NCBI RefSeq assembly: GCF_001717505.1
Contig: NZ_CP017037.1
Span: 659,001-723,000 of the forward strand
Direction: 5' to 3'
Origin: Dialister pneumosintes
Lineage (GTDB): Bacteria > Bacillota > Negativicutes > Veillonellales > Dialisteraceae
Length of the DNA: 64,000 nucleotides
Shown here: positions 1-64,000 of the stretch, one piece after another
How positions within the stretch are numbered: the stretch's first letter is position 1
Layout: each line of letters begins with the position of its first letter
Translations under genes and position numbers: made by a program
Notes under the pieces: model-generated
What the model saw: the letters and a program-made list of their open reading frames with translations, nothing else
Databases searched by the model: none
Told to the model about the DNA's origin: nothing

Positions 1-524
1 AACTTTTTCTTTTCATTACCATCCTGTCCACTAGTAGGCTCATCTAAAATCAAATATTTAATATCCATAGCAATAGCAGATGCAATAGCTACTCTTTGTT
101 GAATTCCTCTACTAAGATTTCTGGGATAAGACTCTTCATAATCCAATAAATCCATAGCATTCATAGCATTTAATACAGTTTCTTCTAATTCTTTGCCCCG
201 CTTTCCTTGTTGGTACGGACCAAATGCTATTTCTTCCTTCACTGTAGGCATAAACATTTGACAATCAGGTTGCTGAAATACATATCCGATAAATCGACTT
301 CTCATCGCAACGCTTTCTTTCGAAATATTTTTATTTTTATAAAAAATCATGCCATTAGACGGTTGTTCAAGTCCTACCAACAATCGCGTTAATGTCGTTT
401 TTCCACTTCCATTTCTCCCGGTTACGGCAATAAGCTCTCCAACATCAAAAGAAGCCGAAATGTCTGACAATACTTGATAACCGCTTGTACCATATTCAAA
501 AGATACATGTTGCATAGTTAACAT
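1..524 (-). CDS. ECF/CbiO-type ABC transporter ATPase, partial (C-terminus outside window)
   Basis: This is the N-terminal ~174 residues of an ABC ATPase cut by the left edge. Visible motifs are a Walker A (TGRNGSGKTT), a Q-loop stretch (YVFQQPDCQ), a signature in the variant form LSRGIQQR, and a Walker B (YLILDEPTSG). The FQQPDxQ pattern is usual for energising subunits of energy-coupling-factor (vitamin or metal) transporters. The ATG at 524 overlaps the stop of the upstream S-component/ATPase gene by 7 bases, with GGAGGA just upstream, so the two are translationally coupled and probably form the ATPase pair of one transporter. The substrate cannot be read from this subunit. The T (EcfT) subunit is expected beyond the left edge, but that is inference. 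Confidence 0.88.
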   Translation of the reverse strand, partial: MLTMQHVSFEYGTSGYQVLSDISASFDVGELIAVTGRNGSGKTTLTRLLVGLEQPSNGMIFYKNKNISKESVAMRSRFIGYVFQQPDCQMFMPTVKEEIAFGPYQQGKRGKELEETVLNAMNAMDLLDYEESYPRNLSRGIQQRVAIASAIAMDIKYLILDEPTSGQDGNEKKK

Positions 525-1999
525 AATTGTCCTCCTTCTAAAGATTGATTGATTGCCTCTTTTGCATCTCTCAAATTAATAAAATCTTTCTTAAAAAAGC
601 ATCCTTGTTTTTCTAATTCTAATTGTGTTTTATAAATAGCAGGAATTGCATTTGTATAAATATTATGCATATCCATATATTGCATAACTGCTATAGGCGT
701 ATCTGTTATAAGTAACTGCCCTTCATGCATTAATGTAAATTTATTTGCATAAGGAAGTACCGCTTCCAAATGATGTTCTGCTACTACTACTGTTAATCCA
801 TTTTCTTTATTAAGTCGTCCTACCAACTCATAGAATTCTACTACCCCCTCCGGATCCATAGCACTTGTAGGTTCATCAAACACTAATACTTCAGGATTCT
901 CTGCCAAGACAGCAGCAATAACTAAACGTTGTTTTTGCCCGCCGGATAATGTAGATATTTTTCGTTTCTCTAAGCCCGATAAACGAACTTTTGCTAAAGC
1001 TTCTTTAGTTCTTCTCCGAATTTCTTCTGCTTTAAATCCATGATTTTCTAAAGCAAATGCCATTTCTTCTTCTACAGTTAATGTAACAATTTGTGCTCCA
1101 TACTCTGCTAAAATAACGCCTACTTTAGAAGCCAAATCAGCAACTCCTACTTGTGTAATGGCTTTACCACCTGTAAAAACCATCCCTTTCATAGTTCCTC
1201 CATAATATTGGGGAATAGCTCCGGCCATTGCCATTAATAAAGAAGTTTTACCTGCACCATTAGCTCCTGTAACAACAATAAAATCACCTTTATTGATGTG
1301 CAAATTAATGTCATGAAGAGCTTCTTTTCCCCCTTCAGGATAGGTATAACTGAAATGTTCTACGCTAATAATTCCAGATTGTTTCTGAACAAGACTCAAT
1401 GCACTATGATCGCTATCCTCAATAAACTTTGAAGAATTATGACTCATATTTTCAAATAAACGTTTAGCCGGAAAATATAAAAAAGGTGTAATAACAGCAT
1501 TCGCAATACCAACCATAAATACAGCAGGTAATATTACAAAAATATAAACATTTGTAGGAATTCCCATAACCAATTTCAATAAACTTACAAAAACAAATCC
1601 GCTAACCAATGTTGCAATAAACCCTGATAAAACAGGTCTCATTTCTATTTTCCCTATAGTAATCGGAGGTACAGCATGCGCAAAAAAACCTGCAACCAAC
1701 GCCCCTGCAAATTCACTGAAAAAGTTTCCATAAGGAAATCCCGCTTTACTAGTAAATACTTCTAATAATGCTGCCACCATACAAATTCCTATACATTGTT
1801 TATAAGATGGTTTAGTTAATAAAATAGCCACACAATAAGCCGCTATCATCCAATTAGGAGTAAATCCTGCTAAAGAAGGAGATACTAAATGTAAAAGAGT
1901 TCCAATTGCCAGCATTAAGGTCGATATTGTAATCCATCTAAATTGCCCCCCTCTTGCTTTAGTAAATGTTAAAGTTGATACATCTTTAATCTGTTGCAT
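518..1999 (-). CDS. ECF transporter S component fused to an ATPase domain
   Basis: The 493-residue protein has two halves. Residues ~15-195 contain about six hydrophobic helices with the short loops of an ECF substrate-binding S component. Residues ~210-490 are a complete ABC ATPase with Walker A (TGANGAGKTS), signature (LSGGQKQRL), Walker B (VLVFDEPTSAMDP) and an H-loop histidine (VVVAEHHLEA). S components are usually separate polypeptides, so the fusion is notable. I start at the ATG at 1999 because GGGAGG precedes it; an in-frame start at 2029 lacks this and lies in the leader terminator. A T-box leader directly upstream implies regulation by an uncharged tRNA, so the substrate is probably an amino acid or precursor, most likely tryptophan (see the leader). 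The exact substrate is inference. Confidence 0.85.
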   Translation of the reverse strand: MQQIKDVSTLTFTKARGGQFRWITISTLMLAIGTLLHLVSPSLAGFTPNWMIAAYCVAILLTKPSYKQCIGICMVAALLEVFTSKAGFPYGNFFSEFAGALVAGFFAHAVPPITIGKIEMRPVLSGFIATLVSGFVFVSLLKLVMGIPTNVYIFVILPAVFMVGIANAVITPFLYFPAKRLFENMSHNSSKFIEDSDHSALSLVQKQSGIISVEHFSYTYPEGGKEALHDINLHINKGDFIVVTGANGAGKTSLLMAMAGAIPQYYGGTMKGMVFTGGKAITQVGVADLASKVGVILAEYGAQIVTLTVEEEMAFALENHGFKAEEIRRRTKEALAKVRLSGLEKRKISTLSGGQKQRLVIAAVLAENPEVLVFDEPTSAMDPEGVVEFYELVGRLNKENGLTVVVAEHHLEAVLPYANKFTLMHEGQLLITDTPIAVMQYMDMHNIYTNAIPAIYKTQLELEKQGCFFKKDFINLRDAKEAINQSLEGGQLC

Positions 2000-2013
2000 A
2001 CGAATTCCTCCCA

Positions 2014-2296
2014 ATAAAAAAACTTCCATCCCTTATATAAAGGGACGAAAGTTTATTCCGCGGTACCACCCAATTTGGCTAAAGCCCAGCTCTACGTACA
2101 GAATTATCGATACGTGCTTTCTTTTAACGGTGAAAGTTCCGGCAACGCCTACTCCGTACAACGTTTTGGGTTGCGCCTCCTGAGTCCATTCATAAAATCA
2201 CTGCATACCGAACTCTCAGTTTCGTCGGCTTCCTGTAATGAGTTTGACTTTATTACTACTCTCATTCAATAGCTTATAATTGATATCTTATAATTT
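2014..2296 (-). promoter_or_regulatory. T-box leader (tRNA-sensing riboswitch) of the ECF transporter
   Basis: The minus-strand RNA carries the T-box core GGGTGGTACCGCGG at 2058-2071, followed by a terminator hairpin with arms at 2021-2034 and 2040-2053 and a U-run at 2014-2020. Stem I is visible: ATAAAGTCA pairs with TGATTTTAT, and an AGTA motif lies opposite GAATGGA. The specifier reads best as UGG (Trp) at 2186-2188, directly after GAA and before A. A one-base shift gives AUG (Met), and GGA (Gly) is a third register. The UGGU of the T-box favours a tRNA with discriminator A, which suits Met better than the usual G73 of tRNA-Trp, so the amino acid is not settled. Confidence 0.93.
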
Positions 2297-2301
2297 TTAT
2301 G

Positions 2302-2331
2302 ATTATAGCATTCACTATTTATAAGTGTCAA
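2302..2331 (-). promoter_or_regulatory. Sigma-A type promoter of the T-box/ECF operon
   Basis: On the minus strand TTGACA (2326-2331) and TATAAT (2302-2307) are separated by 18 bases, with a TG extended -10 (TGCTATAAT). Both hexamers are consensus. It lies just after the etfA stop codon and would start transcription near 2295, exactly at the 5' end of the T-box leader. Confidence 0.85.
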
Positions 2332-2336
2332 GCAAT

Positions 2337-3341
2337 TTATATGCTTCTCTTTTTTAACTCTTTAATAATGGCTGGTAAAAAGTCTTTTAAATTAGACTCT
2401 ACGGAATAATCAGCCATATCCATAATGGGTGCATTTACATTGTTATTAACTGCAACAAGAATATCTGATTTTACTGCACACATATGTTGCATAGCACCAG
2501 AAATACCTAATGCAATATATACTTTAGACGTTACATTATTACCTGTTTGTCCTACTTTATGTTCAGCTGAAATCCACCCTTGATCAATGATAGGACGTGT
2601 AACTCCAATTCCGGCATGTAACATATTAGCTAATTCTTCCACCATATCCCATTCTTGTTTATTTCGAATACCACGTCCGGCAGCAATTACAATTTCTGCA
2701 TCTTTTAATGAATAAGCTTCTTTTTTAGCAGGAATTTTTTCCTTTACTACTACACCAATATCCCCCTCAGACAAAAAAACTGGCACATGAATGACCTCTC
2801 CATGACGAGTATAATCTGGCGAAGGAATTCTAAATGTTCCCGGGCGTATAGTTCCCATCTGCGGTTTATAATTAGGACTTATAATATCTGCAATAATATT
2901 TCCCCCCAAAGCCGGTCTGGACCAAATAATAAGATGAGATTCTTTATCAATAGACAATTCCGTTACATCAGCAGTTACTCCACATACAAGTTCTGCAGCT
3001 ACACGAGGAGCCAAATCTCTCCCACAAGCGGTAGCTGAGAAAATGACCGCACTCGGTTTCTTCTCATCACACAATTTAGAAACTACTTTAGCATATGATT
3101 TGCCATCATAATTCATTAAAAGAGCATGCGCTAATACGTATACCTCATCAGCACCTGATGCAATCAGTAACTGTATGCTTTCATCAGTAACTTTTTCACC
3201 AATAACTACAGCACAAACTCTTTCTTTTAATTCATTAGCTAATAATCTTGCTTGTCCTGTAATTTCTAATGCTTCTTTTCCAATAACCCCATCTAAAGAT
3301 TTCGCAATAATATATATATCTTTATATTCAGAAAACCCCAT
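2337..3341 (-). CDS. etfA: Electron transfer flavoprotein, alpha subunit
   Basis: The 334-residue protein matches EtfA/FixB in length and order. The N-terminal ETF domain begins KDIYIIAKSLDG. The C-terminal FAD-binding domain begins near residue 210 and carries GRGIRNKQEWDMVEELA, GVTRPIIDQGW, VGQTG and IALGISGAMQHM, the family's FAD-contact segments. With EtfB it forms a soluble FAD-containing heterodimer that shuttles electrons between dehydrogenases and quinone oxidoreductases or, in anaerobes, bifurcating enzymes. It follows etfB by 8 bases. No acyl-CoA dehydrogenase or ETF-quinone oxidoreductase is adjacent, so the partner enzyme is not shown here. Confidence 0.96.
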   Translation of the reverse strand: MGFSEYKDIYIIAKSLDGVIGKEALEITGQARLLANELKERVCAVVIGEKVTDESIQLLIASGADEVYVLAHALLMNYDGKSYAKVVSKLCDEKKPSAVIFSATACGRDLAPRVAAELVCGVTADVTELSIDKESHLIIWSRPALGGNIIADIISPNYKPQMGTIRPGTFRIPSPDYTRHGEVIHVPVFLSEGDIGVVVKEKIPAKKEAYSLKDAEIVIAAGRGIRNKQEWDMVEELANMLHAGIGVTRPIIDQGWISAEHKVGQTGNNVTSKVYIALGISGAMQHMCAVKSDILVAVNNNVNAPIMDMADYSVESNLKDFLPAIIKELKKRSI

Positions 3342-3349
3342 AATGCCTC

Positions 3350-4141
3350 CTATATAGCCCGTATTCTCTGCAATGCTTCCACCAAAATTTGTGCCGACTC
3401 TTCTGCCGTTTGTTTTGTAACTCTAATGTTTTCTTTCTTAATAGGCACAACAGGTCGAACTCGTTTAACCTGTGTAGGAGAACCTTTAAGTCCAATGCGA
3501 TTACTATCAACATCTATATCAGAAGCTGTAATAGTATGTATTTCTTTTTCATCTTTTTCTAAAATTCCTTTAATACTTGGATATCTCGGGGAGTTTAATC
3601 CTTTACTCGTAGTGATAAGTCCCGGAAGTTTCATTTCTACCAACTCAGTTCCATTATCCATTTTACGTTCTACAGTAAGTAAATTATCATGTATGCATAA
3701 CTGTCCTATTGCGTTACTGACATTAGGAATATGTAACATGGCTGCCATTTCAGGACCTACTTGTGCAGTATTACTATCAATAGATTCTTGTCCACATAAA
3801 ATCAGATCGAACGGTCCTATTTTTTCAATAGCTTTTACTAAAGTATAACAAGTAGCTAATGTATCTGCGCCGCCAAAAACACGATCTGTTATTAAATATA
3901 ACTCATCAGCCCCCATAGAAGCTGCCTGTCGTAATACAGCAGCTGCTTGAGGTGGTCCCATAGTCATTACCGACACCATTCCACCGTGAATTTCTTTAAG
4001 TTTTAAAGCAGCTTCTAATGCATATAAGTCATAAGGATTCAAAATACTATTTGCATTATTTCTATTTAGTCGTCCTGTTGCTGCATCTACTTCTATCTTA
4101 GATGAATCAACTACCTGCTTTATACACACTAGAAATTTCAT
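3350..4141 (-). CDS. etfB: Electron transfer flavoprotein, beta subunit
   Basis: EtfB/FixA, 263 residues from the ATG at 4141 (MKFLVCIKQVVDSSKIEV), which has AGGGAGGA upstream. An earlier in-frame start at 4159 adds six residues that overlap the ribosome-binding site and is less likely. Conserved features are the nucleotide-binding start, NPYDLYALEAALKLKE, VMTMGPPQAAAVLRQAASMGAD and the signature region DLILCGQESIDSNTAQVGPEMA. EtfB binds the accessory nucleotide (AMP, or FAD in bifurcating forms) and docks the electron donor. It is first of a two-gene etfB-etfA operon and has an untranslated upstream stretch of about 200 bases shared with the divergent amidase gene. Confidence 0.96.
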   Translation of the reverse strand: MKFLVCIKQVVDSSKIEVDAATGRLNRNNANSILNPYDLYALEAALKLKEIHGGMVSVMTMGPPQAAAVLRQAASMGADELYLITDRVFGGADTLATCYTLVKAIEKIGPFDLILCGQESIDSNTAQVGPEMAAMLHIPNVSNAIGQLCIHDNLLTVERKMDNGTELVEMKLPGLITTSKGLNSPRYPSIKGILEKDEKEIHTITASDIDVDSNRIGLKGSPTQVKRVRPVVPIKKENIRVTKQTAEESAQILVEALQRIRAI

Positions 4142-4301
4142 TATGTCCTCCCTATACACTTATTAAGTAAACTATTTTAAATTAAGTATATATGATTTAT
4201 AGGGTATTTTCCACTACACTGCAGTTTTGCTTTATATTGTATTCATCGATATAAACTGTCTCTTCATATGCCATTATTCTGCGTTTATCGTCCACCTATG
4301 T

Positions 4302-4307
4302 TATAAT
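4302..4307 (+). promoter_or_regulatory. Probable extended -10 promoter of the amidase operon
   Basis: TGTTATAAT (TATAAT at 4302-4307) lies 60 bases before the amidase start. The -35 region is weak, so recognition would rest on the TG extension. This fits a gene that diverges from etfBA, but no transcript start is visible. Confidence 0.5.
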
Positions 4308-4366
4308 GTAGTTCCAACAAGAATATAATCGAATCTAAAATGAGTTTATATAAAATGAGGTTTATT

Positions 4367-5491
4367 ATGAAAAAATTCAAACAATGGATAGTGCTTTTCT
4401 TTATACTTTTACTACTTCCTATCGGAATAGCAAAAGCACAAAACAGTACTATTACGGATCTCCGTTGGAAAGCACGTAACGATGGTAATCCCCCCTTTGT
4501 TCGTATAGTCATGGATCTTTCAAACAAAGTACGTGCAGAAGCCTCTCTGGATAAAGAAGGACACCATTTAAAAGTTCTATTAAAAAATACAGATAAAGGT
4601 GCTATTCAAAGTAATTATCAGATGGATCCCAAAACTATAAATTCCATATCAATTGAACAACAAGGTAATGATGTTTGTATTAATGCAGCATTAACACATG
4701 CACATGTAATTTCTTCTTCAGATGTAAAAATTTTCGGATTAAAACCGGATTCAAAAAATAATAAACCGCATCGTATAGTTATTGATATCCCTGCCGTAAG
4801 TGTTAAACCCACTTCTAATACTAAATCTACTAAAGTGGATACTGCAACAGTAACCGCGACAGCGACTATGCCTAAATCCTTTTCGGTAACAGAAAAAGAT
4901 AAAAACGCTTTAAAAGGAAAAACCATCACCATTGATCCGGGGCACGGTGGTTCTGATACCGGCGCCATCGGACACTTAAATGATAAAGAATATTATGAAA
5001 AAGACATTACATTAAGTATCTCGAAAATCTTGCAAGATATGCTAAAATCAGCCGGTGCTAAAGTAATAATGACCAGGACAACAGATAAAGATGTCTATGC
5101 ACCTTTTGCCGATGGAGTTACAGAATTACAAACTCGATGTGATATAGCTAATAAAGCTAAATCTGATGTTTTTATTTGTGTTCATATTGATTCTTTTGTA
5201 AATGAAACGGTAGATGGTACTACTACATACTATTACCCGAAGAGTGATCAAGATTTGTTATTAGCTCATATGATTCATCAATCTACTATTGATAATTTAT
5301 CCATCCCGGATCGTGGTGTACGAAGTAGTGGATTCTATGTCAATATGCATACAACCATGCCATCAATTCTTGTGGAGCTTGGATTTATTTCTAATCCACA
5401 TAGACTTAAAATGTTAACCTCCAACTGGGGGCCGGGCAGTATTGCTAAAAGTTTATATGATGGGCTTGTTAACTATTTTGAAGCAGTATAG
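4367..5491 (+). CDS. N-acetylmuramoyl-L-alanine amidase with AMIN domain
   Basis: A 374-residue exported cell-wall hydrolase. A signal peptide (MKKFKQWIVLFFILLLLPIG...AKA) is followed by an AMIN-like domain (residues ~27-145), a Ser/Thr-rich linker and an Amidase_3 catalytic domain (~185-372). Zinc and catalytic signatures are visible: TIDPGHGGSDTGAIG (His), KDITL (Glu), CVHIDSF (His) and ILVELGFISN (Glu). The enzyme cleaves the bond between muramic acid and L-Ala in peptidoglycan. AmiC-like proteins with AMIN domains act in daughter-cell separation in diderms. The ATG at 4367 is chosen because the signal peptide begins there and TGAGGT lies upstream. It is followed by a GerMN lipoprotein gene, with which it is probably co-transcribed. 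Confidence 0.93.
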   Translation: MKKFKQWIVLFFILLLLPIGIAKAQNSTITDLRWKARNDGNPPFVRIVMDLSNKVRAEASLDKEGHHLKVLLKNTDKGAIQSNYQMDPKTINSISIEQQGNDVCINAALTHAHVISSSDVKIFGLKPDSKNNKPHRIVIDIPAVSVKPTSNTKSTKVDTATVTATATMPKSFSVTEKDKNALKGKTITIDPGHGGSDTGAIGHLNDKEYYEKDITLSISKILQDMLKSAGAKVIMTRTTDKDVYAPFADGVTELQTRCDIANKAKSDVFICVHIDSFVNETVDGTTTYYYPKSDQDLLLAHMIHQSTIDNLSIPDRGVRSSGFYVNMHTTMPSILVELGFISNPHRLKMLTSNWGPGSIAKSLYDGLVNYFEAV

Positions 5492-5521
5492 ATTTAAATA
5501 ATGATTATAAAGGATAACTCT

Positions 5522-6064
5522 ATGAAAAAAATTTACACATGTCTATTAATTGGTCTCTTGGGATTATCTATATATGGATGTGGCCTCCCTCTATCTCAAA
5601 CTAATAACTTATCAAACACATCAAATTCTTTACAAACAACTCCTGCACAACAGGAATCTACACTTATATTCTATCTTCCGAGTGATGACGGCTTACATAT
5701 TATTCCTCATACAATAAAAACAATATCTAAAAATAATACAGCTACAGAAGCATTAAAAGAAATGATTCGTGCAGATAAAAATGCCACATATCCACTTCTT
5801 CCTACAGGTTTAACAATAAATAATGTAACCGTGTCTCAAGGAATTGCTACTGTTGATTTTTCTAGAGAACTAAAAAATCTTAGTAAAGGCTCTACTACAG
5901 AACTACTCTTTATTGCTATGACTGTAAATACACTAACAGAATTCCCTAATATACATGCTGTCACTTTTAGTATTAACGGCACCCCAATTACCTATTTAAA
6001 CGGTCATACAGACTTAACTAAACCATTAAAACGTGATGAATCTTACATTCAAAAGAAAAGTTAA
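5522..6064 (+). CDS. GerMN-domain lipoprotein
   Basis: A 180-residue lipoprotein. It has a short charged start (MKKIYTCLL), a hydrophobic core and a lipobox (LSIYGC, Cys near residue 19), then a low-complexity Ser/Thr/Asn linker. The GerMN domain follows, with LIFYLPSDDGLHIIPHTIK, ATEALKEMIRADK, LLPTGLTINNVTVSQGIATVDFS and a NTLTEFPNIHAVTFSINGTPI tail. GerMN proteins bind or modify cell-wall sites; GerM of Bacillus acts in sporulation, but the domain is widespread in non-sporulating bacteria. Placed directly after an amidase, it probably assists wall remodelling (inference). The ATG at 5522 gives the signal peptide; an in-frame ATG at 5501 would add seven polar residues in front of it. Confidence 0.9.
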   Translation: MKKIYTCLLIGLLGLSIYGCGLPLSQTNNLSNTSNSLQTTPAQQESTLIFYLPSDDGLHIIPHTIKTISKNNTATEALKEMIRADKNATYPLLPTGLTINNVTVSQGIATVDFSRELKNLSKGSTTELLFIAMTVNTLTEFPNIHAVTFSINGTPITYLNGHTDLTKPLKRDESYIQKKS

Positions 6065-6065
6065 C

Positions 6066-6094
6066 AAAAACCCCCTTAATTAAGGGGGTTTTTC
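6066..6094. terminator. Bidirectional Rho-independent terminator
   Basis: The palindrome AACCCCCTTAATTAAGGGGGTT is flanked by an A-run and a T-run, so it can stop transcription from both sides. It sits between the convergent GerMN gene (plus) and smpB (minus). Confidence 0.9.
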
Positions 6095-6106
6095 TGTAAA
6101 TTAATA

Positions 6107-6577
6107 TCAATCAAATTGTTGCTCTTTTAAACGTCTATTAACATCTCGTCTCGAATCACGTTCTGCAATATCACGACGTTTATCATATAATTTTTTACCT
6201 GAAGCAACCGCAATTTCACATTTAATATTACCATGTTTAAAATATAGTTTTAAAGGAATTATAGTATATCCCTTTGTTTGCACAAGACTATGTATTTTAT
6301 TAATTTCTTTCCTGTGCAGTAATAATTTCCTAGTTCTTAATGGATCTTGATTAAATCGATTTCCTTGCTCATAAGGGCTTATATGTGTATTCCATAACCA
6401 TATTTCGCTTCCTTGGATACGCACAAAGCTATCTCGTAAATTAACTCGTCCTTGTCGTATAGACTTAACTTCTGTTCCGGTCAACACAATACCTGCTTCA
6501 TAAGTTTCATGAATAAAGTAATCATGAAATGCTTTTCTGTTTGTAGAAATGGGTGCCCTATTGCCTTTTGCTTTCAT
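6107..6577 (-). CDS. smpB: SsrA (tmRNA)-binding protein
   Basis: 156 residues, standard length for SmpB. It binds tmRNA and delivers it to stalled ribosomes in trans-translation. Family signatures are [34 protein letters not shown], the [14 protein letters not shown] stretch and the basic C-terminus ([19 protein letters not shown]) that occupies the decoding centre. It starts 8 bases after the rnr stop, so rnr and smpB form an operon, a common pairing because RNase R degrades the faulty mRNA and itself is bound by SmpB/tmRNA. The tmRNA gene itself is not in this window. Confidence 0.97.
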
Positions 6578-6585
6578 AAATATTA

Positions 6586-8616
6586 TTACCTTCTTATTCT
6601 AATATATCTTCTCTTTACTTTTTTAGAATGGGGTTTCTTCTTTTTTCTATTACTTTTCTCTAACTGTAAGGGTGAATGTATTTCCCCCATAATAAAATCA
6701 ATTTCATGTTTATCTTTATCTGCTTTTATCAAAGTAACACGTACAGGCATTCCTAAGCTATATTGAACACCATTAAAACGCCCGGTTAGTTGCATAGACT
6801 CTTCATTATATACATACTCATCATCATCCATCGTTGATATATGTACAAGTCCTTCTACACCATTTTCCAACCCTACAAAAACACCAAATTTAGTAACACC
6901 GGTAATATGTGCATCAAATGGTTCTCCTACAAAAGGCTCCATGTATTCTGTCATCTTTAACTCGGTAGTTTCGCGTTCTGCATCTGTAGCATTCTGCTCG
7001 GTCATCGATATATGATCTACAGCTTTCTTTAAAAATTCCATTTGCTTTTCTTGTTCTGATTTTCTTAATTTTTTATATAATAATTGTTTAATTAATCGAT
7101 GTACCAATAAATCAGAATAACGACGAATAGGAGATGTAAAATGTGTATAACAAGAAGATGCAATGCCAAAATGACCTACATTTTCTGTACTATAACAAGC
7201 TTGGGGAAGTGAGCGTAATGCCATCACTTCTATAACAGCTGCAATATCTTTTCCCTTAACAAACTCTAATAACTGTTGCATATCTTTAGGTTTTACATCT
7301 GCAGGAATCTTGATATTTATACCTAAAACATTAATCATCTGTCTCAATATATCTAACTTTTCTTGATTCGGTTGATCATGTACTCGATATACAGCGGTAA
7401 AATTTTCTCTGGTAATAAAGGATGCTACCGTTTCATTAGCTGCAATCATTGCATCTTCAATCATTCGTTCAGCTTCTCCACGTTCTCTCTTTATAATACG
7501 TAAAGGAGCCCCTTTTTCATCAAGAGCTACTTTATATTCAGGAAAATCAAAAGCAAGTGCCCCCCTACCTTCCCTTTGTTTACGAAGTAAGTGAGTACAT
7601 TCTTTAAATACTGTTAACATAGGTAAAAATTTTTGTAACCCGTCAGACACAATCCCCTCATCAAAAGCTTGATTAATTTCAGGGTAGGTGCAGCGACGTG
7701 CCACTTTTATAATAGAAGGAGTAATTTTTTCTAAAGTTACTATACCATTCGGATCTACATCCATGATACATGATATGGCATAACGTTCTTTTCCTTCATT
7801 TAAACTACACAAATCATTAGAAAGTTCAAACGGTAACATAGGAATAACTCGATCTGCTAAATATACACTATTTCCTCGCTGATAGGCCTCTTTATCTAAA
7901 GCAGACCTTGGTTTTACATATCTGCTTACATCTGCAATATGTACACCTAGTCTATAATGTCCATTATCTTTTAATTCACAATAAATAGCATCATCTAAAT
8001 CTTTAGAGTCAGAACCGTCAATAGTCACTAATTCCTGTACTCTAAAATCTGCCATATTTTTTTCTAAAAATATATCTTGACACAATGCAGCAGCCTCTTT
8101 CATAACATCGGTATTAAACACATGTGGTATTTTATGCTGAGCTACAATAATGTCAATATCCAGCCCTTTATCACCTTTGTAACCAATAATTTCTATGATT
8201 TTACCTTCCGCATTAGTATATCTTCCCGGCCACTTAGTTACTTCAACTACAACCCTAGCACCGGTTACTGCCTGACATTCTTGCCCGGACGGAATTTCGA
8301 TAAGCATATTAATTTTTTCATCAACAGGAATCACTTCTCCACCATATCGGGTCATTTCATACGTACCTACCACAGTCGTATTAGCACGTGTAATCACATG
8401 TATAATTCGACCTTCCGTACTATGACGACCGGTTTTACTTTTCATAATTTCTACTTCAACGATATCATTATTAACAGCACTACCGGCATCTTTTTCTGCA
8501 ATATAAATATCTTCATATTTTTCATCTGTCAATACGAAACCAAAACGATTTCCATATGCTTTATAAGTACCTTGAAGAATGGTTCCCGGTTTATATGTTA
8601 ATAATTTTTCTAGCAT
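6586..8616 (-). CDS. rnr: Ribonuclease R (3'-5' exoribonuclease)
   Basis: 676 residues. An OB-type cold-shock region (from residue ~10, [17 protein letters not shown]) precedes the RNB catalytic domain (~185-560), with the magnesium-binding aspartates in [17 protein letters not shown] and a later [13 protein letters not shown] motif. An S1 domain ([20 protein letters not shown]) and a Lys/Arg-rich tail end the protein. It is a little shorter than E. coli RNase R because the N-terminal helix-turn-helix segment is reduced, as in many Firmicutes. It degrades structured RNA and works with SmpB/tmRNA. AGGAGA precedes the ATG, and a terminator lies upstream, so it likely has its own promoter or gets read-through from secG. 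Confidence 0.96.
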
Positions 8617-8630
8617 TTTATTCTCCTATA

Positions 8631-8656
8631 TAAAAAGACTTGCCTCAGCAAGCCTC
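8631..8656 (-). terminator. Rho-independent terminator after secG
   Basis: On the minus strand AGGCTTGC-TGAG-GCAAGTCT is followed by TTTTTA. It lies between secG and rnr and would separate them or attenuate read-through. Confidence 0.85.
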
Positions 8657-8667
8657 TTTCCCCTACA

Positions 8668-8904
8668 TTAGAATGTATTCATATATCTGCCTAATACAAG
8701 GCACAAAATTGCGAATAAAACTCCGCAAACCATTGTTATTTTCGATAAAACTACATCCTTACCACGAGTTCTTCCACTCATATTTGCATTAGTTCCGCCA
8801 CCAATAGCAGAACCCATTCCCGGAGTCTTTTCCTCTTGGGATACCACAGCAAGAATAATAATAATTGAAAGAATTAATAATAAAGAAACAAGTACAATTT
8901 TCAC
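8668..8904 (-). CDS. secG: Preprotein translocase subunit SecG
   Basis: 78 residues with the two-helix layout of SecG: an N-terminal helix (residues 2-23), a Gly-rich cytoplasmic loop (GMGSAIGGGTNANMSGRTRGKD, residues ~31-52) and a second helix (~54-74) with the typical KITMVCGVLFAILCLVLG. SecG assists SecYE in protein export. The start has a GGAGGG ribosome-binding site 7-8 bases upstream. A strong promoter lies upstream and a terminator downstream, so it appears monocistronic. SecG upstream of rnr and smpB is the usual Firmicute order. Confidence 0.93.
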   Translation of the reverse strand: MKIVLVSLLLILSIIIILAVVSQEEKTPGMGSAIGGGTNANMSGRTRGKDVVLSKITMVCGVLFAILCLVLGRYMNTF

Positions 8905-8969
8905 TGCTTTCCCTCCACATCATAAGAATTTTCTTATGAGTCTGTTCACGTATAATACTATTAATTATG

Positions 8970-8998
8970 AGTATATAACAATCATGTAACTCGGTCAA
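8970..8998 (-). promoter_or_regulatory. Promoter of secG
   Basis: On the minus strand TTGACC (8993-8998) and TATACT (8970-8975) are separated by 17 bases. A near-perfect palindrome (CATAAGAA-TT-TTCTTATG) lies between this promoter and the secG ribosome-binding site. Confidence 0.75.
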
Positions 8999-9034
8999 TG
9001 GTTACTTGAGCAAACTATCATTCATTTATACAAA

Positions 9035-9541
9035 TTATTTTCTTAGTTGTTCTAATTTCGCAACAATATGCTTAGGTAAAGTTCTGCCTAATTCACTACG
9101 AAGATTGGATATATTATATTCATGAATGATTCGATGTTGTTCTGCTTTATCTTCTTTTATTTGTTTTAATAACTCCATTACCGGTACACGAAAAGCTCCA
9201 TTACCTAACACAATATGTTGTTCAACGCCATCCGATGTCACTACATATACATTTCTAAATTCATCACGTCTTCTATAAGATTCTTTTTCAATATAACTAT
9301 CAGCGGTCATGTGTACAGGAGTAAACGCTATTTGAAATAAGGATGAAATTGCTTCAATACTTATATTATTAGAAATTCCTTGCCCATCAAAAACAACTAT
9401 GATTTCTATATCTTTATGTGCACCATAATCCTGTAACATATCAATTAATTTTTTGCGACTGGATTCCAAATCATTTTTTGAAAATTCGCTGGGAGCCCCA
9501 AAAATCACATTATATCCATCAATTAAATATAAATCCCTCAT
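9035..9541 (-). CDS. NYN-domain RNase, YacP/Rae1 family
   Basis: 168 residues of a PIN-like NYN domain. Its start MRDLYLIDGYNVIFGAP carries the first catalytic Asp and the family's DGYN motif; EIIVVFDGQG supplies a second acid, and the RRDEFRNVYVVTSDG segment a third. In Bacillus the homologue Rae1 cleaves mRNA in the ribosomal A site. The gene follows rlmB and Mini-III as in Bacillus (cysS-mrnC-rlmB-yacP), which supports the assignment. The ATG at 9541 (with GGAG upstream) is preferred over an in-frame start at 9601 because the DGYN fold begins there; it overlaps no more than the rlmB stop at 9546. Confidence 0.88.
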   Translation of the reverse strand: MRDLYLIDGYNVIFGAPSEFSKNDLESSRKKLIDMLQDYGAHKDIEIIVVFDGQGISNNISIEAISSLFQIAFTPVHMTADSYIEKESYRRRDEFRNVYVVTSDGVEQHIVLGNGAFRVPVMELLKQIKEDKAEQHRIIHEYNISNLRSELGRTLPKHIVAKLEQLRK

Positions 9542-9545
9542 AGAA

Positions 9546-10364
9546 TTAACTCCGCTGCCGAATCGCCTCATATAGCAAAAGACCTGCTGCAACAGATACA
9601 TTCAATGAAGAAATCTTACCTTTCATAGGAATACGAACAAGAAAATCACAGGTTTCTTTAGTAAGCCTACTTAACCCTTTCCCTTCTGCTCCCATGACAA
9701 TAACAAGCGGTCCTTTAAGATTGGCATCATAATATAAATCGGAACCCGCCATATCTGCACCAACAATCCAAAATCCTTTTTTCTTAAGAGATTCTAATGT
9801 TTGTCTCACATTTCCAATTTTGCAAACAGGCATTGTTGAGAAAGCCCCTGCTGCTGTTTTCATTGCAGAAGCAGTAACTTCAGTTCCTTTATTGGCAGGT
9901 AATAAAACTGCCTGTATTCCTGCACATTCAGCCGTACGAACAATAGCCCCTAAATTTCTTACATCTTCTATTCCATCTAATAAAAGCAATAAAGGGCTAT
10001 CATTAAAACAATTTTCAATAATTACATTTAACTCTGCATATTTAAAAGGTTTTAATACAGCTACAATCCCTTGATGCTTTACATCAGAAACTAAAGTATT
10101 TAAAAATTCTTCTTCTGTTTCAATAATAGAAACAGAACGCTTTTTTATTTCTTCCACAATGGCTAAAAGGCGAGCATCTCCACTGCGTTTTATAAATACT
10201 TTTTTTACATTATTCGTACGAACAGCTTCTATTACGCTATTCCGTCCGGCTATATAAAATTTAGATTCTTTATGTGCATAAGATTTATTATGCATATGTA
10301 CTTTTGTTAAATCTTTTTTACGACTCTTACTATCAACTCGACTATTTCTTTTGTTTAATTTCAC
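9546..10364 (-). CDS. rlmB: 23S rRNA (guanosine-2'-O-)-methyltransferase, TrmH/RlmB family
   Basis: 272 residues of a SpoU/TrmH (SPOUT) methyltransferase. A basic N-terminus is followed by the substrate-binding domain (FYIAGRNSVIEAVR) and then the knotted SAM domain with motif 1 (DGIEDVRNLGAIVRTAECAG), motif 2 (IVMGAEGKGLSRL) and motif 3 (RIPMKGKISSLNVSVAAGL). It probably methylates a 23S rRNA guanosine (G2251 in E. coli). The start overlaps the Mini-III gene by 23 bases and its stop meets the NYN gene, so all are co-translated. The exact target position within rRNA is inferred from the family. Confidence 0.92.
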   Translation of the reverse strand: MKLNKRNSRVDSKSRKKDLTKVHMHNKSYAHKESKFYIAGRNSVIEAVRTNNVKKVFIKRSGDARLLAIVEEIKKRSVSIIETEEEFLNTLVSDVKHQGIVAVLKPFKYAELNVIIENCFNDSPLLLLLDGIEDVRNLGAIVRTAECAGIQAVLLPANKGTEVTASAMKTAAGAFSTMPVCKIGNVRQTLESLKKKGFWIVGADMAGSDLYYDANLKGPLVIVMGAEGKGLSRLTKETCDFLVRIPMKGKISSLNVSVAAGLLLYEAIRQRS

Positions 10365-10824
10365 TATTAAATTCCTCAGCTAAGAAAGTGATTGCTTTTG
10401 TCATAATTATTTCTAACCGTTCCTGTTGCTCAGATAATTTTAAATAACCAAGCAAACCTTCAAAAGCAGTTGCTTCCCGATACTCTTCAACAGTAGCACT
10501 TTTAGGAACATTGGTATTTGCATTCCTTGCACGTTTACAAACTTTAAGCTCTCTTTCTGTCAAACACTCTTCCAACATATAGAGGATACGACATTGCCAC
10601 CTGGCGGAAACCATTTCAGAAGCAAAAGAATTAAGAATATGAACATGATGAATACCTGTATCAATCAACTTTTTTCTTACAAAGAATGACCAACAAGCAT
10701 CTCCTATATAAGCAAGAGTTAGTGCATCCATAGAATATATCTCTTGCTCTGTAAATGGTATAACCTCTCTATTCAGTTTTTTTATCATCTGCTCTTTTAG
10801 AAATAGAACTCGCTTAAATTCCAC
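10342..10824 (-). CDS. mrnC: Mini-ribonuclease III
   Basis: About 160 residues of a single RNase III catalytic domain with no dsRNA-binding domain, as in MrnC, which matures 23S rRNA in Firmicutes. The key segment MDALTLAYIGDACWSFFVRK carries the catalytic acids of the LAYxGDA motif; a second acidic segment is EYREATAFEGLLGYL. I prefer the GTG at 10824 because AAGGTGG lies 7 bases upstream; a GTG at 10842 has no visible ribosome-binding site. It overlaps the 3' end of cysS, a standard cysS-mrnC-rlmB arrangement that supports the call. Confidence 0.9.
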   Translation of the reverse strand: MEFKRVLFLKEQMIKKLNREVIPFTEQEIYSMDALTLAYIGDACWSFFVRKKLIDTGIHHVHILNSFASEMVSARWQCRILYMLEECLTERELKVCKRARNANTNVPKSATVEEYREATAFEGLLGYLKLSEQQERLEIIMTKAITFLAEEFNSEIKQKK

Positions 10825-12259
10825 GTTTTTTCCACCTTGCACCAGTTGGAGAATCTTCTATTACAATTCCAATTTCTCCTAACTTATCTCGAATTGCATC
10901 TGACATATTATATAACTTTTGACTTCTTGCTTCTTGGCGAATATCTAAAATTACTTTCATCAAAGCTTCGTACTCTTCATTTGAGGAAATATCTTTAATT
11001 TCCCATTTACTTTCTAAAATTCCAAGAATATTCATCATGGTTTTTAATGCAATACAAGCTTTTTCTGCTACATTCCGATTGTTTTCTATACCATTATGAA
11101 CAGCGGTATAATATACATTAATAGCTTTAGCAAGATCAAACATAGACCCGGTAGCTAATCCGGTATTAAAATCATCAGCCATTGCTTTATTAAAATATTG
11201 CATAGTACTTTCACTTGCTAACAACAATTCTTTTGCTGCTTCACATTCATGATTACCATTCAATACAGTTAACTCTTTAATTTTTTCAATCACATCTGTT
11301 AATCGGCTCATATTTCGTTCTGCTTCGTCTAATCTTTCATCAGAAAAATCCAGAGGACTTCTATAGTGTGTAGATAGTAAGAAAAATCTTAATGCATCAG
11401 CTGAATATTTTTCTAATACATCTTTTACCAAAAAGAAATTATTTAAAGACTTACTCATCTTTTCTTGATTAATAGTAATAAATCCGTTATGTAACCAATA
11501 ATTAACAAAGTGCTTTCCCGTACACCCTTCTGACTGTGCTATTTCATTTTCATGATGAGGGAAAATTAAATCACTTCCGCCACCATGGAAATCAAATGTT
11601 TCTCCTAAAAAGTGAATAGACATAGCTGAACATTCAATATGCCATCCGGGTCTACCTTTTCCCCATGGACTTTCCCAAAACGGTTCTCCGGGTTTAGCGC
11701 CTTTCCACAACGCAAAATCTCCCGGATTTCGTTTATCTGTATTTATGGTTACACGTGCTCCTGCTAACATATCTTCTATTTTTCTACCGGACAATTGACA
11801 ATAAGACTCAAAAGTAGAGATATCATAATAAACATCATTATCTAATTGATACGCATGTCCATTTGCTATCAATTTTTCTATCATATGGATAATATCATCC
11901 ATATGTTCAGATACTTTAGGATATATAGAAGCACGTCGTACATGAAGTGCATCTATTACTTTGAAATAAGCATCAATATATCGAGTAGAAATAGTTTTCC
12001 AATCTGAATTTTCCGCATTAGCTTTGTTAATAATTTTATCATCAACATCTGTAAAGTTTTGTACTAAAACAACTTTATATCCTACATATTCCAAATAACG
12101 ACGAATAACATCCCATGTTACAGACGGTCTTGCATTACCAATATGTGGATGATTATAAGGAGTAACGCCACAAACATAAATTTTAGCTTCTCCATCAATA
12201 ACCGGTTTAAAAATTGTTTTTTGTTTTGTCAATGTGTTATAAACCTTAATCTCCTGCAT
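10814..12259 (-). CDS. cysS: Cysteinyl-tRNA synthetase
   Basis: 481 residues. Class I motifs are clear: a zinc/substrate Cys and HIGH region (VCGVTPYNHPHIGNARP), the zinc ligands in GWHIECSAMS and FPHHENEIAQSEG, and KMSKS (EKMSKSLNNFF). It charges tRNA-Cys. The ATG at 12259 is chosen because GGGAGGA lies upstream; an ATG at 12271 is too close to that site. Expression is controlled by the T-box leader just upstream, whose UGC specifier and UGGA sequence fit tRNA-Cys. It leads a cysS-mrnC-rlmB-NYN operon. Confidence 0.98.
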   Translation of the reverse strand: MQEIKVYNTLTKQKTIFKPVIDGEAKIYVCGVTPYNHPHIGNARPSVTWDVIRRYLEYVGYKVVLVQNFTDVDDKIINKANAENSDWKTISTRYIDAYFKVIDALHVRRASIYPKVSEHMDDIIHMIEKLIANGHAYQLDNDVYYDISTFESYCQLSGRKIEDMLAGARVTINTDKRNPGDFALWKGAKPGEPFWESPWGKGRPGWHIECSAMSIHFLGETFDFHGGGSDLIFPHHENEIAQSEGCTGKHFVNYWLHNGFITINQEKMSKSLNNFFLVKDVLEKYSADALRFFLLSTHYRSPLDFSDERLDEAERNMSRLTDVIEKIKELTVLNGNHECEAAKELLLASESTMQYFNKAMADDFNTGLATGSMFDLAKAINVYYTAVHNGIENNRNVAEKACIALKTMMNILGILESKWEIKDISSNEEYEALMKVILDIRQEARSQKLYNMSDAIRDKLGEIGIVIEDSPTGARWKKRGI

Positions 12260-12300
12260 AATTCCTCCCATAAACTGCTTACCACTTGTTATTTTTCATA

Positions 12301-12530
12301 ATAAAACCACCGTCTCACAGAGGCGGTGGTCCGTTGTTCCACTCTGTTAGCTAAAAAAGCCACATAATCATTGTTCGTATCGTAAACATTACGGAAAAGG
12401 ATACTTCATTTCCCCTTTTCAGCTCACGAAGGCATTTCATTATAACACTGATGAATGGACTTTCAGCCAAGATCCATTTTCTCTGTCAACAGATAAAATA
12501 ATTACTTTTTTCGTTCATCGCTCTTATTAT
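12301..12530 (-). promoter_or_regulatory. tRNA-Cys T-box leader of cysS
   Basis: On the minus strand AGAGTGGAACAACGG (12331-12345) is the T-box core, followed by a terminator with arms at 12306-12315 and 12321-12330 and a short T-rich tail. Stem I shows a lower helix ACGAA/TTCGT around an AGTA motif and GAAATGCC; the specifier UGC (Cys) lies at 12432-12434. The UGGA of the T-box pairs with discriminator U, as expected for tRNA-Cys, so specifier, T-box and gene agree. No separate promoter is convincing immediately upstream; transcription may come from the promoter at 12757-12786. Confidence 0.9.
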
Positions 12531-12752
12531 GGAACAAGCACACACAGCTGACCTGGTCTTTTCCCCCACACTCGCCTGCTGGAACGTTCGCTATGCGGTC
12601 ATATACCTCTCACTACTAATCCTCTCGATTTTATATCGGCAGGTCTTACTTCTAAGCCGCACCATGCTCAGTATCCTTTTGATACCTTAAGTGGATCGTT
12701 TTGCCTGCGACTGGCTTCGACTTGCAACCACAGACCTGTCCTATGCTTGTTC
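12531..12752 (-). ncRNA. Unclassified ~220-nt structured RNA (raiA-motif-like candidate)
   Basis: The segment is G+C-richer than its surroundings and has no open reading frame of interest. Its ends pair: GAACAAGC at the 5' end (12745-12752) with GCTTGTTC at the 3' end. Inner hairpins include GTATC-AAAAG-GATAC, CTTA-GAAG-TAAG and CGAT-ATAAA-ATCG, and GCAGG can pair with a distant CCTGC. A consensus promoter places the transcript start at the first base of the closing helix. It is not tmRNA, SRP RNA or RNase P. The multi-branched shape argues against rod-like 6S RNA. Size and G-rich conserved-looking 3' part made me think of the raiA-motif RNA, but I cannot confirm this without a covariance search. 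Confidence 0.6.
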
Positions 12753-12756
12753 TTTC

Positions 12757-12786
12757 ATTATAGAATTTATTAAATATACATGTCAA
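12757..12786 (-). promoter_or_regulatory. Strong promoter of the structured RNA (and perhaps cysS)
   Basis: On the minus strand consensus TTGACA (12781-12786) and TATAAT (12757-12762) are separated by 18 bases. The predicted start near 12751 coincides with the 5' end of the closing helix of the structured RNA. Confidence 0.85.
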
Positions 12787-12794
12787 CTCTATAC

Positions 12795-12828
12795 AAATAA
12801 AAAGAGACCTATAGGTCTCTTTTTATTT
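12795..12828. terminator. Terminator of rnpB
   Basis: A perfect inverted repeat (AAAAAGAGACCTA / TAGGTCTCTTTTT) directly after the rnpB 3' end. It is symmetrical and could work in both directions. Confidence 0.9.
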
Positions 12829-13180
12829 GGTGCGAGCAATCAATAAGCCGAGTTCTGTTCGTTTCCACGATGATGATTATCTATCTAGGCAAAAAATTGC
12901 TTCTTTGCTCAAGCGACTCAACCCGGAAGGTCAGCGGGCAACCTCAACCCTTCCCTATTCGGTCTTGCTTCAGATGGGGTTTACCAAGCCAATCAGTCTC
13001 CTGACTGCTGGTGTGCTCTTACCACACCTTTCCACCCTTACCGCGTACGCGGCGGTCTCCTTTTCTATGGCACTTTCCCTAGGGTTACCCCCGCCGGACG
13101 TTATCCGGCATCCTGCCCTGCGAAGCTCGGACTTTCCTCACGCCTTACGGCCCGCAATCATCTTTCCTGCTCGCGACGGT
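12829..13180 (-). ncRNA. rnpB: RNase P RNA
   Basis: The catalytic RNA of RNase P, which matures tRNA 5' ends. On the minus strand it shows the universally conserved segments: GAGGAAAGTCCGAGC and GGGCAGGATGCCGG near the 5' part, the GGTAAGGGTGGAAAGGTG stretch, AGAGCACACCAGC, and the 3' ACAGAACTCGGCTTA. The termini pair (GCGAGCA with TGCTCGC, helix P1), which sets the ends to within a few bases. It is about 350 nt, a normal size. A promoter lies immediately upstream and a terminator immediately downstream. Confidence 0.97.
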
Positions 13181-13209
13181 AGTATATCATTAATATCATT
13201 TTTTTTCAA
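13181..13209 (-). promoter_or_regulatory. Promoter of rnpB
   Basis: TTGAAA (13204-13209) and TATACT (13181-13186) on the minus strand are 17 bases apart, ending a few bases before the RNase P RNA. Confidence 0.75.
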
Positions 13210-13236
13210 TAAAAAATTCAAATATTAATATTAGAC

Positions 13237-14265
13237 CTATATTACATACTCAAATATATCTTTAGCTACAGGATCTTCTACCCATTCTATATCCCAATTT
13301 TTTGCAATAGCTTCTCTTCTCAATCGTTGTGCCAAATAAGGAACAATAACATGTTCCGTGTAGAAATGACCTCCATCTACTATTAGCAAACCTGATGCCG
13401 CCGCATCTTGTCCTTGATGATATTTAACATCTCCGGTGATATACATATCAGCACCTATATTTTTAGCCATTTGTGCAAAATCAGCACCGGATCCGCCAAG
13501 TATAGCAATCTTAGATATTCTTTTATTGCTATTTCCGGAATATTTTAAAACCGGAATTTTAAGACAATTTTTAATATATTGCAAAGCATCCTTTCCATCC
13601 ATTATATGCGGAAGTTCACCTATTCTCCCCATAGTATATAAATGTCCATTATGTGCCAGTTTATGCCATTCAAAAGAATGTATATATTCCTCACCTTTTA
13701 TAAGAATTTCTTTTACTTTATTTATATCTCCCTCTTGTACTTTAATACTATAATGAATCATATCTTGATAAGAATCATGTTTTAACAACATTTGAAAAGA
13801 AGAAAATAATTCTTTTAATTGACTTTCATTTTGAGCATAACCGTGTAAAGATAATTCATATATTACTTCCTGTCTAACAGGAACAAATCCTATACAATTA
13901 GTAAGTTTTAAAACATGAGCCAATGCATCATTAACTCCTTCTTCTGCAGAATCTAAATTAGTATGTGCTGCAAATGAAACGATATTATTTGTTAATAATG
14001 ATGTGATAAGCTTGCCTTTCGGCTCTTCTGAATTAATTCCATATAATGGTTTAAAAATAAGTGGATGATGTGAAATAATCATATCCACCTGATGTTTAAT
14101 TGCATATTCCACATTTTCTTTTGTTACATCAAGTGCTATCATTACTCTTTTTACTATCGTTTCAGGACTGCCTACTTGAAGTCCCGGATTATCCCATTTT
14201 TCAGCTAAAGAGGGAGGTGCCCATCTATTCATTAAACTTATGAGTTCTTTAGCTTTAATTGACAT
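13237..14265 (-). CDS. Nif3-like dinuclear metal centre protein
   Basis: 342 residues of the NIF3/YqfO family, which forms hexameric toroids with two metals per subunit. The metal-ligand segments are present: MIISHHPLIF (paired His), AAHTNLDSAEEGVNDALA (His/Asp), and near the C-terminus GDVKYHQGQDA and VDGGHFYTEHV. Between them (~125-230) is an inserted PII-like domain, as in YqfO of Bacillus. The biochemical role of the family is not settled. It overlaps trmK by 28 bases, matching the yqfN-yqfO pair next to rpoD in Bacillus. The pair lies downstream of the tRNA gene and rpoD. Confidence 0.92.
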   Translation of the reverse strand: MSIKAKELISLMNRWAPPSLAEKWDNPGLQVGSPETIVKRVMIALDVTKENVEYAIKHQVDMIISHHPLIFKPLYGINSEEPKGKLITSLLTNNIVSFAAHTNLDSAEEGVNDALAHVLKLTNCIGFVPVRQEVIYELSLHGYAQNESQLKELFSSFQMLLKHDSYQDMIHYSIKVQEGDINKVKEILIKGEEYIHSFEWHKLAHNGHLYTMGRIGELPHIMDGKDALQYIKNCLKIPVLKYSGNSNKRISKIAILGGSGADFAQMAKNIGADMYITGDVKYHQGQDAAASGLLIVDGGHFYTEHVIVPYLAQRLRREAIAKNWDIEWVEDPVAKDIFEYVI

Positions 14266-14945
14266 AAAAACGCCTCCAATTCCATTAATTCTTTTATAGC
14301 TTTTTCCCTTTTTTCTTTATTTAATTTATTCATAGTATTAGAAGGAATTCCTTTTATTACCTTTTTTTTATGTGCCATAAGTTTTTCTATATGTAATCCA
14401 AATAGTGAATCCTGCTTTCGCTCTTCTGTAACTCCAATTTCCGCTAGCAGTTCACTTGGTAGTTCCATATTTCCATGTATTACATACATAGCCTCATAAA
14501 TATGCTTATCTTCCTTGGCTAATTTCTCCTTAACAATCTTCCATCCATTCTGTGTTAACCATATGCGTAAATCAGAAGCATGGTTCATCGGTTGTAAAAC
14601 TGCCCACGATAAAGAATTGGCGATGGTTGAACTTTCCTGTAAAATATTGCGAATCATGAGCCCTCCCATGCCGGCAATCACGACTCCTTCACATTCCTCT
14701 TTTTTTAAAGCGGATAAGCCCGCCCCTAAACGTGCTTCAATATGAGATTCTAATCCATAATATTTAATATGAGTTTCTGCCATAGTCAGTGGTCCTTTAT
14801 GGATATCTGATGCGATAGCATGCTTTATTTTGTTTTTTAGAAAAAGGTAAATGGGAATGTATGCATGATCGGTACCAATATCTGCAATAGATTCTGATAC
14901 AGGTACTAAATCGGCTACCATTAAAAGTCTTTTTGTCAGTTCCAT
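14238..14945 (-). CDS. trmK: tRNA (adenine(22)-N(1))-methyltransferase
   Basis: 235 residues, a class I SAM methyltransferase of the TrmK (YqfN) family that makes m1A22 in tRNA. The N-terminal SAM site reads VSESIADIGTDHAYIPIYL, with AIASDIHKGPLTMAE next and the catalytic-loop region GVVIAGMGGLMIRNIL. A C-terminal helical segment follows. Overlap with the Nif3-like gene and proximity to rpoD/dnaG match the Bacillus order. The gene lies downstream of a tRNA gene and its terminator, so it probably has a promoter close to its start, which I could not pin down. Confidence 0.92.
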   Translation of the reverse strand: MELTKRLLMVADLVPVSESIADIGTDHAYIPIYLFLKNKIKHAIASDIHKGPLTMAETHIKYYGLESHIEARLGAGLSALKKEECEGVVIAGMGGLMIRNILQESSTIANSLSWAVLQPMNHASDLRIWLTQNGWKIVKEKLAKEDKHIYEAMYVIHGNMELPSELLAEIGVTEERKQDSLFGLHIEKLMAHKKKVIKGIPSNTMNKLNKEKREKAIKELMELEAFLCQLKLKNS

Positions 14946-15023
14946 AAAAACCTCTTTATCAATAATTATATATACTACTTAAATCATAAGTATTAAATAT
15001 AAAAAATGCAAATAATTCGGCTA

Positions 15024-15058
15024 TAAAAAAAGCCGAAGCAAATTGCTTCGACTTTTTT
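15024..15058. terminator. Terminator after the tRNA gene
   Basis: On the minus strand AGTCGAAGCA-ATT-TGCTTCGGCT is followed by a run of seven T. The opposite side also has a T-run, so it could act both ways. It closes the tRNA unit just after the CCA end. Confidence 0.88.
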
Positions 15059-15065
15059 ATATTAT

Positions 15066-15140
15066 TGGTGGGCCCACCAGGGTTCGAACCTGGGACCAGC
15101 CGGTTATGAGCCGGCGGCTCTACCACTGAGCTATAGGCCC
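15066..15140 (-). tRNA. tRNA with CAU anticodon, probably tRNA-Ile2 (k2C34)
   Basis: The minus strand folds into a full cloverleaf: acceptor GGGCCTA/TGGGCCC, D arm GCTC-AGTGGTA-GAGC, anticodon stem GCCGG/CCGGC with loop CTCATAA, T arm CCAGG-TTCGAAC-CCTGG, discriminator A and an encoded CCA. The CAU anticodon can be initiator Met, elongator Met or Ile2. The loop CTCATAA and the resemblance of the 5' part to E. coli ileX favour Ile2, whose C34 would be changed to lysidine by TilS. G1-C72 pairing argues against initiator tRNA. Elongator Met remains possible. Confidence 0.93.
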
Positions 15141-15155
15141 CTAGCGACATAAGCT

Positions 15156-15184
15156 ATTTTAACAATAAAATAAATAAACGTCAA
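15156..15184 (-). promoter_or_regulatory. Promoter of the tRNA gene
   Basis: TTGACG (15179-15184) and TAAAAT (15156-15161) on the minus strand are 17 bases apart, between the rpoD stop and the tRNA. Read-through from rpoD may also feed the tRNA. Confidence 0.6.
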
Positions 15185-15192
15185 GAAGTAAA

Positions 15193-16368
15193 TCATCCGG
15201 TAATTAAAAATCGTGCCGATTTTTTCAGCTTAGTCAAAGCTTTTCCTTCTATTTGACGTATTCTTTCTCGAGTAACCGCAAAATATTTTCCTACTTCCTC
15301 TAAAGTACGTGTTTTCCCATCCCTAAGACCAAAGCGAAGTTCCAATACTTGCCGCTCTCTATCTGTTAACAAATTGAGCAATTCATCAATTTGTTCTCGT
15401 AATAAAATAGAACCTGCCGCTTCATCCGGAGCAATGGCATCATGATCTTCAATAAAGTCACCTAAATGAGAATCTTCTTTTTCTCCAATAGGTGTTTCTA
15501 AAGAAATGGGATCTTGTGCAATCTTTTTTACCTCTATAACTTTAGCCGGTGTTACTCCCATAGCTTCTGCTAATTCTTCATTAGTAGCATCTCGACCTTT
15601 TTCCTGTAATAGTTGACGTGAAATTCGATTTAATTTATTGATAGTTTCCACCATATGAACAGGTACGCGAATGGTACGAGCTTGATCTGCGATAGCTCGA
15701 GTAATCGCTTGACGAATCCACCAAGTTGCATATGTACTGAACTTATAACCTTTTGTGTAGTCAAACTTGTCGACAGCTTTCAATAACCCCAGATTTCCTT
15801 CTTGAATCAAATCTAAAAATTGGAGTCCTCGCCCTAAATACTTCTTAGCGATAGATACTACAAGTCTTAAATTAGCATCTGATAATGCTTTTTTTGCTCG
15901 TTCACCTTCTAAAACTTCTTCTGTAGTTGCCTTTTCATCTAAACCGGCTTCAATAGCTTTTGCTAAAATAACTTCTTCTTCTGCTGTCAACAAACTAACA
16001 GTTCCTATTTCTTTTAAATACATTTTTACAGGATCATCAATGCCAACAGATTCAGTAATATTGCTAATAATCTTTCGAGCCATCCTAACAGGTTGAGAGT
16101 CTTTTACCCGTTCATCCGATAAATGCAGTTCTTCTTCTAAATCTGTAGGAATTAAAGCATTCCCCTCTATTCCCACCGCATCTTCATCAAAAGTAATTTC
16201 TACCCCCTCTTCATGAAGCTCTTCATAAATGGTAGATATTTGCTTTGCCTCTAATTGATATGTTTCTGCAAATTTCATAATATCCTTATTTGAGATAGAA
16301 GACTCCCTTACATCTTCATCAATTAATTTATCTACTAATAATTTTACATTTTTTATTTTATTCCCCAT
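15193..16368 (-). CDS. rpoD: Primary RNA polymerase sigma factor (sigma-A/sigma-70)
   Basis: 391 residues, in the size range of Firmicute SigA. A short region 1 is followed by region 1.2 ([18 protein letters not shown]), regions 2.1-2.4 ([39 protein letters not shown]), region 3 ([13 protein letters not shown]) and region 4 with the -35 reading helix ([19 protein letters not shown]). It directs transcription of housekeeping genes; the TTGACA/TATAAT promoters in this window fit it. It follows dnaG by 38 bases with GGAGG upstream, the classical dnaG-rpoD operon. Confidence 0.98.
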
Positions 16369-16406
16369 ATTTACACCTCCTCAGATATTAAAAGGCATAA
16401 TGCTTA

Positions 16407-18206
16407 CTAGACTTTTCTTTTTAATGAACGTATTTCTCGATTTATCTTAATACAAGTTTGCTGTTCTTTAATAGCAGCTTCTCTATTCCCCTCTTCAAGA
16501 AAAGCAGCTACTTTTTCAGTATGCACTTTATATAATTTTTGAAGTGAGATAATTTTAAGTGGTCGAATATATTCTTCCCAAGCATCTATAGCTAATCGTC
16601 CTTCTTTTACTATAAGAGGTGCTAATTTTTTTATTTCGTTTTGTTCCATTAATGGTGTTGCATTTTCTTGTGTCCACGCTTTATCTTCTTGTAAAAGCAC
16701 GCTCAGTATTTGATACATTCGTTTGCAAAATCCATCAATAAAATCATACGTTGATAAAGTTTCCCAACCTTCGGGTTTGCGATGTGATACTAAGCAATAA
16801 CGAATAATTTCTTCTTCAAGAATTTTTTGTTTCTCTTCCTCTTTTGATAATGGAATTTCTATTTCTGTACGTTGATTTTGCTGCGAAATATAAATTTTAG
16901 GATTATTTTTTTCTGCATAAAGCTTAGCTTCATTTCGAACTAAACCTTCATCCACACGAAGAGCTTGCGCCATCTTCTGAATATACAAATTAAACTCAAA
17001 AGAATCTCCTCTAGCAGATAATACTGAAAACATTTCAGCTAATATTAAATGCTGCCCTTCTAAAGAAGTACGGTCATATTGTTTAAGCAAGGATGATAAT
17101 AGATAATCCATAGCAGGTTTCGCTTCTATAACAGCCTCTAAATAAGACTCTTTCCCATAATAATTAACAAACTCATCCGGATCTTTACCCTCACTAAGTT
17201 TTAATACCCGAATAGAAAGCCCCACATTATTTGCTATTTCTAATGCCTGTTTAGTTGCTTTTTGTCCTGCTTCATCCATATCATAACTAAAAACCACTTC
17301 ATCTGCATACCGTTTTAATAACCTAGCTTGTTCAATAGTAAAAGCAGTTCCCAAAGAAGCCACTACATTCTTTATTCCATGTGCATGTAAAGAAATCGCA
17401 TCCATGTACCCTTCAACCATAATAGCCTGTCTTGTTTTTTTTATTTCAGGTAATGCTTGATAAAAGGCAAACAATAATTTACGTTTATTAAAAATAGATG
17501 TTTCAGGGGAATTTAAATACTTAGGTTTACTATCATCTAAAACACGTCCACCAAAAGCAACTACACGCCCTTTCACGTCAAGAATGGGAAACATACATCT
17601 ATTACGAAACATATCGTAATGTCTTCCATTTTTATACCCGACGAGACCTGAGTCTACTAAAACTTTATCTTGAATATGCTTTATTGTTGTAAAATCATGA
17701 TATAACTTATGCCAAGATGCCGGTGCAAACCCCAGTTTAAATTGATTAATAACATTATCAGAAAGATTCCTACCCTGAAAATATTCCTTGCCTACAACTC
17801 CAATTTTTGTCTTTGTCAAACAATTATGAAAATAAACAGCAGCTAAATCAAGAACCTTATAAAGCTCTTGATTTTGACTATGACGTCGTTGCTCTTCTAC
17901 AGACATTTCAGCTTGCGGCAATTCTATATGTGCTAATTCTGCCAAACGTTCTACTGCTTCTATAAAAGTGAGGTTCTCCATCTTTTGTAAAAACGAGAAA
18001 GTGTCTCCACCTTCATGGCAGCCAAAGCAATAATAAAGTCCGTCTTCCGGAGAAACAGAAAAAGAAGGAGTTTTTTCATTATGAAACGGACAACACCCCC
18101 AATAACGTTTCCCTTTTTTCTTTAAGGATACATAAGACCCTACAATATCTGTGATATTAGTATTTTCTCTGATTTTTTGAAGGAAATCACTTTGAAATTT
18201 AACCAT
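16407..18206 (-). CDS. dnaG: DNA primase
   Basis: 599 residues. The N-terminal CHC2 zinc finger is intact (CPFHNEKTPSFSVSPEDG...CFGC, residues ~38-65), followed by the catalytic core (FAPASWHKLYHDF, VVAFGGRVLDD, KYLNSPETSIF) and the TOPRIM domain (IMVEGYMDAISLHA, VVFSYDMDEAGQKAT, GKDPDEFV). The C-terminal third is the helicase-binding region, typically divergent. It synthesises RNA primers at replication forks. GGGAGGG precedes the ATG, and it leads the dnaG-rpoD operon. Confidence 0.98.
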   Translation of the reverse strand: MVKFQSDFLQKIRENTNITDIVGSYVSLKKKGKRYWGCCPFHNEKTPSFSVSPEDGLYYCFGCHEGGDTFSFLQKMENLTFIEAVERLAELAHIELPQAEMSVEEQRRHSQNQELYKVLDLAAVYFHNCLTKTKIGVVGKEYFQGRNLSDNVINQFKLGFAPASWHKLYHDFTTIKHIQDKVLVDSGLVGYKNGRHYDMFRNRCMFPILDVKGRVVAFGGRVLDDSKPKYLNSPETSIFNKRKLLFAFYQALPEIKKTRQAIMVEGYMDAISLHAHGIKNVVASLGTAFTIEQARLLKRYADEVVFSYDMDEAGQKATKQALEIANNVGLSIRVLKLSEGKDPDEFVNYYGKESYLEAVIEAKPAMDYLLSSLLKQYDRTSLEGQHLILAEMFSVLSARGDSFEFNLYIQKMAQALRVDEGLVRNEAKLYAEKNNPKIYISQQNQRTEIEIPLSKEEEKQKILEEEIIRYCLVSHRKPEGWETLSTYDFIDGFCKRMYQILSVLLQEDKAWTQENATPLMEQNEIKKLAPLIVKEGRLAIDAWEEYIRPLKIISLQKLYKVHTEKVAAFLEEGNREAAIKEQQTCIKINREIRSLKRKV

Positions 18207-18306
18207 TATATCCCTCCCAGAGTATTACCATAATCACATATATCATAAGGTCTAATTATATTTCAAAATAAACAATCGACATCACAAAGTATAATCTCTT
18301 ATCTAA

Positions 18307-19065
18307 TTATTTGCCTCCCATAACAAATTTAGAAGCATCCTTTGTTAATTCTTTCCATCTGGTTATTAAAATTTGAATATATTTTTCCGGGTGTAATCCA
18401 TAACTCATAAGCCCATATCCATCACTAACTTCCACTAATAAAGTTTTTCCTTCGCTCGTTATACCAAAATCCAATGCATAAGCACTGGGCGCAGATTTAA
18501 AAGCAGTTACTGCTTTTTTTAAAATTTCTACATCCGGAAAAACATCCCATGCACCTTGATAAGGATTTATCCCAATAATTTCTCCGTGTAAGACCCACAA
18601 TCTCCACTCTGATACAAACTGAACATATTCACTACACCAAATATCAATATCATCTACTCCACCACCAAGCTTTATTAAATCCTCACATCGATTTAATACA
18701 GTTCCACGAAATCTTTTGACATCTTTTAGTGGCTTAACAAAAATATGACAAGATTCTTTATTGATAGCATCGGTAACATTTTGAGTAACATCAAATAATG
18801 TGGATTTCCAAATTTTACGTCCAGCAAAAGAAAGCAACTCCTCCGGATAATCTAAAGGTTCAGGATGTACTCCCAAATTATCCAAAGCAACCAATACATC
18901 AGAATAACTACCAACCACTACATCTTCCGGTAAATTATTCTCTATTGAATAAATTGCTTTATATCTTACAACATCAATTCCTAATTTTTGGCAACCAATA
19001 AATGCATCATTACAATTCTGATTATAAAATTCGCCATTATGAGAAATACGAAGATACGCTTTCAT
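18307..19065 (-). CDS. ATP-grasp domain protein (R2K-like)
   Basis: 252 residues, apparently cytosolic with no signal or membrane segment. The second half looks like a compact ATP-grasp fold: HIFVKPLKDVKRFRGTV (nucleotide-binding Lys strand), SEYVQFVSEWRLWVLHGEI (Glu and Arg), and YALDFGITSEGKTLLVEVSDG with the metal-binding Asp/Glu pair. Short proteins of this type (R2K clade) are found in bacteria and phages and are thought to ligate an unknown amine or peptide. No neighbour suggests a substrate; it stands alone between dnaG and uppP. Its family call rests on motif pattern, and the function is unknown. Confidence 0.7.
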   Translation of the reverse strand: MKAYLRISHNGEFYNQNCNDAFIGCQKLGIDVVRYKAIYSIENNLPEDVVVGSYSDVLVALDNLGVHPEPLDYPEELLSFAGRKIWKSTLFDVTQNVTDAINKESCHIFVKPLKDVKRFRGTVLNRCEDLIKLGGGVDDIDIWCSEYVQFVSEWRLWVLHGEIIGINPYQGAWDVFPDVEILKKAVTAFKSAPSAYALDFGITSEGKTLLVEVSDGYGLMSYGLHPEKYIQILITRWKELTKDASKFVMGGK

Positions 19066-19148
19066 CGATTACACCTCATAAGATACAAATTTACTTCTAA
19101 AGTTACATATATAATTATATGTTTTTTTTATCCACCATTCAAGTTGAA

Positions 19149-19940
19149 TCAAAAAAAGTAAATCCAAGCTATTAATGCAATAACAAAGCGATATACAGCA
19201 AACCCGGTCAATGTATATCGATTAAGAAACTTTAAAAACCATACAATAGAACCATATGCTACTACGAAAGAGGTAATAAATCCTATTGCTAAAATAGCAA
19301 AATCTGATAATTGAAGAAACTTTACTACTTTAAGCAAATCATAAATACAAGCAATAAACATAAGTGGAACAGCCATAATAAAAGAAAAATCTGCAGCTGC
19401 TTTTCGAGAAATCCCAAGCAATAATCCACCGGAAATAGTACTTCCACTTCTTGAAAAACCCGGCCATAATGAAAGACATTGAAACAGTCCTATAGAAAGA
19501 GCTTGTTTGGAAGTAATTTCATCTACATTACGAATATATAATTTTTTTCTCTTTTTCTCAGCAAAAATCATAAAAACACCACCTATAATTAATCCAATAA
19601 TTACAGTATGTGGCCCAAATAAATATTTTTTTATGAGTCCATGCGACAGATATCCCAATAAACAGGCAGGGAGCATTGCAATTGCTAAATTAAGTCCGGA
19701 AGCTCCCTTCCTCTGAAACCAATTCTCAGGATTTAACATATAAATAAATTTATTCCGATATACGGCTAGTACTGCTAAAATTGCTCCCAGTTGAATAAAC
19801 ACATCAAAAACATCAGCCAGCGTACCTGTAAAGCCTAATAGGTGCCCTACAATAATTAAATGCCCTGTACTAGATACGGGTATATATTCAGTTAAACCTT
19901 CAACAATACCAATGATTATGGCACAAAAATATTCGTACAT
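19149..19940 (-). CDS. uppP: Undecaprenyl-diphosphatase (BacA/UppP type)
   Basis: 263 residues, polytopic, with the two UppP signatures GIVEGLTEYIPVSSTGHLII (catalytic Glu-rich loop) and FSRSGSTISGGLLLG (Arg loop). It dephosphorylates undecaprenyl pyrophosphate on the outer face of the membrane so that the lipid carrier of peptidoglycan and O-antigen synthesis is recycled; it can confer bacitracin tolerance. The ATG at 19940 with GGGTGG upstream is preferred to the GTG at 19952, which overlaps that site. UppS, which makes the carrier, is encoded at 62 kb in this window. Confidence 0.95.
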   Translation of the reverse strand: MYEYFCAIIIGIVEGLTEYIPVSSTGHLIIVGHLLGFTGTLADVFDVFIQLGAILAVLAVYRNKFIYMLNPENWFQRKGASGLNLAIAMLPACLLGYLSHGLIKKYLFGPHTVIIGLIIGGVFMIFAEKKRKKLYIRNVDEITSKQALSIGLFQCLSLWPGFSRSGSTISGGLLLGISRKAAADFSFIMAVPLMFIACIYDLLKVVKFLQLSDFAILAIGFITSFVVAYGSIVWFLKFLNRYTLTGFAVYRFVIALIAWIYFF

Positions 19941-19962
19941 ATTTATTTCCACCCTTGTTTAA

Positions 19963-21099
19963 CTATGATTTATTAGAATGATTTACCTTTTTATTAACAT
20001 GTGAAATTACTGCAATATTTGAAACTTTTTTATCTTTAAAGTAAATTAATAAAACTCCATTTTTATAAGTCGGTATATATACATATACCTTTTCTATCTG
20101 TCCATCTACTACATTAATTTCTATTTTTGACGGTTTTCCATATAAAAACTCGACAGTATCAACAGTGTCTCCGATTGTAATTCCACGATTAGTTAACATA
20201 TTTTTATCAGTAATAAAAAGGCTTTGAATCTTATGATTTTTATCACTTTCTCTTACAGCATACCCTGAATAGTACCATTGGGTAATTCCTTTACCAACCC
20301 ATTTCTTTTCCCAAGTATCCCATGAATGTGCTAAAAAAACATCGCCTAAATGAAATCCTGCTATATGCAAATCATCGGTTCCAATGGTTCCTGTAGGAAC
20401 TATTTCAAAAGATTTTTTAGGTGAAAATTCCATATATTCTTTGTATAAAAATTGAATACTTTCAACTTTATCACTTACAATTTGAAAGCATATAATTTTA
20501 TCTTCATATCCATATAAAAAATAAAAAGAGTGTTTTTTTCCATTCCACAAGATAGAATCCGGTTTTCCATAAGTCCGTAATACATTTTCACGTAACATTC
20601 CTACAGAAATACCTCTATAAGTAGACTTTGTTTCTTTCCCTAAAGATAAATCAAAAAGCCCTGATTTAATACTTCTACCTAAAGAAAAATTTGACTCTGT
20701 ATAAGTAGTTGGTAAAGGTTTATGAAAGGTTCCAATTATATTTCCCCATGCGTATTGTGTCAAAATACTACCATTTTTTACTGAATCCGGTTTTCCTAAT
20801 TTATTAATAAGGTTTGATTCTTCATCTCCCAATACGACTCCTTGCCATACAAAATCTGAGGCATTTACTGATATTTTATTAATACCAAGTAAATTCTCCT
20901 CTTGTACTTCTATACTATCTATGTTCTGATTTACAGTCTTAACGTCCTCTTTTTCTGAATGTACTTTTGTGTCAATAAGTTGCTTATCTTCTTTATGCAG
21001 GTCAAGAGAATCTTCTGCCTGAATCATTGTATTTCCGAAAACAAAGGTAGACAAAATAAAAACTGCAGCTATCCCTTTTATGTGTTTTTCCCACTTCAT
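19963..21099 (-). CDS. Exported protein with repeated SmpA/OmlA-like motifs, unknown function
   Basis: 378 residues. A signal peptide (residues ~1-28, cut near MIQAED) precedes an acidic linker. Then come at least three related units, each with G-(I/V)-x-(L/V/I)-G-(D/M) followed about 15 residues later by YGKPD or LGKPD: GVVLGDEESNLINKLGKPDS, GISVGMLRENVLRTYGKPDS and GITIGDTVDTVEFLYGKPSK; GFHLGDVFLAHSWDTWEKKW may be a degenerate fourth. Such units resemble the small BamE/SmpA-type alpha/beta fold, suggesting an envelope role, but this is inference. It ends 11 bases before the upstream edge of uppP, so the two may be co-transcribed. I do not recognise a named family. Confidence 0.75.
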   Translation of the reverse strand: MKWEKHIKGIAAVFILSTFVFGNTMIQAEDSLDLHKEDKQLIDTKVHSEKEDVKTVNQNIDSIEVQEENLLGINKISVNASDFVWQGVVLGDEESNLINKLGKPDSVKNGSILTQYAWGNIIGTFHKPLPTTYTESNFSLGRSIKSGLFDLSLGKETKSTYRGISVGMLRENVLRTYGKPDSILWNGKKHSFYFLYGYEDKIICFQIVSDKVESIQFLYKEYMEFSPKKSFEIVPTGTIGTDDLHIAGFHLGDVFLAHSWDTWEKKWVGKGITQWYYSGYAVRESDKNHKIQSLFITDKNMLTNRGITIGDTVDTVEFLYGKPSKIEINVVDGQIEKVYVYIPTYKNGVLLIYFKDKKVSNIAVISHVNKKVNHSNKS

Positions 21100-21179
21100 T
21101 ATAATTCTCCCTAACTAGTTTACTAATAAGGCTTATATAAGAGTATAGCATATCTATAATAGCTTATTTATAATTTCAT

Positions 21180-21219
21180 CAAAAAAGCTCATAGTAAAAT
21201 AGACATTTTACTATGAGCT
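21180..21219 (-). terminator. Terminator after flavodoxin gene
   Basis: Long perfect hairpin with 15-base arms (AGCTCATAGTAAAAT / ATTTTACTATGAGCT) around a 4-base loop, followed on the minus strand by six T. It separates the flavodoxin gene from the exported repeat protein. Confidence 0.92.
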
Positions 21220-21227
21220 CTCTTCAT

Positions 21228-21656
21228 TTACACACCGGCAATTACTTTTCCGAGTTCTCTGCATAATTCTAATGCATCATCATCCGGATAGCTATATGCT
21301 TTAACCGGCTCTGCTGCTAATTCAACTCCAGCTTCAGTTAAACGATTTTTCCAAATTTGAATCCATTCTCCTTCATTCCAGGAGTAAGAACCAAAAATAC
21401 CTACGGTTTTCCCCTGAAGTTCAGGTAATAATTCTTCAAAAAATGGTTCAAAGTCGTATTCTTCTAAATTTTCATTTCCCATTGCAGGGCAACCTAAAAT
21501 GATTTTATCAAAAGCTGCTACATCACCAGCACTGGTATCACCGACAAAACTAAGTTCTACATCAGCCCCTGCATTTCTAGCGCCTTCTTCTACAGCTTGT
21601 GCCATAGCTTCTGTATTACCGGATCCGGTCCAGAATACGATAGCAATTTTATTCAT
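21228..21656 (-). CDS. Flavodoxin
   Basis: 142 residues, a short-chain flavodoxin. The FMN phosphate loop is at the start (IVFWTGSGNTEAMAQAVEEG); the isoalloxazine loops are at ~55-65 (GCPAMGNENLEE) and ~88-100 (FGSYSWNEGEW), followed by the expected C-terminal helix. It is a low-potential one-electron carrier that can replace ferredoxin. It is monocistronic, with its own promoter and a strong terminator. No partner reductase is next to it. Confidence 0.95.
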   Translation of the reverse strand: MNKIAIVFWTGSGNTEAMAQAVEEGARNAGADVELSFVGDTSAGDVAAFDKIILGCPAMGNENLEEYDFEPFFEELLPELQGKTVGIFGSYSWNEGEWIQIWKNRLTEAGVELAAEPVKAYSYPDDDALELCRELGKVIAGV

Positions 21657-21697
21657 TTTATATTCCTCCTAGTATATAAATATTTTTACCTTTTGTT

Positions 21698-21726
21698 ATA
21701 TTACTTGCTAACGATTATGTTGTCAA
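21698..21726 (-). promoter_or_regulatory. Promoter of the flavodoxin gene
   Basis: TTGACA (21721-21726) and TAATAT (21698-21703) on the minus strand are 17 bases apart, 40 bases before the start codon, which has AGGAGGA upstream. Confidence 0.7.
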
Positions 21727-21742
21727 ACCAATTAATGTGTTT

Positions 21743-22426
21743 TTATTTAGAGCTTTTTAAATACCCTGTAATCTGTTTTTTCTGTGGTAATTTTCTCTTA
21801 TTTACCATAGCCTGTATTAAATTCGTAAGCTGCCCCTGACCGGCATCTGAATTAATAACTCCTAATACGATACGGGCGTTACTAATTTGTAATACTATTT
21901 GATAAGCCTCTTTGTAAATAACTCCTTCTTCCCGTTTTGTAAGGATAACACGTCCTTCCCATCGAGGATTCTTTTTGTCCTGTACTTTTCTAAGAGGCTT
22001 AGGGGCAGTATACGCAGCTCCATATTTAACAAAAATTTCATTAATATAATCCGCAATCATATCTAATTGCTCTTCTTGTGTTTCTTTACCGGTAGTTGTA
22101 ACTCCTGCTTTTAACAAATAAGGATATCCCACTTCTTCCGAAAGAGCCCACCCATACGAATAATGGGGAGGCTTGGAATAAGTCATTACATAATAGTGAC
22201 CATTCTTAACTGTGTTTTTACCAAAATACCATTCAGAATATTGTTCATTATCTATAAAAGGTATAGAGTCATATATGCCCTCTGTAAATTCTACATTAGC
22301 AGGTAATTTCATGCTTCCAATCCCCGGTAGCTCCCAAGTACTTGCCGCTATTACAGTTTGACTGATACTTGCCATAAATCCGGTTGCTATCATAGCAAAT
22401 AAACAAAGAATTTGTTTTTTCTTCAT
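21743..22426 (-). CDS. Exported protein of unknown function
   Basis: 227 residues from the ATG at 22426, which has AAGGGAAA upstream; an in-frame start at 22468 would lie inside glnS and spoil the signal peptide. The N-terminus is a signal peptide (MKKKQILCLFAMIATGFMAS...AAS). The mature part is soluble, aromatic-rich and shows GIGSMKLPANVEF, SIPFIDNEQYSEWYFGKN and a C-terminal GQLTNLIQAMVNKRK. I do not recognise a family. It starts 3 bases before the glnS stop and is translationally coupled with it, although a functional link with glutaminyl-tRNA charging is not obvious. Confidence 0.78.
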   Translation of the reverse strand: MKKKQILCLFAMIATGFMASISQTVIAASTWELPGIGSMKLPANVEFTEGIYDSIPFIDNEQYSEWYFGKNTVKNGHYYVMTYSKPPHYSYGWALSEEVGYPYLLKAGVTTTGKETQEEQLDMIADYINEIFVKYGAAYTAPKPLRKVQDKKNPRWEGRVILTKREEGVIYKEAYQIVLQISNARIVLGVINSDAGQGQLTNLIQAMVNKRKLPQKKQITGYLKSSK

Positions 22427-22428
22427 AA

Positions 22429-24114
22429 TTATTTCCCTTGTTGAACCTTTTGTTTTTCTTTTGCCCAAGTATCGCGCAATCCAACAATTCTATTAGCTAC
22501 TAAATAATTTTCTCTAGAATCTTTATCTAATATAAAATATCCCTTACGTAAAAACTGGAATCGGCTACCTACTGCATATTCCTTAATAGCCGGTTCTGCT
22601 TTACCATGCATAATTTGTAAAGAGTTTTTATTAATCTTTTCCATAAAATCACGATTATCTTCTTCATCTTCTTTAGGAATAAGGTAATCATAAAGTCGAC
22701 ATTCTACTTCTACTGCTGTTTTTTCTGCAACCCAATGTAAAGTTCCTTTTACCTTACGTTCAGCCCCCGGAGTTCCACTTCTGGTATCCATATCACAAGT
22801 GCAATGAATTTCAAGGATTTCTCCTTGCTTATTTTTAATAACATCATCACATTTAATAATATAAGCACCTTTAAGTCTTACTTCCTTTCCCGGAGTCATT
22901 CTAAAGAATTTCTTTATTGGATTTTCCATAAAGTCTTCTCTTTCAATAAATAAATTCTTTCCAAATGGAACTTGTCTTGTTCCTATAGTAGGATCTGATG
23001 GATTATTTTCTAAAGTAATATATTCAATTTTGTCTTCCGGATAATTAGTAAGTACAACTTTAATTGGATCTACAACTGTCATAATTCTAGGTGCTTTATC
23101 TTTGAGATCTTCACGAATACAGTATTCCAACATACCAATATCAACTGTACTGTTTGCTTTAGAAATTCCAATTAATTCACAAAAATGACGTAGAGACTCC
23201 GGTGTATAACCACGACGCTTCAATCCTGCAATAGTTGCTAATCGCGGATCATCCCATCCTGAAACAACATGTTCTTCAACCATTCGACGTAATTTGCGTT
23301 TACTTGTAATCATAGTCGTTACATTTAAACGAGCAAATTCAATTTGTCTCGGTTTTTCTTTACCAGCAAAAGCTTGTAAACACCAATTATAAAGTGGGCG
23401 TCGTTCTTCAAATTCCACAGTGCAAATAGAGTGTGTAATGCCTTCTAATGCATCAGAAAGTGGATGTGCAAAATCATAAAGAGGATAAATACACCAAGTA
23501 TCTCCGGTTCTATGATGGGTCGCTCTCAAAATACGATAAAGCACAGGATCTCTCATAACTATATTAGGAGAGGCCATATCAATTTTAGCTCTAAGTACTT
23601 TAGCACCATCCGGATACTTGCCATTTTTCATTTCTTCAAACAATTTTAAATTTTCTTCTATGGAACGATTTCTCCAGGGACTTTCTACCCCAGGATTTTC
23701 TAAATCCCCACGAGTCTCTTTAATTTCTTCACTTGTCTGATCATCAACATAAGCTAAACCCATGCGAATCAATTTACAAGCAAATTCATATAACTGTGGA
23801 AAATAATCTGATGCATAATGTACCGGCTCTTCCCACTTAAAGCCTAACCATTTCACATTATCAAGAATTGCATTCACATATTCCACATTTTCTTTTGATG
23901 GGTTAGTATCATCAAAACGTATGTTGGTTAATCCATTATATTTCATAGCAATTCCAAAATTAAGGCAAATACTCTTGACATGACCAACATGCAAATATCC
24001 ATTAGGTTCCGGTGGAAAGCGTGTTAAAACTCTACCATTCGCATATACATGATTTTCAATATCTTTATTGATTTCTGCCTCAATGAAATTAGAAGACTCT
24101 ACCATTTCGCTCAT
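22429..24114 (-). CDS. glnS: Glutaminyl-tRNA synthetase
   Basis: 561 residues of a class I synthetase. HIGH region: FPPEPNGYLHVGHVKSICL; KMSKS region in the variant TMITSKRKLRRMVEE. GlnRS features include RFDDTNPSKENVEYV, the YDFAHPLSDALEGITHSICT segment and the C-terminal beta-barrel anticodon domain (VRLKGAYIIKCDDV). The tRNA-Gln-specific form is distinguished from GluRS by the two-barrel C-terminus. Most Firmicutes lack GlnRS and use the GatCAB route, so its presence is a lineage marker for some Negativicutes or an old transfer. GGAGG lies upstream of the ATG. Confidence 0.96.
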   Translation of the reverse strand: MSEMVESSNFIEAEINKDIENHVYANGRVLTRFPPEPNGYLHVGHVKSICLNFGIAMKYNGLTNIRFDDTNPSKENVEYVNAILDNVKWLGFKWEEPVHYASDYFPQLYEFACKLIRMGLAYVDDQTSEEIKETRGDLENPGVESPWRNRSIEENLKLFEEMKNGKYPDGAKVLRAKIDMASPNIVMRDPVLYRILRATHHRTGDTWCIYPLYDFAHPLSDALEGITHSICTVEFEERRPLYNWCLQAFAGKEKPRQIEFARLNVTTMITSKRKLRRMVEEHVVSGWDDPRLATIAGLKRRGYTPESLRHFCELIGISKANSTVDIGMLEYCIREDLKDKAPRIMTVVDPIKVVLTNYPEDKIEYITLENNPSDPTIGTRQVPFGKNLFIEREDFMENPIKKFFRMTPGKEVRLKGAYIIKCDDVIKNKQGEILEIHCTCDMDTRSGTPGAERKVKGTLHWVAEKTAVEVECRLYDYLIPKEDEEDNRDFMEKINKNSLQIMHGKAEPAIKEYAVGSRFQFLRKGYFILDKDSRENYLVANRIVGLRDTWAKEKQKVQQGK

Positions 24115-24137
24115 AACTATGCCTCCAAGAAAATTTA

Positions 24138-24165
24138 TTTATATTTCATTTTATCATATTGTCAA
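24138..24165 (-). promoter_or_regulatory. Promoter of glnS
   Basis: TTGACA (24160-24165) and TATAAA (24138-24143) on the minus strand are 16 bases apart, just before the glnS ribosome-binding site. Confidence 0.65.
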
Positions 24166-24195
24166 TTTCATTCAAGTTACCTGCCCTTCTTGTGT

Positions 24196-24201
24196 TATAA
24201 T
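24196..24201 (+). promoter_or_regulatory. Probable promoter (-10) of the FAH-family gene
   Basis: TATAAT at 24196-24201, 35 bases before the start codon; the -35 region is weak. It is divergent from the glnS promoter. Confidence 0.45.
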
Positions 24202-24236
24202 TTAACAAATATTATTCAATAAAAGAGAGGATTATT

Positions 24237-25124
24237 ATGCAAAGACTTATTTCCTATTCCTATCAAGGGCTTAAACAATGGGGTGTAATGACAACCGATG
24301 GAACCGGTATCTATTCTGCATTGAAGCTGGAAGAAACCTACTTTATTCCTTTAGCAGAAACCATAGAAGAATTTATTCGCTTTGGTGAAGAAGGCCTTTT
24401 AAATCTGGCGAAAATGCTTGAAATGAACAAAAAGGATCAGTCCGTAATACCTATCCCTGTATCCCAGGTTCAAATTGAAATCCCCTTTTATCCACAACGT
24501 AATATTTTTTGTGTTGGAAAAAATTTTGAAAAACATGCAAAGGAGCTTTCTCTTTTTCAAAATACACTTCCTGAAACACCTATTTTTTTTACTAAATCCA
24601 ACACATCTGTAATCGGACCTAATGAACTCATTGATTCTCATGTTGATATAACCTCTAAATTAGACTATGAAGGAGAATTAGCTGTTATTATTGGAAAGCA
24701 AGGTACCGACATTTCAGAGGAAGAAGCAATAAAACATGTTTACGGATATACAATTATCAATGATATAACCGCTAGAGATTTACAAAATAAACAAGGACAA
24801 TGGTTTAAGAGTAAAAGCTTAAATACTTTTTGTCCTATGGGTCCATCTATAATGGTAGGTGCTTGGCCATTCCCATTTACGATTTATACAAAAGTAAATG
24901 GGAATTTAAGACAGGAAAGTTCCAGCTCCGACTTTATTTTTTCTATTCCTAAAATTATTGCATCTCTGTCTGAAGGCATGACATTACTTCCCGGTGATAT
25001 AATTGCACTAGGTACTCCTTCCGGAGTAGGAATGGCAATGAACCCACCTCAATTCTTAAAAAAAGGGGATGAAATTGAAATTACAATTGATCCTATAGGG
25101 ATATTAAAAAACAAAGTAAAGTAA
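24237..25124 (+). CDS. Fumarylacetoacetate hydrolase (FAH) family protein
   Basis: 295 residues. The C-terminal FAH domain (~95-293) has IFCVGKNFEKHAKELSLF, FFTKSNTSVIG, the metal-binding acids in LDYEGELAVIIGK, the YTIINDITARDLQNKQGQWF segment (Asp and the mobile lid), and a GDIIALGTPSGVG end. The family includes hydrolases and decarboxylases of beta-diketo acids (acylpyruvases, oxaloacetate decarboxylases, 2-hydroxyhepta-diene-dioate isomerases). The substrate cannot be told from sequence; a housekeeping oxaloacetate or acylpyruvate clean-up role is plausible. It is monocistronic, followed by a terminator. AGAGAGGA precedes the ATG. Confidence 0.9.
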   Translation: MQRLISYSYQGLKQWGVMTTDGTGIYSALKLEETYFIPLAETIEEFIRFGEEGLLNLAKMLEMNKKDQSVIPIPVSQVQIEIPFYPQRNIFCVGKNFEKHAKELSLFQNTLPETPIFFTKSNTSVIGPNELIDSHVDITSKLDYEGELAVIIGKQGTDISEEEAIKHVYGYTIINDITARDLQNKQGQWFKSKSLNTFCPMGPSIMVGAWPFPFTIYTKVNGNLRQESSSSDFIFSIPKIIASLSEGMTLLPGDIIALGTPSGVGMAMNPPQFLKKGDEIEITIDPIGILKNKVK

Positions 25125-25125
25125 T

Positions 25126-25161
25126 AAACAAAAAGACTATCAATCGATAGTCTTTTTGTTT
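25126..25161. terminator. Terminator after the FAH-family gene
   Basis: Perfect inverted repeat AAACAAAAAGACTATC-AATC-GATAGTCTTTTTGTTT with T-runs on both strands. Confidence 0.93.
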
Positions 25162-25457
25162 GCATAAATTAAAGATATATTCTGTTTATTTATTAATAAT
25201 AGAATGGTCTTCTAAAAGAATTCTATGATACATCGTCATAATAATTGACCTATTTCCCACGTGAATCCCGTTAATGCTGCCCGGAATAACTGTATATCCC
25301 ATAAGTGAATAAAATAATATTTTTACCGCTTATAGTACTTTAACCATGATAAAAAATACGGAAACTTATTGATTACCTTTTCTTTTAAAAATAATAATAT
25401 CCCAAATATTTTCTATGTCTCCCTTTTTATTTGGTATTCATATACCTCTAACATATT
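25162..25457. other. Gene-poor stretch with a possible small reading frame
   Basis: About 300 bases between the FAH terminator and the stop of lpxL. The only open frame of note is 38 codons on the minus strand (25189-25305, starting MGYTVIPGSINGIH). It lacks a ribosome-binding site and a recognisable family, so it may be a decayed gene end or chance. No hairpin with a T-run, tRNA or repeat was seen in the rest. Confidence 0.4.
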
Positions 25458-26345
25458 TTATTTCCATTCCGGATGTAATCGATCTGTCCATTTCCATCTA
25501 TTATGCAACCAAAACCATTCCCCCGGGTATTTCTTTATCCAATTTTCCAATCGTTGATTGATTTTATCGGTTACATTATGAATTGCTTCTTTCTTATCTA
25601 ATCCTTCATCAGGAATAATCGGATCTCCAATAATAATTTCATAATGCCCTGCTTCTGTTTCATGAATTAAAGCAGTCATTACCGGTAAATTACATAAAAT
25701 AGAGAAATGAGCAGGACCGGAAGGTGTAAGTGTCATTTGTTTAAAAAACATAGAACCTATTCCTGTATTTCCCGGATCTTGATCACAAAGAAGCCCTACA
25801 AAATATCCTTGCTTAAGTCTCCTTAACATGTCTCGAACTCCTGTTTTATATTCGACAGTTTGTCCTACCATAGATCTATATTCAGTTAAAAACTGGTCAA
25901 ACTCTTTATTTACTTGCTGCATTGCAACAGAAAGAATAGGATAACCATACAAAGCCAGAGCCGCACCTTCTATTTCCCAATTTCCACAATGTGTTGCTGC
26001 AAGAATGCAACCTTTCCCTTCTTCGATAAGTTTATCCAACTTTTCTTTGCCCGTAATAGTCACCTTGTCTTTTATATTTTCTTTCGTTAAAAGGGGAAAT
26101 CTACACATAGATACAGCCAATTCGCCAAATCGAACAGAAGATATTTTTGCAATTTGCTCCGCTTCTTTTTCATCAGTAGTAATACCTGCTCGTAGTATAT
26201 TTTGTACTGCTAACTTTTTTCTTCTTTTCGGTACTAACAACCAAAAAAACTCTCCTAGTTTATCTCCTAATTTTTTTGATTGGTTCTCAGAAAGTTTACA
26301 GCAAAACCAGCTTAAACTTTTTAATAAAAAATAATTACCTTTCAT
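25458..26345 (-). CDS. Lipid A biosynthesis lauroyl/myristoyl acyltransferase (LpxL/HtrB family)
   Basis: 295 residues. An N-terminal hydrophobic segment is followed by the LPLAT fold; the catalytic H-x4-E motif is visible in AATHCGNWEIEGAALALYG and a second block is GLLCDQDPGNTG. The protein adds a secondary acyl chain to Kdo2-lipid IVA at the inner membrane, completing lipid A, so the organism very likely makes LPS. The end KYPGEWFWLHNRWK is typical of HtrB/LpxL. It lies just downstream of the terminator after lpxD, so it follows the envelope cluster but is probably a separate unit. LpxL versus LpxM activity cannot be decided. Confidence 0.92.
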   Translation of the reverse strand: MKGNYFLLKSLSWFCCKLSENQSKKLGDKLGEFFWLLVPKRRKKLAVQNILRAGITTDEKEAEQIAKISSVRFGELAVSMCRFPLLTKENIKDKVTITGKEKLDKLIEEGKGCILAATHCGNWEIEGAALALYGYPILSVAMQQVNKEFDQFLTEYRSMVGQTVEYKTGVRDMLRRLKQGYFVGLLCDQDPGNTGIGSMFFKQMTLTPSGPAHFSILCNLPVMTALIHETEAGHYEIIIGDPIIPDEGLDKKEAIHNVTDKINQRLENWIKKYPGEWFWLHNRWKWTDRLHPEWK

Positions 26346-26363
26346 ATAGACCTCATACTTATA

Positions 26364-26391
26364 ACAAAAAAAGATGCAAACTGCACCTTTT
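26364..26391 (-). terminator. Terminator closing the envelope block after lpxD
   Basis: On the minus strand AGGTGCA-GTT-TGCATCT is followed by seven T. It lies between lpxD and lpxL. Confidence 0.82.
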
Positions 26392-26403
26392 TCAGTATAA
26401 AAA

Positions 26404-27429
26404 TCACTTATTGCCGATTAGTTGTTCAACTGCCTTTTGAAGTTGCCTTAATTGTTTTCTCATTTCCGAAAGACGAGAAGTTAAAACCTGAGTGCGCCCC
26501 CATTCACTACGTGGTATAGCAGGAAATCCAACATACTCGCCCGGCTTATCTATTTTCCCAATCACCCCTGTTTTCCCGCCAAGTGTTACTCTATCAGTAA
26601 TTGTTGTATGCCCGGTTACTCCTGCTTGACCTGCTAAAACACAATTGTTTCCTACAGTAGTGCTTCCTGCCACCCCAACTTGTGCACACAAAAAACAATC
26701 TTCTCCCATTTTTACATTATGCCCAAGATGAACTAAATTATCAATCTTTGTTCCTCTCCCAACAATAGTACTATCCATAGTACTATTGTCTATTGTACTG
26801 CATGCTCCAACTTCTACATCATCATATAAAACAACATTTCCAATTTGTCGAATATGTGTATGATGCCCTTTTTCATCAGTAGCAAATCCAAAACCTTGCC
26901 CACCAATAACAGCATGAGCACGAAGGGTAACATTGTCTCCAATAATTGTATTTTCATGAATAACCACACCGGGATTAATTTCACAATTTTTACCTATTTG
27001 TACATTTTTCCCCACATATACATAAGGATATAAAACCGTTCCCTCTTTAATATGTACATATTCATCAATAACACAATAAGGCATAACCGTTACCGTTTCA
27101 TCTATTACTGCTGATTTTTTTACAATAGCTGTATCATGTATACCCGGTAAAAATTGAGGTGCCGGATGATATAATTCCACCAATTGACTGAAAGCATATT
27201 TTGCATCATCACACAAAATAATATTTTTAGTAAAATTTTGTGGCAATTCATCAACTAAAATAACGCCTGCATTGCACTCCTCTATGTACTCCAGATAAAT
27301 TCCTTGCGCAAAAGTAACATGTGAATTTCCCGCAGCTCTACTTCCTTTTACATCTGAAATTATATGTGTAGGGTCTCCATATAATTGTCCACCAACTATT
27401 TCTGCTAATTCAGCCGTTGTTTTATTCAT
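26404..27429 (-). CDS. lpxD: UDP-3-O-acylglucosamine N-acyltransferase
   Basis: 341 residues, the standard LpxD size. The N-terminal uridine-binding domain (residues ~1-100) is followed by a left-handed parallel beta-helix of hexapeptide repeats (~105-300), with the catalytic His in NLVHLGHNVKMGEDC, and a C-terminal helix. It adds the N-linked acyl chain to the lipid A precursor in the cytoplasm. The ATG at 27429 is chosen (GGAGA upstream), one codon after an in-frame GTG. It is last in the BamA/OmpH block, the same bamA-ompH-lpxD order found in Proteobacteria. A perfect 26-base palindrome lies within the coding sequence (26763-26788). Confidence 0.96.
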   Translation of the reverse strand: MNKTTAELAEIVGGQLYGDPTHIISDVKGSRAAGNSHVTFAQGIYLEYIEECNAGVILVDELPQNFTKNIILCDDAKYAFSQLVELYHPAPQFLPGIHDTAIVKKSAVIDETVTVMPYCVIDEYVHIKEGTVLYPYVYVGKNVQIGKNCEINPGVVIHENTIIGDNVTLRAHAVIGGQGFGFATDEKGHHTHIRQIGNVVLYDDVEVGACSTIDNSTMDSTIVGRGTKIDNLVHLGHNVKMGEDCFLCAQVGVAGSTTVGNNCVLAGQAGVTGHTTITDRVTLGGKTGVIGKIDKPGEYVGFPAIPRSEWGRTQVLTSRLSEMRKQLRQLQKAVEQLIGNK

Positions 27430-27467
27430 CACGTATCTCCATTACATATTAGGCAAGTTTTTATAAT

Positions 27468-27890
27468 TTAATCTAAACCGGTAAGTACTTCATCCGTAAT
27501 ATCGGTAGCTCCATCAGGTACCATTCCACTACGCATAATAATTGTATATCCTTTATCTTTTGCAATCTTTTGACATTGTGCTTCAATAAGAGATTGCAAT
27601 TGCTTTTGTTTACTTTGAATAAAAATCGCTTGTTCTTGCTGTGCTTCTACATATTTTTGTTGCAACTCTTCATCAGAAATATCTTGTTGTTGTACAGCAG
27701 AAAGGTGTTCTCCAATTTCTTTATTCTTCGCTTCTATTTCCTTCTCAATAGTTTGTACTTTAGCAGATTTCATCTCAATTTTTTGATAATCAACCACCGC
27801 TACTTTCTCTTGATTGCCACATCCGGACAATATGGTTGTTCCCATAATCAATCCTATACATGCCAATTTTTTCCACATTGGCTGTCCCAT
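27468..27890 (-). CDS. OmpH/Skp-like lipoprotein
   Basis: 140 residues from the ATG at 27890, with GGAGGG upstream. It begins with a lipoprotein signal (MGQPMWKKLACIGLIM...ILSGC, Cys near residue 24). The mature part is a coiled coil rich in Glu, Lys and Gln with the OmpH-type opening VAVVDYQKIE and the closing beta strands KDKGYTIIMRSG, DGATDITDEVL. This is the Skp fold: two beta-strand ends around long helical tentacles. Its lipid anchor would hold it at a membrane surface. It is one of three OmpH-like genes in a row. Confidence 0.85.
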   Translation of the reverse strand: MGQPMWKKLACIGLIMGTTILSGCGNQEKVAVVDYQKIEMKSAKVQTIEKEIEAKNKEIGEHLSAVQQQDISDEELQQKYVEAQQEQAIFIQSKQKQLQSLIEAQCQKIAKDKGYTIIMRSGMVPDGATDITDEVLTGLD

Positions 27891-27905
27891 GTTACATCCC
27901 TCCAT

Positions 27906-28841
27906 TTATTCATCACGCAATACAGCATCTACCAAGTCTCCGGTAACATCTATAGCATTTATATTTACTTCGTGTTTAGCAAATATCATTTTTAAATTTT
28001 TAGCCTGTGCAATAGAGACCGCATTCCTTTGTATATCATCCATAATTTGTTTTTTTAATACAGCCATTTGATTTTGCTTATCACTGATACGCTGCTTCCA
28101 TTGTAAGTCCCATGAATCAAATTCAGGTAGTTGATTTATTAAGGCAGCGTGATTCATTCTTTCAAGAGGCTGTTCTTGCATAATCATTTCTCCTACTGTT
28201 TTTGCATAGGATTCCAGTTCTTTAGATGCCTCCGATTTAGCACTTTCCATTCTTTCCACTTCAGCAGATGTCCAACCAACCATAGAACCGACTTCTATAT
28301 GTCTCTTATCCAATAAAGCAGCTATTTTTTGTGTCTTTTCTTGTTTATCTACATCAAAAAGTTCCAATGTAGATAATTGTAGTTGCAAATTAGTAAGTTG
28401 ATTACTATCTTCAGCAGACAATTTACTTACTATTGCATCTCCTGTTTGTAAAGAATGCTTTTGAGATATTTCTTCATATAGCTGTCTCAGACCTTGATTC
28501 AGTTCTTCTTCTTTGATTTTTACTTTAGCGATATATTCTTCTTGTTTCGCTTTAGCAACCAATTGCCCTTGTATCGCATGAGTAATTTTCTCTTGATTAG
28601 ATGCAATAGAGATAAAATGTTTCTGTTCCGCTTGATAAGTATTCAAAAGATTGTCATATTCTGTCTCTAGTTTAAAATATTCGCTATACTTGGGATGTGC
28701 TTTTACTACCGTTTCTAAGTCAATAACACCATATATAGAGCTTACACTTTCTATTTTTTTGTGTTCATAAAAAGAAAACATCGTCCCTATAGCAATACAT
28801 AAAACAATTAATACTATACCTATTTTAATCGGAGATTTCAT
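27906..28841 (-). CDS. Membrane-anchored OmpH/Skp-like coiled-coil protein
   Basis: 311 residues. An uncleaved-looking N-terminal membrane anchor (IKIGIVLIVLCIAIGTMFSF, residues ~5-24) precedes YGVIDLETVVKAHPKYSEYF, the opening strand of OmpH-like proteins, then about 200 residues of helical, coiled-coil character and a closing strand AKNLKMIFAKHEVNINAIDV plus TGDLVDAVL. The length is roughly twice that of Skp, so the middle may hold a duplicated or extended tentacle. Like Skp it may hold unfolded outer-membrane proteins, here tethered to the inner membrane. It stands between two other OmpH-like genes. Confidence 0.82.
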   Translation of the reverse strand: MKSPIKIGIVLIVLCIAIGTMFSFYEHKKIESVSSIYGVIDLETVVKAHPKYSEYFKLETEYDNLLNTYQAEQKHFISIASNQEKITHAIQGQLVAKAKQEEYIAKVKIKEEELNQGLRQLYEEISQKHSLQTGDAIVSKLSAEDSNQLTNLQLQLSTLELFDVDKQEKTQKIAALLDKRHIEVGSMVGWTSAEVERMESAKSEASKELESYAKTVGEMIMQEQPLERMNHAALINQLPEFDSWDLQWKQRISDKQNQMAVLKKQIMDDIQRNAVSIAQAKNLKMIFAKHEVNINAIDVTGDLVDAVLRDE

Positions 28842-28849
28842 AAATTACC

Positions 28850-29362
28850 TTACTTCTTTTCTGAATCTGTACCTGCTGATTTATTTGCTTGTTGTGCCAT
28901 AGCATCAGACACTTCTTTAGTAATATCTGTACCTCCATAAATAACAGCACTCTTTTCTACTACAAGAGAGAGTCCTTTTTTAGAAGCAACAGACTTTACT
29001 ACACCTTCAATACGATCTTTCATATCTTTTTCAATAGCAACTCGTTTTTCATTAAATTCTTGACTCATATCAGCATAAAGCTTCTCTTTCTCTTCATCAC
29101 TTAAACCTTCTGCTTTAGTATCAAAATCTTTCTTTGTCTGATTTGCTGTTTCTTGCAGTTTCTTCTGGTATTCCATTGCTACCATTTGATTGTTTTTTAA
29201 TACTTCTTGTTGATCTACTACACCAATATCTGAAGTAGGAGAAGCGTTAGCAACATCCCCCATAGACACCAATGCCATACCGGCAATCGATGCAATAAAT
29301 ACACCTGCTAATGCAAGTGAAAAAATTTTAACATTCTTTTTACTTCCTAATGATGACATCAT
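28850..29362 (-). CDS. OmpH/Skp family periplasmic chaperone
   Basis: 170 residues from the ATG at 29362, chosen because GAGGAGAG precedes it and the signal region begins there. An N-terminal hydrophobic segment (KIFSLALAGVFIASIAGMAL) is followed by the OmpH core: IGVVDQQEVLKNNQMV, a long coiled coil (QKKLQETANQTKKDFDTKAE) and the closing SKKGLSLVVEKSAVIYGGTDI, the best-preserved OmpH signature of the three paralogues. It should hold outer-membrane proteins in the periplasm for the BAM complex; adjacent bamA supports this. Confidence 0.92.
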   Translation of the reverse strand: MMSSLGSKKNVKIFSLALAGVFIASIAGMALVSMGDVANASPTSDIGVVDQQEVLKNNQMVAMEYQKKLQETANQTKKDFDTKAEGLSDEEKEKLYADMSQEFNEKRVAIEKDMKDRIEGVVKSVASKKGLSLVVEKSAVIYGGTDITKEVSDAMAQQANKSAGTDSEKK

Positions 29363-29378
29363 ATTATTTTCTCTCCTC

Positions 29379-30689
29379 TTATAAATTAACAATAAGTCGA
29401 AGCCAATTTCCTTCTTCGTTATTATAAATGTATTCAATAGTCATATAATTATGCAACTTATATAAAACTCCTATTTCATCAATAGAATCTGTAAAATTTC
29501 TATCATATTGAAAAGCCCATGATGTACCGAAATCTTTATGCACTAAATAGTGTATTTCATTATTTGAGAAATTATATTTCATTCCCATATAAAATGCTTT
29601 TCCGAAATAATGTTGCCATCCACCAAATACATTAAAGGTTACTGGACTTGGATAAAAACGAACTTCACCAAATACTACATCATTTGTACCAACATAATGT
29701 CCTAAAAACCCATTAATAGCAGTATTTTTCTTTCCCTCATGACCTATATCCAACCAAGCTTCACCTTGAATAATCCAATGATCAGTAAGTGCATCTACCA
29801 AAAGTTCCGTTTCAATCCCCGGGTGAAGTAATGTTTCAATATCTAAATCATATTGTTTTACAAAAGAATCTTGTTCCAACATATTTTTCATATACATTGA
29901 AATCTCTTCTCTATGTCTAACAACAAAGTCTACAGGTAGTCCCTCCAAATCCCACATTGTTTGTTCCGTTTTACTTGTTGCTCTATACATAAAAAGCCTT
30001 GGTATTGTGGTCTTTCTAAAAGTAAGTTTTCCGGTTCTAATAATTTCACCTCTTGGTACAAGTGAAATATGAACTGTAGTCTCTTCCCCTGAATCTACTT
30101 TAAAATGAGCATCAAATTCCGGTAATGCCTGATTAACTATTTGTTGTCCTGCAGTTTGAGAAACACTTTCTGCCCATCCAAGAGAATCTACAGGAAGACC
30201 TATAAGTAAATTACTCATCTGATGAGATATATTTACTAAATCTTCCTGAATCAATTCTTGTGCCAATGGCATTATATTTCTATATTCAATAATCGTATTT
30301 ACTTTCTTTATAGTTTGTCCTACCGGAGAAAGTTTAATATGCATTACCGTTGTGGTTCCATATTCCATTTCTAAACCGGAAACAATATAGCCGGCAACTA
30401 CTCTATTAACAATATCCGACAAGACTACATTATATTGAGATTGATTTAGTAGGAAAAGATCTTTTTCTTTTCCTACTAAAATACGATTGCCAATTGCGAT
30501 TATACTTGCCTCAACACGTTGTTTTACAGAAGCCGGCATCTCTTCATCTGTTGAAACCAAATCAACTGTTACTTCCTGTATAGGGGATGCCTCCACATTT
30601 ACATTTGGGAATAATAATACTCCTCCTAACATACCTGCACATAAAGCTATTTTTAATTTCTTTTGTGTAGAAGGAAACACAGTTATCAC
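29379..30689 (-). CDS. Uncharacterised exported protein, probably an outer-membrane barrel
   Basis: 436 residues. A signal peptide (KLKIALCAGMLGGVLLFPNVNVEA) is followed by a ~200-residue alpha/beta part with two related blocks (ILVGKEKDLFLLNQSQY..., and SPVGQTIKKVNTII / VPRGEIIRTGKLTF), and a C-terminal third of alternating aromatic strands (FGEVRFYPSPVTFNVFGGW, FYMGMKYNFSNNEIHYLVH, WAFQYDRNF, MTIEYIYNNEEGNWLRLIVNL). The latter pattern fits a small transmembrane beta-barrel. I do not recognise a named family. It lies between bamA and the OmpH genes, so a role in outer-membrane biogenesis is probable by context only. Confidence 0.78.
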   Translation of the reverse strand: MITVFPSTQKKLKIALCAGMLGGVLLFPNVNVEASPIQEVTVDLVSTDEEMPASVKQRVEASIIAIGNRILVGKEKDLFLLNQSQYNVVLSDIVNRVVAGYIVSGLEMEYGTTTVMHIKLSPVGQTIKKVNTIIEYRNIMPLAQELIQEDLVNISHQMSNLLIGLPVDSLGWAESVSQTAGQQIVNQALPEFDAHFKVDSGEETTVHISLVPRGEIIRTGKLTFRKTTIPRLFMYRATSKTEQTMWDLEGLPVDFVVRHREEISMYMKNMLEQDSFVKQYDLDIETLLHPGIETELLVDALTDHWIIQGEAWLDIGHEGKKNTAINGFLGHYVGTNDVVFGEVRFYPSPVTFNVFGGWQHYFGKAFYMGMKYNFSNNEIHYLVHKDFGTSWAFQYDRNFTDSIDEIGVLYKLHNYMTIEYIYNNEEGNWLRLIVNL

Positions 30690-30697
30690 TCTCCCAT

Positions 30698-32722
30698 TTA
30701 GAACTGTGCACCAAAGCTAAAATGGAACTTATTGCGGTCTCCATGACCATAATCAAGTCTAACCGGACCGATTGGCGTTTGCAAACGGAGACCTACACCA
30801 ACAGATGCATGAATGGAGTTATCATCCTTATACCAAGGCATCTTGCCTTCCTGAATATCCCATGCACTACCTACATCTGTAAATAATACAGCTTCCACTT
30901 TTTTACTTACAGGCACACGATATTCTAATGTAGCTTCATACATTTTACGTCCTTTGAACTGGTCATCTTCATATCCACGAAGTGAATCTGAACCACCTAA
31001 ATCAAATAAATTATTATAGGAAATGTTACCATTCACATATCCTGCCATTACACGTAATGCTAATACATGTCCATTACTTAATGCCCTATAAAAACGACCT
31101 TCTGCAGTAAATTTATAATAATCATAATTACCACCGAGACCATGTCCTCCAACTTCTGCAGAGAAGGATAGTCTACGCCCTTTGGTTGCATTGTAGTAAT
31201 TATCTCGATTATCAAAAACATGCGTATAGGTAAAACTATTGGTACGCCCAAAGTTTTCCATAATCTTTTTATACCAATCAGATTGTGTATAATCGGCAAT
31301 ATTATTATCTTTTAAATATTTCAACATAACGGATCCGGGTTTAAATCCATTTCTGTTATCATAAGATTCTCTAACGGTTTGGAAATCAAAACGATGTGTA
31401 CGATATTCCCCGCTAACATGTCCCCAACTAATGTTGAAACCTTTCTTTCTCTTATCGTATTCAGCAATAGTATGTCCGTCAGAATCATAATCATCATAAC
31501 TATAACGACGATCAAAGACAGATACACCTAAAGAATCTCCATTATCATTTATATATGGATGCGTATAAGAGAGTTCATAATTTTTCCCTTTAGAAGAACC
31601 ACCAAATTCCCAATGGAGATTTACTTTATCACCTGTTCCACGGAAATTATTTTCACCAAGTTCCAAGATTCCCACCATTCCATCAGAATGAGAGTATCCT
31701 GCCCCAACAGTTACAACACCTGTTTTCTGTTCTATTACATCAATTTCTACTATTACATTGTGATCATTAACATCACTTGGAAGCAATCGCATATTAACAT
31801 CTTCAAAGAAGCCTAAGTTATAAAGGCGTTCTATACTTCGACTTGCTAAATATTTGTTAAACGGTTTTCCTTTCTTCAGTCTAAGTTCCCTAAGGATTAC
31901 CTTATCCTTGGTCTTTTCATTACCAATAAGTTGGATATCTTCAACATTACCTTCCGCAATTTTAACTCTAAGCGTTCCATCTTCTGTAACTGTAATATCA
32001 TTAATAGAAACTAAAATATATCCTTGCTGTAAATAAAGATTTTCAATTTCTTTTACATGTTGAGATACTAATGCAAAATTTAAAACACTATCTGACGGAA
32101 TTTGCATAATAGATTCTAACTCTGCATTAGAAAAAACTGTATTACCTTCAAAATCCACCTTATGAATAATTGGATTAGATACCATAACAAAAGTCAAGTC
32201 CATTCCTTCAGGAACTGCTTTAAACATAGGAGAAATCTGTGAGAAAACTCCTGTGCCACCTAATGCAGCTATATCCTTATGAATAGATTCCATCGATATA
32301 GAATCTCCAATCTTTTCTGTCACTAAAGGTAATAATTGTGCTTTTACCTCTTCAGGCACCCCTGAAAAATCAATGGAAGTCAATTTTTGTCCGACAGCTT
32401 TGGCAATCTCTTCGTTATCGGAAGGTGCTAGATACATAGAAGCATCACCTACGGAAGATGAATTTGTCATACCTTGAATGCTTCTATCCATTATGCCGGA
32501 ATTAGTTTCTTCAGTAAAAGATTCCATCGACATGTCTATACTTTCAGGAACTGTAACAGAAACCGGTTCTGTTTCTGTTAACATACTTTCCATTTCTCCA
32601 CGGTTAACATTAAACATTTGGCTTTCTGTTACATGAGAACCATTAGCTGCATAAACATTAAATCCAGTAAGCGACATTACGATAGCAGACGCTAATAATG
32701 TTTTCTTATACTGTATAGTCAT
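30698..32722 (-). CDS. bamA: Outer-membrane protein assembly factor BamA
   Basis: 674 residues from the ATG at 32722, which has AGGAGG upstream and a signal peptide (KKTLLASAIVMSLTGFNVYA). A Ser/Glu-rich linker is followed by POTRA domains (HKVDFEGNTVFSNAELESIM; VEDIQLIGNEKTKDKVILREL; GVVTVGAGYSH begins the barrel). The C-terminal 16-strand barrel contains the SLRGYEDDQFKGRKM segment (the VRGF/Y motif of loop 6) and ends in Phe (FHFSFGAQF). It inserts outer-membrane proteins. It has fewer POTRA repeats than the five of E. coli (I see three). It is followed by barrel-like, OmpH and lpxD genes. Confidence 0.96.
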   Translation of the reverse strand: MTIQYKKTLLASAIVMSLTGFNVYAANGSHVTESQMFNVNRGEMESMLTETEPVSVTVPESIDMSMESFTEETNSGIMDRSIQGMTNSSSVGDASMYLAPSDNEEIAKAVGQKLTSIDFSGVPEEVKAQLLPLVTEKIGDSISMESIHKDIAALGGTGVFSQISPMFKAVPEGMDLTFVMVSNPIIHKVDFEGNTVFSNAELESIMQIPSDSVLNFALVSQHVKEIENLYLQQGYILVSINDITVTEDGTLRVKIAEGNVEDIQLIGNEKTKDKVILRELRLKKGKPFNKYLASRSIERLYNLGFFEDVNMRLLPSDVNDHNVIVEIDVIEQKTGVVTVGAGYSHSDGMVGILELGENNFRGTGDKVNLHWEFGGSSKGKNYELSYTHPYINDNGDSLGVSVFDRRYSYDDYDSDGHTIAEYDKRKKGFNISWGHVSGEYRTHRFDFQTVRESYDNRNGFKPGSVMLKYLKDNNIADYTQSDWYKKIMENFGRTNSFTYTHVFDNRDNYYNATKGRRLSFSAEVGGHGLGGNYDYYKFTAEGRFYRALSNGHVLALRVMAGYVNGNISYNNLFDLGGSDSLRGYEDDQFKGRKMYEATLEYRVPVSKKVEAVLFTDVGSAWDIQEGKMPWYKDDNSIHASVGVGLRLQTPIGPVRLDYGHGDRNKFHFSFGAQF

Positions 32723-32771
32723 TGATTGAAATCCTCCTAAAAATAAAACTTTATTTATACTTAATATATAA

Positions 32772-33341
32772 TTACTGACCGCGCAATGCACGTCCAGCTT
32801 CACCAACAACGCTTTGTATTTCCCTTGCACTCATTATAGAGTTTGATTCTATCATATGTTCGGATGCTATTGACATATGATTTTCTATGCTTTCTTCATA
32901 ACCTTGACTATTTATTGCTATTTCAGATGCTTCTACCGAATTAAGTTCTGACTTTGGTAATTGAGTATCTGCGTAATCTATATTTTCTTGTTTCACTATA
33001 TCTGAAGATGTAGTGATACTAATTCCTTTAGCAGTATCAACTAAAAATTGAGACTCTACTTCAGAATTATCCTTTCGAATATTATCTGAAGTTACATTTA
33101 TACCCTTGTGAAAAAAAGAGCCACCTATAAATATAGTTATTGCTATTATAAAGGTTCCTGTTCGAATACACCATTTTTTAGTATTTGCCCATTTATGAAC
33201 CTCATCTAGCCGTTGTATTTCTGCTCGAGCCATAATTAAATTAAGCTCTCCTGATAAATTTTTTTGGCTGGAAAATGATTTTTCTGCTTTTTCTAGCCAC
33301 TTACGAATAGCTCTCACCCGACTTATTTTATCTCCAGGCAT
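32772..33341 (-). CDS. Single-pass membrane protein, possible anti-sigma factor
   Basis: 189 residues with three parts: a basic N-terminal cytoplasmic region (residues 1-59, KISRVRAIRKWLEKAEKS), one hydrophobic helix (~60-78, TGTFIIAITIFIGGSFF) and an acidic, Ser-rich extracytoplasmic tail of ~110 residues. No family is recognised and no zinc motif is visible in the N-terminus. It lies directly downstream of an alternative sigma factor gene, and its N-in/C-out topology is that of transmembrane anti-sigma factors; this role is inference. It precedes bamA by 49 bases. Confidence 0.75.
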   Translation of the reverse strand: MPGDKISRVRAIRKWLEKAEKSFSSQKNLSGELNLIMARAEIQRLDEVHKWANTKKWCIRTGTFIIAITIFIGGSFFHKGINVTSDNIRKDNSEVESQFLVDTAKGISITTSSDIVKQENIDYADTQLPKSELNSVEASEIAINSQGYEESIENHMSIASEHMIESNSIMSAREIQSVVGEAGRALRGQ

Positions 33342-33449
33342 AGGAATTCCTCCTTTTTAAAATAATCGGATATCTATTATATAAAGTAAACCATCAAACA
33401 TTGATGAAATCTTGATTTATCTATCATTTTCTTCATTTATCTTCTATAT

Positions 33450-34088
33450 TCACTTATTTTCAAGCCACTTCCTCTCGTGCATAAGCTTGGAAAGTATCCC
33501 TCTTAAACGCCGAATCCCTTTCTTTTCAAGCTGATATACATAAGTTGCGCTTACATCCATTATATTTGCAGTTTCCAACGCAGATTTTTCCTGGTAATAC
33601 ACATTTTGTATTACATCTTTTTCTCTTTTAGGTAATCTTTCAAATGCTTGCTCAATAGCTTTATTAAGTTCTCTTCTATCAGCACATTCAAAAGCTACAT
33701 CAGGAACCATTTTATTAAAAAGCGGATTCTGTATTTGTTCATCTTGTTGATCAAAAAGAAGTTCTTTCTGTGCAATTCTAAGAAAATCAATCATTCTACC
33801 ACGCACTCTATGCAGTGCATATAAAGAGAATGCCACACCTGAAGTATGATTATATCGTTCAGCTGCTTCCATAAGCCCTACTACACCTTCTTGAATTAAA
33901 TCAAGAATTAAAGTCTCTTGTAGTTGATACTTTAGTGCCTCTTTAAACACTAAGAGTTGATAATGCTCAATTAACTCTTGTCTCGCTTCTATTTGTCCCT
34001 CTATTTTAAATTTATGCCACAATAAAGATTCTTCTTGTTGTGTAAGTTTATTAAGCCCTTTTAGAGACTGTATATACTCCGCAAGCAT
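33450..34088 (-). CDS. Alternative sigma factor of the sigma-70 family (group 3-like)
   Basis: 212 residues. Region 2 is clear: LVFKEALKYQLQETLILDLI, EGVVGLMEAAERYNHTSGVA and FSLYALHRVRGRMIDFLR. Region 4 is clear: FERLPKREKDVIQNVYYQEK followed by SALETANIMDVSATYVYQLE, a helix-turn-helix. Region 1 is absent and region 3 is short, so it resembles SigF/FliA-type regulators, not the primary sigma factor at 15 kb. No flagellar or spore genes are near. It lies between tamB and a membrane protein gene, in the middle of the outer-membrane cluster, so it probably controls envelope genes (inference). The start lies 9 bases from the tamB stop. Confidence 0.88.
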   Translation of the reverse strand: MLAEYIQSLKGLNKLTQQEESLLWHKFKIEGQIEARQELIEHYQLLVFKEALKYQLQETLILDLIQEGVVGLMEAAERYNHTSGVAFSLYALHRVRGRMIDFLRIAQKELLFDQQDEQIQNPLFNKMVPDVAFECADRRELNKAIEQAFERLPKREKDVIQNVYYQEKSALETANIMDVSATYVYQLEKKGIRRLRGILSKLMHERKWLENK

Positions 34089-34097
34089 ATGACTCTC

Positions 34098-37000
34098 CTA
34101 AAAATTAAATTTCCAATCAGCACCAATATATGTATCGTGGTTACTATTATACCATGCTGATATACCGACACGTGATTTTAAGTCGTAGTGAAATCCAACG
34201 CTCTTCTGCTCATTATTAATACCGGTAGTTGCCATTAACATAAAATCATTAAACAAATATTTTCCAATCTTAATATAGTAGTAATTATTATGTTGTGCAG
34301 CAACGCCTTCATAACCATCCATTAAACTTGACGTGATATTTATATAATCCAACCCTACTAACTCTTTCACATAAGTTTGTACACCACTGCTATTAAATAC
34401 CATTTGCAAACCGGCATTAAACAGAGCATTTTGTAAGCCCTCTTCATTTTTTCCTAATAAATCAGTATTCGTAGTAAGTAGCATTACAATTTGTGAATCA
34501 TTAAGTATCGGTTCACTTGAAAGTTCAAATTTAAAATCTCCCGGCACACCATTTAATTTCATTGCAATTTTATAGTTGCTCACTTTACTATTTGCTTTAA
34601 GATGTACTACCGGAAGTAGTGATTCTGATGCACCACCCCAAATAGCATATCCCTCTGATACATTAAAAACATTCGATAAATAATGAATATTCCCCTGTAG
34701 AATATCTACACGCCCTGTTGTAATCGGTTCTGATAACAGTCCGTCAATCTTAATATTCCCTTTAATTACCAAATCATAAATTAAACTATTATATAACTTG
34801 ACTTTATCACCAATAGTAATATCAATTTGTGCTGCAAGAGGAATTGAATTATCATCGGACTCTAAAGAAAGAGGAACATCTATAGTTGCATCATGGATTA
34901 TGATGTTTCCTTTTAACTCAGGTGTGCCATACAAGTCCTCAACAGTAAAATCAGCATCACAGGCTCCAGTATAATAAACAGATTTTATAGAAGGAGCATG
35001 CAAATGTGCTTCCCCATTATAAGTAATAATTTTTCCTTTATTCCATCCAATAGTACCTTTCGCAGAAGTAACTCCTTCTCCGACATCCGCATTAACATTA
35101 ACATTCATTGATTTTCCATTAAAGTCAATAGCTCCATTAATACCGGATAATGGTTCCTTCATCGTTTGTAAAATGATATTGCCATTTTTAACAATAATAT
35201 TCCCTGTTAATAAAGGATCGTCCCAATCTCCAGTTACTTTTAACTGTCCATGAATAGGTCCTTCTGCTTGTGCCACAGACTTACTTAACATAGCAAGCAA
35301 ATTAAGATCGGCATGATCTAAGTTAAAAGATAAATTAAATGGAATGTTACTAGATAGATTTTTACGAGTAATAAAACTTATCGGCATAGAACCGGAAACA
35401 GATGCTTTATAAGGCCCTTTAGTTGCTAAGCCTTGATTAATAAATATCTTTCCATCTGCAACTGTTCCCATAATAAACAGCTTATCAAAATCAGTTCCGT
35501 CATAGGATGGATTATCTATCCCGATAGATACTTCTGCATTCGGTTTATCTACTGTTCCATTAACCTTTACCCCGGCAGTTAAATGTCCTTTAACAAAAGT
35601 ATCGGTTTTTCCGACTATTCTAGGAATCCATGAAATATCCATATCTTTAGCTGCCACTTGAATATCAAGTTCCCCATCCGGCGTAGAAAATCCTTTGGCT
35701 GCCAACAAACCACTTCCAACCGGTATTCTAAAGGATCGTATCATTAATGCTTTATTTTTATAAGATAAATCAATCTTCCCTTCAGAGATTAAAGTTTCTC
35801 CTACTTGCCCCCTAACTATATTTGCTAATAAATCCACATTTAAGTTATTAATATCTCCACTTAAATGCATATTACCATTTACGATACCTGACACTTCATA
35901 CAACGATACTTGCATAAACTTAGCAATTTCAGATATATCCCATTCTGAAAATTGTAGCACCCCATTAATAACCCCCGACTCGATATTTATACTTCCTTTC
36001 CATGTAAAGCTTCCTGTTCCTTGTTGAAAAATCCCCTGATTCACAAATAAAACCTGATTGAAATACTCCACTTGCGCAGATAAATGTTTCATATAAGCAT
36101 CACCAATTTTCAGCTGCTCACTTTCAACAGTTCCAATAAAACGAGGAGATGTTATATTTCCACTTACATGCCCATGCAGTGTAACTTTTCCATCTACACT
36201 GTCCTTCTGTAAAATACGCCTTACATCTACATTGGTTAAATTAACTTCTAGATCCAATGCATCGGAAGAAATATTTCCATGTAACAATATATTGCTATCA
36301 TATATATTTCCCATACCGTTATTTAAAGATAATTGTCCATTTTTATAACTATAATGAGTAGAAAAACTTTGAAATAATTCTCCCATCACAGAACCATTTC
36401 GTGCAACAATATCTCCATCAATTATAGGCATATCTATTGTTCCGGTAATCGTCATATCATTATCGACCCACCCGGTTACTTCATAAGGTAAATTACCCGC
36501 TTTTAAAATATTTTCAATACGTATATTACTGCTGTTAATTTGCAAATTTAACTTTTTTTCATTTTTTAGTCCAATAGCACCGGTAACAACGTGCATACCT
36601 TTATTATCTTTCCAATGAATAGAATCAAAAATGATTTCATCAGAAGTCATTAAAAGATTTCCTTGAATCACATTATAAGGTACCCCATGTATTTCTCCAT
36701 CAGTAGCATATACACGACCGCTAAGTACAGGATGTTCTAAATTACCATTAAGAGTGCCTTTAAAAGCCCCTGCTCCGGACATATTTATACCAACCAGAGA
36801 GGAAAACGGTTCTAAGTCTATATTTACAACATGTGTATTTAAATCCATATGCGAGGTTGAATAAACGCCATCCACATGAACGCTCCCTGCGCCACTTCTT
36901 CCATCTAAAGAAGAAATATAATAATTATCTCCTAATTTACTGATAGTAGCAGTTAAAGAATTTAAAAGCAGATCTTTATAAGATATATTGCTAGAGGATA

Positions 37001-38456
37001 TTATCATATATCCATCCTGTTCATTATAAGAAAACTTACTTGAAACAGCTTGGGCTCTAATTCCGAACCCTCTAATATTTTCACCTTGTATATCTCCATT
37101 GGCAGATAAAAGATGTATCGTGTCCGTATAATTCCCTTGTAAAGAAATTTGTCCTGTAACTATCCCTTCTATACCTATAGATTTTACAATATTTTTTAAA
37201 TCTGCTTGCTTTGCATATGCATCAATAGTAAAAGTATTATCTGTACTATGATAAAGAGCATTCCCTACAATGTAACCATTACCGGTATATAGTTCCCCGG
37301 AAATCACTTGAAAGTTTTCTCCATCCCAAGAAAATCCCCCTCGTACTTCATCTGCAATATTTTCTCCTACCCCAACTTTTTTTCCATAAACCATTCCGGT
37401 CGCAGTAGTTTTTCCGTCAAAATAGGACACATGAATATCTCCAGATAAATTTCCTGTTAAAGTTTCATTTATAAATAAATCAGAAATATTTGTATGATTC
37501 AAGTGAAAATCACCATATAAACTTGTTTCTTTAATCCAATCTGCAGAAAATGTACCTGTAATCCATTGTCCATTAACTTTAGCGGCTAATTTTTTTACAT
37601 AAATGCTATTATTATACAAATTAAAATCACAGCTACCATTAGATATATGATAACTCTTATAATCTGCTAAAACATTTTGTAAAGCACCCTCCAAATGATA
37701 TGTAAGTACTCCATTTTTACACCAAAAAGAACTGGTTTGCAAATGAAGTTCCCCATCTACATTTTTAATATCTTTCAATGATTCAGGAAGTGCAATTCCT
37801 ATATTTTCTAACAACTTTATAGAAAACTTTCCTTGAGAAAATTTTCCTTTAAAGTCTTTATCATCATAATAATAAAAATCTCCTACTAAGTTTTCCTTGT
37901 TATAAAGAAAACTTACTGCTCCATGAATTGCCTGTTCATCATCCCAATAAAGCTGACCATTTACATTTTCAGTATAAATTTCAACATTATTAACAGTAGC
38001 TAAAACACGTCCACCTTTTATAATTACCCGCCCATAAAAAGAAGCTCTTTGTTCGTTATCATCAGTTTTAATAAGATTTTTGAAATTCCATTCTTGTTCT
38101 TTAACTATTATGAAAGTAGGTTGTTCAAGAATGACTTTAGTAATAGCTCCCAGTTTATTTCCATTATCAAAAAAAGAGCGCATTAAAGCACATATAGACC
38201 ATTCTACAGTTAATTCAGGCAACTTTAATACATCTCTGCCATAGATATCCTTTAATTCTATCTCTCTCAATCGAATATTATAGCTTGGAGTAAGTTCTAT
38301 TTCTTTCCAAGAAAGTTGTCCATTAATTTTTTCTTGTACGACAGTTTCTGCTGCATTGTTGACAGCCGGTACAAACCAAAAACGTGCCAACACTGTAGCT
38401 ATCAGGAGCAACAATACAAAAATAGCTCCTAATACACCCCATCGCTTAGTCCACAT
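34098..38456 (-). CDS. tamB: Translocation and assembly module protein TamB
   Basis: 1452 residues from the ATG at 38456 (GTGAGG upstream). An N-terminal membrane anchor (WGVLGAIFVLLLLIATVLARF) is followed by a very long run of amphipathic beta strands, the AsmA/TamB lipid-groove architecture, and a C-terminal TamB (DUF490) domain with GRVDILQGNIHYLSNVF, FELSSEPILNDSQIVMLL and a barrel-like end (GISAWYNSNHDTYIGADWKF). TamB-like proteins span the periplasm and are implicated in lipid transfer to the outer membrane. No TamA is seen here; BamA may be the partner, as proposed in other diderms. It is downstream of tolC and mla genes. Confidence 0.92.
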   Translation of the reverse strand: MWTKRWGVLGAIFVLLLLIATVLARFWFVPAVNNAAETVVQEKINGQLSWKEIELTPSYNIRLREIELKDIYGRDVLKLPELTVEWSICALMRSFFDNGNKLGAITKVILEQPTFIIVKEQEWNFKNLIKTDDNEQRASFYGRVIIKGGRVLATVNNVEIYTENVNGQLYWDDEQAIHGAVSFLYNKENLVGDFYYYDDKDFKGKFSQGKFSIKLLENIGIALPESLKDIKNVDGELHLQTSSFWCKNGVLTYHLEGALQNVLADYKSYHISNGSCDFNLYNNSIYVKKLAAKVNGQWITGTFSADWIKETSLYGDFHLNHTNISDLFINETLTGNLSGDIHVSYFDGKTTATGMVYGKKVGVGENIADEVRGGFSWDGENFQVISGELYTGNGYIVGNALYHSTDNTFTIDAYAKQADLKNIVKSIGIEGIVTGQISLQGNYTDTIHLLSANGDIQGENIRGFGIRAQAVSSKFSYNEQDGYMIISSSNISYKDLLLNSLTATISKLGDNYYISSLDGRSGAGSVHVDGVYSTSHMDLNTHVVNIDLEPFSSLVGINMSGAGAFKGTLNGNLEHPVLSGRVYATDGEIHGVPYNVIQGNLLMTSDEIIFDSIHWKDNKGMHVVTGAIGLKNEKKLNLQINSSNIRIENILKAGNLPYEVTGWVDNDMTITGTIDMPIIDGDIVARNGSVMGELFQSFSTHYSYKNGQLSLNNGMGNIYDSNILLHGNISSDALDLEVNLTNVDVRRILQKDSVDGKVTLHGHVSGNITSPRFIGTVESEQLKIGDAYMKHLSAQVEYFNQVLFVNQGIFQQGTGSFTWKGSINIESGVINGVLQFSEWDISEIAKFMQVSLYEVSGIVNGNMHLSGDINNLNVDLLANIVRGQVGETLISEGKIDLSYKNKALMIRSFRIPVGSGLLAAKGFSTPDGELDIQVAAKDMDISWIPRIVGKTDTFVKGHLTAGVKVNGTVDKPNAEVSIGIDNPSYDGTDFDKLFIMGTVADGKIFINQGLATKGPYKASVSGSMPISFITRKNLSSNIPFNLSFNLDHADLNLLAMLSKSVAQAEGPIHGQLKVTGDWDDPLLTGNIIVKNGNIILQTMKEPLSGINGAIDFNGKSMNVNVNADVGEGVTSAKGTIGWNKGKIITYNGEAHLHAPSIKSVYYTGACDADFTVEDLYGTPELKGNIIIHDATIDVPLSLESDDNSIPLAAQIDITIGDKVKLYNSLIYDLVIKGNIKIDGLLSEPITTGRVDILQGNIHYLSNVFNVSEGYAIWGGASESLLPVVHLKANSKVSNYKIAMKLNGVPGDFKFELSSEPILNDSQIVMLLTTNTDLLGKNEEGLQNALFNAGLQMVFNSSGVQTYVKELVGLDYINITSSLMDGYEGVAAQHNNYYYIKIGKYLFNDFMLMATTGINNEQKSVGFHYDLKSRVGISAWYNSNHDTYIGADWKFNF

Positions 38457-38492
38457 GTGCCTCACTTATAAGCGCTCCCACTTACTATAATT

Positions 38493-39953
38493 TTATTTTG
38501 TATGTATAACCGCTGGAATACCCATTGCTTTCTCTAATGTAGCTATACCAATATTATAATCATATAAAGCTGTAATATAATTAGTTCTAGCTTGGTTAAG
38601 TAATAATTGTGCATCCAATACATCTAAATTAATACCAACCCCGGATGTATAGCGAACTGTTGCAATCTTATAAGCTTCTTCTGCTTGTTGTACAGCTGCT
38701 TCTGTTGCACGAATTTGTTCTTTAGCTGCAAATACATTTAAATAATTTTGGCGTACTTCTAACTCAATACTTTCTCTTGCTTTAAGCAAAAATTCTTCTG
38801 CAATTTTTAAATCTGCCTTAGCTTCCTTTATTTTAGAGTTAGTGGCCCCACCATCAAATAAGTGCCAACTTACACCTCCACCTATAGTCCAGCCTTGATT
38901 TTTAAACCCCGGAAAATCTTTGTCATTCCAAGTATAACCACCTGATAAAGATACAGTCGGCATATATCCGGCTTTAGCAATAGATATTCTTTCTTCTGCA
39001 ATCTTTACATTATATTCAGCTTGAATAAGTTCCCAGCGATACTTTTGCGCCATACCTATCGCTTGTTCCAAAGTGATATCAATTTCCGGTTCAGGAAAAT
39101 GTTTATCTGTTGTAATAAGTTGTGTATTCATCGGCAAACGCATAATGTTATTTAAATTTGCTTCTGCTACGTCCTTACCATTTTTAGCTGCAATTTCCTT
39201 TTCTTTAGCATTAGCTAAAGAAACATTAGAGGACAAAACATCTAATTTAGCAACAATCCCTGCCGCATATTGTTGTTGAACATTAGTAAAATGTCCGGAA
39301 AGGTTTCTGACTGATTCTTCGGCTACATCAGATAAATTAACAGCTTGTAAATATTTATAATAAGCTGTAGTTGCACTTAATTTAATATCTGCTTCTTTCT
39401 CATATAGTGCAACATGTGCAATATCTCTAGTATATCTTGCAGTATCAATAGCACCTTCTGCTGCCCCACCGGTCCACAACGGCCAAACTACATTAACTCC
39501 GTTAGAGTAGGCGGTAGAAAGAAGGCTTACTTGATTCTTCACTTTAGAACGCCCACCATTGAAACTATAAGAGATAGTAGGATTTTTACTGGCAGAGGCT
39601 TCGCCTATAGCGGCTTCCGCTTTTTCCAGCTTATATGCAGATAGACGTATATCTCGATTATTATTAATAGCAGTAGCTACTGCATCATGAAGATTAATAT
39701 TCAAAACTTCCTTATCTTTATTAAATATAAAAGATTGCTCCTCTACAGATAAATTTTTTTGGAGAAGCATATTATTCTCATTAAGTACTCTATTATAAAC
39801 AGGAAGTTTTTCTTGTTTTTTTAATATATCATTAGTAACTTGCACATTCGTAGAAGTAGGGATCTTGTCTGTTTCAAATGCTAAAGCCTGTTCTCCCATA
39901 CTCACAGTTAATATAATATAAGATGCTAAGATTGCATACATTTTTTTATTCAT
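38493..39953 (-). CDS. TolC family outer-membrane efflux protein
   Basis: 486 residues with a signal peptide (KKMYAILASYIILTVSMGEQALA) and the duplicated TolC arrangement: repeat 1 (LHDAVATAINNNRDIRLSAY, NPTISYSFNGG, VVWPLWTGGAAEGAI) and repeat 2 (LEQAIGMAQKYRWELIQAEY, MPTVSLSGGYTWND, LFDGGATNSKIKEAKADL), with long coiled-coil helices. It forms a trimeric outer-membrane channel and periplasmic tunnel. No RND or HlyD partner is next to it; instead it sits between mlaD and tamB, so it may serve envelope export. The exact system is unknown. Confidence 0.93.
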   Translation of the reverse strand: MNKKMYAILASYIILTVSMGEQALAFETDKIPTSTNVQVTNDILKKQEKLPVYNRVLNENNMLLQKNLSVEEQSFIFNKDKEVLNINLHDAVATAINNNRDIRLSAYKLEKAEAAIGEASASKNPTISYSFNGGRSKVKNQVSLLSTAYSNGVNVVWPLWTGGAAEGAIDTARYTRDIAHVALYEKEADIKLSATTAYYKYLQAVNLSDVAEESVRNLSGHFTNVQQQYAAGIVAKLDVLSSNVSLANAKEKEIAAKNGKDVAEANLNNIMRLPMNTQLITTDKHFPEPEIDITLEQAIGMAQKYRWELIQAEYNVKIAEERISIAKAGYMPTVSLSGGYTWNDKDFPGFKNQGWTIGGGVSWHLFDGGATNSKIKEAKADLKIAEEFLLKARESIELEVRQNYLNVFAAKEQIRATEAAVQQAEEAYKIATVRYTSGVGINLDVLDAQLLLNQARTNYITALYDYNIGIATLEKAMGIPAVIHTK

Positions 39954-39979
39954 AGTATATTCCCAACCTTTCTAAACTA

Positions 39980-41128
39980 TTAATACATATATCCTATTCC
40001 AAAGTATTCTCCGCCACCTTCGCGGCTATGAGGGAATATCGATTGGCCAATTACATATACATTAGATGATATAGCTCGACCACCTCTTAATCTGAGTGTT
40101 AGATTATTTGGGTCATATATATCCGCATTAAAATTCCAATCTTTATTTTTATAGGAAACTCCTCCTCCAAATTTGCTTCGAATAATTCCTCCATAGAAAT
40201 CAAATTTAGATTTTTTGTTTCCAACAACAGCATCAACTAAGGAGCCATTACCTAAAGACTCTACACCTAAACGCATAAAGGTGTCTCCACCAATACGTAT
40301 ATTAAAATCAGGAGAAAATTCACTATTTTTTGTATTATATAATAATGTCCCTTGCACATCCAAATGATCTTTACTTGTAAAACTACTTAATTTCCCGGAT
40401 ACCTGTTGTGCCTGCCCTGATAAATTCCTAGCGTTAGCTGAAGTAACAGCTAAATTATCTAATATAGCTCTAGCATCTTCAACTGCCTTTCCATCGCCAT
40501 TGAATTGATAAAGCAGTGAATTCATTTGTGCTGCCATAGTATCCACTTCATTAGCAATAGCTATACCTTGTTCAGTAAGAAAGGTGAGATTTTGTGTCAT
40601 AAGATCTACATTTCTTAATGTACTCTTTACTGATCCTTGTGAATTAGGATCTGCCACAATAGCATTAATCCCATTTACCATAATTTGCGCCGTATCAATT
40701 AATTTATCAAGCTTATTCATGGCAGTATTAATAGTATTCCCCCCATCTCCATGAATAACTGCACCGGATTTTAATATACCGTTATTTAAATGTCCTCCAT
40801 TAACTTTGATATATTTCCCACCCATAATACTACTTTCTTGAACAGAAAATTCTGCATCTACAGGAACTTCACTTCCATCATAAAAACGCAAGGTTAATAC
40901 AGCTTCTCCATTTTTTACCGCTACCTTATCTACACGCCCTACTTCAACTCCTACATAATGAATAGGATTTCCCGGTTCTATACCTTCTGCTTCAGTAAAA
41001 CAGCCAGTAACCTCAAATCCTTTTTTTCCAAAAAGAACCATAGAGCTCAATTCAAACATCATACCGGAAAACAGAATGATTCCAACAAAAGCAAATGCAC
41101 CTACTTTAGTTTCTGTTGACCACTTCAT
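39980..41128 (-). CDS. mlaD: MCE/MlaD lipid-binding protein with barrel-like C-terminus
   Basis: 382 residues. An N-terminal membrane anchor (VGAFAFVGIILFSGMMFELS) is followed by one MCE domain (~35-118, AEGIEPGNPIHYVGVEVGRV, VQESSIMGGKYIKVNGG), a helical coiled-coil linker (~125-245) and a C-terminal part (~255-382) of alternating strands (FNIRIGGDTFMRLGVES, KFDFYGGIIRSKFGGGVSYK, WNFNADIYDPNNLTLRL) ending GEYFGIGYMY, like an outer-membrane barrel. Veillonella MlaD is known to have this fused transenvelope form, unlike the short MlaD of E. coli. It overlaps mlaF by 4 bases. Confidence 0.93.
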   Translation of the reverse strand: MKWSTETKVGAFAFVGIILFSGMMFELSSMVLFGKKGFEVTGCFTEAEGIEPGNPIHYVGVEVGRVDKVAVKNGEAVLTLRFYDGSEVPVDAEFSVQESSIMGGKYIKVNGGHLNNGILKSGAVIHGDGGNTINTAMNKLDKLIDTAQIMVNGINAIVADPNSQGSVKSTLRNVDLMTQNLTFLTEQGIAIANEVDTMAAQMNSLLYQFNGDGKAVEDARAILDNLAVTSANARNLSGQAQQVSGKLSSFTSKDHLDVQGTLLYNTKNSEFSPDFNIRIGGDTFMRLGVESLGNGSLVDAVVGNKKSKFDFYGGIIRSKFGGGVSYKNKDWNFNADIYDPNNLTLRLRGGRAISSNVYVIGQSIFPHSREGGGEYFGIGYMY

Positions 41129-41889
41129 CCTGATTCACCTCCCATAGATAAGGATTGATTGAAACTTCCTTTTCCTTGAATAAATTGTTGTATCCTATTA
41201 TCTTTTGATCGTGTTAATTCATCAGTTGTACCAATGAATAAAAACTGTCCTTCATAAAGAAAGGCAATTCTATCTGCCAAATAAAATGCAGATTTTAAAT
41301 CATGTGTTACTACAATACTTGTTGTATGCATAACTTCCTGTGTACGTTTAATAAGACAACTGATATCTGTAGCTCTGATAGGATCTAATCCTGCAGTTGG
41401 TTCATCATACAAAATAATATCCGGCTCTAATGCAATAGCTCTAGCTAAACTAACCCTTTTTCTCATACCACCGGATAAATTAGCAGGCATTAAATCTTGT
41501 ATATCATCTAAACCTATCAAATGAAGTTTTTCCTTAACTATTGTGTCAATTTCATTTTCTGAGCACTGTCGATGCTGGCGAATACCAAATGCAATATTTT
41601 CTTTTACTGACATAGAGTCAAAAAGTGCAGAATATTGAAATACCATTCCCATATGAATGCGTTGTTCATTTAACGCATCTTCATTCATAAGAGTAATATC
41701 TTTTCCATTTATAAAAATCTTACCGGAAGTCGGTTTTATTAAACCTATGATGAGTTTAAGTAATGTTGATTTTCCACTGCCGGATGCACCCAATATTACT
41801 AAAGTTTCTTCATTATTGATTTGTAAATTTACATCTCGCAAAATATGTCTATTGCCAAATGATTGATTAAGATTTTCTATTTCAATCAT
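41125..41889 (-). CDS. mlaF: Mla lipid-transport ATPase
   Basis: 254 residues of an ABC ATPase: Walker A (ILGASGSGKSTLLKLI), Q-loop (MGMVFQYSALFDSMSV), signature (ANLSGGMRKRVSLARAIALE), Walker B (ILYDEPTAGLDPI) and H-loop (VTHDL). The FQ(Y/S)xALFDSxxV motif is characteristic of MlaF. It powers phospholipid exchange between membranes together with MlaE and MlaD. AGGAGT upstream; close spacing to mlaE (17 bases) and the 4-base overlap with mlaD show one unit. Confidence 0.95.
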   Translation of the reverse strand: MIEIENLNQSFGNRHILRDVNLQINNEETLVILGASGSGKSTLLKLIIGLIKPTSGKIFINGKDITLMNEDALNEQRIHMGMVFQYSALFDSMSVKENIAFGIRQHRQCSENEIDTIVKEKLHLIGLDDIQDLMPANLSGGMRKRVSLARAIALEPDIILYDEPTAGLDPIRATDISCLIKRTQEVMHTTSIVVTHDLKSAFYLADRIAFLYEGQFLFIGTTDELTRSKDNRIQQFIQGKGSFNQSLSMGGESG

Positions 41890-41906
41890 ACTTGACTCCT
41901 ACTCTT

Positions 41907-42662
41907 TTAAAATAAAAAAGATGACAATAAATAATTAGCAGCAAAAAGCATAACTATGGAATAAACTACAGATTGTGTAGTAGCTTTACCTACACCTTCC
42001 GCTCCTGCTGCACAAGTCATCCCCCTATCACATCCAACCAATGCAACAATCATTCCAAAAACAATAGATTTAATAAGTCCGATATAAATATCTTCTGTTC
42101 CGCAAAAAACCTGAATAGAATGAAAAAAAGTATATGCCGACACCCCATGTTGAAGTGCTGCAACAATCATAGCTCCAATAATACCAATAGCCACTCCCAT
42201 AACATTAAGAAGCGGAAGCATCGTCATACAGGCAGCTACGCGAGGAACCACTAAATATGCTACAGGATTTACCGCTAAGCAGCGTAGTGCATCAATTTGT
42301 TCCGTAACACGCATAGTCCCTAATTCTGCTGTAATCGCTGCACCACATCTACCGGCTAGAACAACCCCACATAAGACAGGCCCCAACTCTCTCCCGATAG
42401 CAATAGTTACAATACCTCCGATAGAAAATGCTGCCCCATATTGTGTTAAAACACCTGCCATCTGAACAGAAATAACCATTCCGGTAAACAATAATGTTAA
42501 TGCCACTATATAAAAAGATTTTACACCTAATGATAAGCTTTGTTTAGCAGTTTCATGTAAGTTAATTTTAGAAAATTGTTTCACAGTAGATACTAATAAA
42601 AGTACAATAGCTCCTAATTGTTGGAAAATATTAAGAGTTTCTTTTCCTAACCAATTCAACAT
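41907..42662 (-). CDS. mlaE: Mla/MCE-type ABC transporter permease
   Basis: About 251 residues, polytopic, of the MlaE/YrbE family: LGVKSFYIVALTLLFTGMVI, RELGPVLCGVVLAGRCGAAI (the conserved E-L-G-P core), TAELGTMRVTEQIDALRCL and SIVFGMIVALVGCDRGM. It is the inner-membrane channel for lipids, dimeric, with MlaF ATPases below. Start: the ATG at 42662 has AGGATGA 8 bases before; ATGs at 42671 and 42716 are in frame, the last being part of an unlikely polar extension. The order mlaE-mlaF-mlaD is standard. Confidence 0.94.
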   Translation of the reverse strand: MLNWLGKETLNIFQQLGAIVLLLVSTVKQFSKINLHETAKQSLSLGVKSFYIVALTLLFTGMVISVQMAGVLTQYGAAFSIGGIVTIAIGRELGPVLCGVVLAGRCGAAITAELGTMRVTEQIDALRCLAVNPVAYLVVPRVAACMTMLPLLNVMGVAIGIIGAMIVAALQHGVSAYTFFHSIQVFCGTEDIYIGLIKSIVFGMIVALVGCDRGMTCAAGAEGVGKATTQSVVYSIVMLFAANYLLSSFLF

Positions 42663-42762
42663 TGTTATCATCCTACTGCTCAACTCCTTAAAATACTTAT
42701 CGTATAAGTATAACAAATTCTCCTTAAAATAAATAGTTATCTATTAGTTTGTAAAATATTAA

Positions 42763-44646
42763 TTAATCAGATGACTCTTCTTCATTAATTAAATCACTAC
42801 TTTGCTGTTCTCGATACATTTCAGCAATAAGTTCTTTTTGTTTTTTGACCATTTGCTTCAAAGCTTCTTCTCTTTTATCAGGAGGAAGTACAGTAAACGA
42901 AAATTGTCCATCCCCATAAATTACGTAATCAGTATTTACGTAACTTTTAGATGAATTTTTATCCTCATTTTGTTGCGTTTTCTTCTCTCTTTCATGCAAA
43001 TATTCCGGTTTAGTTATTATCTTTTTTCCCTGAATTTCAGTAGAAGAACCGGATGTTTCATCTTTAGCAATCATACTTACATTCGGATCCAATATTTCAA
43101 CAACTATTTGATTATTTTGATTTTCATTCAACAATACTTTTTGTAAATGATCAAAATCTTTGTAAACTCGAAGTCTATCTAAAATTTCATCAGACAAATT
43201 ATATTTTTGTTGTTCAATTAAATAAGGTAAAGGAGTCACTCCTCCTCCACGAATTTCTAAAATCATTTTTCCATAAGGTTGATCATCAGGAACCCTAAAA
43301 GTCAGTTCTTTATAAAAAATATCTCCCCGATACGCTTGTAATCTCGCTTTGATATAAATCGTATCACCAGGACTTACTATCATAGGTGTAGCGGTCGCAT
43401 CTAAAATTTGTGCCGTTTTACGTTCTTTAGTTACACTCATATCTACCTGAATTTGTCGTATATCATATTTTTCAAATCTATTTTCACTTAAAATATCCAA
43501 TACATTATATATTTCATCTACACTTCTAGAAGAGATATCTTTAGTTGACCAATACATATTACTCTTTTTAAAAGTTTTTTTCTTTATATCTTTAGGATAT
43601 AGGGAATATGTTAACGAAACAGTCCCTTCTCCTTCTCTATCTATAGTATTGCTTATTGCATTATAAACGGAAGTTGCGGTTAATGTAGGAAGTAGTTTTT
43701 CATTATTAATCATTCGAACGTTTAAATCTTTACGAGAATGCAAGTCTTCATCAAAAACAGTAGTATGAAGTGGAATAAAAGAAGGTATACGACCACTAAT
43801 CCCGCCAATACCTGCACCACGATCTTGATTAATAGTTCCTATCTCCGCACCTATAGACCCTAATTTAAAGGGACTATAAGTGCTTGGAATCACTGTAAAA
43901 ATATAAGAATTATGCATAAAATAATCAGTATTTCCTTTAGACATGAAAGGATGTCCAAATGCAAGAATATGATCATCATCTACATAAGTCACGGTTCCAA
44001 TAGCGCCTAATTTTAAATCACCTGTAACCATGGTTGCAGCTACAGAACTACCTGGGACTAACGGCATAGCGGTAGTATCTTCTGAAGAGGATGCTGCTGC
44101 ATAAGGAACCATTTGAAAATTTTTCATTTTCTTTGTTAAATATTCTAATCCCGAAGAGGAGTATCCGGTAGCCATAAGAGGTGTATTTAACGGTATTAAA
44201 TCTTTAGACGGTTTCAAAGTATCCACTTGTACTTTATTGTCATCGATTGCCCAAATTTTCAACATGTCTTCAATAGGGGTAACCATACCAATGCGCCCAC
44301 CTGATTGTGAAAACCCGTAAGCCACTGCCCCCAATAATTTGTTATTAATATAAACAGGACTTCCACTCATTCCATGTGCAATGCCATTAGAGCTATCTAT
44401 AACCGGACCTGAAACTTTAACTAAAACCAGATCCCCTCCATTAGCTCCCCGATTTTTCATAACACCAAGTACATCTACATCGAAAGTATCAATAGTGGTT
44501 CCATGAATAACCGTCTTTCCAATCCCATGCATTCCTTCTTTAACTTCTGAAACTGACATAAATTCAGCAAAAGCCGTTGATAAAACACCCAAACTAAGTG
44601 CACAACAAATCATAGCTGTTAATTTACATTTCTTATCCCATTTCAT
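42763..44646 (-). CDS. Exported SpoIVB-like (S55) serine peptidase domain protein
   Basis: 627 residues from the ATG at 44646, with AAAGGAGAA upstream. A signal peptide (KKCKLTAMICCALSLGVLSTAFA) is followed by an S55-type region: EVKEGMHGIGKTVIHGTTID, VDSSNGIAHGMSGSPVYI-like (actual I-DSSNGIAHGMSGSPV) with the probable catalytic Ser, LLGAVAYGF and HILAFGHPFMSKG. A beta-rich middle and a Gln/Lys/Glu C-terminus (~560-627) follow. SpoIVB itself signals in sporulation, but no spore genes are here; it more probably processes or senses envelope proteins (inference). It precedes mlaE by about 100 bases. Confidence 0.85.
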   Translation of the reverse strand: MKWDKKCKLTAMICCALSLGVLSTAFAEFMSVSEVKEGMHGIGKTVIHGTTIDTFDVDVLGVMKNRGANGGDLVLVKVSGPVIDSSNGIAHGMSGSPVYINNKLLGAVAYGFSQSGGRIGMVTPIEDMLKIWAIDDNKVQVDTLKPSKDLIPLNTPLMATGYSSSGLEYLTKKMKNFQMVPYAAASSSEDTTAMPLVPGSSVAATMVTGDLKLGAIGTVTYVDDDHILAFGHPFMSKGNTDYFMHNSYIFTVIPSTYSPFKLGSIGAEIGTINQDRGAGIGGISGRIPSFIPLHTTVFDEDLHSRKDLNVRMINNEKLLPTLTATSVYNAISNTIDREGEGTVSLTYSLYPKDIKKKTFKKSNMYWSTKDISSRSVDEIYNVLDILSENRFEKYDIRQIQVDMSVTKERKTAQILDATATPMIVSPGDTIYIKARLQAYRGDIFYKELTFRVPDDQPYGKMILEIRGGGVTPLPYLIEQQKYNLSDEILDRLRVYKDFDHLQKVLLNENQNNQIVVEILDPNVSMIAKDETSGSSTEIQGKKIITKPEYLHEREKKTQQNEDKNSSKSYVNTDYVIYGDGQFSFTVLPPDKREEALKQMVKKQKELIAEMYREQQSSDLINEEESSD

Positions 44647-44668
44647 TACAAATATTTCTCCTTTATGG

Positions 44669-44959
44669 TCATTCAGAAATAACAGCGACTTGATCATTTT
44701 GATCAATAATTTGCCCATTTCCAACAGTAACTTCTATAACCACACCATCAACAGTTGCGCGAGCAGCCGGTACAGGCCCAACTAAAGAGTCTACTAATAC
44801 AAGAACATCTCCTTCTTTTACACGAGTACCTTCCGCAATAACACTTACAGTCTTACCACTTAACACAGACATTTGCGGAACAAAAGCAAAAGATTCTCCC
44901 CAAGTAAACATGCTCATAACAAGCCCTAGTAATATAGTAAATTTATATTTATTTTTCAT
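44669..44959 (-). CDS. Exported biotinyl/lipoyl-like domain protein without the attachment lysine
   Basis: 96 residues. A signal peptide (KYKFTILLGLVMSMFTWGESFA) is followed by a single small hammerhead domain: GTRVKEGDVLVLVDSLVGPV then PAARATVDGVVIEVTVGNGQ and IIDQNDQVAVIS. The layout matches biotin carboxyl carrier domains, but the beta turn that should hold AMKM reads SLVGPV, so there is no lysine to modify. The domain also occurs in HlyD-type adaptor proteins, where it packs without a cofactor. It is first in the envelope block and lies 22 bases before the S55 peptidase start. Confidence 0.8.
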   Translation of the reverse strand: MKNKYKFTILLGLVMSMFTWGESFAFVPQMSVLSGKTVSVIAEGTRVKEGDVLVLVDSLVGPVPAARATVDGVVIEVTVGNGQIIDQNDQVAVISE

Positions 44960-45007
44960 AATAATCCCTCACTTCCCATAATTAGTTTATAAAATCATTT
45001 ATATATT

Positions 45008-45013
45008 ATTGTA
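45008..45013 (-). promoter_or_regulatory. Possible extended -10 promoter of the envelope block
   Basis: TGGTACAAT on the minus strand (TACAAT at 45008-45013), 49 bases before the first gene of the block and just after the mreB terminator. The -35 is weak, so this is tentative. Confidence 0.4.
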
Positions 45014-45049
45014 CCATTTTTATCCAAATAACTTTAATATTTCTGCTAT

Positions 45050-45079
45050 AAAAAAGAGTGCTTATAAGCACTCTTTTTT
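45050..45079. terminator. Terminator after the mreB homologue
   Basis: Perfect inverted repeat AAAAAAGAGTGCTTA/TAAGCACTCTTTTTT overlapping the last codon of the mreB homologue. It isolates murA-mreB from the envelope block. Confidence 0.92.
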
Positions 45080-46172
45080 ATCTTAGATCCTGTAAGGCAT
45101 CACGGAGGATATTCATATGTTCTAATACAGTTCCTGCACCAATAGCATTTACATACAAAGGATGCTCTACTACATATGATGGTATACCGGTCAAATTAGT
45201 AATCATCCTATCCAGCCCCTTAAGCTGTCCTGCCCCTCCACTAATCATAATTCCATGTTCTCGAATATCACCTAAAAGTGCAGGAGGCGTCTTTTGTAAA
45301 ACATTCCTTACTTTGTGGAAAATATTTTCTAAAAGTGGATATAAGGATTCTGCTACATCCTGTCCGGTAACAGTAATTTTTACAGGAAGCCCTGTAACCA
45401 AAGAAGACCCGCAAACTTCTAAAAATTGTTGTTCTTCCTTTATATACCACATAGTCCCTAATGAAATTTTCATTATTTCAGCAGTTTTTCTACCTATCTC
45501 TACTTTATATTTATCTCTTACATAAGAAATAATAGCTTGATCCATAGCCAATCCTGCTTGACGCGAGAAATCACTGACTACAACACCATGTGTAGACACC
45601 ACGGCCACAGATGCGGTTCCTCCACCAACATCAACTACCATAGCACCTTCCATATTTTCAATATTAATTCCGGTTCCTATTAAAGAAGCAATAGGTTGTT
45701 CTATAAGAACCGTTTTTCTTGCCCCCATAGTAAATGCCGCTTCTAAAAGAGCTCTACGCTGTACACCTGTAATCCCTACAGGAACACAAATAATCAAACG
45801 CGGGTGAAAAAATACTCTTTTTAAATAAGATTGATTAATAATAGAATTCAATAAATAAGCTGTAGACTTATAATCTATAATCGCGCTTTCTTTAATAGGG
45901 CGAATAGTATAAATACCCTGAGGAGTTCTTCCTTCCATTTCTTCCGCTTGTGTCCCATATGCAACAAAATCCGATGAATTATGACGCATAGCAACCACCG
46001 AAGATTCAGGTAATACAAGTCCTTTGTTTTTAATATAAATAACTACATTTGAACTGCCTAAATCGACTCCAATATCTTCCGCCCCAAGACTGCCAATCCA
46101 ATCCATTAACGAGCCGGAAGAAGGAATAAATCCTATTTTTCCCTGTGTTCTTGCATTAGTCTTTATCGACAC
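45078..46172 (-). CDS. MreB-family actin homologue
   Basis: 364 residues. After a ~33-residue N-terminal extension the actin fold begins: phosphate 1 (EDIGVDLGSSNVVIYIK), connect 1 (KESAIIDYKSTAYLLN), phosphate 2 (MVVDVGGGTASVAVVST) and adenosine region (HGIMISGGAGQLKGLDRM). The GQ-rich IIDY and IPSYVVEHPLYVNAIGAGTVLE segments are typical of MreB/Mbl. It organises lateral wall synthesis in rods. It stands next to murA and lacks mreC/mreD neighbours, so it may be a second MreB (Mbl-like). It overlaps the murA 3' end by 17 bases. Confidence 0.9.
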   Translation of the reverse strand: MSIKTNARTQGKIGFIPSSGSLMDWIGSLGAEDIGVDLGSSNVVIYIKNKGLVLPESSVVAMRHNSSDFVAYGTQAEEMEGRTPQGIYTIRPIKESAIIDYKSTAYLLNSIINQSYLKRVFFHPRLIICVPVGITGVQRRALLEAAFTMGARKTVLIEQPIASLIGTGINIENMEGAMVVDVGGGTASVAVVSTHGVVVSDFSRQAGLAMDQAIISYVRDKYKVEIGRKTAEIMKISLGTMWYIKEEQQFLEVCGSSLVTGLPVKITVTGQDVAESLYPLLENIFHKVRNVLQKTPPALLGDIREHGIMISGGAGQLKGLDRMITNLTGIPSYVVEHPLYVNAIGAGTVLEHMNILRDALQDLR

Positions 46173-47415
46173 GAACTATGTCAGCTCCCAATCCTCTTAA
46201 CTTCTCCACCAAATGATCATATCCACGATCAATATGATGTAAATCCCCTATTTCCGTCACACCATGTGCTGCAAGTCCTGCTAACACTAAAGCAGCTCCG
46301 GCTCTTAAATCTGTCGCTCTTACAAAAGCGCCTTGTAAAAAAGGAACTCCATGTACAATAGCTTTTCTTCCTTCTACTCGTATGTCCGCTCCCATACGAC
46401 ATAATTCACCAACATGCATAAAACGATTTTCAAAAACGGTTTCTGTTATAGTACTTACCCCGTCACCTACTGTCATCATGGCCATAAACTGTGCTTGTAA
46501 ATCAGTAGGAAATCCCGGATAAGGCAAAGTTTTTATATCTGCAGATTTAATACGACCTTGGCTAATAATATGTACACTATCTATTTCTTTTTCAACAACA
46601 ACCCCCGCCTCACTAAGTTTAGCAAGAAGTGGTTTCAAATGTTCTGTAAGTACATTTTCAATAACCACATCGCCACCAACCATAGCAGCTGCAATAATAA
46701 AAGTACCGGCTTCAATACGGTCCGGAATAACCGTATGAGATGCTCCATACAAATGTTTAACTCCCTCTATACGGATAACATTAGTTCCTGCCCCTTTAAT
46801 ATTAGCTCCCATACTGGATAGGAATGTAACTAAATCAACGATTTCAGGCTCTTCAGCTGCATTTTCAATAATAGTTTTACCTTCAGCTAATACGGCTGCC
46901 ATCAAAATATTTTCTGTTGCACCTACGCTAGGAAAATCAAGATAAATAGTTGCTCCTTTTAATCCGTTAGGAGCCAAAGCTTCAACAAAACCGTTCCCAA
47001 TAGTAATTTCCGCCCCCATGGCTTCAAAAGCTTTAAGATGTAAATCAATAGGGCGACTTCCAATCATACATCCTCCGGGAAGTGCAATTTTGGCATGTCT
47101 TTTTTTTGCTAATAAAGGTCCCATCACTAAAAAAGAGGCTCTCATACGACTCATCAAGTCATAAGATGCTTCGGTTTTTGTAATCATAGATGTATCAAAA
47201 ATCATTTCATTGCCCTTGTGTATAACACTCCCCCCCAAGTACTCAATAACGCTACTAATAGTTCTTACATCTTCCAAATTAGGAGCATCAATAATTGTAG
47301 CGGGACTATCGGGAAGTAATGTTGCAACAATTATTGGTAATACTGCATTTTTCGCACTGGATACACATACGCGTCCATGTAAAGGACGACCGCCTTTAAT
47401 AACTAATTTTTCCAA
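46156..47415 (-). CDS. murA: UDP-N-acetylglucosamine 1-carboxyvinyltransferase
   Basis: 419 residues of the EPSP-synthase fold, standard MurA size. Substrate motifs include LVIKGGRPLHGRVCVSSAKN, the catalytic cysteine in ALPGGCMIGSRPIDLHLKAF, VGATENILMAAVLAEG and PYPGFPTDLQAQFMAMM. It adds enolpyruvate to UDP-GlcNAc, the first committed step of peptidoglycan synthesis, and is the fosfomycin target (Cys present, so sensitive form). It is first of a murA-mreB pair, with a promoter about 110 bases upstream. Confidence 0.97.
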   Translation of the reverse strand: MEKLVIKGGRPLHGRVCVSSAKNAVLPIIVATLLPDSPATIIDAPNLEDVRTISSVIEYLGGSVIHKGNEMIFDTSMITKTEASYDLMSRMRASFLVMGPLLAKKRHAKIALPGGCMIGSRPIDLHLKAFEAMGAEITIGNGFVEALAPNGLKGATIYLDFPSVGATENILMAAVLAEGKTIIENAAEEPEIVDLVTFLSSMGANIKGAGTNVIRIEGVKHLYGASHTVIPDRIEAGTFIIAAAMVGGDVVIENVLTEHLKPLLAKLSEAGVVVEKEIDSVHIISQGRIKSADIKTLPYPGFPTDLQAQFMAMMTVGDGVSTITETVFENRFMHVGELCRMGADIRVEGRKAIVHGVPFLQGAFVRATDLRAGAALVLAGLAAHGVTEIGDLHHIDRGYDHLVEKLRGLGADIVRVDKD

Positions 47416-47526
47416 AAGGAACCACTCCTGTATTTAAATACTTATTTGCTTTATATACTGATAAACTGACATTATATTAATCAAAAGTAACTTTAACTCT
47501 ATAAACATATATAAAAATTCATATGT

Positions 47527-47555
47527 ATCATAGCAAAGTTCTACAGTCATTTCAA
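47527..47555 (-). promoter_or_regulatory. Promoter of murA
   Basis: TTGAAA (47550-47555) and TATGAT (47527-47532) on the minus strand are 17 bases apart, with a TG extension (TGCTATGAT). It lies ~110 bases before murA, so the leader is untranslated. Confidence 0.7.
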
Positions 47556-47593
47556 GAATTATCATTATTACACATTATATCATTAATATACTG

Positions 47594-48649
47594 TCAATAT
47601 GACTTAGTTTTTAATCTATAGTTCTCATCAATACATACCACAAAAATGTTCTCCCCCACACAAACATGAACAATACCTTGTGGTAAGGATAATTCTTCCC
47701 TACAAATAATACTCTTCTTAACTAATTGTTCATATTGTATCCAAGATTTACGATGTTGTCCCATTATTTTAGAACGATCACGAGGAGAACAAATAATTTC
47801 AGCATGTTCTGCATGGATTATGAACGGTTTAATCTGATGCATAGCAATATATTGATCAACCATTTCCCCCATAGCCGGATGATAAGGTCCTCCAAGAATA
47901 GCATCTCCCATATTTAATTCTTCAGTAGCTTGCAATCCTATGCGAATAACTTTGATATGGTGACGATTATACCATCGTTTTAAGAATGCCGCTTTTACAA
48001 CCGCCTCATGAATAGAAACAGGACGATAAGCCTTCTGTGCAATCATTTGTCCTAAAACAGTTCCCTTTAATGCTAATACCGGATAAATCCTAATAAAATC
48101 CGGTTTTAAAGCTACACCTTTTCTCGCGGTACTTCTTAAAGAGGCATAGTCTTCCCCCGGAAGCCCAATCATAAACTGTAACCCAACTATAAAATGATGT
48201 TTTTTCAATAAACTCACTGCATGAACAACATCTTCTGCCGTATGACCTCGTTCTGCAGTAAGTAAAATATTATTATCTAAACTTTGTACGCCTAATTCTA
48301 CAGTAGTTACCCCATAAGTAGATAACAATTGCAAGATGTCTTCATTAATACAATCAGGTCTAGTTGATAATCTGATAGCATGTATTTTCCCTTGTTTCAA
48401 GGCCTTAAAAGCAGGCATTAATAACGATTCAATAACCGGAACAGGAAGTGCAGTAAAAGAACCTCCATAAAAAGCAGCTTCCCAAAATCTATCAGAAGAG
48501 CCGGATTCTATATAGGAATCAATGGTTTTCTTTATTTCATCAGCTTCTACCGAAGTACTTCTTCCCGTAATCCGAACCTGATTACAAAAAATACATTGAT
48601 GAGGGCATCCTAAATGTGGAATAAAAAGAGGAATAATAGAATGTTTCAT
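47594..48649 (-). CDS. Radical SAM protein, Elp3-like family
   Basis: 351 residues. The radical SAM cluster motif is near the start (HLGCPHQCIFCNQVRITG, C-x3-C-x2-C), followed by AAFYGGSFTALPVPVIESL, ELGVQSLDNNILLTAERGHT and VGLQFMIGLPGEDY, the pattern of Elp3/YhcC-type radical SAM proteins. No GNAT domain follows, so it is not full-length Elp3. In Firmicutes such genes often lie near rnc and smc; the reaction is unknown. GAAACATT-type leader shows no clear start signal, but the ATG gives the conserved PLFIPHLGCPH opening. Confidence 0.87.
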   Translation of the reverse strand: MKHSIIPLFIPHLGCPHQCIFCNQVRITGRSTSVEADEIKKTIDSYIESGSSDRFWEAAFYGGSFTALPVPVIESLLMPAFKALKQGKIHAIRLSTRPDCINEDILQLLSTYGVTTVELGVQSLDNNILLTAERGHTAEDVVHAVSLLKKHHFIVGLQFMIGLPGEDYASLRSTARKGVALKPDFIRIYPVLALKGTVLGQMIAQKAYRPVSIHEAVVKAAFLKRWYNRHHIKVIRIGLQATEELNMGDAILGGPYHPAMGEMVDQYIAMHQIKPFIIHAEHAEIICSPRDRSKIMGQHRKSWIQYEQLVKKSIICREELSLPQGIVHVCVGENIFVVCIDENYRLKTKSY

Positions 48650-48662
48650 TATATATATAACA

Positions 48663-48690
48663 AGAAAAAGCGAGATGCATCCCGCTTTTT
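48663..48690 (-). terminator. Terminator after the CBS-domain gene
   Basis: On the minus strand AAAAAGCGGGATGCATCTCGCTTTTT is followed by a T-rich tail. It lies between the CBS protein and the radical SAM gene. Confidence 0.85.
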
Positions 48691-48697
48691 CTCTCCT

Positions 48698-49204
48698 TTA
48701 ATCATGACTATTTTCTTTATCTTCATTAATGTTAACTTCATTGGCTGCAATAACAGATAGAATATCATGACGAGTCACTACACCAACTAAACGATTTTTA
48801 TCGTCAACAACCGGTACCGTTTTTAAATGCTCATCAATCATTAACGTAGTAATAGTTTCCATTTCAGTTTCAGGTGTTACACATCGAACATCTTTGGTCA
48901 TAATTTCACTAGCTGTTGTTGCCAATAATTTTCTAAATGATTTTTCATAATGACCATAGCCGCAATAATATACACTGGCACCTAGCACATCCAAGTATTG
49001 TGGTACATAGGGTCTTACTTTTTTATATAATAAGTCTCCTTCAGATACAATCCCTAACAATAAATTATCATCCCCTGTAACAGGAATAGCATCCATATGA
49101 TGGGATACAAATAAATGAATTAGTTCATGTATTGTACACTCAGCCGGAACAGAAAACACATACTTGGTCATAAAATCTTTTGCTCTATACGTTTTATTTT
49201 CCAT
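48698..49204 (-). CDS. Two-CBS-domain protein
   Basis: 168 residues made of two CBS domains: residues ~5-65 (KDFMTKYVFSVPAECTIHEL, AIPVTGDDNLLLGIVSEGDL) and ~95-155 (ASEIMTKDVRCVTPETEMET, TVPVVDDKNRLVGVVTRHDI). The pair forms a Bateman module that binds adenosyl nucleotides. No catalytic domain is attached, so it probably acts as a small energy sensor on an unknown partner. The middle segment VYYCGYGHYEKSFRKLL is unlike the rest. Its neighbours give no clear clue. Confidence 0.9.
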   Translation of the reverse strand: MENKTYRAKDFMTKYVFSVPAECTIHELIHLFVSHHMDAIPVTGDDNLLLGIVSEGDLLYKKVRPYVPQYLDVLGASVYYCGYGHYEKSFRKLLATTASEIMTKDVRCVTPETEMETITTLMIDEHLKTVPVVDDKNRLVGVVTRHDILSVIAANEVNINEDKENSHD

Positions 49205-49297
49205 AACATACCTGCACTTTCTGTAACAAAACTTCGTATACTATATATTATATCGTATTTTAAAGATAAAGAACAATATATAAGAAGGAACTCAGTT

Positions 49298-49777
49298 CTA
49301 TAAATGATATGGCTCATTTTTCATAATTTTCATAGCTCTATAAATTTGTTCTACAGTAATAAGCCGAGCCATTTGATGTGTTAATGTAATCTTCCCTAAA
49401 CAAAAACAGCAATCTGCCCTTTTTCGTAATAAATCACTATTACCATAGGGACCACCAATAATGAAACAAAAGTGGCTATATCCGGTAATCATACGTTGCG
49501 CCATCCATTTAGAAAATTCCTCTGAACTTAACGATTTACCTTTCATATCCAATAAAACAACACAAGCACTATCAGGTATACATTTCAACAATTTAATTGC
49601 TTCTTTATCTAATATTTGCATAAGTTCCGCAGATGACGGTCGACTCCCTATTCGTTCTTCCGACAATTCTATAAATTCAATTTTACCGGTAGTTGCTAAT
49701 CTCTTAGTGTATTCCGCAATACCTAATTTCATCCAAGACTCTTTTATTTTTCCAATTCCAATAATAGAAAATTTCAT
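49298..49777 (-). CDS. rlmH: 23S rRNA (pseudouridine1915-N3)-methyltransferase
   Basis: 159 residues, the standard length of RlmH (YbeA). The SPOUT fold is seen in KFSIIGIGKIKESWMKLGIA, VVLLDMKGKSLSSEEFSKWM, FIIGGPYGNSDLLRKRADCC and a conserved end ALTHQMARLI-like (ITLTHQMARLITVEQIYRAM). It methylates m3-pseudouridine 1915 of 23S rRNA in helix 69. It is apparently a single gene. Confidence 0.96.
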   Translation of the reverse strand: MKFSIIGIGKIKESWMKLGIAEYTKRLATTGKIEFIELSEERIGSRPSSAELMQILDKEAIKLLKCIPDSACVVLLDMKGKSLSSEEFSKWMAQRMITGYSHFCFIIGGPYGNSDLLRKRADCCFCLGKITLTHQMARLITVEQIYRAMKIMKNEPYHL

Positions 49778-49865
49778 GTTGATTCGTATAATACTCCATA
49801 ATTAATAATAACTATTATTTCTATATCTTACTATACATAAAAATAGAGAAGCGAATATCGCTCCT

Positions 49866-51440
49866 CTATTTTGCATAATCAGTTGCTCTTGTTTCTCGAA
49901 TAACCACTACCTTAACTTGCCCCGGATATTGCAATTCATTTTCAATCTGTTGCGCCACATTATGTGAAAGTATAACAGCTTCATCCTCTGTAACCTTTTC
50001 CGGTTTTACCAGAACACGAAGTTCTCTACCCGCTTGAATAGCATAACAATTTTCAACACCTGAATAAGATTTAGCAATATCTTCCAATTTTGTTAATCGT
50101 TTAATATAGTTTTCAAGAGTTTCTCTGCGAGCCCCAGGTCTTGCAGCAGAAACAGCATCTGCTGCCGCCACTAAAACAGATTCTACATACTGAGCCTCTA
50201 CATCACCGTGATGAGATGCAATAGCATCAACAACTCCGGCAGGTTCATGATAGCGCTTAGCTATTTCAACACCTAATTCTACATGTGTACCTTCACGTTC
50301 CCTATCAACCGCTTTTCCTATATCATGAAGAAGACCTGCACGTTTTGCTATATCAATATTAGCGCCAACTTCCGCTGCCAATACTCCGGCAAAATAAGCT
50401 ACATCAATGGAGTGTTGAAGTACATTTTGTCCATAACTGGTACGATAACGTAACTTCCCTAAAGTCTTTATTAACTCAGGATGAATACCGCGAATACCGC
50501 ATTCCAATACAGCGGCTTCCCCTGCTTCCATGATAGCTTTTTCTACTTCTTTCTTAGCTTTTTCCACGACTTCTTCGATACGTGCCGGATGAATTCGACC
50601 ATCTTTAACTAAAGCTTCCAATGCTACACGAGCAATTTCACGTCGTACAGGATTAAAACAAGATAGGATAACCGCTTCCGGCGTATCATCAATAATTAAA
50701 TCCACACCTGTTAAAGTTTCTATTGCTCTAATATTACGACCTTCGCGACCTATAATACGCCCTTTCATTTCCTCATTAGGTAAGGAAACTACAGAAACCG
50801 TTGTCTCAGAAACTGTATCTGCTGCATTTCGTTGAATAGCTGCAGCAAGAATCTTTCTTGCCACTTGATCGGAGTTCATCTTAATATCGTTTTCAGCTTC
50901 TCTAATTCTTACTGCTTTTTCGTGAGTTAAATCTGCATCTACTTTATCAAGAATTAATGTTCTCGCTTCACTTTGTGTCATTTGTGAAATTTCTTCTAGC
51001 TTCGCTCTTTGTTCTGCATATACTTTCTCTACTTCTTCTTGCTGTGTTTGTAACAGATGTGTTTTTTTATTTACGTCATCTTCACGTTCTTCTACTAGAA
51101 TACTTCTACGTTCTAAATGCTCCTCTTTCTGAATCAACCGCTGTTCATACTTCTGTAATTCATCACGTCGTTCACGATTTTGTTTTTCCACATCTTCACG
51201 AAGTTTATGAATTTCTTCGCGAGTTTGCATCATCGCCTCTTTCTTTAGATTCTGAGCTTCCCGAGATGTATTATCCAATAATCGCTGCGCATCGATAGCA
51301 ATCTGTCTTGCTTTTTCTTCTGCCGATTCTATTTTAGCCTCTGCTAAGCGTTTTCTTAGTATATATCCTATACCGCAACCGATAAGACCGGCTACGAGAA
51401 AAGTAATACACATAAAAAGCATTATTTTTCCTAATTCCAA
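49866..51440 (-). CDS. rny: Ribonuclease Y
   Basis: 524 residues from a TTG at 51440: GAGGTGA ends 5 bases before it, the best ribosome-binding site in the region. GTG at 51449 and ATG at 51422 are alternatives. An N-terminal membrane helix ([20 protein letters not shown]) precedes a long coiled coil (~30-190), a KH domain ([20 protein letters not shown]) and an HD domain ([38 protein letters not shown]). It is the main endonuclease of mRNA decay in Firmicutes, tethered to the membrane. Confidence 0.94.
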
Positions 51441-51596
51441 AGACGTCACCTCTCTTTCTTTTCTCGATTTTTCTATAAAAATTTCATATAAATAAATAAG
51501 CGTGCCCATCCCACCTTGAATAGGGCACTAGGTTAATTTTAGAATTTTGTCATTTTATTGTCAAGATAATACCGATATATCTCTTTATTTAAACCT

Positions 51597-51899
51597 TTAA
51601 TTACTTCTTCCTCCCCCTAAAAAGGACCAGATAAACAATGCTGCAAAAGCAATCCATGATATAGTAGAAGACATAATTCCTAATTCCGTCAAAATATTAA
51701 TAACTGTTAACCCTAACATAAATAAAGAATTAGCTCTGACATCAATAAAAGGATCTCTTCTAAACAAAAAATATGAAATCGCTAGAATAAACAAATTAAT
51801 TCCAATGACCCCTTCTATAAAAAAATATCCTGGAATTATATTTAAAATAAAATTACCACCTATCATTGTCAATAAAATCAATAACCATGTTGTACTCAT
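51597..51899 (-). CDS. Small membrane protein of unknown function
   Basis: 100 residues with three hydrophobic helices (residues ~5-25, 27-47 and ~60-92): LLILLTMIGGNFILNIIPG, VIGINLFILAISYFLF, NSLFMLGLTVINILTELG, ISWIAFAALFIWSFLGG. It ends with GGGRSN. No family is recognised. Its ATG touches the stop of the MBL-fold gene by one base (ATGA-type overlap), so the two are co-translated and may act together. Confidence 0.75.
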   Translation of the reverse strand: MSTTWLLILLTMIGGNFILNIIPGYFFIEGVIGINLFILAISYFLFRRDPFIDVRANSLFMLGLTVINILTELGIMSSTISWIAFAALFIWSFLGGGRSN

Positions 51900-52606
51900 T
51901 ACATATCTCCTCTATACACTTCTCCATCACAAGACGGTACCCAAATCGGTACATCCGGAAATCTCCATATAAAAGAATAGGAAGGATGCCATTTTTCCCC
52001 GGATGCATGCATGGGAATCAATAATTTCTTAACTTTCACAACTTCCATAAATTGACGTACGCCCCATTCTCGTGCGACTTCTTGTCTTGCATCTACAGGA
52101 AAAAATAATAAATCAACTTGTTTTCCTATAAACTTTTTAAGTTCTCTAAAATATAAAGTGCGAGCAGATAAATTATCTCTATCGCCGGCCCCCGACCAAT
52201 GCCACCAATTTAAATCACCTGCATGAAATAAGGTGATATCTTTATGTTCAATCCAAAAAGAGCCACCTATATCCGTCGAACCGAACATATTCACTTCCAA
52301 TGTAGACGTTACAACTTTTTCTCCTACACTCATAAAACAAACTTTTCCTAGATTCTCTTCCGGGAGTATACAATCTTTATGTATAAAGTATTGTTCTACT
52401 TTATCCGAAAACCTAGAAATTTCCGGATTAAAATGATCAAAATGCATATGCGAAACAAAAAAATAAACTTTCTTAGTTGTTTCTGCAAGCAGTGAATCTA
52501 CACGTTGTTCAGGATCTTGATAGTAATCAAAAATCAAAATACAGTCTTCTAATTCCACATAAAACCCACTATGATTTAAAAAACCTATGGTATATAATTT
52601 TTTCAT
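51899..52606 (-). CDS. Metallo-beta-lactamase fold hydrolase (UlaG-like)
   Basis: 235 residues. The metal-binding H-x-H-x-D-H motif is intact (FFVSHMHFDHFNPEI), and further histidines are in LFHAGDLNWWHWSG and LLIPMHASGEKWHPSYSF. The family includes UlaG-like and RomA-like hydrolases; several are phosphodiesterases or lactonases. The unusual D-x-N-W-W-H-W segment is typical of a subset of Firmicute proteins of unknown substrate. It is co-translated with a small membrane protein. Confidence 0.88.
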   Translation of the reverse strand: MKKLYTIGFLNHSGFYVELEDCILIFDYYQDPEQRVDSLLAETTKKVYFFVSHMHFDHFNPEISRFSDKVEQYFIHKDCILPEENLGKVCFMSVGEKVVTSTLEVNMFGSTDIGGSFWIEHKDITLFHAGDLNWWHWSGAGDRDNLSARTLYFRELKKFIGKQVDLLFFPVDARQEVAREWGVRQFMEVVKVKKLLIPMHASGEKWHPSYSFIWRFPDVPIWVPSCDGEVYRGDM

Positions 52607-52672
52607 TTTTTCTCCCTAAATGAAAATTTTTAGTTTTAATAAATAAAATATTTCCTTGCTTAAAATCCGAAA

Positions 52673-52702
52673 ATTGCTAAAATGAATAGCAATATATATT
52701 AT
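52673..52702 (+). promoter_or_regulatory. Possible promoter with overlapping inverted repeat
   Basis: ATTGCTA (52673-52679) and TAGCAAT (52687-52693) form a perfect inverted repeat with a 7-base spacer. A weak promoter (TTGCTA at 52674-52679, TATTAT at 52697-52702, 17 apart) overlaps it, so the repeat could be an operator for the GNAT gene. Confidence 0.45.
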
Positions 52703-52748
52703 TATATCAAAACTATATGTTATTTCTTAGTACAAAAGGAAAACTTTT

Positions 52749-53006
52749 ATGAATATTCTACATAATGTTCGTTTTAATAAATTTTATGTACAAAACCATA
52801 TGGATTGCTGTCTTACATATGAACTAAAAGGACAAGTTTGTATCGTAAAACATACTTTTGTACAGGAGGAACTTAGAGGTCAAAAAATTGCATATGAACT
52901 CACATCTAAAATTTACCATTGGGCAAAACAAAATCATTTTATCATACAATCAGAATGTAGCTATATGACTACATGGTTAAAACGTTATTCTCATATTTCA
53001 AAATAA
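52749..53006 (+). CDS. Small GNAT-type acetyltransferase (YjdJ-like)
   Basis: 85 residues. It is a truncated-looking but complete YjdJ/GtnA-type N-acetyltransferase: NKFYVQNHMDCCLTYELKG, the acetyl-CoA loop VKHTFVQEELRGQKIAYELT and ECSYMTTWLKRY. The V-x-x-x-(L)RGQxIA loop is the hallmark of GNAT CoA binding. The substrate is unknown. It is one of few plus-strand genes and is a single unit bounded by a promoter-like region and a terminator; AAAGGAAAA precedes the ATG. Confidence 0.88.
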   Translation: MNILHNVRFNKFYVQNHMDCCLTYELKGQVCIVKHTFVQEELRGQKIAYELTSKIYHWAKQNHFIIQSECSYMTTWLKRYSHISK

Positions 53007-53040
53007 AAAAGCATTATGAAAAATAATGCTTTTTTATTTT
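53004..53040. terminator. Bidirectional terminator
   Basis: Inverted repeat AAGCATTAT-GAAAA-ATAATGCTT flanked by A- and T-runs. It lies between convergent GNAT and comF genes. Confidence 0.9.
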
Positions 53041-53069
53041 GATTAAACCATATTATTCATGACAATACC

Positions 53070-53726
53070 TTACTTAGCATTACTTGCAATAACCATTCCT
53101 ATTACTCGCTTTGCCCCCACACGTTTTAGTTCCTTTGCCGCCATTTTCAAGGTAGCTCCCGTTGTATAAATATCATCTAAAAGCAATATCTCTTTCCCTT
53201 TTATATTAATATATTTATTAACATGAAAAGAATGTTTTAGATTTTTTATACGTCCTATTCTGGAAAGCATGGATTGTGGGTATGTATTTCTCAATTTAAC
53301 CAATCCGTCCGGATAATAAATTCGTCCTTGTAGCTCCATCCATTTCTGAAATAATATATCCGTTTGATTATAACCTCGTTCTTCTTTTCTCTTTTTTGAC
53401 AAAGGAATAGGTATGGCAATAGAAAAAGATTCTAAACTATTCCACCAAGGAAATTTTTTAAGTAACCCCCAAAAAGAACGGAAATCTCTTTCTCTATGTC
53501 CGAATTTCAACTGTATAAGATACTTTCTCATGTATCCGGTATAGTTAGTAAGTGTATAACATCCATCTAAATCTGTTGTTTTGGACGAAATAAGCATTCT
53601 AGGATACCAAAAAGAACGAACACAATGCTCACACCAAGTTGACATTTCACTCGAAGATAATTTACCACAGCCAAGACACCTTGACGGATAAACAAGTTCC
53701 ATAAGTAGTTTTAAAAAACTTAGCAT
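53070..53726 (-). CDS. ComF family protein (phosphoribosyltransferase-like)
   Basis: 218 residues from the ATG at 53726, preceded by GGAGAGG. A four-Cys zinc finger (YPSRCLGCGKL...WCEHC) is followed by a PRTase domain: IPIPLSKKRKEERGYNQTDI and the PRPP loop ILLLDDIYTTGATLKMAAKE. ComFC acts in DNA uptake during transformation; with RecD2 upstream (stop at 53720, 7-base overlap) this suggests a DNA-processing unit. A comFA helicase is not seen. Confidence 0.93.
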   Translation of the reverse strand: MLSFLKLLMELVYPSRCLGCGKLSSSEMSTWCEHCVRSFWYPRMLISSKTTDLDGCYTLTNYTGYMRKYLIQLKFGHRERDFRSFWGLLKKFPWWNSLESFSIAIPIPLSKKRKEERGYNQTDILFQKWMELQGRIYYPDGLVKLRNTYPQSMLSRIGRIKNLKHSFHVNKYINIKGKEILLLDDIYTTGATLKMAAKELKRVGAKRVIGMVIASNAK

Positions 53727-55840
53727 TGTACCTCTCCTTTTAATAAAGGTAAAAACAAACTGCATCGTCCTACGGATTTATAATTTTTTATTGCTTGATA
53801 AAGGGTATTCTTTGTACTGATAAGTATAGTTTTAGCTTTAGCACGGGTAATCCCTGTATATAATAAATTTCTTTGAAGCATCCTGGCTTGCGAAGGAAGT
53901 AGTATCATAATCACAATTTCATATTCACTACCTTGACTCTTATGTACAGTTACTGCATACGCCAATTGTAAATCTTTCTTTTCTTCACCTTCGTAAACGA
54001 CTTCTTTATCGTCAAAAGAAATAAATATTTTATTATCATTTACCGCCCATACTATACCAATATCCCCATTATAAACCCCTTTTTCATAATTATTACGACG
54101 CTGCATTACTTTATCGCCAACGCAAAATCCAAACTCATTTATCTCTTTTTCACTATGCATAAGAGCCTGTATGCGACGATTAATATGATCAACCCCACAA
54201 ATACCTTTATACATAGGCGATAGGATTTGCATCTGCAATTTATTTTTTTCAATATATTGATACTCATCACAAAATTTCATAAGTGCATTAAAAGCTTCTT
54301 CTTCTGATGAAACTTCTTTTAAGATAAATGTTTCATTATCAGAAATAGGTTCTTTCCCTTCACGAACTCTATCTGCATTAACGATAATACTACTACCTTC
54401 TTCTTGCCTAAAAATATGATGAAGTGTTACTACGGGAACAATCCCTGATGCAATTAAATCTTTAAGAGGCGCACCTGCTCCTACCGGTGGTAACTGATGA
54501 ATATCACCAACCAATACTAATGTAGCATTTTCTTTTAGTGCACATACCAAATGATAAAACAAAGGTAAATCTATCATAGATGCTTCATCTACGATAATAA
54601 TATCTTCTGTCAAAGGTTCCCATTCATTCTTTCCAAAGTATGGATTCTTTTCTCTTGCTTCCGACTCTAACGCTTTATGAATAGTATCTGCATTACATGC
54701 ACTCATTAAAGCTAACCGCTTGGCAGCTCTTCCGGTAGGTGCCATAAGGTGTACAGTCTTATTATGCTGTTCAGCTGCCATAATTAAAGCTTTAATAAGA
54801 GTGGTCTTTCCCGTACCCGGACCTCCTGTAATTACAACAACACCTGCATTCATAGCTGATTCAATAGCATTTTTTTGTTCATCTGCCAATAATATATGAT
54901 TCTTTTCTTCAAATTTTGAAATAGAAAGCTCCACCGAGCAAAATTCTCTACTTTGCAACAAAGCTTTAATTCTATCAGAAGCCTCTACTTCTGCTTCATA
55001 TAAAGATGGTAAATATAAAAATAAAGTATCTTCAAATCTGCAGCAAGGAATTTCTCCTAGTTCTATACTTTCATAACAAACAGAACACACCGTTTCTTCA
55101 TCAATCCTTAATAAAGTAGCTGTTTGGTTACAAACAATCGACAGAGGTCCGCAACAATGTCCCATAGTAACAAAATGTGAAAGTGTATACATAATACCTT
55201 GTACTATTCTTTGTTCAGAATCTTGTTTCACCCCTTGATATAAAGCAATTTTATCAGCTTCTTTAAAACCGACTCCTCGAATATCCTGTATCATGCGATA
55301 AGGATTTTCTTTGATAATCTGCTCTGCATTATCCCCATATACTTTTTGTATTTCAACCGCTATGTGTGTGGATATATCTACCCTTTGTAATAATAATGCT
55401 ATATTATTAATATTTTTTATTTGCCGATACGATTCCTTTATTTTACATAATGTTTTTTCTCCAATTCCTGAAACATGTAACAAAGACTCTATATCATTAT
55501 CCATAACAGACAAGGTTTCTTTTCCAAAGCAATTTACTATTTTTTCAGCAAGAGATTCTCCAATTCCATCAATAATACCTGACGACAGATATCTTTGTAT
55601 TTCTGCAGAAGTTTCCGGTTTTGCAACTTCTATAAATAGCGCTTTAAACTGCATGCCAAAACGAGGATGCTGAACCCAGCATCCTCGTAAAATAACAGAT
55701 TCTCCCTGTGTAGGTACACCTAAAGAGCCGGTAACTGTTATATGACGTCCGCTTTCTTTTTCTGAAAGTTTAAAAACAGAAAAAACTCTATCCGGACTCG
55801 TATATACAATTTTATCTATTACCCCACAAAGTTCTTCCAT
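53720..55840 (-). CDS. recD2: RecD2-type (YrrC) DNA helicase
   Basis: 706 residues. An N-terminal OB-like and helix-hairpin-helix region (SGIIDGIGESLAEKIVNCF, LLHVSGIGEKTLCKIKES) distinguishes RecD2 from RecD. The helicase core has Walker A (VVITGGPGTGKTTLIKALI), Walker B-like (IIIVDEASMIDLPLFYHLV), motif III (LVLVGDIHQLPPVGAG) and a C-terminal motif with AYAVTVHKSQGSEYEIVIM. It is a 5'-3' superfamily 1B helicase involved in fork repair. It is 2 bases from aroQ and overlaps comF. Confidence 0.96.
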   Translation of the reverse strand: MEELCGVIDKIVYTSPDRVFSVFKLSEKESGRHITVTGSLGVPTQGESVILRGCWVQHPRFGMQFKALFIEVAKPETSAEIQRYLSSGIIDGIGESLAEKIVNCFGKETLSVMDNDIESLLHVSGIGEKTLCKIKESYRQIKNINNIALLLQRVDISTHIAVEIQKVYGDNAEQIIKENPYRMIQDIRGVGFKEADKIALYQGVKQDSEQRIVQGIMYTLSHFVTMGHCCGPLSIVCNQTATLLRIDEETVCSVCYESIELGEIPCCRFEDTLFLYLPSLYEAEVEASDRIKALLQSREFCSVELSISKFEEKNHILLADEQKNAIESAMNAGVVVITGGPGTGKTTLIKALIMAAEQHNKTVHLMAPTGRAAKRLALMSACNADTIHKALESEAREKNPYFGKNEWEPLTEDIIIVDEASMIDLPLFYHLVCALKENATLVLVGDIHQLPPVGAGAPLKDLIASGIVPVVTLHHIFRQEEGSSIIVNADRVREGKEPISDNETFILKEVSSEEEAFNALMKFCDEYQYIEKNKLQMQILSPMYKGICGVDHINRRIQALMHSEKEINEFGFCVGDKVMQRRNNYEKGVYNGDIGIVWAVNDNKIFISFDDKEVVYEGEEKKDLQLAYAVTVHKSQGSEYEIVIMILLPSQARMLQRNLLYTGITRAKAKTILISTKNTLYQAIKNYKSVGRCSLFLPLLKGEVQC

Positions 55841-55842
55841 TT

Positions 55843-56133
55843 TTATATTCCATTTCTTTTTTGTATAGACTGCTGTACACGCTTACTGATATCCATAAGC
55901 AGACGATACCATTTTATAAAATGTGACTTATCAATGGTTTTCTGAATGACTGAAACTACTTGCTCAATATTTTCTTCTTCTCTACGTGCATCATAAATAG
56001 GAACTTCCGCTTTTAGTTTAGATTCACCTATTAAACGGCATAAATGCATCCTCTTTTCAAAAAGCTTAACCAATTCTTTATCAAGTTCTCTAACTTCATT
56101 TCTCAACCCGGATAAATCACGTTTTGTTTCCAT
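55843..56133 (-). CDS. Chorismate mutase, AroQ type
   Basis: 96 residues, all-helical, the size of a monofunctional AroQ. Conserved substrate residues are visible: an Arg in LSGLRNEVRELDKELVKLFE, an Arg and Lys in KRMHLCRLIGESKLK, a conserved Asp-Arg-Glu segment YDARREEENIEQV, and the C-terminal Gln/helix. It converts chorismate to prephenate, for Phe and Tyr. It lies between proS and recD2, outside any aromatic operon. Confidence 0.9.
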   Translation of the reverse strand: METKRDLSGLRNEVRELDKELVKLFEKRMHLCRLIGESKLKAEVPIYDARREEENIEQVVSVIQKTIDKSHFIKWYRLLMDISKRVQQSIQKRNGI

Positions 56134-56145
56134 GATGGTCCTCTT

Positions 56146-57870
56146 CTATAAATTCTTCTCGCGTAATTCATTTAAAATCGTAACAACCTTTGCTTCACAT
56201 CCAACAAATGGAATTTCAATCACTTCACCACTACGTCGAACTTTAATTTCTACGGTTCCGGATTCTTTCCACTTCTTCCCTATGGTTATACGAACCGGAT
56301 ATCCGATTAAATCTGCATCTTTAAACTTAACTCCTGCTCTATCTTTCCTATCATCAAGAACAACTTCATCATTTTCATCATTTAATGCCTCATAGAGTTC
56401 TTGTGCTGCATTCATTATTTCTTCATCTTTAGTATTAGCAGGAATAATAACTACTTCATAAGGTGCAATATTAATTGGCCAAATAATACCATGTTCATCA
56501 TGATTTTGTTCAATGGATGCTGCTACTGTGCGTGTTACACCTATACCATAGCACCCCATAACCATCGGTTGCGATTTACCATTTTTATCTAAGAAAGTAC
56601 ATCCTAGCTGTTCGCTGTACTTGGTCCCAAGCTTAAACACTTGTCCCACTTCAATCCCTTTACGCATCTCAATAGGACCACCACCAACGGGACATACATC
56701 TTCTTTGGTAATAAGACGGATAGTATCTACTCGCACATCTCCAAAATCACGTTTAGGATTAACATGCACATAATGCTTATCAACTACATTTCCACCACAA
56801 CAAGCATCTTTCATTTCCATAACGGTCTTATCTACAATGATATCAAATTTTTCACTTCCGGTAAGATTGATAGGACTTATATATCCTGCAGTAAGTCCGC
56901 ATGCAATTAAATCTTCATCGGATGCCATAGAAACATTTACAGCGTTGTAAATATTTTGTAAACGCACTTCATTCACTTCGTGATCACCACGAACCAATGC
57001 CAATACAACAACCTCGTCCAATTTATAGACTACTGCTTTAATAGATTGTTTAATAGAAATATTTAAATAATCACATACCATTTCAATTGTATGCTTCCCC
57101 GGTGTAGCTACCAATTCCTTTTCTCGATCATTAGTTATATCAGAGTAAAGGGTATTGGGAATAACCGCTTCTATATTAGCTGCAAAATCACATTCTGTAC
57201 CATATACAATATCAGCTTCCCCTGCATCTGCCAGTACTTCAAATTCATGAGAACCGCTACCACCAATAGCACCTGTATCAGCAATAACAGCCTTAAAAGT
57301 CAGCCCACAGCGAGTAAAAATTTTAGTATATGCGTCATACATCAATTGATACTGTTTATCAAGTCCTGCTTCATCCTCATCAAAGGTATACGCATCTTTC
57401 ATAATAAACTCGCGACTTCTCATTAAACCGAATCGAGGTCTCTTTTCATCTCTATACTTATTTTGTATTTGAAAAAGAGAAACCGGTAATTGCTTATACG
57501 ATGAAGTATCCATATGTGTAATAGCCGTAATCAATTCTTCATGTGTAGGTCCTAAACAATATTCATGTCCATGTCGATCTTGCAGCTTAAACATTTCCGG
57601 TCCAAAAACATCCCATCTCCCGGTATCTCTCCAAAGTTCTGCCGGTTGTACAATAGGCATCAACATTTCTTGACTGCCAACCTTTGCCATTTCTTGACGA
57701 ATAATATTTTCAACCTTCTGAATAGAACGAAAAGCCAGTGGTAAAAAAGCATAAAAGCCGCTTGCCACTTTTCTCATCATACCTGCTTTAAGCATATACT
57801 GATGACTCACTACCACTGCATCAGCAGGAATTTCTCTCAATGTGGGACTATATAATCTGGATGACAACAT
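56146..57870 (-). CDS. proS: Prolyl-tRNA synthetase
   Basis: 574 residues, the bacterial form with an editing domain. Class II motif 2 region: YRDEKRPRFGLMRSREFIMK. The insertion (~225-405, YbaK-like editing) includes KAVVYKLDEVVVLALVRGDH. Motif 3: VMGCYGIGVTRTVAASIEQ. The C-terminal anticodon domain follows (PYEVVIIPANTKDEEIM, GVKFKDADLIGYPVRITIGK). It charges tRNA-Pro and clears Ala-tRNA-Pro. Its ATG abuts the ispG stop with no gap. Confidence 0.98.
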   Translation of the reverse strand: MLSSRLYSPTLREIPADAVVVSHQYMLKAGMMRKVASGFYAFLPLAFRSIQKVENIIRQEMAKVGSQEMLMPIVQPAELWRDTGRWDVFGPEMFKLQDRHGHEYCLGPTHEELITAITHMDTSSYKQLPVSLFQIQNKYRDEKRPRFGLMRSREFIMKDAYTFDEDEAGLDKQYQLMYDAYTKIFTRCGLTFKAVIADTGAIGGSGSHEFEVLADAGEADIVYGTECDFAANIEAVIPNTLYSDITNDREKELVATPGKHTIEMVCDYLNISIKQSIKAVVYKLDEVVVLALVRGDHEVNEVRLQNIYNAVNVSMASDEDLIACGLTAGYISPINLTGSEKFDIIVDKTVMEMKDACCGGNVVDKHYVHVNPKRDFGDVRVDTIRLITKEDVCPVGGGPIEMRKGIEVGQVFKLGTKYSEQLGCTFLDKNGKSQPMVMGCYGIGVTRTVAASIEQNHDEHGIIWPINIAPYEVVIIPANTKDEEIMNAAQELYEALNDENDEVVLDDRKDRAGVKFKDADLIGYPVRITIGKKWKESGTVEIKVRRSGEVIEIPFVGCEAKVVTILNELREKNL

Positions 57871-58935
57871 TTAATTTTCTTCCTCCATTTCATACTTTTC
57901 GATTTCTTCCATAAGTCTATCTATCAATTGCTCTTCAGGCACACTGCAAATAACTTTTCCTTTACGGAAAACATGTCCAAAGCCTTTACCGCCGGCAATA
58001 CCGAAATCCGCTTCTCTAGCTTCTCCCGGTCCATTAACTGCGCACCCCATAACAGCAACTTTGACCGGCTTTTTAAATTTTTTTATTTTTTCCTCTACAG
58101 CTTTAGCCATTTCAATAAGATTAACCTGTGTTCTACCACAAGTAGGACAAGAAATAAGTGTAGGTCCATACTGTCTCATTCCGACCATACTTAAAATTTC
58201 TTTAGCAGCAATGACTTCTTTTAAAGGATCGTCCGTTAATGATATTCTTATCGTATCGCCTATACCATCTAAAAGCAAAGCCCCGATACCAATAGCAGAT
58301 TTAATAGTACCTCGATACAAAGTACCTGCTTCAGTAACACCCAAATGAAGTGGATAATTTAGTTGCTCCGACAACAAGCGATTCGCTTTAACCATCATAG
58401 GAACATCTGTTGCTTTAACGGAAATAACAATATCATGAAAATGCTCCTCTTCAAGAATCTTAACATGCCTTAAAGCTCCTTCAACCATTCCTTCTGCGGT
58501 AGGATGTCCCCCATATTTATCCAAGAGTTCTTCGGGTAAAGAACCTGCATTAACACCAATTCGAATAGGAATATGACGTTCTTTTGCTTGCGTAACGACT
58601 TTAACTACATTTTCTCTTTTGCCGATATTACCCGGGTTAATACGAAGTGCATCAATACCCGCATCTATAGCGGTTAAAGCCAATCGATAATCAAAATGGA
58701 TATCTGCCACTAAGGGAATAGAAACTCGTTGTCTTAATTCTTTTAAAGCTTCTGCCGCTTTTCTATCGGGTACAGCCATTCTGACAATATCAGCACCTTC
58801 TTTAGCTAATGCATTAATTTGTGCCGCTGCATAAGCAGTATCAACCGGACTGAAGGTACTCATTGATTGCACCGCAATAGGCGCACCTCCACCAATTTTA
58901 ACACTGCCAACTGTCACTTGCCTTGTTTTCTTCAT
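57871..58935 (-). CDS. ispG: 4-hydroxy-3-methylbut-2-enyl diphosphate synthase (IspG/GcpE)
   Basis: 354 residues. The TIM-barrel part begins VTVGSVKIGGGAPIAVQSMS, with VADIHFDYRLALTAI and ALRINPGNIGKRENV; the [4Fe-4S] cysteines are in LISCPTCGRTQVN and MGCAVNGPGEAREADFG. It performs the next-to-last step of the MEP pathway. It follows rseP and dxr in a row, so isoprenoid synthesis genes are clustered with uppS and cdsA. Confidence 0.98.
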   Translation of the reverse strand: MKKTRQVTVGSVKIGGGAPIAVQSMSTFSPVDTAYAAAQINALAKEGADIVRMAVPDRKAAEALKELRQRVSIPLVADIHFDYRLALTAIDAGIDALRINPGNIGKRENVVKVVTQAKERHIPIRIGVNAGSLPEELLDKYGGHPTAEGMVEGALRHVKILEEEHFHDIVISVKATDVPMMVKANRLLSEQLNYPLHLGVTEAGTLYRGTIKSAIGIGALLLDGIGDTIRISLTDDPLKEVIAAKEILSMVGMRQYGPTLISCPTCGRTQVNLIEMAKAVEEKIKKFKKPVKVAVMGCAVNGPGEAREADFGIAGGKGFGHVFRKGKVICSVPEEQLIDRLMEEIEKYEMEEEN

Positions 58936-58953
58936 ATCGTCACCTTTTCTGTA

Positions 58954-59976
58954 CTATTTAAATAGTGCAGTTATGTCATTTATAGTTGCATAAAGAAAAA
59001 GACCACCTAAAATAAATATCCCGGTACATTGAATATAGAATAACACTTTATTAGGTAACGGTTTTCTACAAATACCTTCTAATATAGTCAATAAAAGCAA
59101 ACCGCCATCCAATAACGGAATGGGTAATAAATTTAAAAAGCCAAGGTTTAAACTTAATATCGCAACAAACATTAATAAAGGTATCATACCATGATTAGCT
59201 ATAGTTCCCGCTAATCTTGCAACACCGATAGGCCCTGCCACTTGAGCGGTATTATTTCCTAAGATCATAGAAGATAAGCCTTCCCCTATAGCAATAAAAT
59301 CCTTAATACATTTCTCAAAACCCAATTGTATCGCTTGACTTAATGTAACAGATTGTTTCTCCAATTGTGGAGAAATCCCTAAAACTGCTCGTTCATCTCG
59401 TATTTCCGGAATAATTGTTATTGCTTTTTCTATGCCATCTCTTACAATGAATATTTCCAAAACTGTATTTTCTTTTCCCTGCAATATTCCTAATATATCT
59501 GACCATTTAGCAATCTTATGGTTATCTATAGAAGTAATAACATCACCCACTTGTAATCCTGATTTTAAAGCAGGCGAATCCGTTGCTATGGCACCAATAA
59601 TAGGCTTATCAGGAAATGTTTCAACCCCTGTAGACCAAATAATTCCTGAAAAAATAATAAAAGCTAATGCAATATTACAAATAGCCCCCGCACTAATAAC
59701 TAATAAGCGTTGCCACACCTGTCGGTTCGAAAAAGCTCTTGGGTCTTCTGTATATTCTCGATCCATTCCCATAATTTTATTAAACCCGCCCAAAGGAAAG
59801 ATTCGAAAAGAATACAAAGTTTCTCCTTTTTTGATTGACCAAAGTACAGGACCAAAACCTACAGCAAATTCTTCTACCTTCATGCCTGTCAACTTTGCAG
59901 TTATAAAATGACCCCATTCATGTACAATCACTATAACAGCAAATACAATAATGGGTGCAATAAATGTATATATCAT
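58954..59976 (-). CDS. rseP: RseP-type site-2 intramembrane metalloprotease
   Basis: 340 residues, polytopic. The zinc site HExxH is VIVHEWGHFITAKLTGMKV and the third ligand lies in LNLLPIPLLDGGLLLLTIL (N-x2-P-x-P-x-L-D-G). One PDZ domain is between (~120-205, GLQVGDVITSIDNHKIAKW). In other bacteria it cleaves membrane anti-sigma factors to release envelope-stress sigma factors, and clears signal peptides. This is relevant because a sigma factor and single-pass membrane protein are encoded at 33 kb. Its start overlaps the dxr stop by 4 bases. Confidence 0.96.
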   Translation of the reverse strand: MIYTFIAPIIVFAVIVIVHEWGHFITAKLTGMKVEEFAVGFGPVLWSIKKGETLYSFRIFPLGGFNKIMGMDREYTEDPRAFSNRQVWQRLLVISAGAICNIALAFIIFSGIIWSTGVETFPDKPIIGAIATDSPALKSGLQVGDVITSIDNHKIAKWSDILGILQGKENTVLEIFIVRDGIEKAITIIPEIRDERAVLGISPQLEKQSVTLSQAIQLGFEKCIKDFIAIGEGLSSMILGNNTAQVAGPIGVARLAGTIANHGMIPLLMFVAILSLNLGFLNLLPIPLLDGGLLLLTILEGICRKPLPNKVLFYIQCTGIFILGGLFLYATINDITALFK

Positions 59977-61133
59977 AATTCTACTTTCTTTATTATATCG
60001 GTTGCCAAAAAACGTGCCTTAGTATCTGCAACCATAATATCCTCAACATTGGTAACACGATTTCGTTGCCAACCGGATAAAACTTCTTCCGTGACATCAA
60101 AAATAGATAAAAATGAAATTCTTCCATGAATAAAAGCGTTAACGGCTTCTTCATTAGCTGCATTAAATGCAACAGTAACATCTCCACCGGATTTGCCTGA
60201 TTCGTAAGCAAATTGTAAAGAACGAAATACTTTTAAATCAGGTTTTGCAATTTTTATAGCATCAAATATTGACCAATCAATAAATTCTTTTGACGGGCTT
60301 ACCAATCGATGAGGATAAGTAAGTGCAAACTGAATCGGCAATCGCATATCGGGATTTCCAATTTGTGCAATTATCGAACCATCTTTAAATTCAACCATAG
60401 AGTGTATTAAACTTTGAGGTTGCACCAACACATCAATCTGATCATAGTGGATATTAAATAACCAATGAGCTTCTATCACTTCTAACCCTTTATTAAACAT
60501 AGTTGCAGAATCAATGGTTACTTTTTGTCCCATATTCCATGTGGGATGTTTCATCGCATCTTGTAAAGTCACATATTGTAAATCTTCTTCTTTCTTCCCG
60601 AAAAAAGGTCCTCCTGATGCCGTTAATATCAATTTATGTACAGCTTTTTTATCTTGTCCTAATAAACACTGGAAAATAGCACTATGTTCACTATCTATAG
60701 GCCGAATCATGACTCCATGCTTTTTAGCAGCGGCTGTGACCAGTTCTCCACCTACCACTAATGTTTCTTTATTAGCTAAAGCCAATTCTTTTCCGGACTT
60801 TATAGCTGTTAAAGTAGGAAGTAAACCTGCTATCCCGATAACCGATACTACCACTAAATCAATTTCAGATACTTTTACCACTTCACAAAGAGAATCTTCC
60901 CCGTCAAGTATTTGTGAATCTCCATCATAAATATATCTAAAAGCATCGGCTTTTGCTTTATCTGTAATAACAATATATTGAGGTTTAAACTCTTTAGCTT
61001 GTTCCAGTAACAGTTCAATATTACTTCGTGCAGCTAATACATGTATATGAAATAAATCTTTATGAAGTCGTATAACTTCTAAAGTTTGTATACCAATGGA
61101 ACCCGTACTTCCTAAAACAGCTATTTCTTTCAT
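59973..61133 (-). CDS. dxr: 1-deoxy-D-xylulose 5-phosphate reductoisomerase
   Basis: 386 residues. NADPH-binding start EIAVLGSTGSIGIQTLEVIR; metal and substrate residues in MIRPIDSEHSAIFQCLLG, LILTASGGPFFGK and KVTIDSATMFNKGLEVIEAH. It commits DXP to MEP in the isoprenoid pathway and is the fosmidomycin target. It follows cdsA by 11 bases and precedes rseP with a 4-base overlap, the common uppS-cdsA-dxr-rseP order. Confidence 0.98.
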   Translation of the reverse strand: MKEIAVLGSTGSIGIQTLEVIRLHKDLFHIHVLAARSNIELLLEQAKEFKPQYIVITDKAKADAFRYIYDGDSQILDGEDSLCEVVKVSEIDLVVVSVIGIAGLLPTLTAIKSGKELALANKETLVVGGELVTAAAKKHGVMIRPIDSEHSAIFQCLLGQDKKAVHKLILTASGGPFFGKKEEDLQYVTLQDAMKHPTWNMGQKVTIDSATMFNKGLEVIEAHWLFNIHYDQIDVLVQPQSLIHSMVEFKDGSIIAQIGNPDMRLPIQFALTYPHRLVSPSKEFIDWSIFDAIKIAKPDLKVFRSLQFAYESGKSGGDVTVAFNAANEEAVNAFIHGRISFLSIFDVTEEVLSGWQRNRVTNVEDIMVADTKARFLATDIIKKVEL

Positions 61134-61144
61134 AATAGCTCCTT

Positions 61145-61960
61145 TTATATATGACTAACTATAATGAGAAAAGTAACCATAGTAGGTGCTACAAAAAACA
61201 AACTGTCAAAACGATCTAATACTCCACCATGCCCCGGTAATAAATGACCGGAATCTTTCACTCCACAAACGCGTTTCATATAAGATTCAAATAAATCTCC
61301 AATAGGAGCCATAATCGAAAGCAAGCTACTCAAAATAACACTGTGTATCAAAGAATATCCCACTCCCCATGAAAAAACAACTCCTAACAAAATAGTTCCT
61401 ATAACACCGCCTATTAATCCTTCTACTGTTTTATTTGGAGAAATTTGTGGAGCTAAAGAGGTTCTTCCCCATCGACTTCCTACTAAATAGGCAAAAGAGT
61501 CACTTGCCCAAGTACTGATAAATGCAAATAAGATCAAAAAGATACCACTGTGAATACTTACTAAATTTTGTGGAATCAAACCACTTACTCCACGTAACAA
61601 AACTAAAGATCCTACACCAATTCCAATATATAAGCTTCCAATCACAGTGTAAAACAAAGATTGCATATCTTCATATCCGGCACGTAAAGTAACTAAAAAT
61701 AAAGCAATAAAACATCCGGATGTAATCGCATAAAAAAGAGGAACAGAGTGAAAATTAGCAGAAATAATTATACAAAAAACAGCTAAATATGAGTATGTAT
61801 CGTATAAAGTTATTCCTGCATTTTTTATCATTTGATAATATTCACGATACGCAAGTAATCCCATAGTTAAACAAGCAGCTGTAAATAGCCAGTTACCTGC
61901 CCATACTAAAAGCAGTATAGCAACAATGCCTATCACCGCAGTTATTACTCGCATTCTCAT
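61145..61960 (-). CDS. cdsA: Phosphatidate cytidylyltransferase
   Basis: 271 residues with seven or eight hydrophobic helices and the family's C-terminal signature region: SPNKTVEGLIGGVIGTIL, IGDLFESYMKRVCGVKDSG and HLLPGHGGVLDRFDSLFFVA. It makes CDP-diacylglycerol, precursor of all phospholipids. It overlaps the uppS 3' end by 4 bases. Confidence 0.96.
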   Translation of the reverse strand: MRMRVITAVIGIVAILLLVWAGNWLFTAACLTMGLLAYREYYQMIKNAGITLYDTYSYLAVFCIIISANFHSVPLFYAITSGCFIALFLVTLRAGYEDMQSLFYTVIGSLYIGIGVGSLVLLRGVSGLIPQNLVSIHSGIFLILFAFISTWASDSFAYLVGSRWGRTSLAPQISPNKTVEGLIGGVIGTILLGVVFSWGVGYSLIHSVILSSLLSIMAPIGDLFESYMKRVCGVKDSGHLLPGHGGVLDRFDSLFFVAPTMVTFLIIVSHI

Positions 61961-62685
61961 TGATTTATTTCCTCCACTAATCCACCATATCTACGTTCAC
62001 GATTGCTAAACCATATAATAGCGGCTTTAAAATCTTCAACAGTAAAATCCGGCCACAAAGTAGGTGTAAAGTATAATTCTCCATAAGAAATTTGCCATAA
62101 CAAGAAATTAGAAATACGAGATTCTCCACCGGTTCTAATCATTAAATCTACATCATCTGATGAAGAAGGATACAAATGACTACGAATTGTATCTAAATCA
62201 ATTTGCTTAGCGGACAATACACCGTTTTCCACTTCTGAAGCTATAGATTGAACCGCTTGTAATATTTCTTGTCTACCGCCATAATTAATAGCTATATTCA
62301 GAATTACACCTGTATTTTCTCTAGTTTCTTCTTCACAATCCTTAATATTTTGTTGCAAGCTTTCTGATAAAGCAGAAATATCTCCTACAATATGAAGCTG
62401 TACATTATCATTAACTAACGCTCTCAATTCATTCATTAAGTAGTTATTAAACAGCTTCATTAAAAATTGTACTTCTGTATTTGGTCGCTTCCAATTTTCT
62501 GTAGAAAAAGCATATAAAGTAATAACTTCAATACCCATTTCTCCTGCTGCCATTACGATATTCCTTACATTGGCAGCTCCGAACTTATGCCCATACGTTC
62601 GCACATGACCTCGTTTTTTAGCCCAACGACCATTTCCATCAAGAATGATTGCTACATGCTTCGGACACTTCTTTTTCTCCAACAA
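61957..62685 (-). CDS. uppS: Undecaprenyl diphosphate synthase
   Basis: 242 residues from a TTG at 62685 (LEKKKCPKHVAIILDG), because GGTGAGGAG lies 7 bases before it; an ATG at 62703 lacks such a site. The catalytic Asp is in HVAIILDGNGRWAKKRG, and YAFSTENWKRPNTEVQ plus DLMIRTGGESRISNFLL are the other family signatures. It condenses isopentenyl units to C55-PP, the lipid carrier for peptidoglycan and O-antigen. It overlaps the 3' end of the preceding small gene by ~47 bases. Confidence 0.93.
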   Translation of the reverse strand: MLEKKKCPKHVAIILDGNGRWAKKRGHVRTYGHKFGAANVRNIVMAAGEMGIEVITLYAFSTENWKRPNTEVQFLMKLFNNYLMNELRALVNDNVQLHIVGDISALSESLQQNIKDCEEETRENTGVILNIAINYGGRQEILQAVQSIASEVENGVLSAKQIDLDTIRSHLYPSSSDDVDLMIRTGGESRISNFLLWQISYGELYFTPTLWPDFTVEDFKAAIIWFSNRERRYGGLVEEINQ

Positions 62686-62917
62686 GGTTGCTCTCCTCAC
62701 CATACATTTCTATAATTTTCTTTATAGCTTCTTTTCCATATGCCATTCTTGGCATAATTACTGCATTCTCGCCCATGCGTACTACATATTTAAAATTTCC
62801 TTCCAATGCAAAATGACGGCCACAGCTTTCTGAAATAGTCCCCTTAGGAAACTTTTCAGAAAACTGTATCCGCATTTCTTCATTCCATGGAAGCCCAAGT
62901 TCCATCTTATTTTTCAT
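62639..62917 (-). CDS. Small conserved-looking protein of unknown function, between frr and uppS
   Basis: 92 residues with no signal peptide or membrane helix. The centre is FALEGNFKYVVRMGENAVIM and PRMAYGKEAIKKIIEMYGEE, mildly similar in style to small zinc-free domains. No family is recognised. The stop overlaps uppS by tens of bases and the ATG shares a base with the frr stop, so it is translated as part of the operon. Coding character is good, so I list it as a real gene. Confidence 0.7.
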   Translation of the reverse strand: MKNKMELGLPWNEEMRIQFSEKFPKGTISESCGRHFALEGNFKYVVRMGENAVIMPRMAYGKEAIKKIIEMYGEESNLVGEKEVSEACSNHS

Positions 62918-63474
62918 TATACAGACATTATTTCCTTAATCTTTTTATCAGTTACTTCTTCTACTTCTTTAATTTTCTTATCTGTTAATTTCTGAATATT
63001 TTCTTCTGCCTGTGTAATAATATCTTCAGAAACATCACTCTTCTTAGCTTCTTTCTTCATAAAATCATTACCATCACGACGAATATTACGAATGGCAACC
63101 TTAGCTTCTTCAGATTTTTTATTAACAACTTTTACCAATTCTTTTCTACGTTCTTCTGTTAACTGTGGAATAGCTAAACGAATTAAATTACCGTCATTCA
63201 TTGGAGTAAGTCCTAAATCAGACTGTAAAATCGCTTTTTCAATCGCCTGCAATAAAGACTTGTCCCATGGCTGAATAACAATTAAACGTGCTTGAGGTAC
63301 AGTTACAGATGCCACCTGTGTAATCGGAGTGCTGGAACCATAATAATCTACAAATACACGATCAAGCAAACTTGCGTTAGCTTGTCCGGTACGAACAGAT
63401 GCAAATTCTGTATGTAAAGAACGAATAGACTTATCCATTTTTTCCGTTAATGCTTTTAATTCATTTTCATACAT
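62917..63474 (-). CDS. frr: Ribosome recycling factor
   Basis: 185 residues, standard length. Conserved segments are EKMDKSIRSLHTEFASVRTG, LLDRVFVDYYGSSTPITQVA, VIQPWDKSLLQAIEKAIL, RLAIPQLTEERRKELVKVV and the C-terminal helix. It splits post-termination ribosomes with EF-G. It follows pyrH by 5 bases, as usual, with GGAGATAA upstream. Confidence 0.98.
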   Translation of the reverse strand: MYENELKALTEKMDKSIRSLHTEFASVRTGQANASLLDRVFVDYYGSSTPITQVASVTVPQARLIVIQPWDKSLLQAIEKAILQSDLGLTPMNDGNLIRLAIPQLTEERRKELVKVVNKKSEEAKVAIRNIRRDGNDFMKKEAKKSDVSEDIITQAEENIQKLTDKKIKEVEEVTDKKIKEIMSV

Positions 63475-63479
63475 AATAA

Positions 63480-64000
<521 letters not shown>

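Follow-up and report, generated by a model that had tools for sequence, protein, structure and literature searches.

Background

The alternative sigma factor RpoE (sigma-E) of Escherichia coli is paired with RseA, a single-pass inner-membrane protein of N-in/C-out topology, and is released by proteolysis in a system that includes the protease RseP. In the FecI/FecR/FecA system a sigma factor, a single-pass regulator and an outer-membrane barrel are encoded together, and the regulon is narrow. Sigma factors of the FliA/WhiG type have regions 2, 3 and 4, with RsiG as the anti-sigma factor of WhiG; the ECF (group 4) sigma factors have regions 2 and 4 only, and an anti-sigma gene adjoins them.

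Here we describe a sigma factor and a membrane protein, referred to as the partner, that are encoded between tamB and bamA in Dialister pneumosintes. A diderm cluster with mla, tolC, tamB and bamA genes is already known (PMC5007114, PMC5491611, PMC10665443). In the open-access literature, to which our search was confined (subscription journals lay outside it), we found no paper on either the sigma factor or the partner, and the sigma factor goes unmentioned in the main text of Antunes et al. 2016 (PMC5007114).

Organisation of the locus

The window analysed is a stretch of 64,000 nucleotides from a genome of 1.27 Mb in one contig. The original prediction, made from the letters of this DNA, placed open reading frames for a sigma factor and a membrane protein between tamB and bamA and an rseP gene at 59 kb, and all three genes are found in the window:

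34098..38465, minus strand: tamB, the neighbour upstream of the sigma factor gene
33450..34088, minus strand: sigma factor gene, 212 aa, sigma-70 family; region 1.2-like N-terminus, region 2 (residues 38-106), a short linker without region 3, and region 4 (residues 147-195)
33362..33391, minus strand: promoter-like element GTTTACTTTATATAATAGATATCCGATTAT in the sigma-partner gap, with a -35-like GTTT and a -10-like GATTAT
32772..33341, minus strand: partner gene, 189 aa, probable membrane-anchored anti-sigma factor
30698..32722, minus strand: bamA, ATG start at 32722, directly downstream of the partner; predicted target operon
58954..59976, minus strand: RseP-type site-2 protease gene

The end of tamB (34098) lies 9 bp from the sigma factor ATG, the sigma-partner gap is 108 bp long, with the element ending 20 nt before the partner start codon, and about 50 bp separate the partner stop from the bamA start. 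The region-2 model matches four places in the genome, the sigma locus included. Two RpoD-like sigma genes are also present, at 15193-16368 of the window and at G000:C1:299002, with open frames of about 395 and 400 aa; two such genes are likewise seen in many relatives.

The sigma factor

Regions 2 and 4 score above their Pfam cut-offs (54.5 and 41.1 bits), and a Pfam search finds no region 3, even at E=10. The broad sigma-70/ECF model TIGR02937 is passed (94.9 bits against a cut-off of 42.9), whereas the second-ranked NCBIfam model, TIGR02479 (FliA_WhiG), gives 89.3 bits, under its cut-off of 189.6. In the PDB, the top matches are 6pfv and 6pfj, both listed as RNA polymerase sigma factor, which we take to be WhiG-RsiG complexes, and then FliA. 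Judged by these Pfam, NCBIfam and PDB matches, the protein is a FliA/WhiG relative without region 3. Its earlier description as group-3-like is therefore apt for regions 1.2, 2 and 4, which are closest to WhiG/FliA, and does not extend to region 3, which is missing. In one genome (G036:C2:30765-31393) the sigma orthologue is split across two frames, by a frameshift or an assembly error.

The partner protein

The partner has one hydrophobic segment, at about residues 59-78, and none of its 154 orthologues has a second at KD of at least 1.6. Because the N-terminal side is the more positive in 94% of these orthologues (mean +3.5 compared with -0.2 on the other side), a single-pass, N-in/C-out topology is predicted, in agreement with the single-pass protein with a basic cytoplasmic N-terminus and a periplasmic tail that had been expected at this position. 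The sequence comprises a conserved, helical cytoplasmic N-terminus (about residues 1-50; ..RSARxWLxxAExSF..RGELNLMLAQAEL..), a variable P/A/S/T-rich linker of about 83 residues, and a conserved C-terminal periplasmic helix (about residues 170-188; ..EMQxLxRxAGKSLRGQ). An AlphaFold prediction based on two sequences places helices at 4-25, 29-91 and 172-186 with modest confidence; at a mean pLDDT of 56 it is too weak for a fold search.

Neither Pfam, NCBIfam nor the PDB contains a relative of the partner, and its cytoplasmic domain matches none of their anti-sigma families (RseA, FecR, RsiG and others). It represents a protein family that has no Pfam or NCBIfam model and is probably a membrane-anchored anti-sigma factor of a new family. 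Coevolution between the two proteins was assessed by APC-corrected mutual information over 156 sigma-partner pairs, with within-clade shuffles as the control. The top z of 7.9 falls inside the shuffle range (mean 7.5, maximum 8.1), so no interface signal is seen beyond clade structure.

Conservation, synteny and joint loss

In a survey of 300 Negativicutes genomes, with a cut-off of E<1e-25 for sigma orthologues, the sigma factor is found in 233 and the partner in 238. Comparison of the two hit tables shows that all 233 sigma-positive genomes are also partner-positive, and the five genomes with the partner only have marginal E-values (2.8e-6 to 4.9e-4); these co-occurrence statistics ignore phylogeny. 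In a set of 40 relatives, 30 carry the sigma factor, and it is these 30 that carry the partner. The synteny survey across Negativicutes that the original prediction called for gives the order TamB-sigma-partner-BamA in 39 of 40 family-diverse loci. Only G147 departs from it, with a break inside the sigma-partner gap: the sigma gene has split off while the partner is still next to bamA. The arrangement of the pair is beyond chance, since both genes are conserved across the class, adjacent to each other and flanked by tamB and bamA.

In other classes, ten genomes yield a partner match with E below 1e-10. At eight of these loci the sigma factor, partner and BamA follow in order behind a TamB-sized gene, recognised as TamB itself in seven, and at one of the eight a 3-kb insertion separates sigma factor and partner. 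A scan of genome contigs with a single-sequence query returned only two loci. The best-conserved part of the partner outside the class is its cytoplasmic N-terminus. Since the pair is present in several classes of the phylum, it bears on the retention or loss of the outer membrane in Firmicutes.

In sigma-less genomes tamB is followed directly by bamA, as seen in the Dialister-like G005 and G009, a Veillonella-like genus, G193, G088 and G081. In V. parvula, Vpar_0526 (TamB) and Vpar_0527 (BamA) are adjacent by locus tags (PMC5491611); this name is taken from the paper, whereas the labels Dialister-like, Veillonella-like and Sporomusa-type are inferred. From these gene orders, the sigma factor and partner have been lost jointly in several lineages, that of the model organism Veillonella parvula included, and such repeated joint loss provides natural comparisons. 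Computation thus supports the view that the sigma factor and the partner are a single evolutionary unit, linked to the outer-membrane cluster.

A promoter-like element ahead of the partner

Motif discovery in 64 gaps upstream of the partner yields GAYTATAT, with a log-likelihood of 173 compared with 27±4 for shuffles. Its A and T are invariant at the positions where -10 elements of the sigma-70 family require them, and its first position is G. Together with a G[TA][TC] located 23-24 nt upstream, GAYTAT makes up a bipartite, promoter-like element with a spacer of about 20 nt. The median score in 76 held-out gaps, many of which come from related species, is 12.1 against 1.9 for shuffles; 46 of them (61%) score at least 10, as do 2% of shuffles, and about 40% fall below 10. 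Outside the class the element is not clear, and at two loci there the gap spans just 15-24 bp.

The strict element is near-unique in each genome and shows no genome-wide enrichment, and is therefore no general promoter. Good matches to the Sporomusa-type motif are nearly all the sigma-partner gap itself. The motif search of the D. pneumosintes genome returns 39 matches. A tandem-repeat (CRISPR-like) array accounts for 20, and the remainder do not exceed the level of a reversed-pattern control, so that no large regulon is seen in this genome. The array itself (G000:C1:1086400-1087682, L070) lies outside the window and has a 66-bp period with the repeat GTTTGAGAGTGATGTAATTCACGAATAT.

Two further features lie within these gaps. 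The spacer of the D. pneumosintes element contains TATAAT, which might be usable by a housekeeping sigma factor. The sigma-partner gaps of many non-Veillonellales (L143, L123 and L126, for example) share a conserved GACCAGAATCTGGCC that holds a near-perfect palindrome, CCAGA-A-TCTGG, between the -35 and -10, possibly the site of a second regulator.

Promoter-like sequences in genomes without the sigma factor

The tamB-bamA gap of sigma-less genomes contains extended -10-like sequences, namely TGCTATAAT in the Veillonella-like genus, TGGTATAAT in G193 and TGCTAAAAT in G088, and a TATAAT in G081. By their sequence, those before bamA in several of these genomes are of the housekeeping -10 type. 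A Veillonellaceae-like genus that keeps the pair (f4 g8; L030, L031 and L032) has a GAATAT element and an extended -10, TGATATAAT, within one gap, perhaps an intermediate towards sigma loss.

lpxA as a second predicted target

A gene-blind strict search of 12 Dialister-like genomes finds the partner gap and, in three of them, also the region upstream of lpxA. A matrix trained on partner gaps recovers the lpxA element in 16 of 26 sigma-positive genomes, D. pneumosintes (L205) among them. It is present in many families, and is weak or absent in the sigma-positive G003, G007, G010, G025 and G085. The fabZ-lpxA gap of sigma-positive genomes is mostly 160-230 bp long (median 184 bp), compared with a median of 41 bp in 13 sigma-less genomes (Mann-Whitney p about 1e-6, phylogeny ignored; two of these lengths were adjusted by eye for a miscalled upstream ORF). 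No convincing intergenic element is left at fabZ-lpxA in those 13 genomes. One sigma-less Dialister-like genome carries two tandem lpxA copies (G009:C1:1851266-1853145).

When about 400 kb of cluster DNA and the window were scanned, the only recurrent intergenic sites were the partner gap and lpxA. The proposed link to the envelope is thus supported computationally for the target genes: promoters are predicted at partner-bamA and lpxA, in keeping with the response of bam and lpx genes that the original prediction suggested checking.

Proposed mechanism and alternative explanations

Computation shows that both genes are conserved, keep their gene order and are lost together, and that the promoter element exists and vanishes with the sigma factor. 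That this sigma factor recognises the element and is bound by the partner is inferred, as is the signal that is sensed. Because in diderm Firmicutes the pair is kept or lost together, along with a promoter at an outer-membrane protein gene and at lpxA, it has the look of a dedicated control circuit for outer-membrane construction. Our preferred reading, to which we give a probability of about two in three, is that of a dedicated outer-membrane-biogenesis sigma factor with a membrane-anchored regulator, driving partner-bamA and lpxA and restrained by the partner. The sigma factor would recognise the -35-like G[TA][TC] and the -10 GAYTAT, and would drive a transcription unit that starts at the partner and continues into bamA; lpxA, for the first step of lipid A synthesis, would also be sigma-driven in most genomes. 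The conserved cytoplasmic N-terminus of the partner would bind the sigma factor, and its periplasmic linker and C-terminal helix may report the state of outer-membrane assembly, for example BamA or TamB occupancy. Since the partner gene is downstream of this promoter, activating the sigma factor would increase its own inhibitor as well, a negative feedback loop. It is conjecture that the periplasmic C-terminus acts as a sensor and that RseP cleaves the partner.

How the sigma factor would be released is where a stress circuit like that of RpoE/RseA enters, as a sub-case of the preferred reading: assembly defects would lead to site-1 and then RseP cleavage of the partner. The predicted single-pass topology suits substrates of site-2 proteases, and rseP lies in the same region; its presence is weak evidence, however, because RseP is near-universal. 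No protease is specifically linked to the sigma-partner pair, and the conserved extreme C-terminus suits reversible docking as well as cleavage, so that we consider proteolytic release rather unlikely. The partner might instead be a structural or trans-envelope coupling protein that belongs to the TamB/BamA machinery and is carried along with the operon, with the sigma factor still driving outer-membrane promoters. Its linker and conserved periplasmic helix suggest a trans-envelope role, and in G147 it remains beside bamA after the sigma gene has split off; yet it disappears together with the sigma factor from genomes that retain tamB and bamA, and it is the cytoplasmic end that is best conserved outside the class, which makes this explanation improbable.

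Even less probable, in our judgement, is that the housekeeping sigma factor uses the element together with another DNA-binding regulator, acting for instance at CCAGA-A-TCTGG, while the sigma factor encoded here controls unrelated genes. Although the palindrome lies within the promoter in many genomes and the spacer of D. pneumosintes holds a TATAAT, the palindrome is absent in Veillonellales and at lpxA, loss of the sigma factor is accompanied by loss of the element at two separate loci, and bamA is then preceded by canonical -10-like sequences.

Returning to the dedicated sigma factor, we offer a broader interpretation, tentatively and at somewhat less than even odds. It may be an ancestral sigma factor of diderm Firmicutes that serves mainly for the routine control of outer-membrane construction, adjusting the supplies of BamA and lipid A jointly, while a trans-envelope inhibitor gauges assembly and provides the negative feedback; it would have been missed because the genetic model, V. 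parvula, lost it. If the dedicated circuit is real, the diderm-Firmicutes outer membrane is built under its own sigma factor, a single regulator linking protein assembly by BamA to lipopolysaccharide synthesis by LpxA. The two-promoter prediction is directly testable.

Comparison with known systems

Like RpoE/RseA, the D. pneumosintes pair would combine an alternative sigma factor with a single-pass inner-membrane protein of predicted N-in/C-out topology, and it shares outer-membrane biogenesis targets, here as predicted promoters. The partner is not homologous to RseA, however, and the sigma factor is closest to WhiG/FliA rather than RpoE; the genes lie inside the tamB-bamA operon, the recurrent predicted targets are only two operons, and proteolytic release is at most a conjecture here, suggested by the predicted topology and the presence of rseP. 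The likeness to FecI/FecR/FecA lies in the joint encoding of sigma factor, single-pass regulator and barrel and in the narrow regulon, but here the partner does not match the FecR family, BamA is the barrel, the promoter precedes the regulator gene, and lpxA is a second target.

For the ECF sigma factors the evidence points both ways: an architecture of regions 2 and 4 beside a putative anti-sigma gene would fit, and the broad TIGR02937 model is passed, but the N-terminus is region 1.2-like and the best relatives are in group 3. In sequence, regions 2 and 4 match FliA and WhiG best, although their family cut-off is not reached, region 3 is not found here, and the RsiG family is not matched by the partner. 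The promoters show a similar mixture. Compared with TAAA / GCCGATAA of FliA/WhiG, the flagellar consensus GCCGATAA being that of PMC8325347, the -35 G[TA][TC] differs and the -10 GAYTAT is partly similar, with the CCGATTAT of Dialister-like genomes resembling the flagellar -10.
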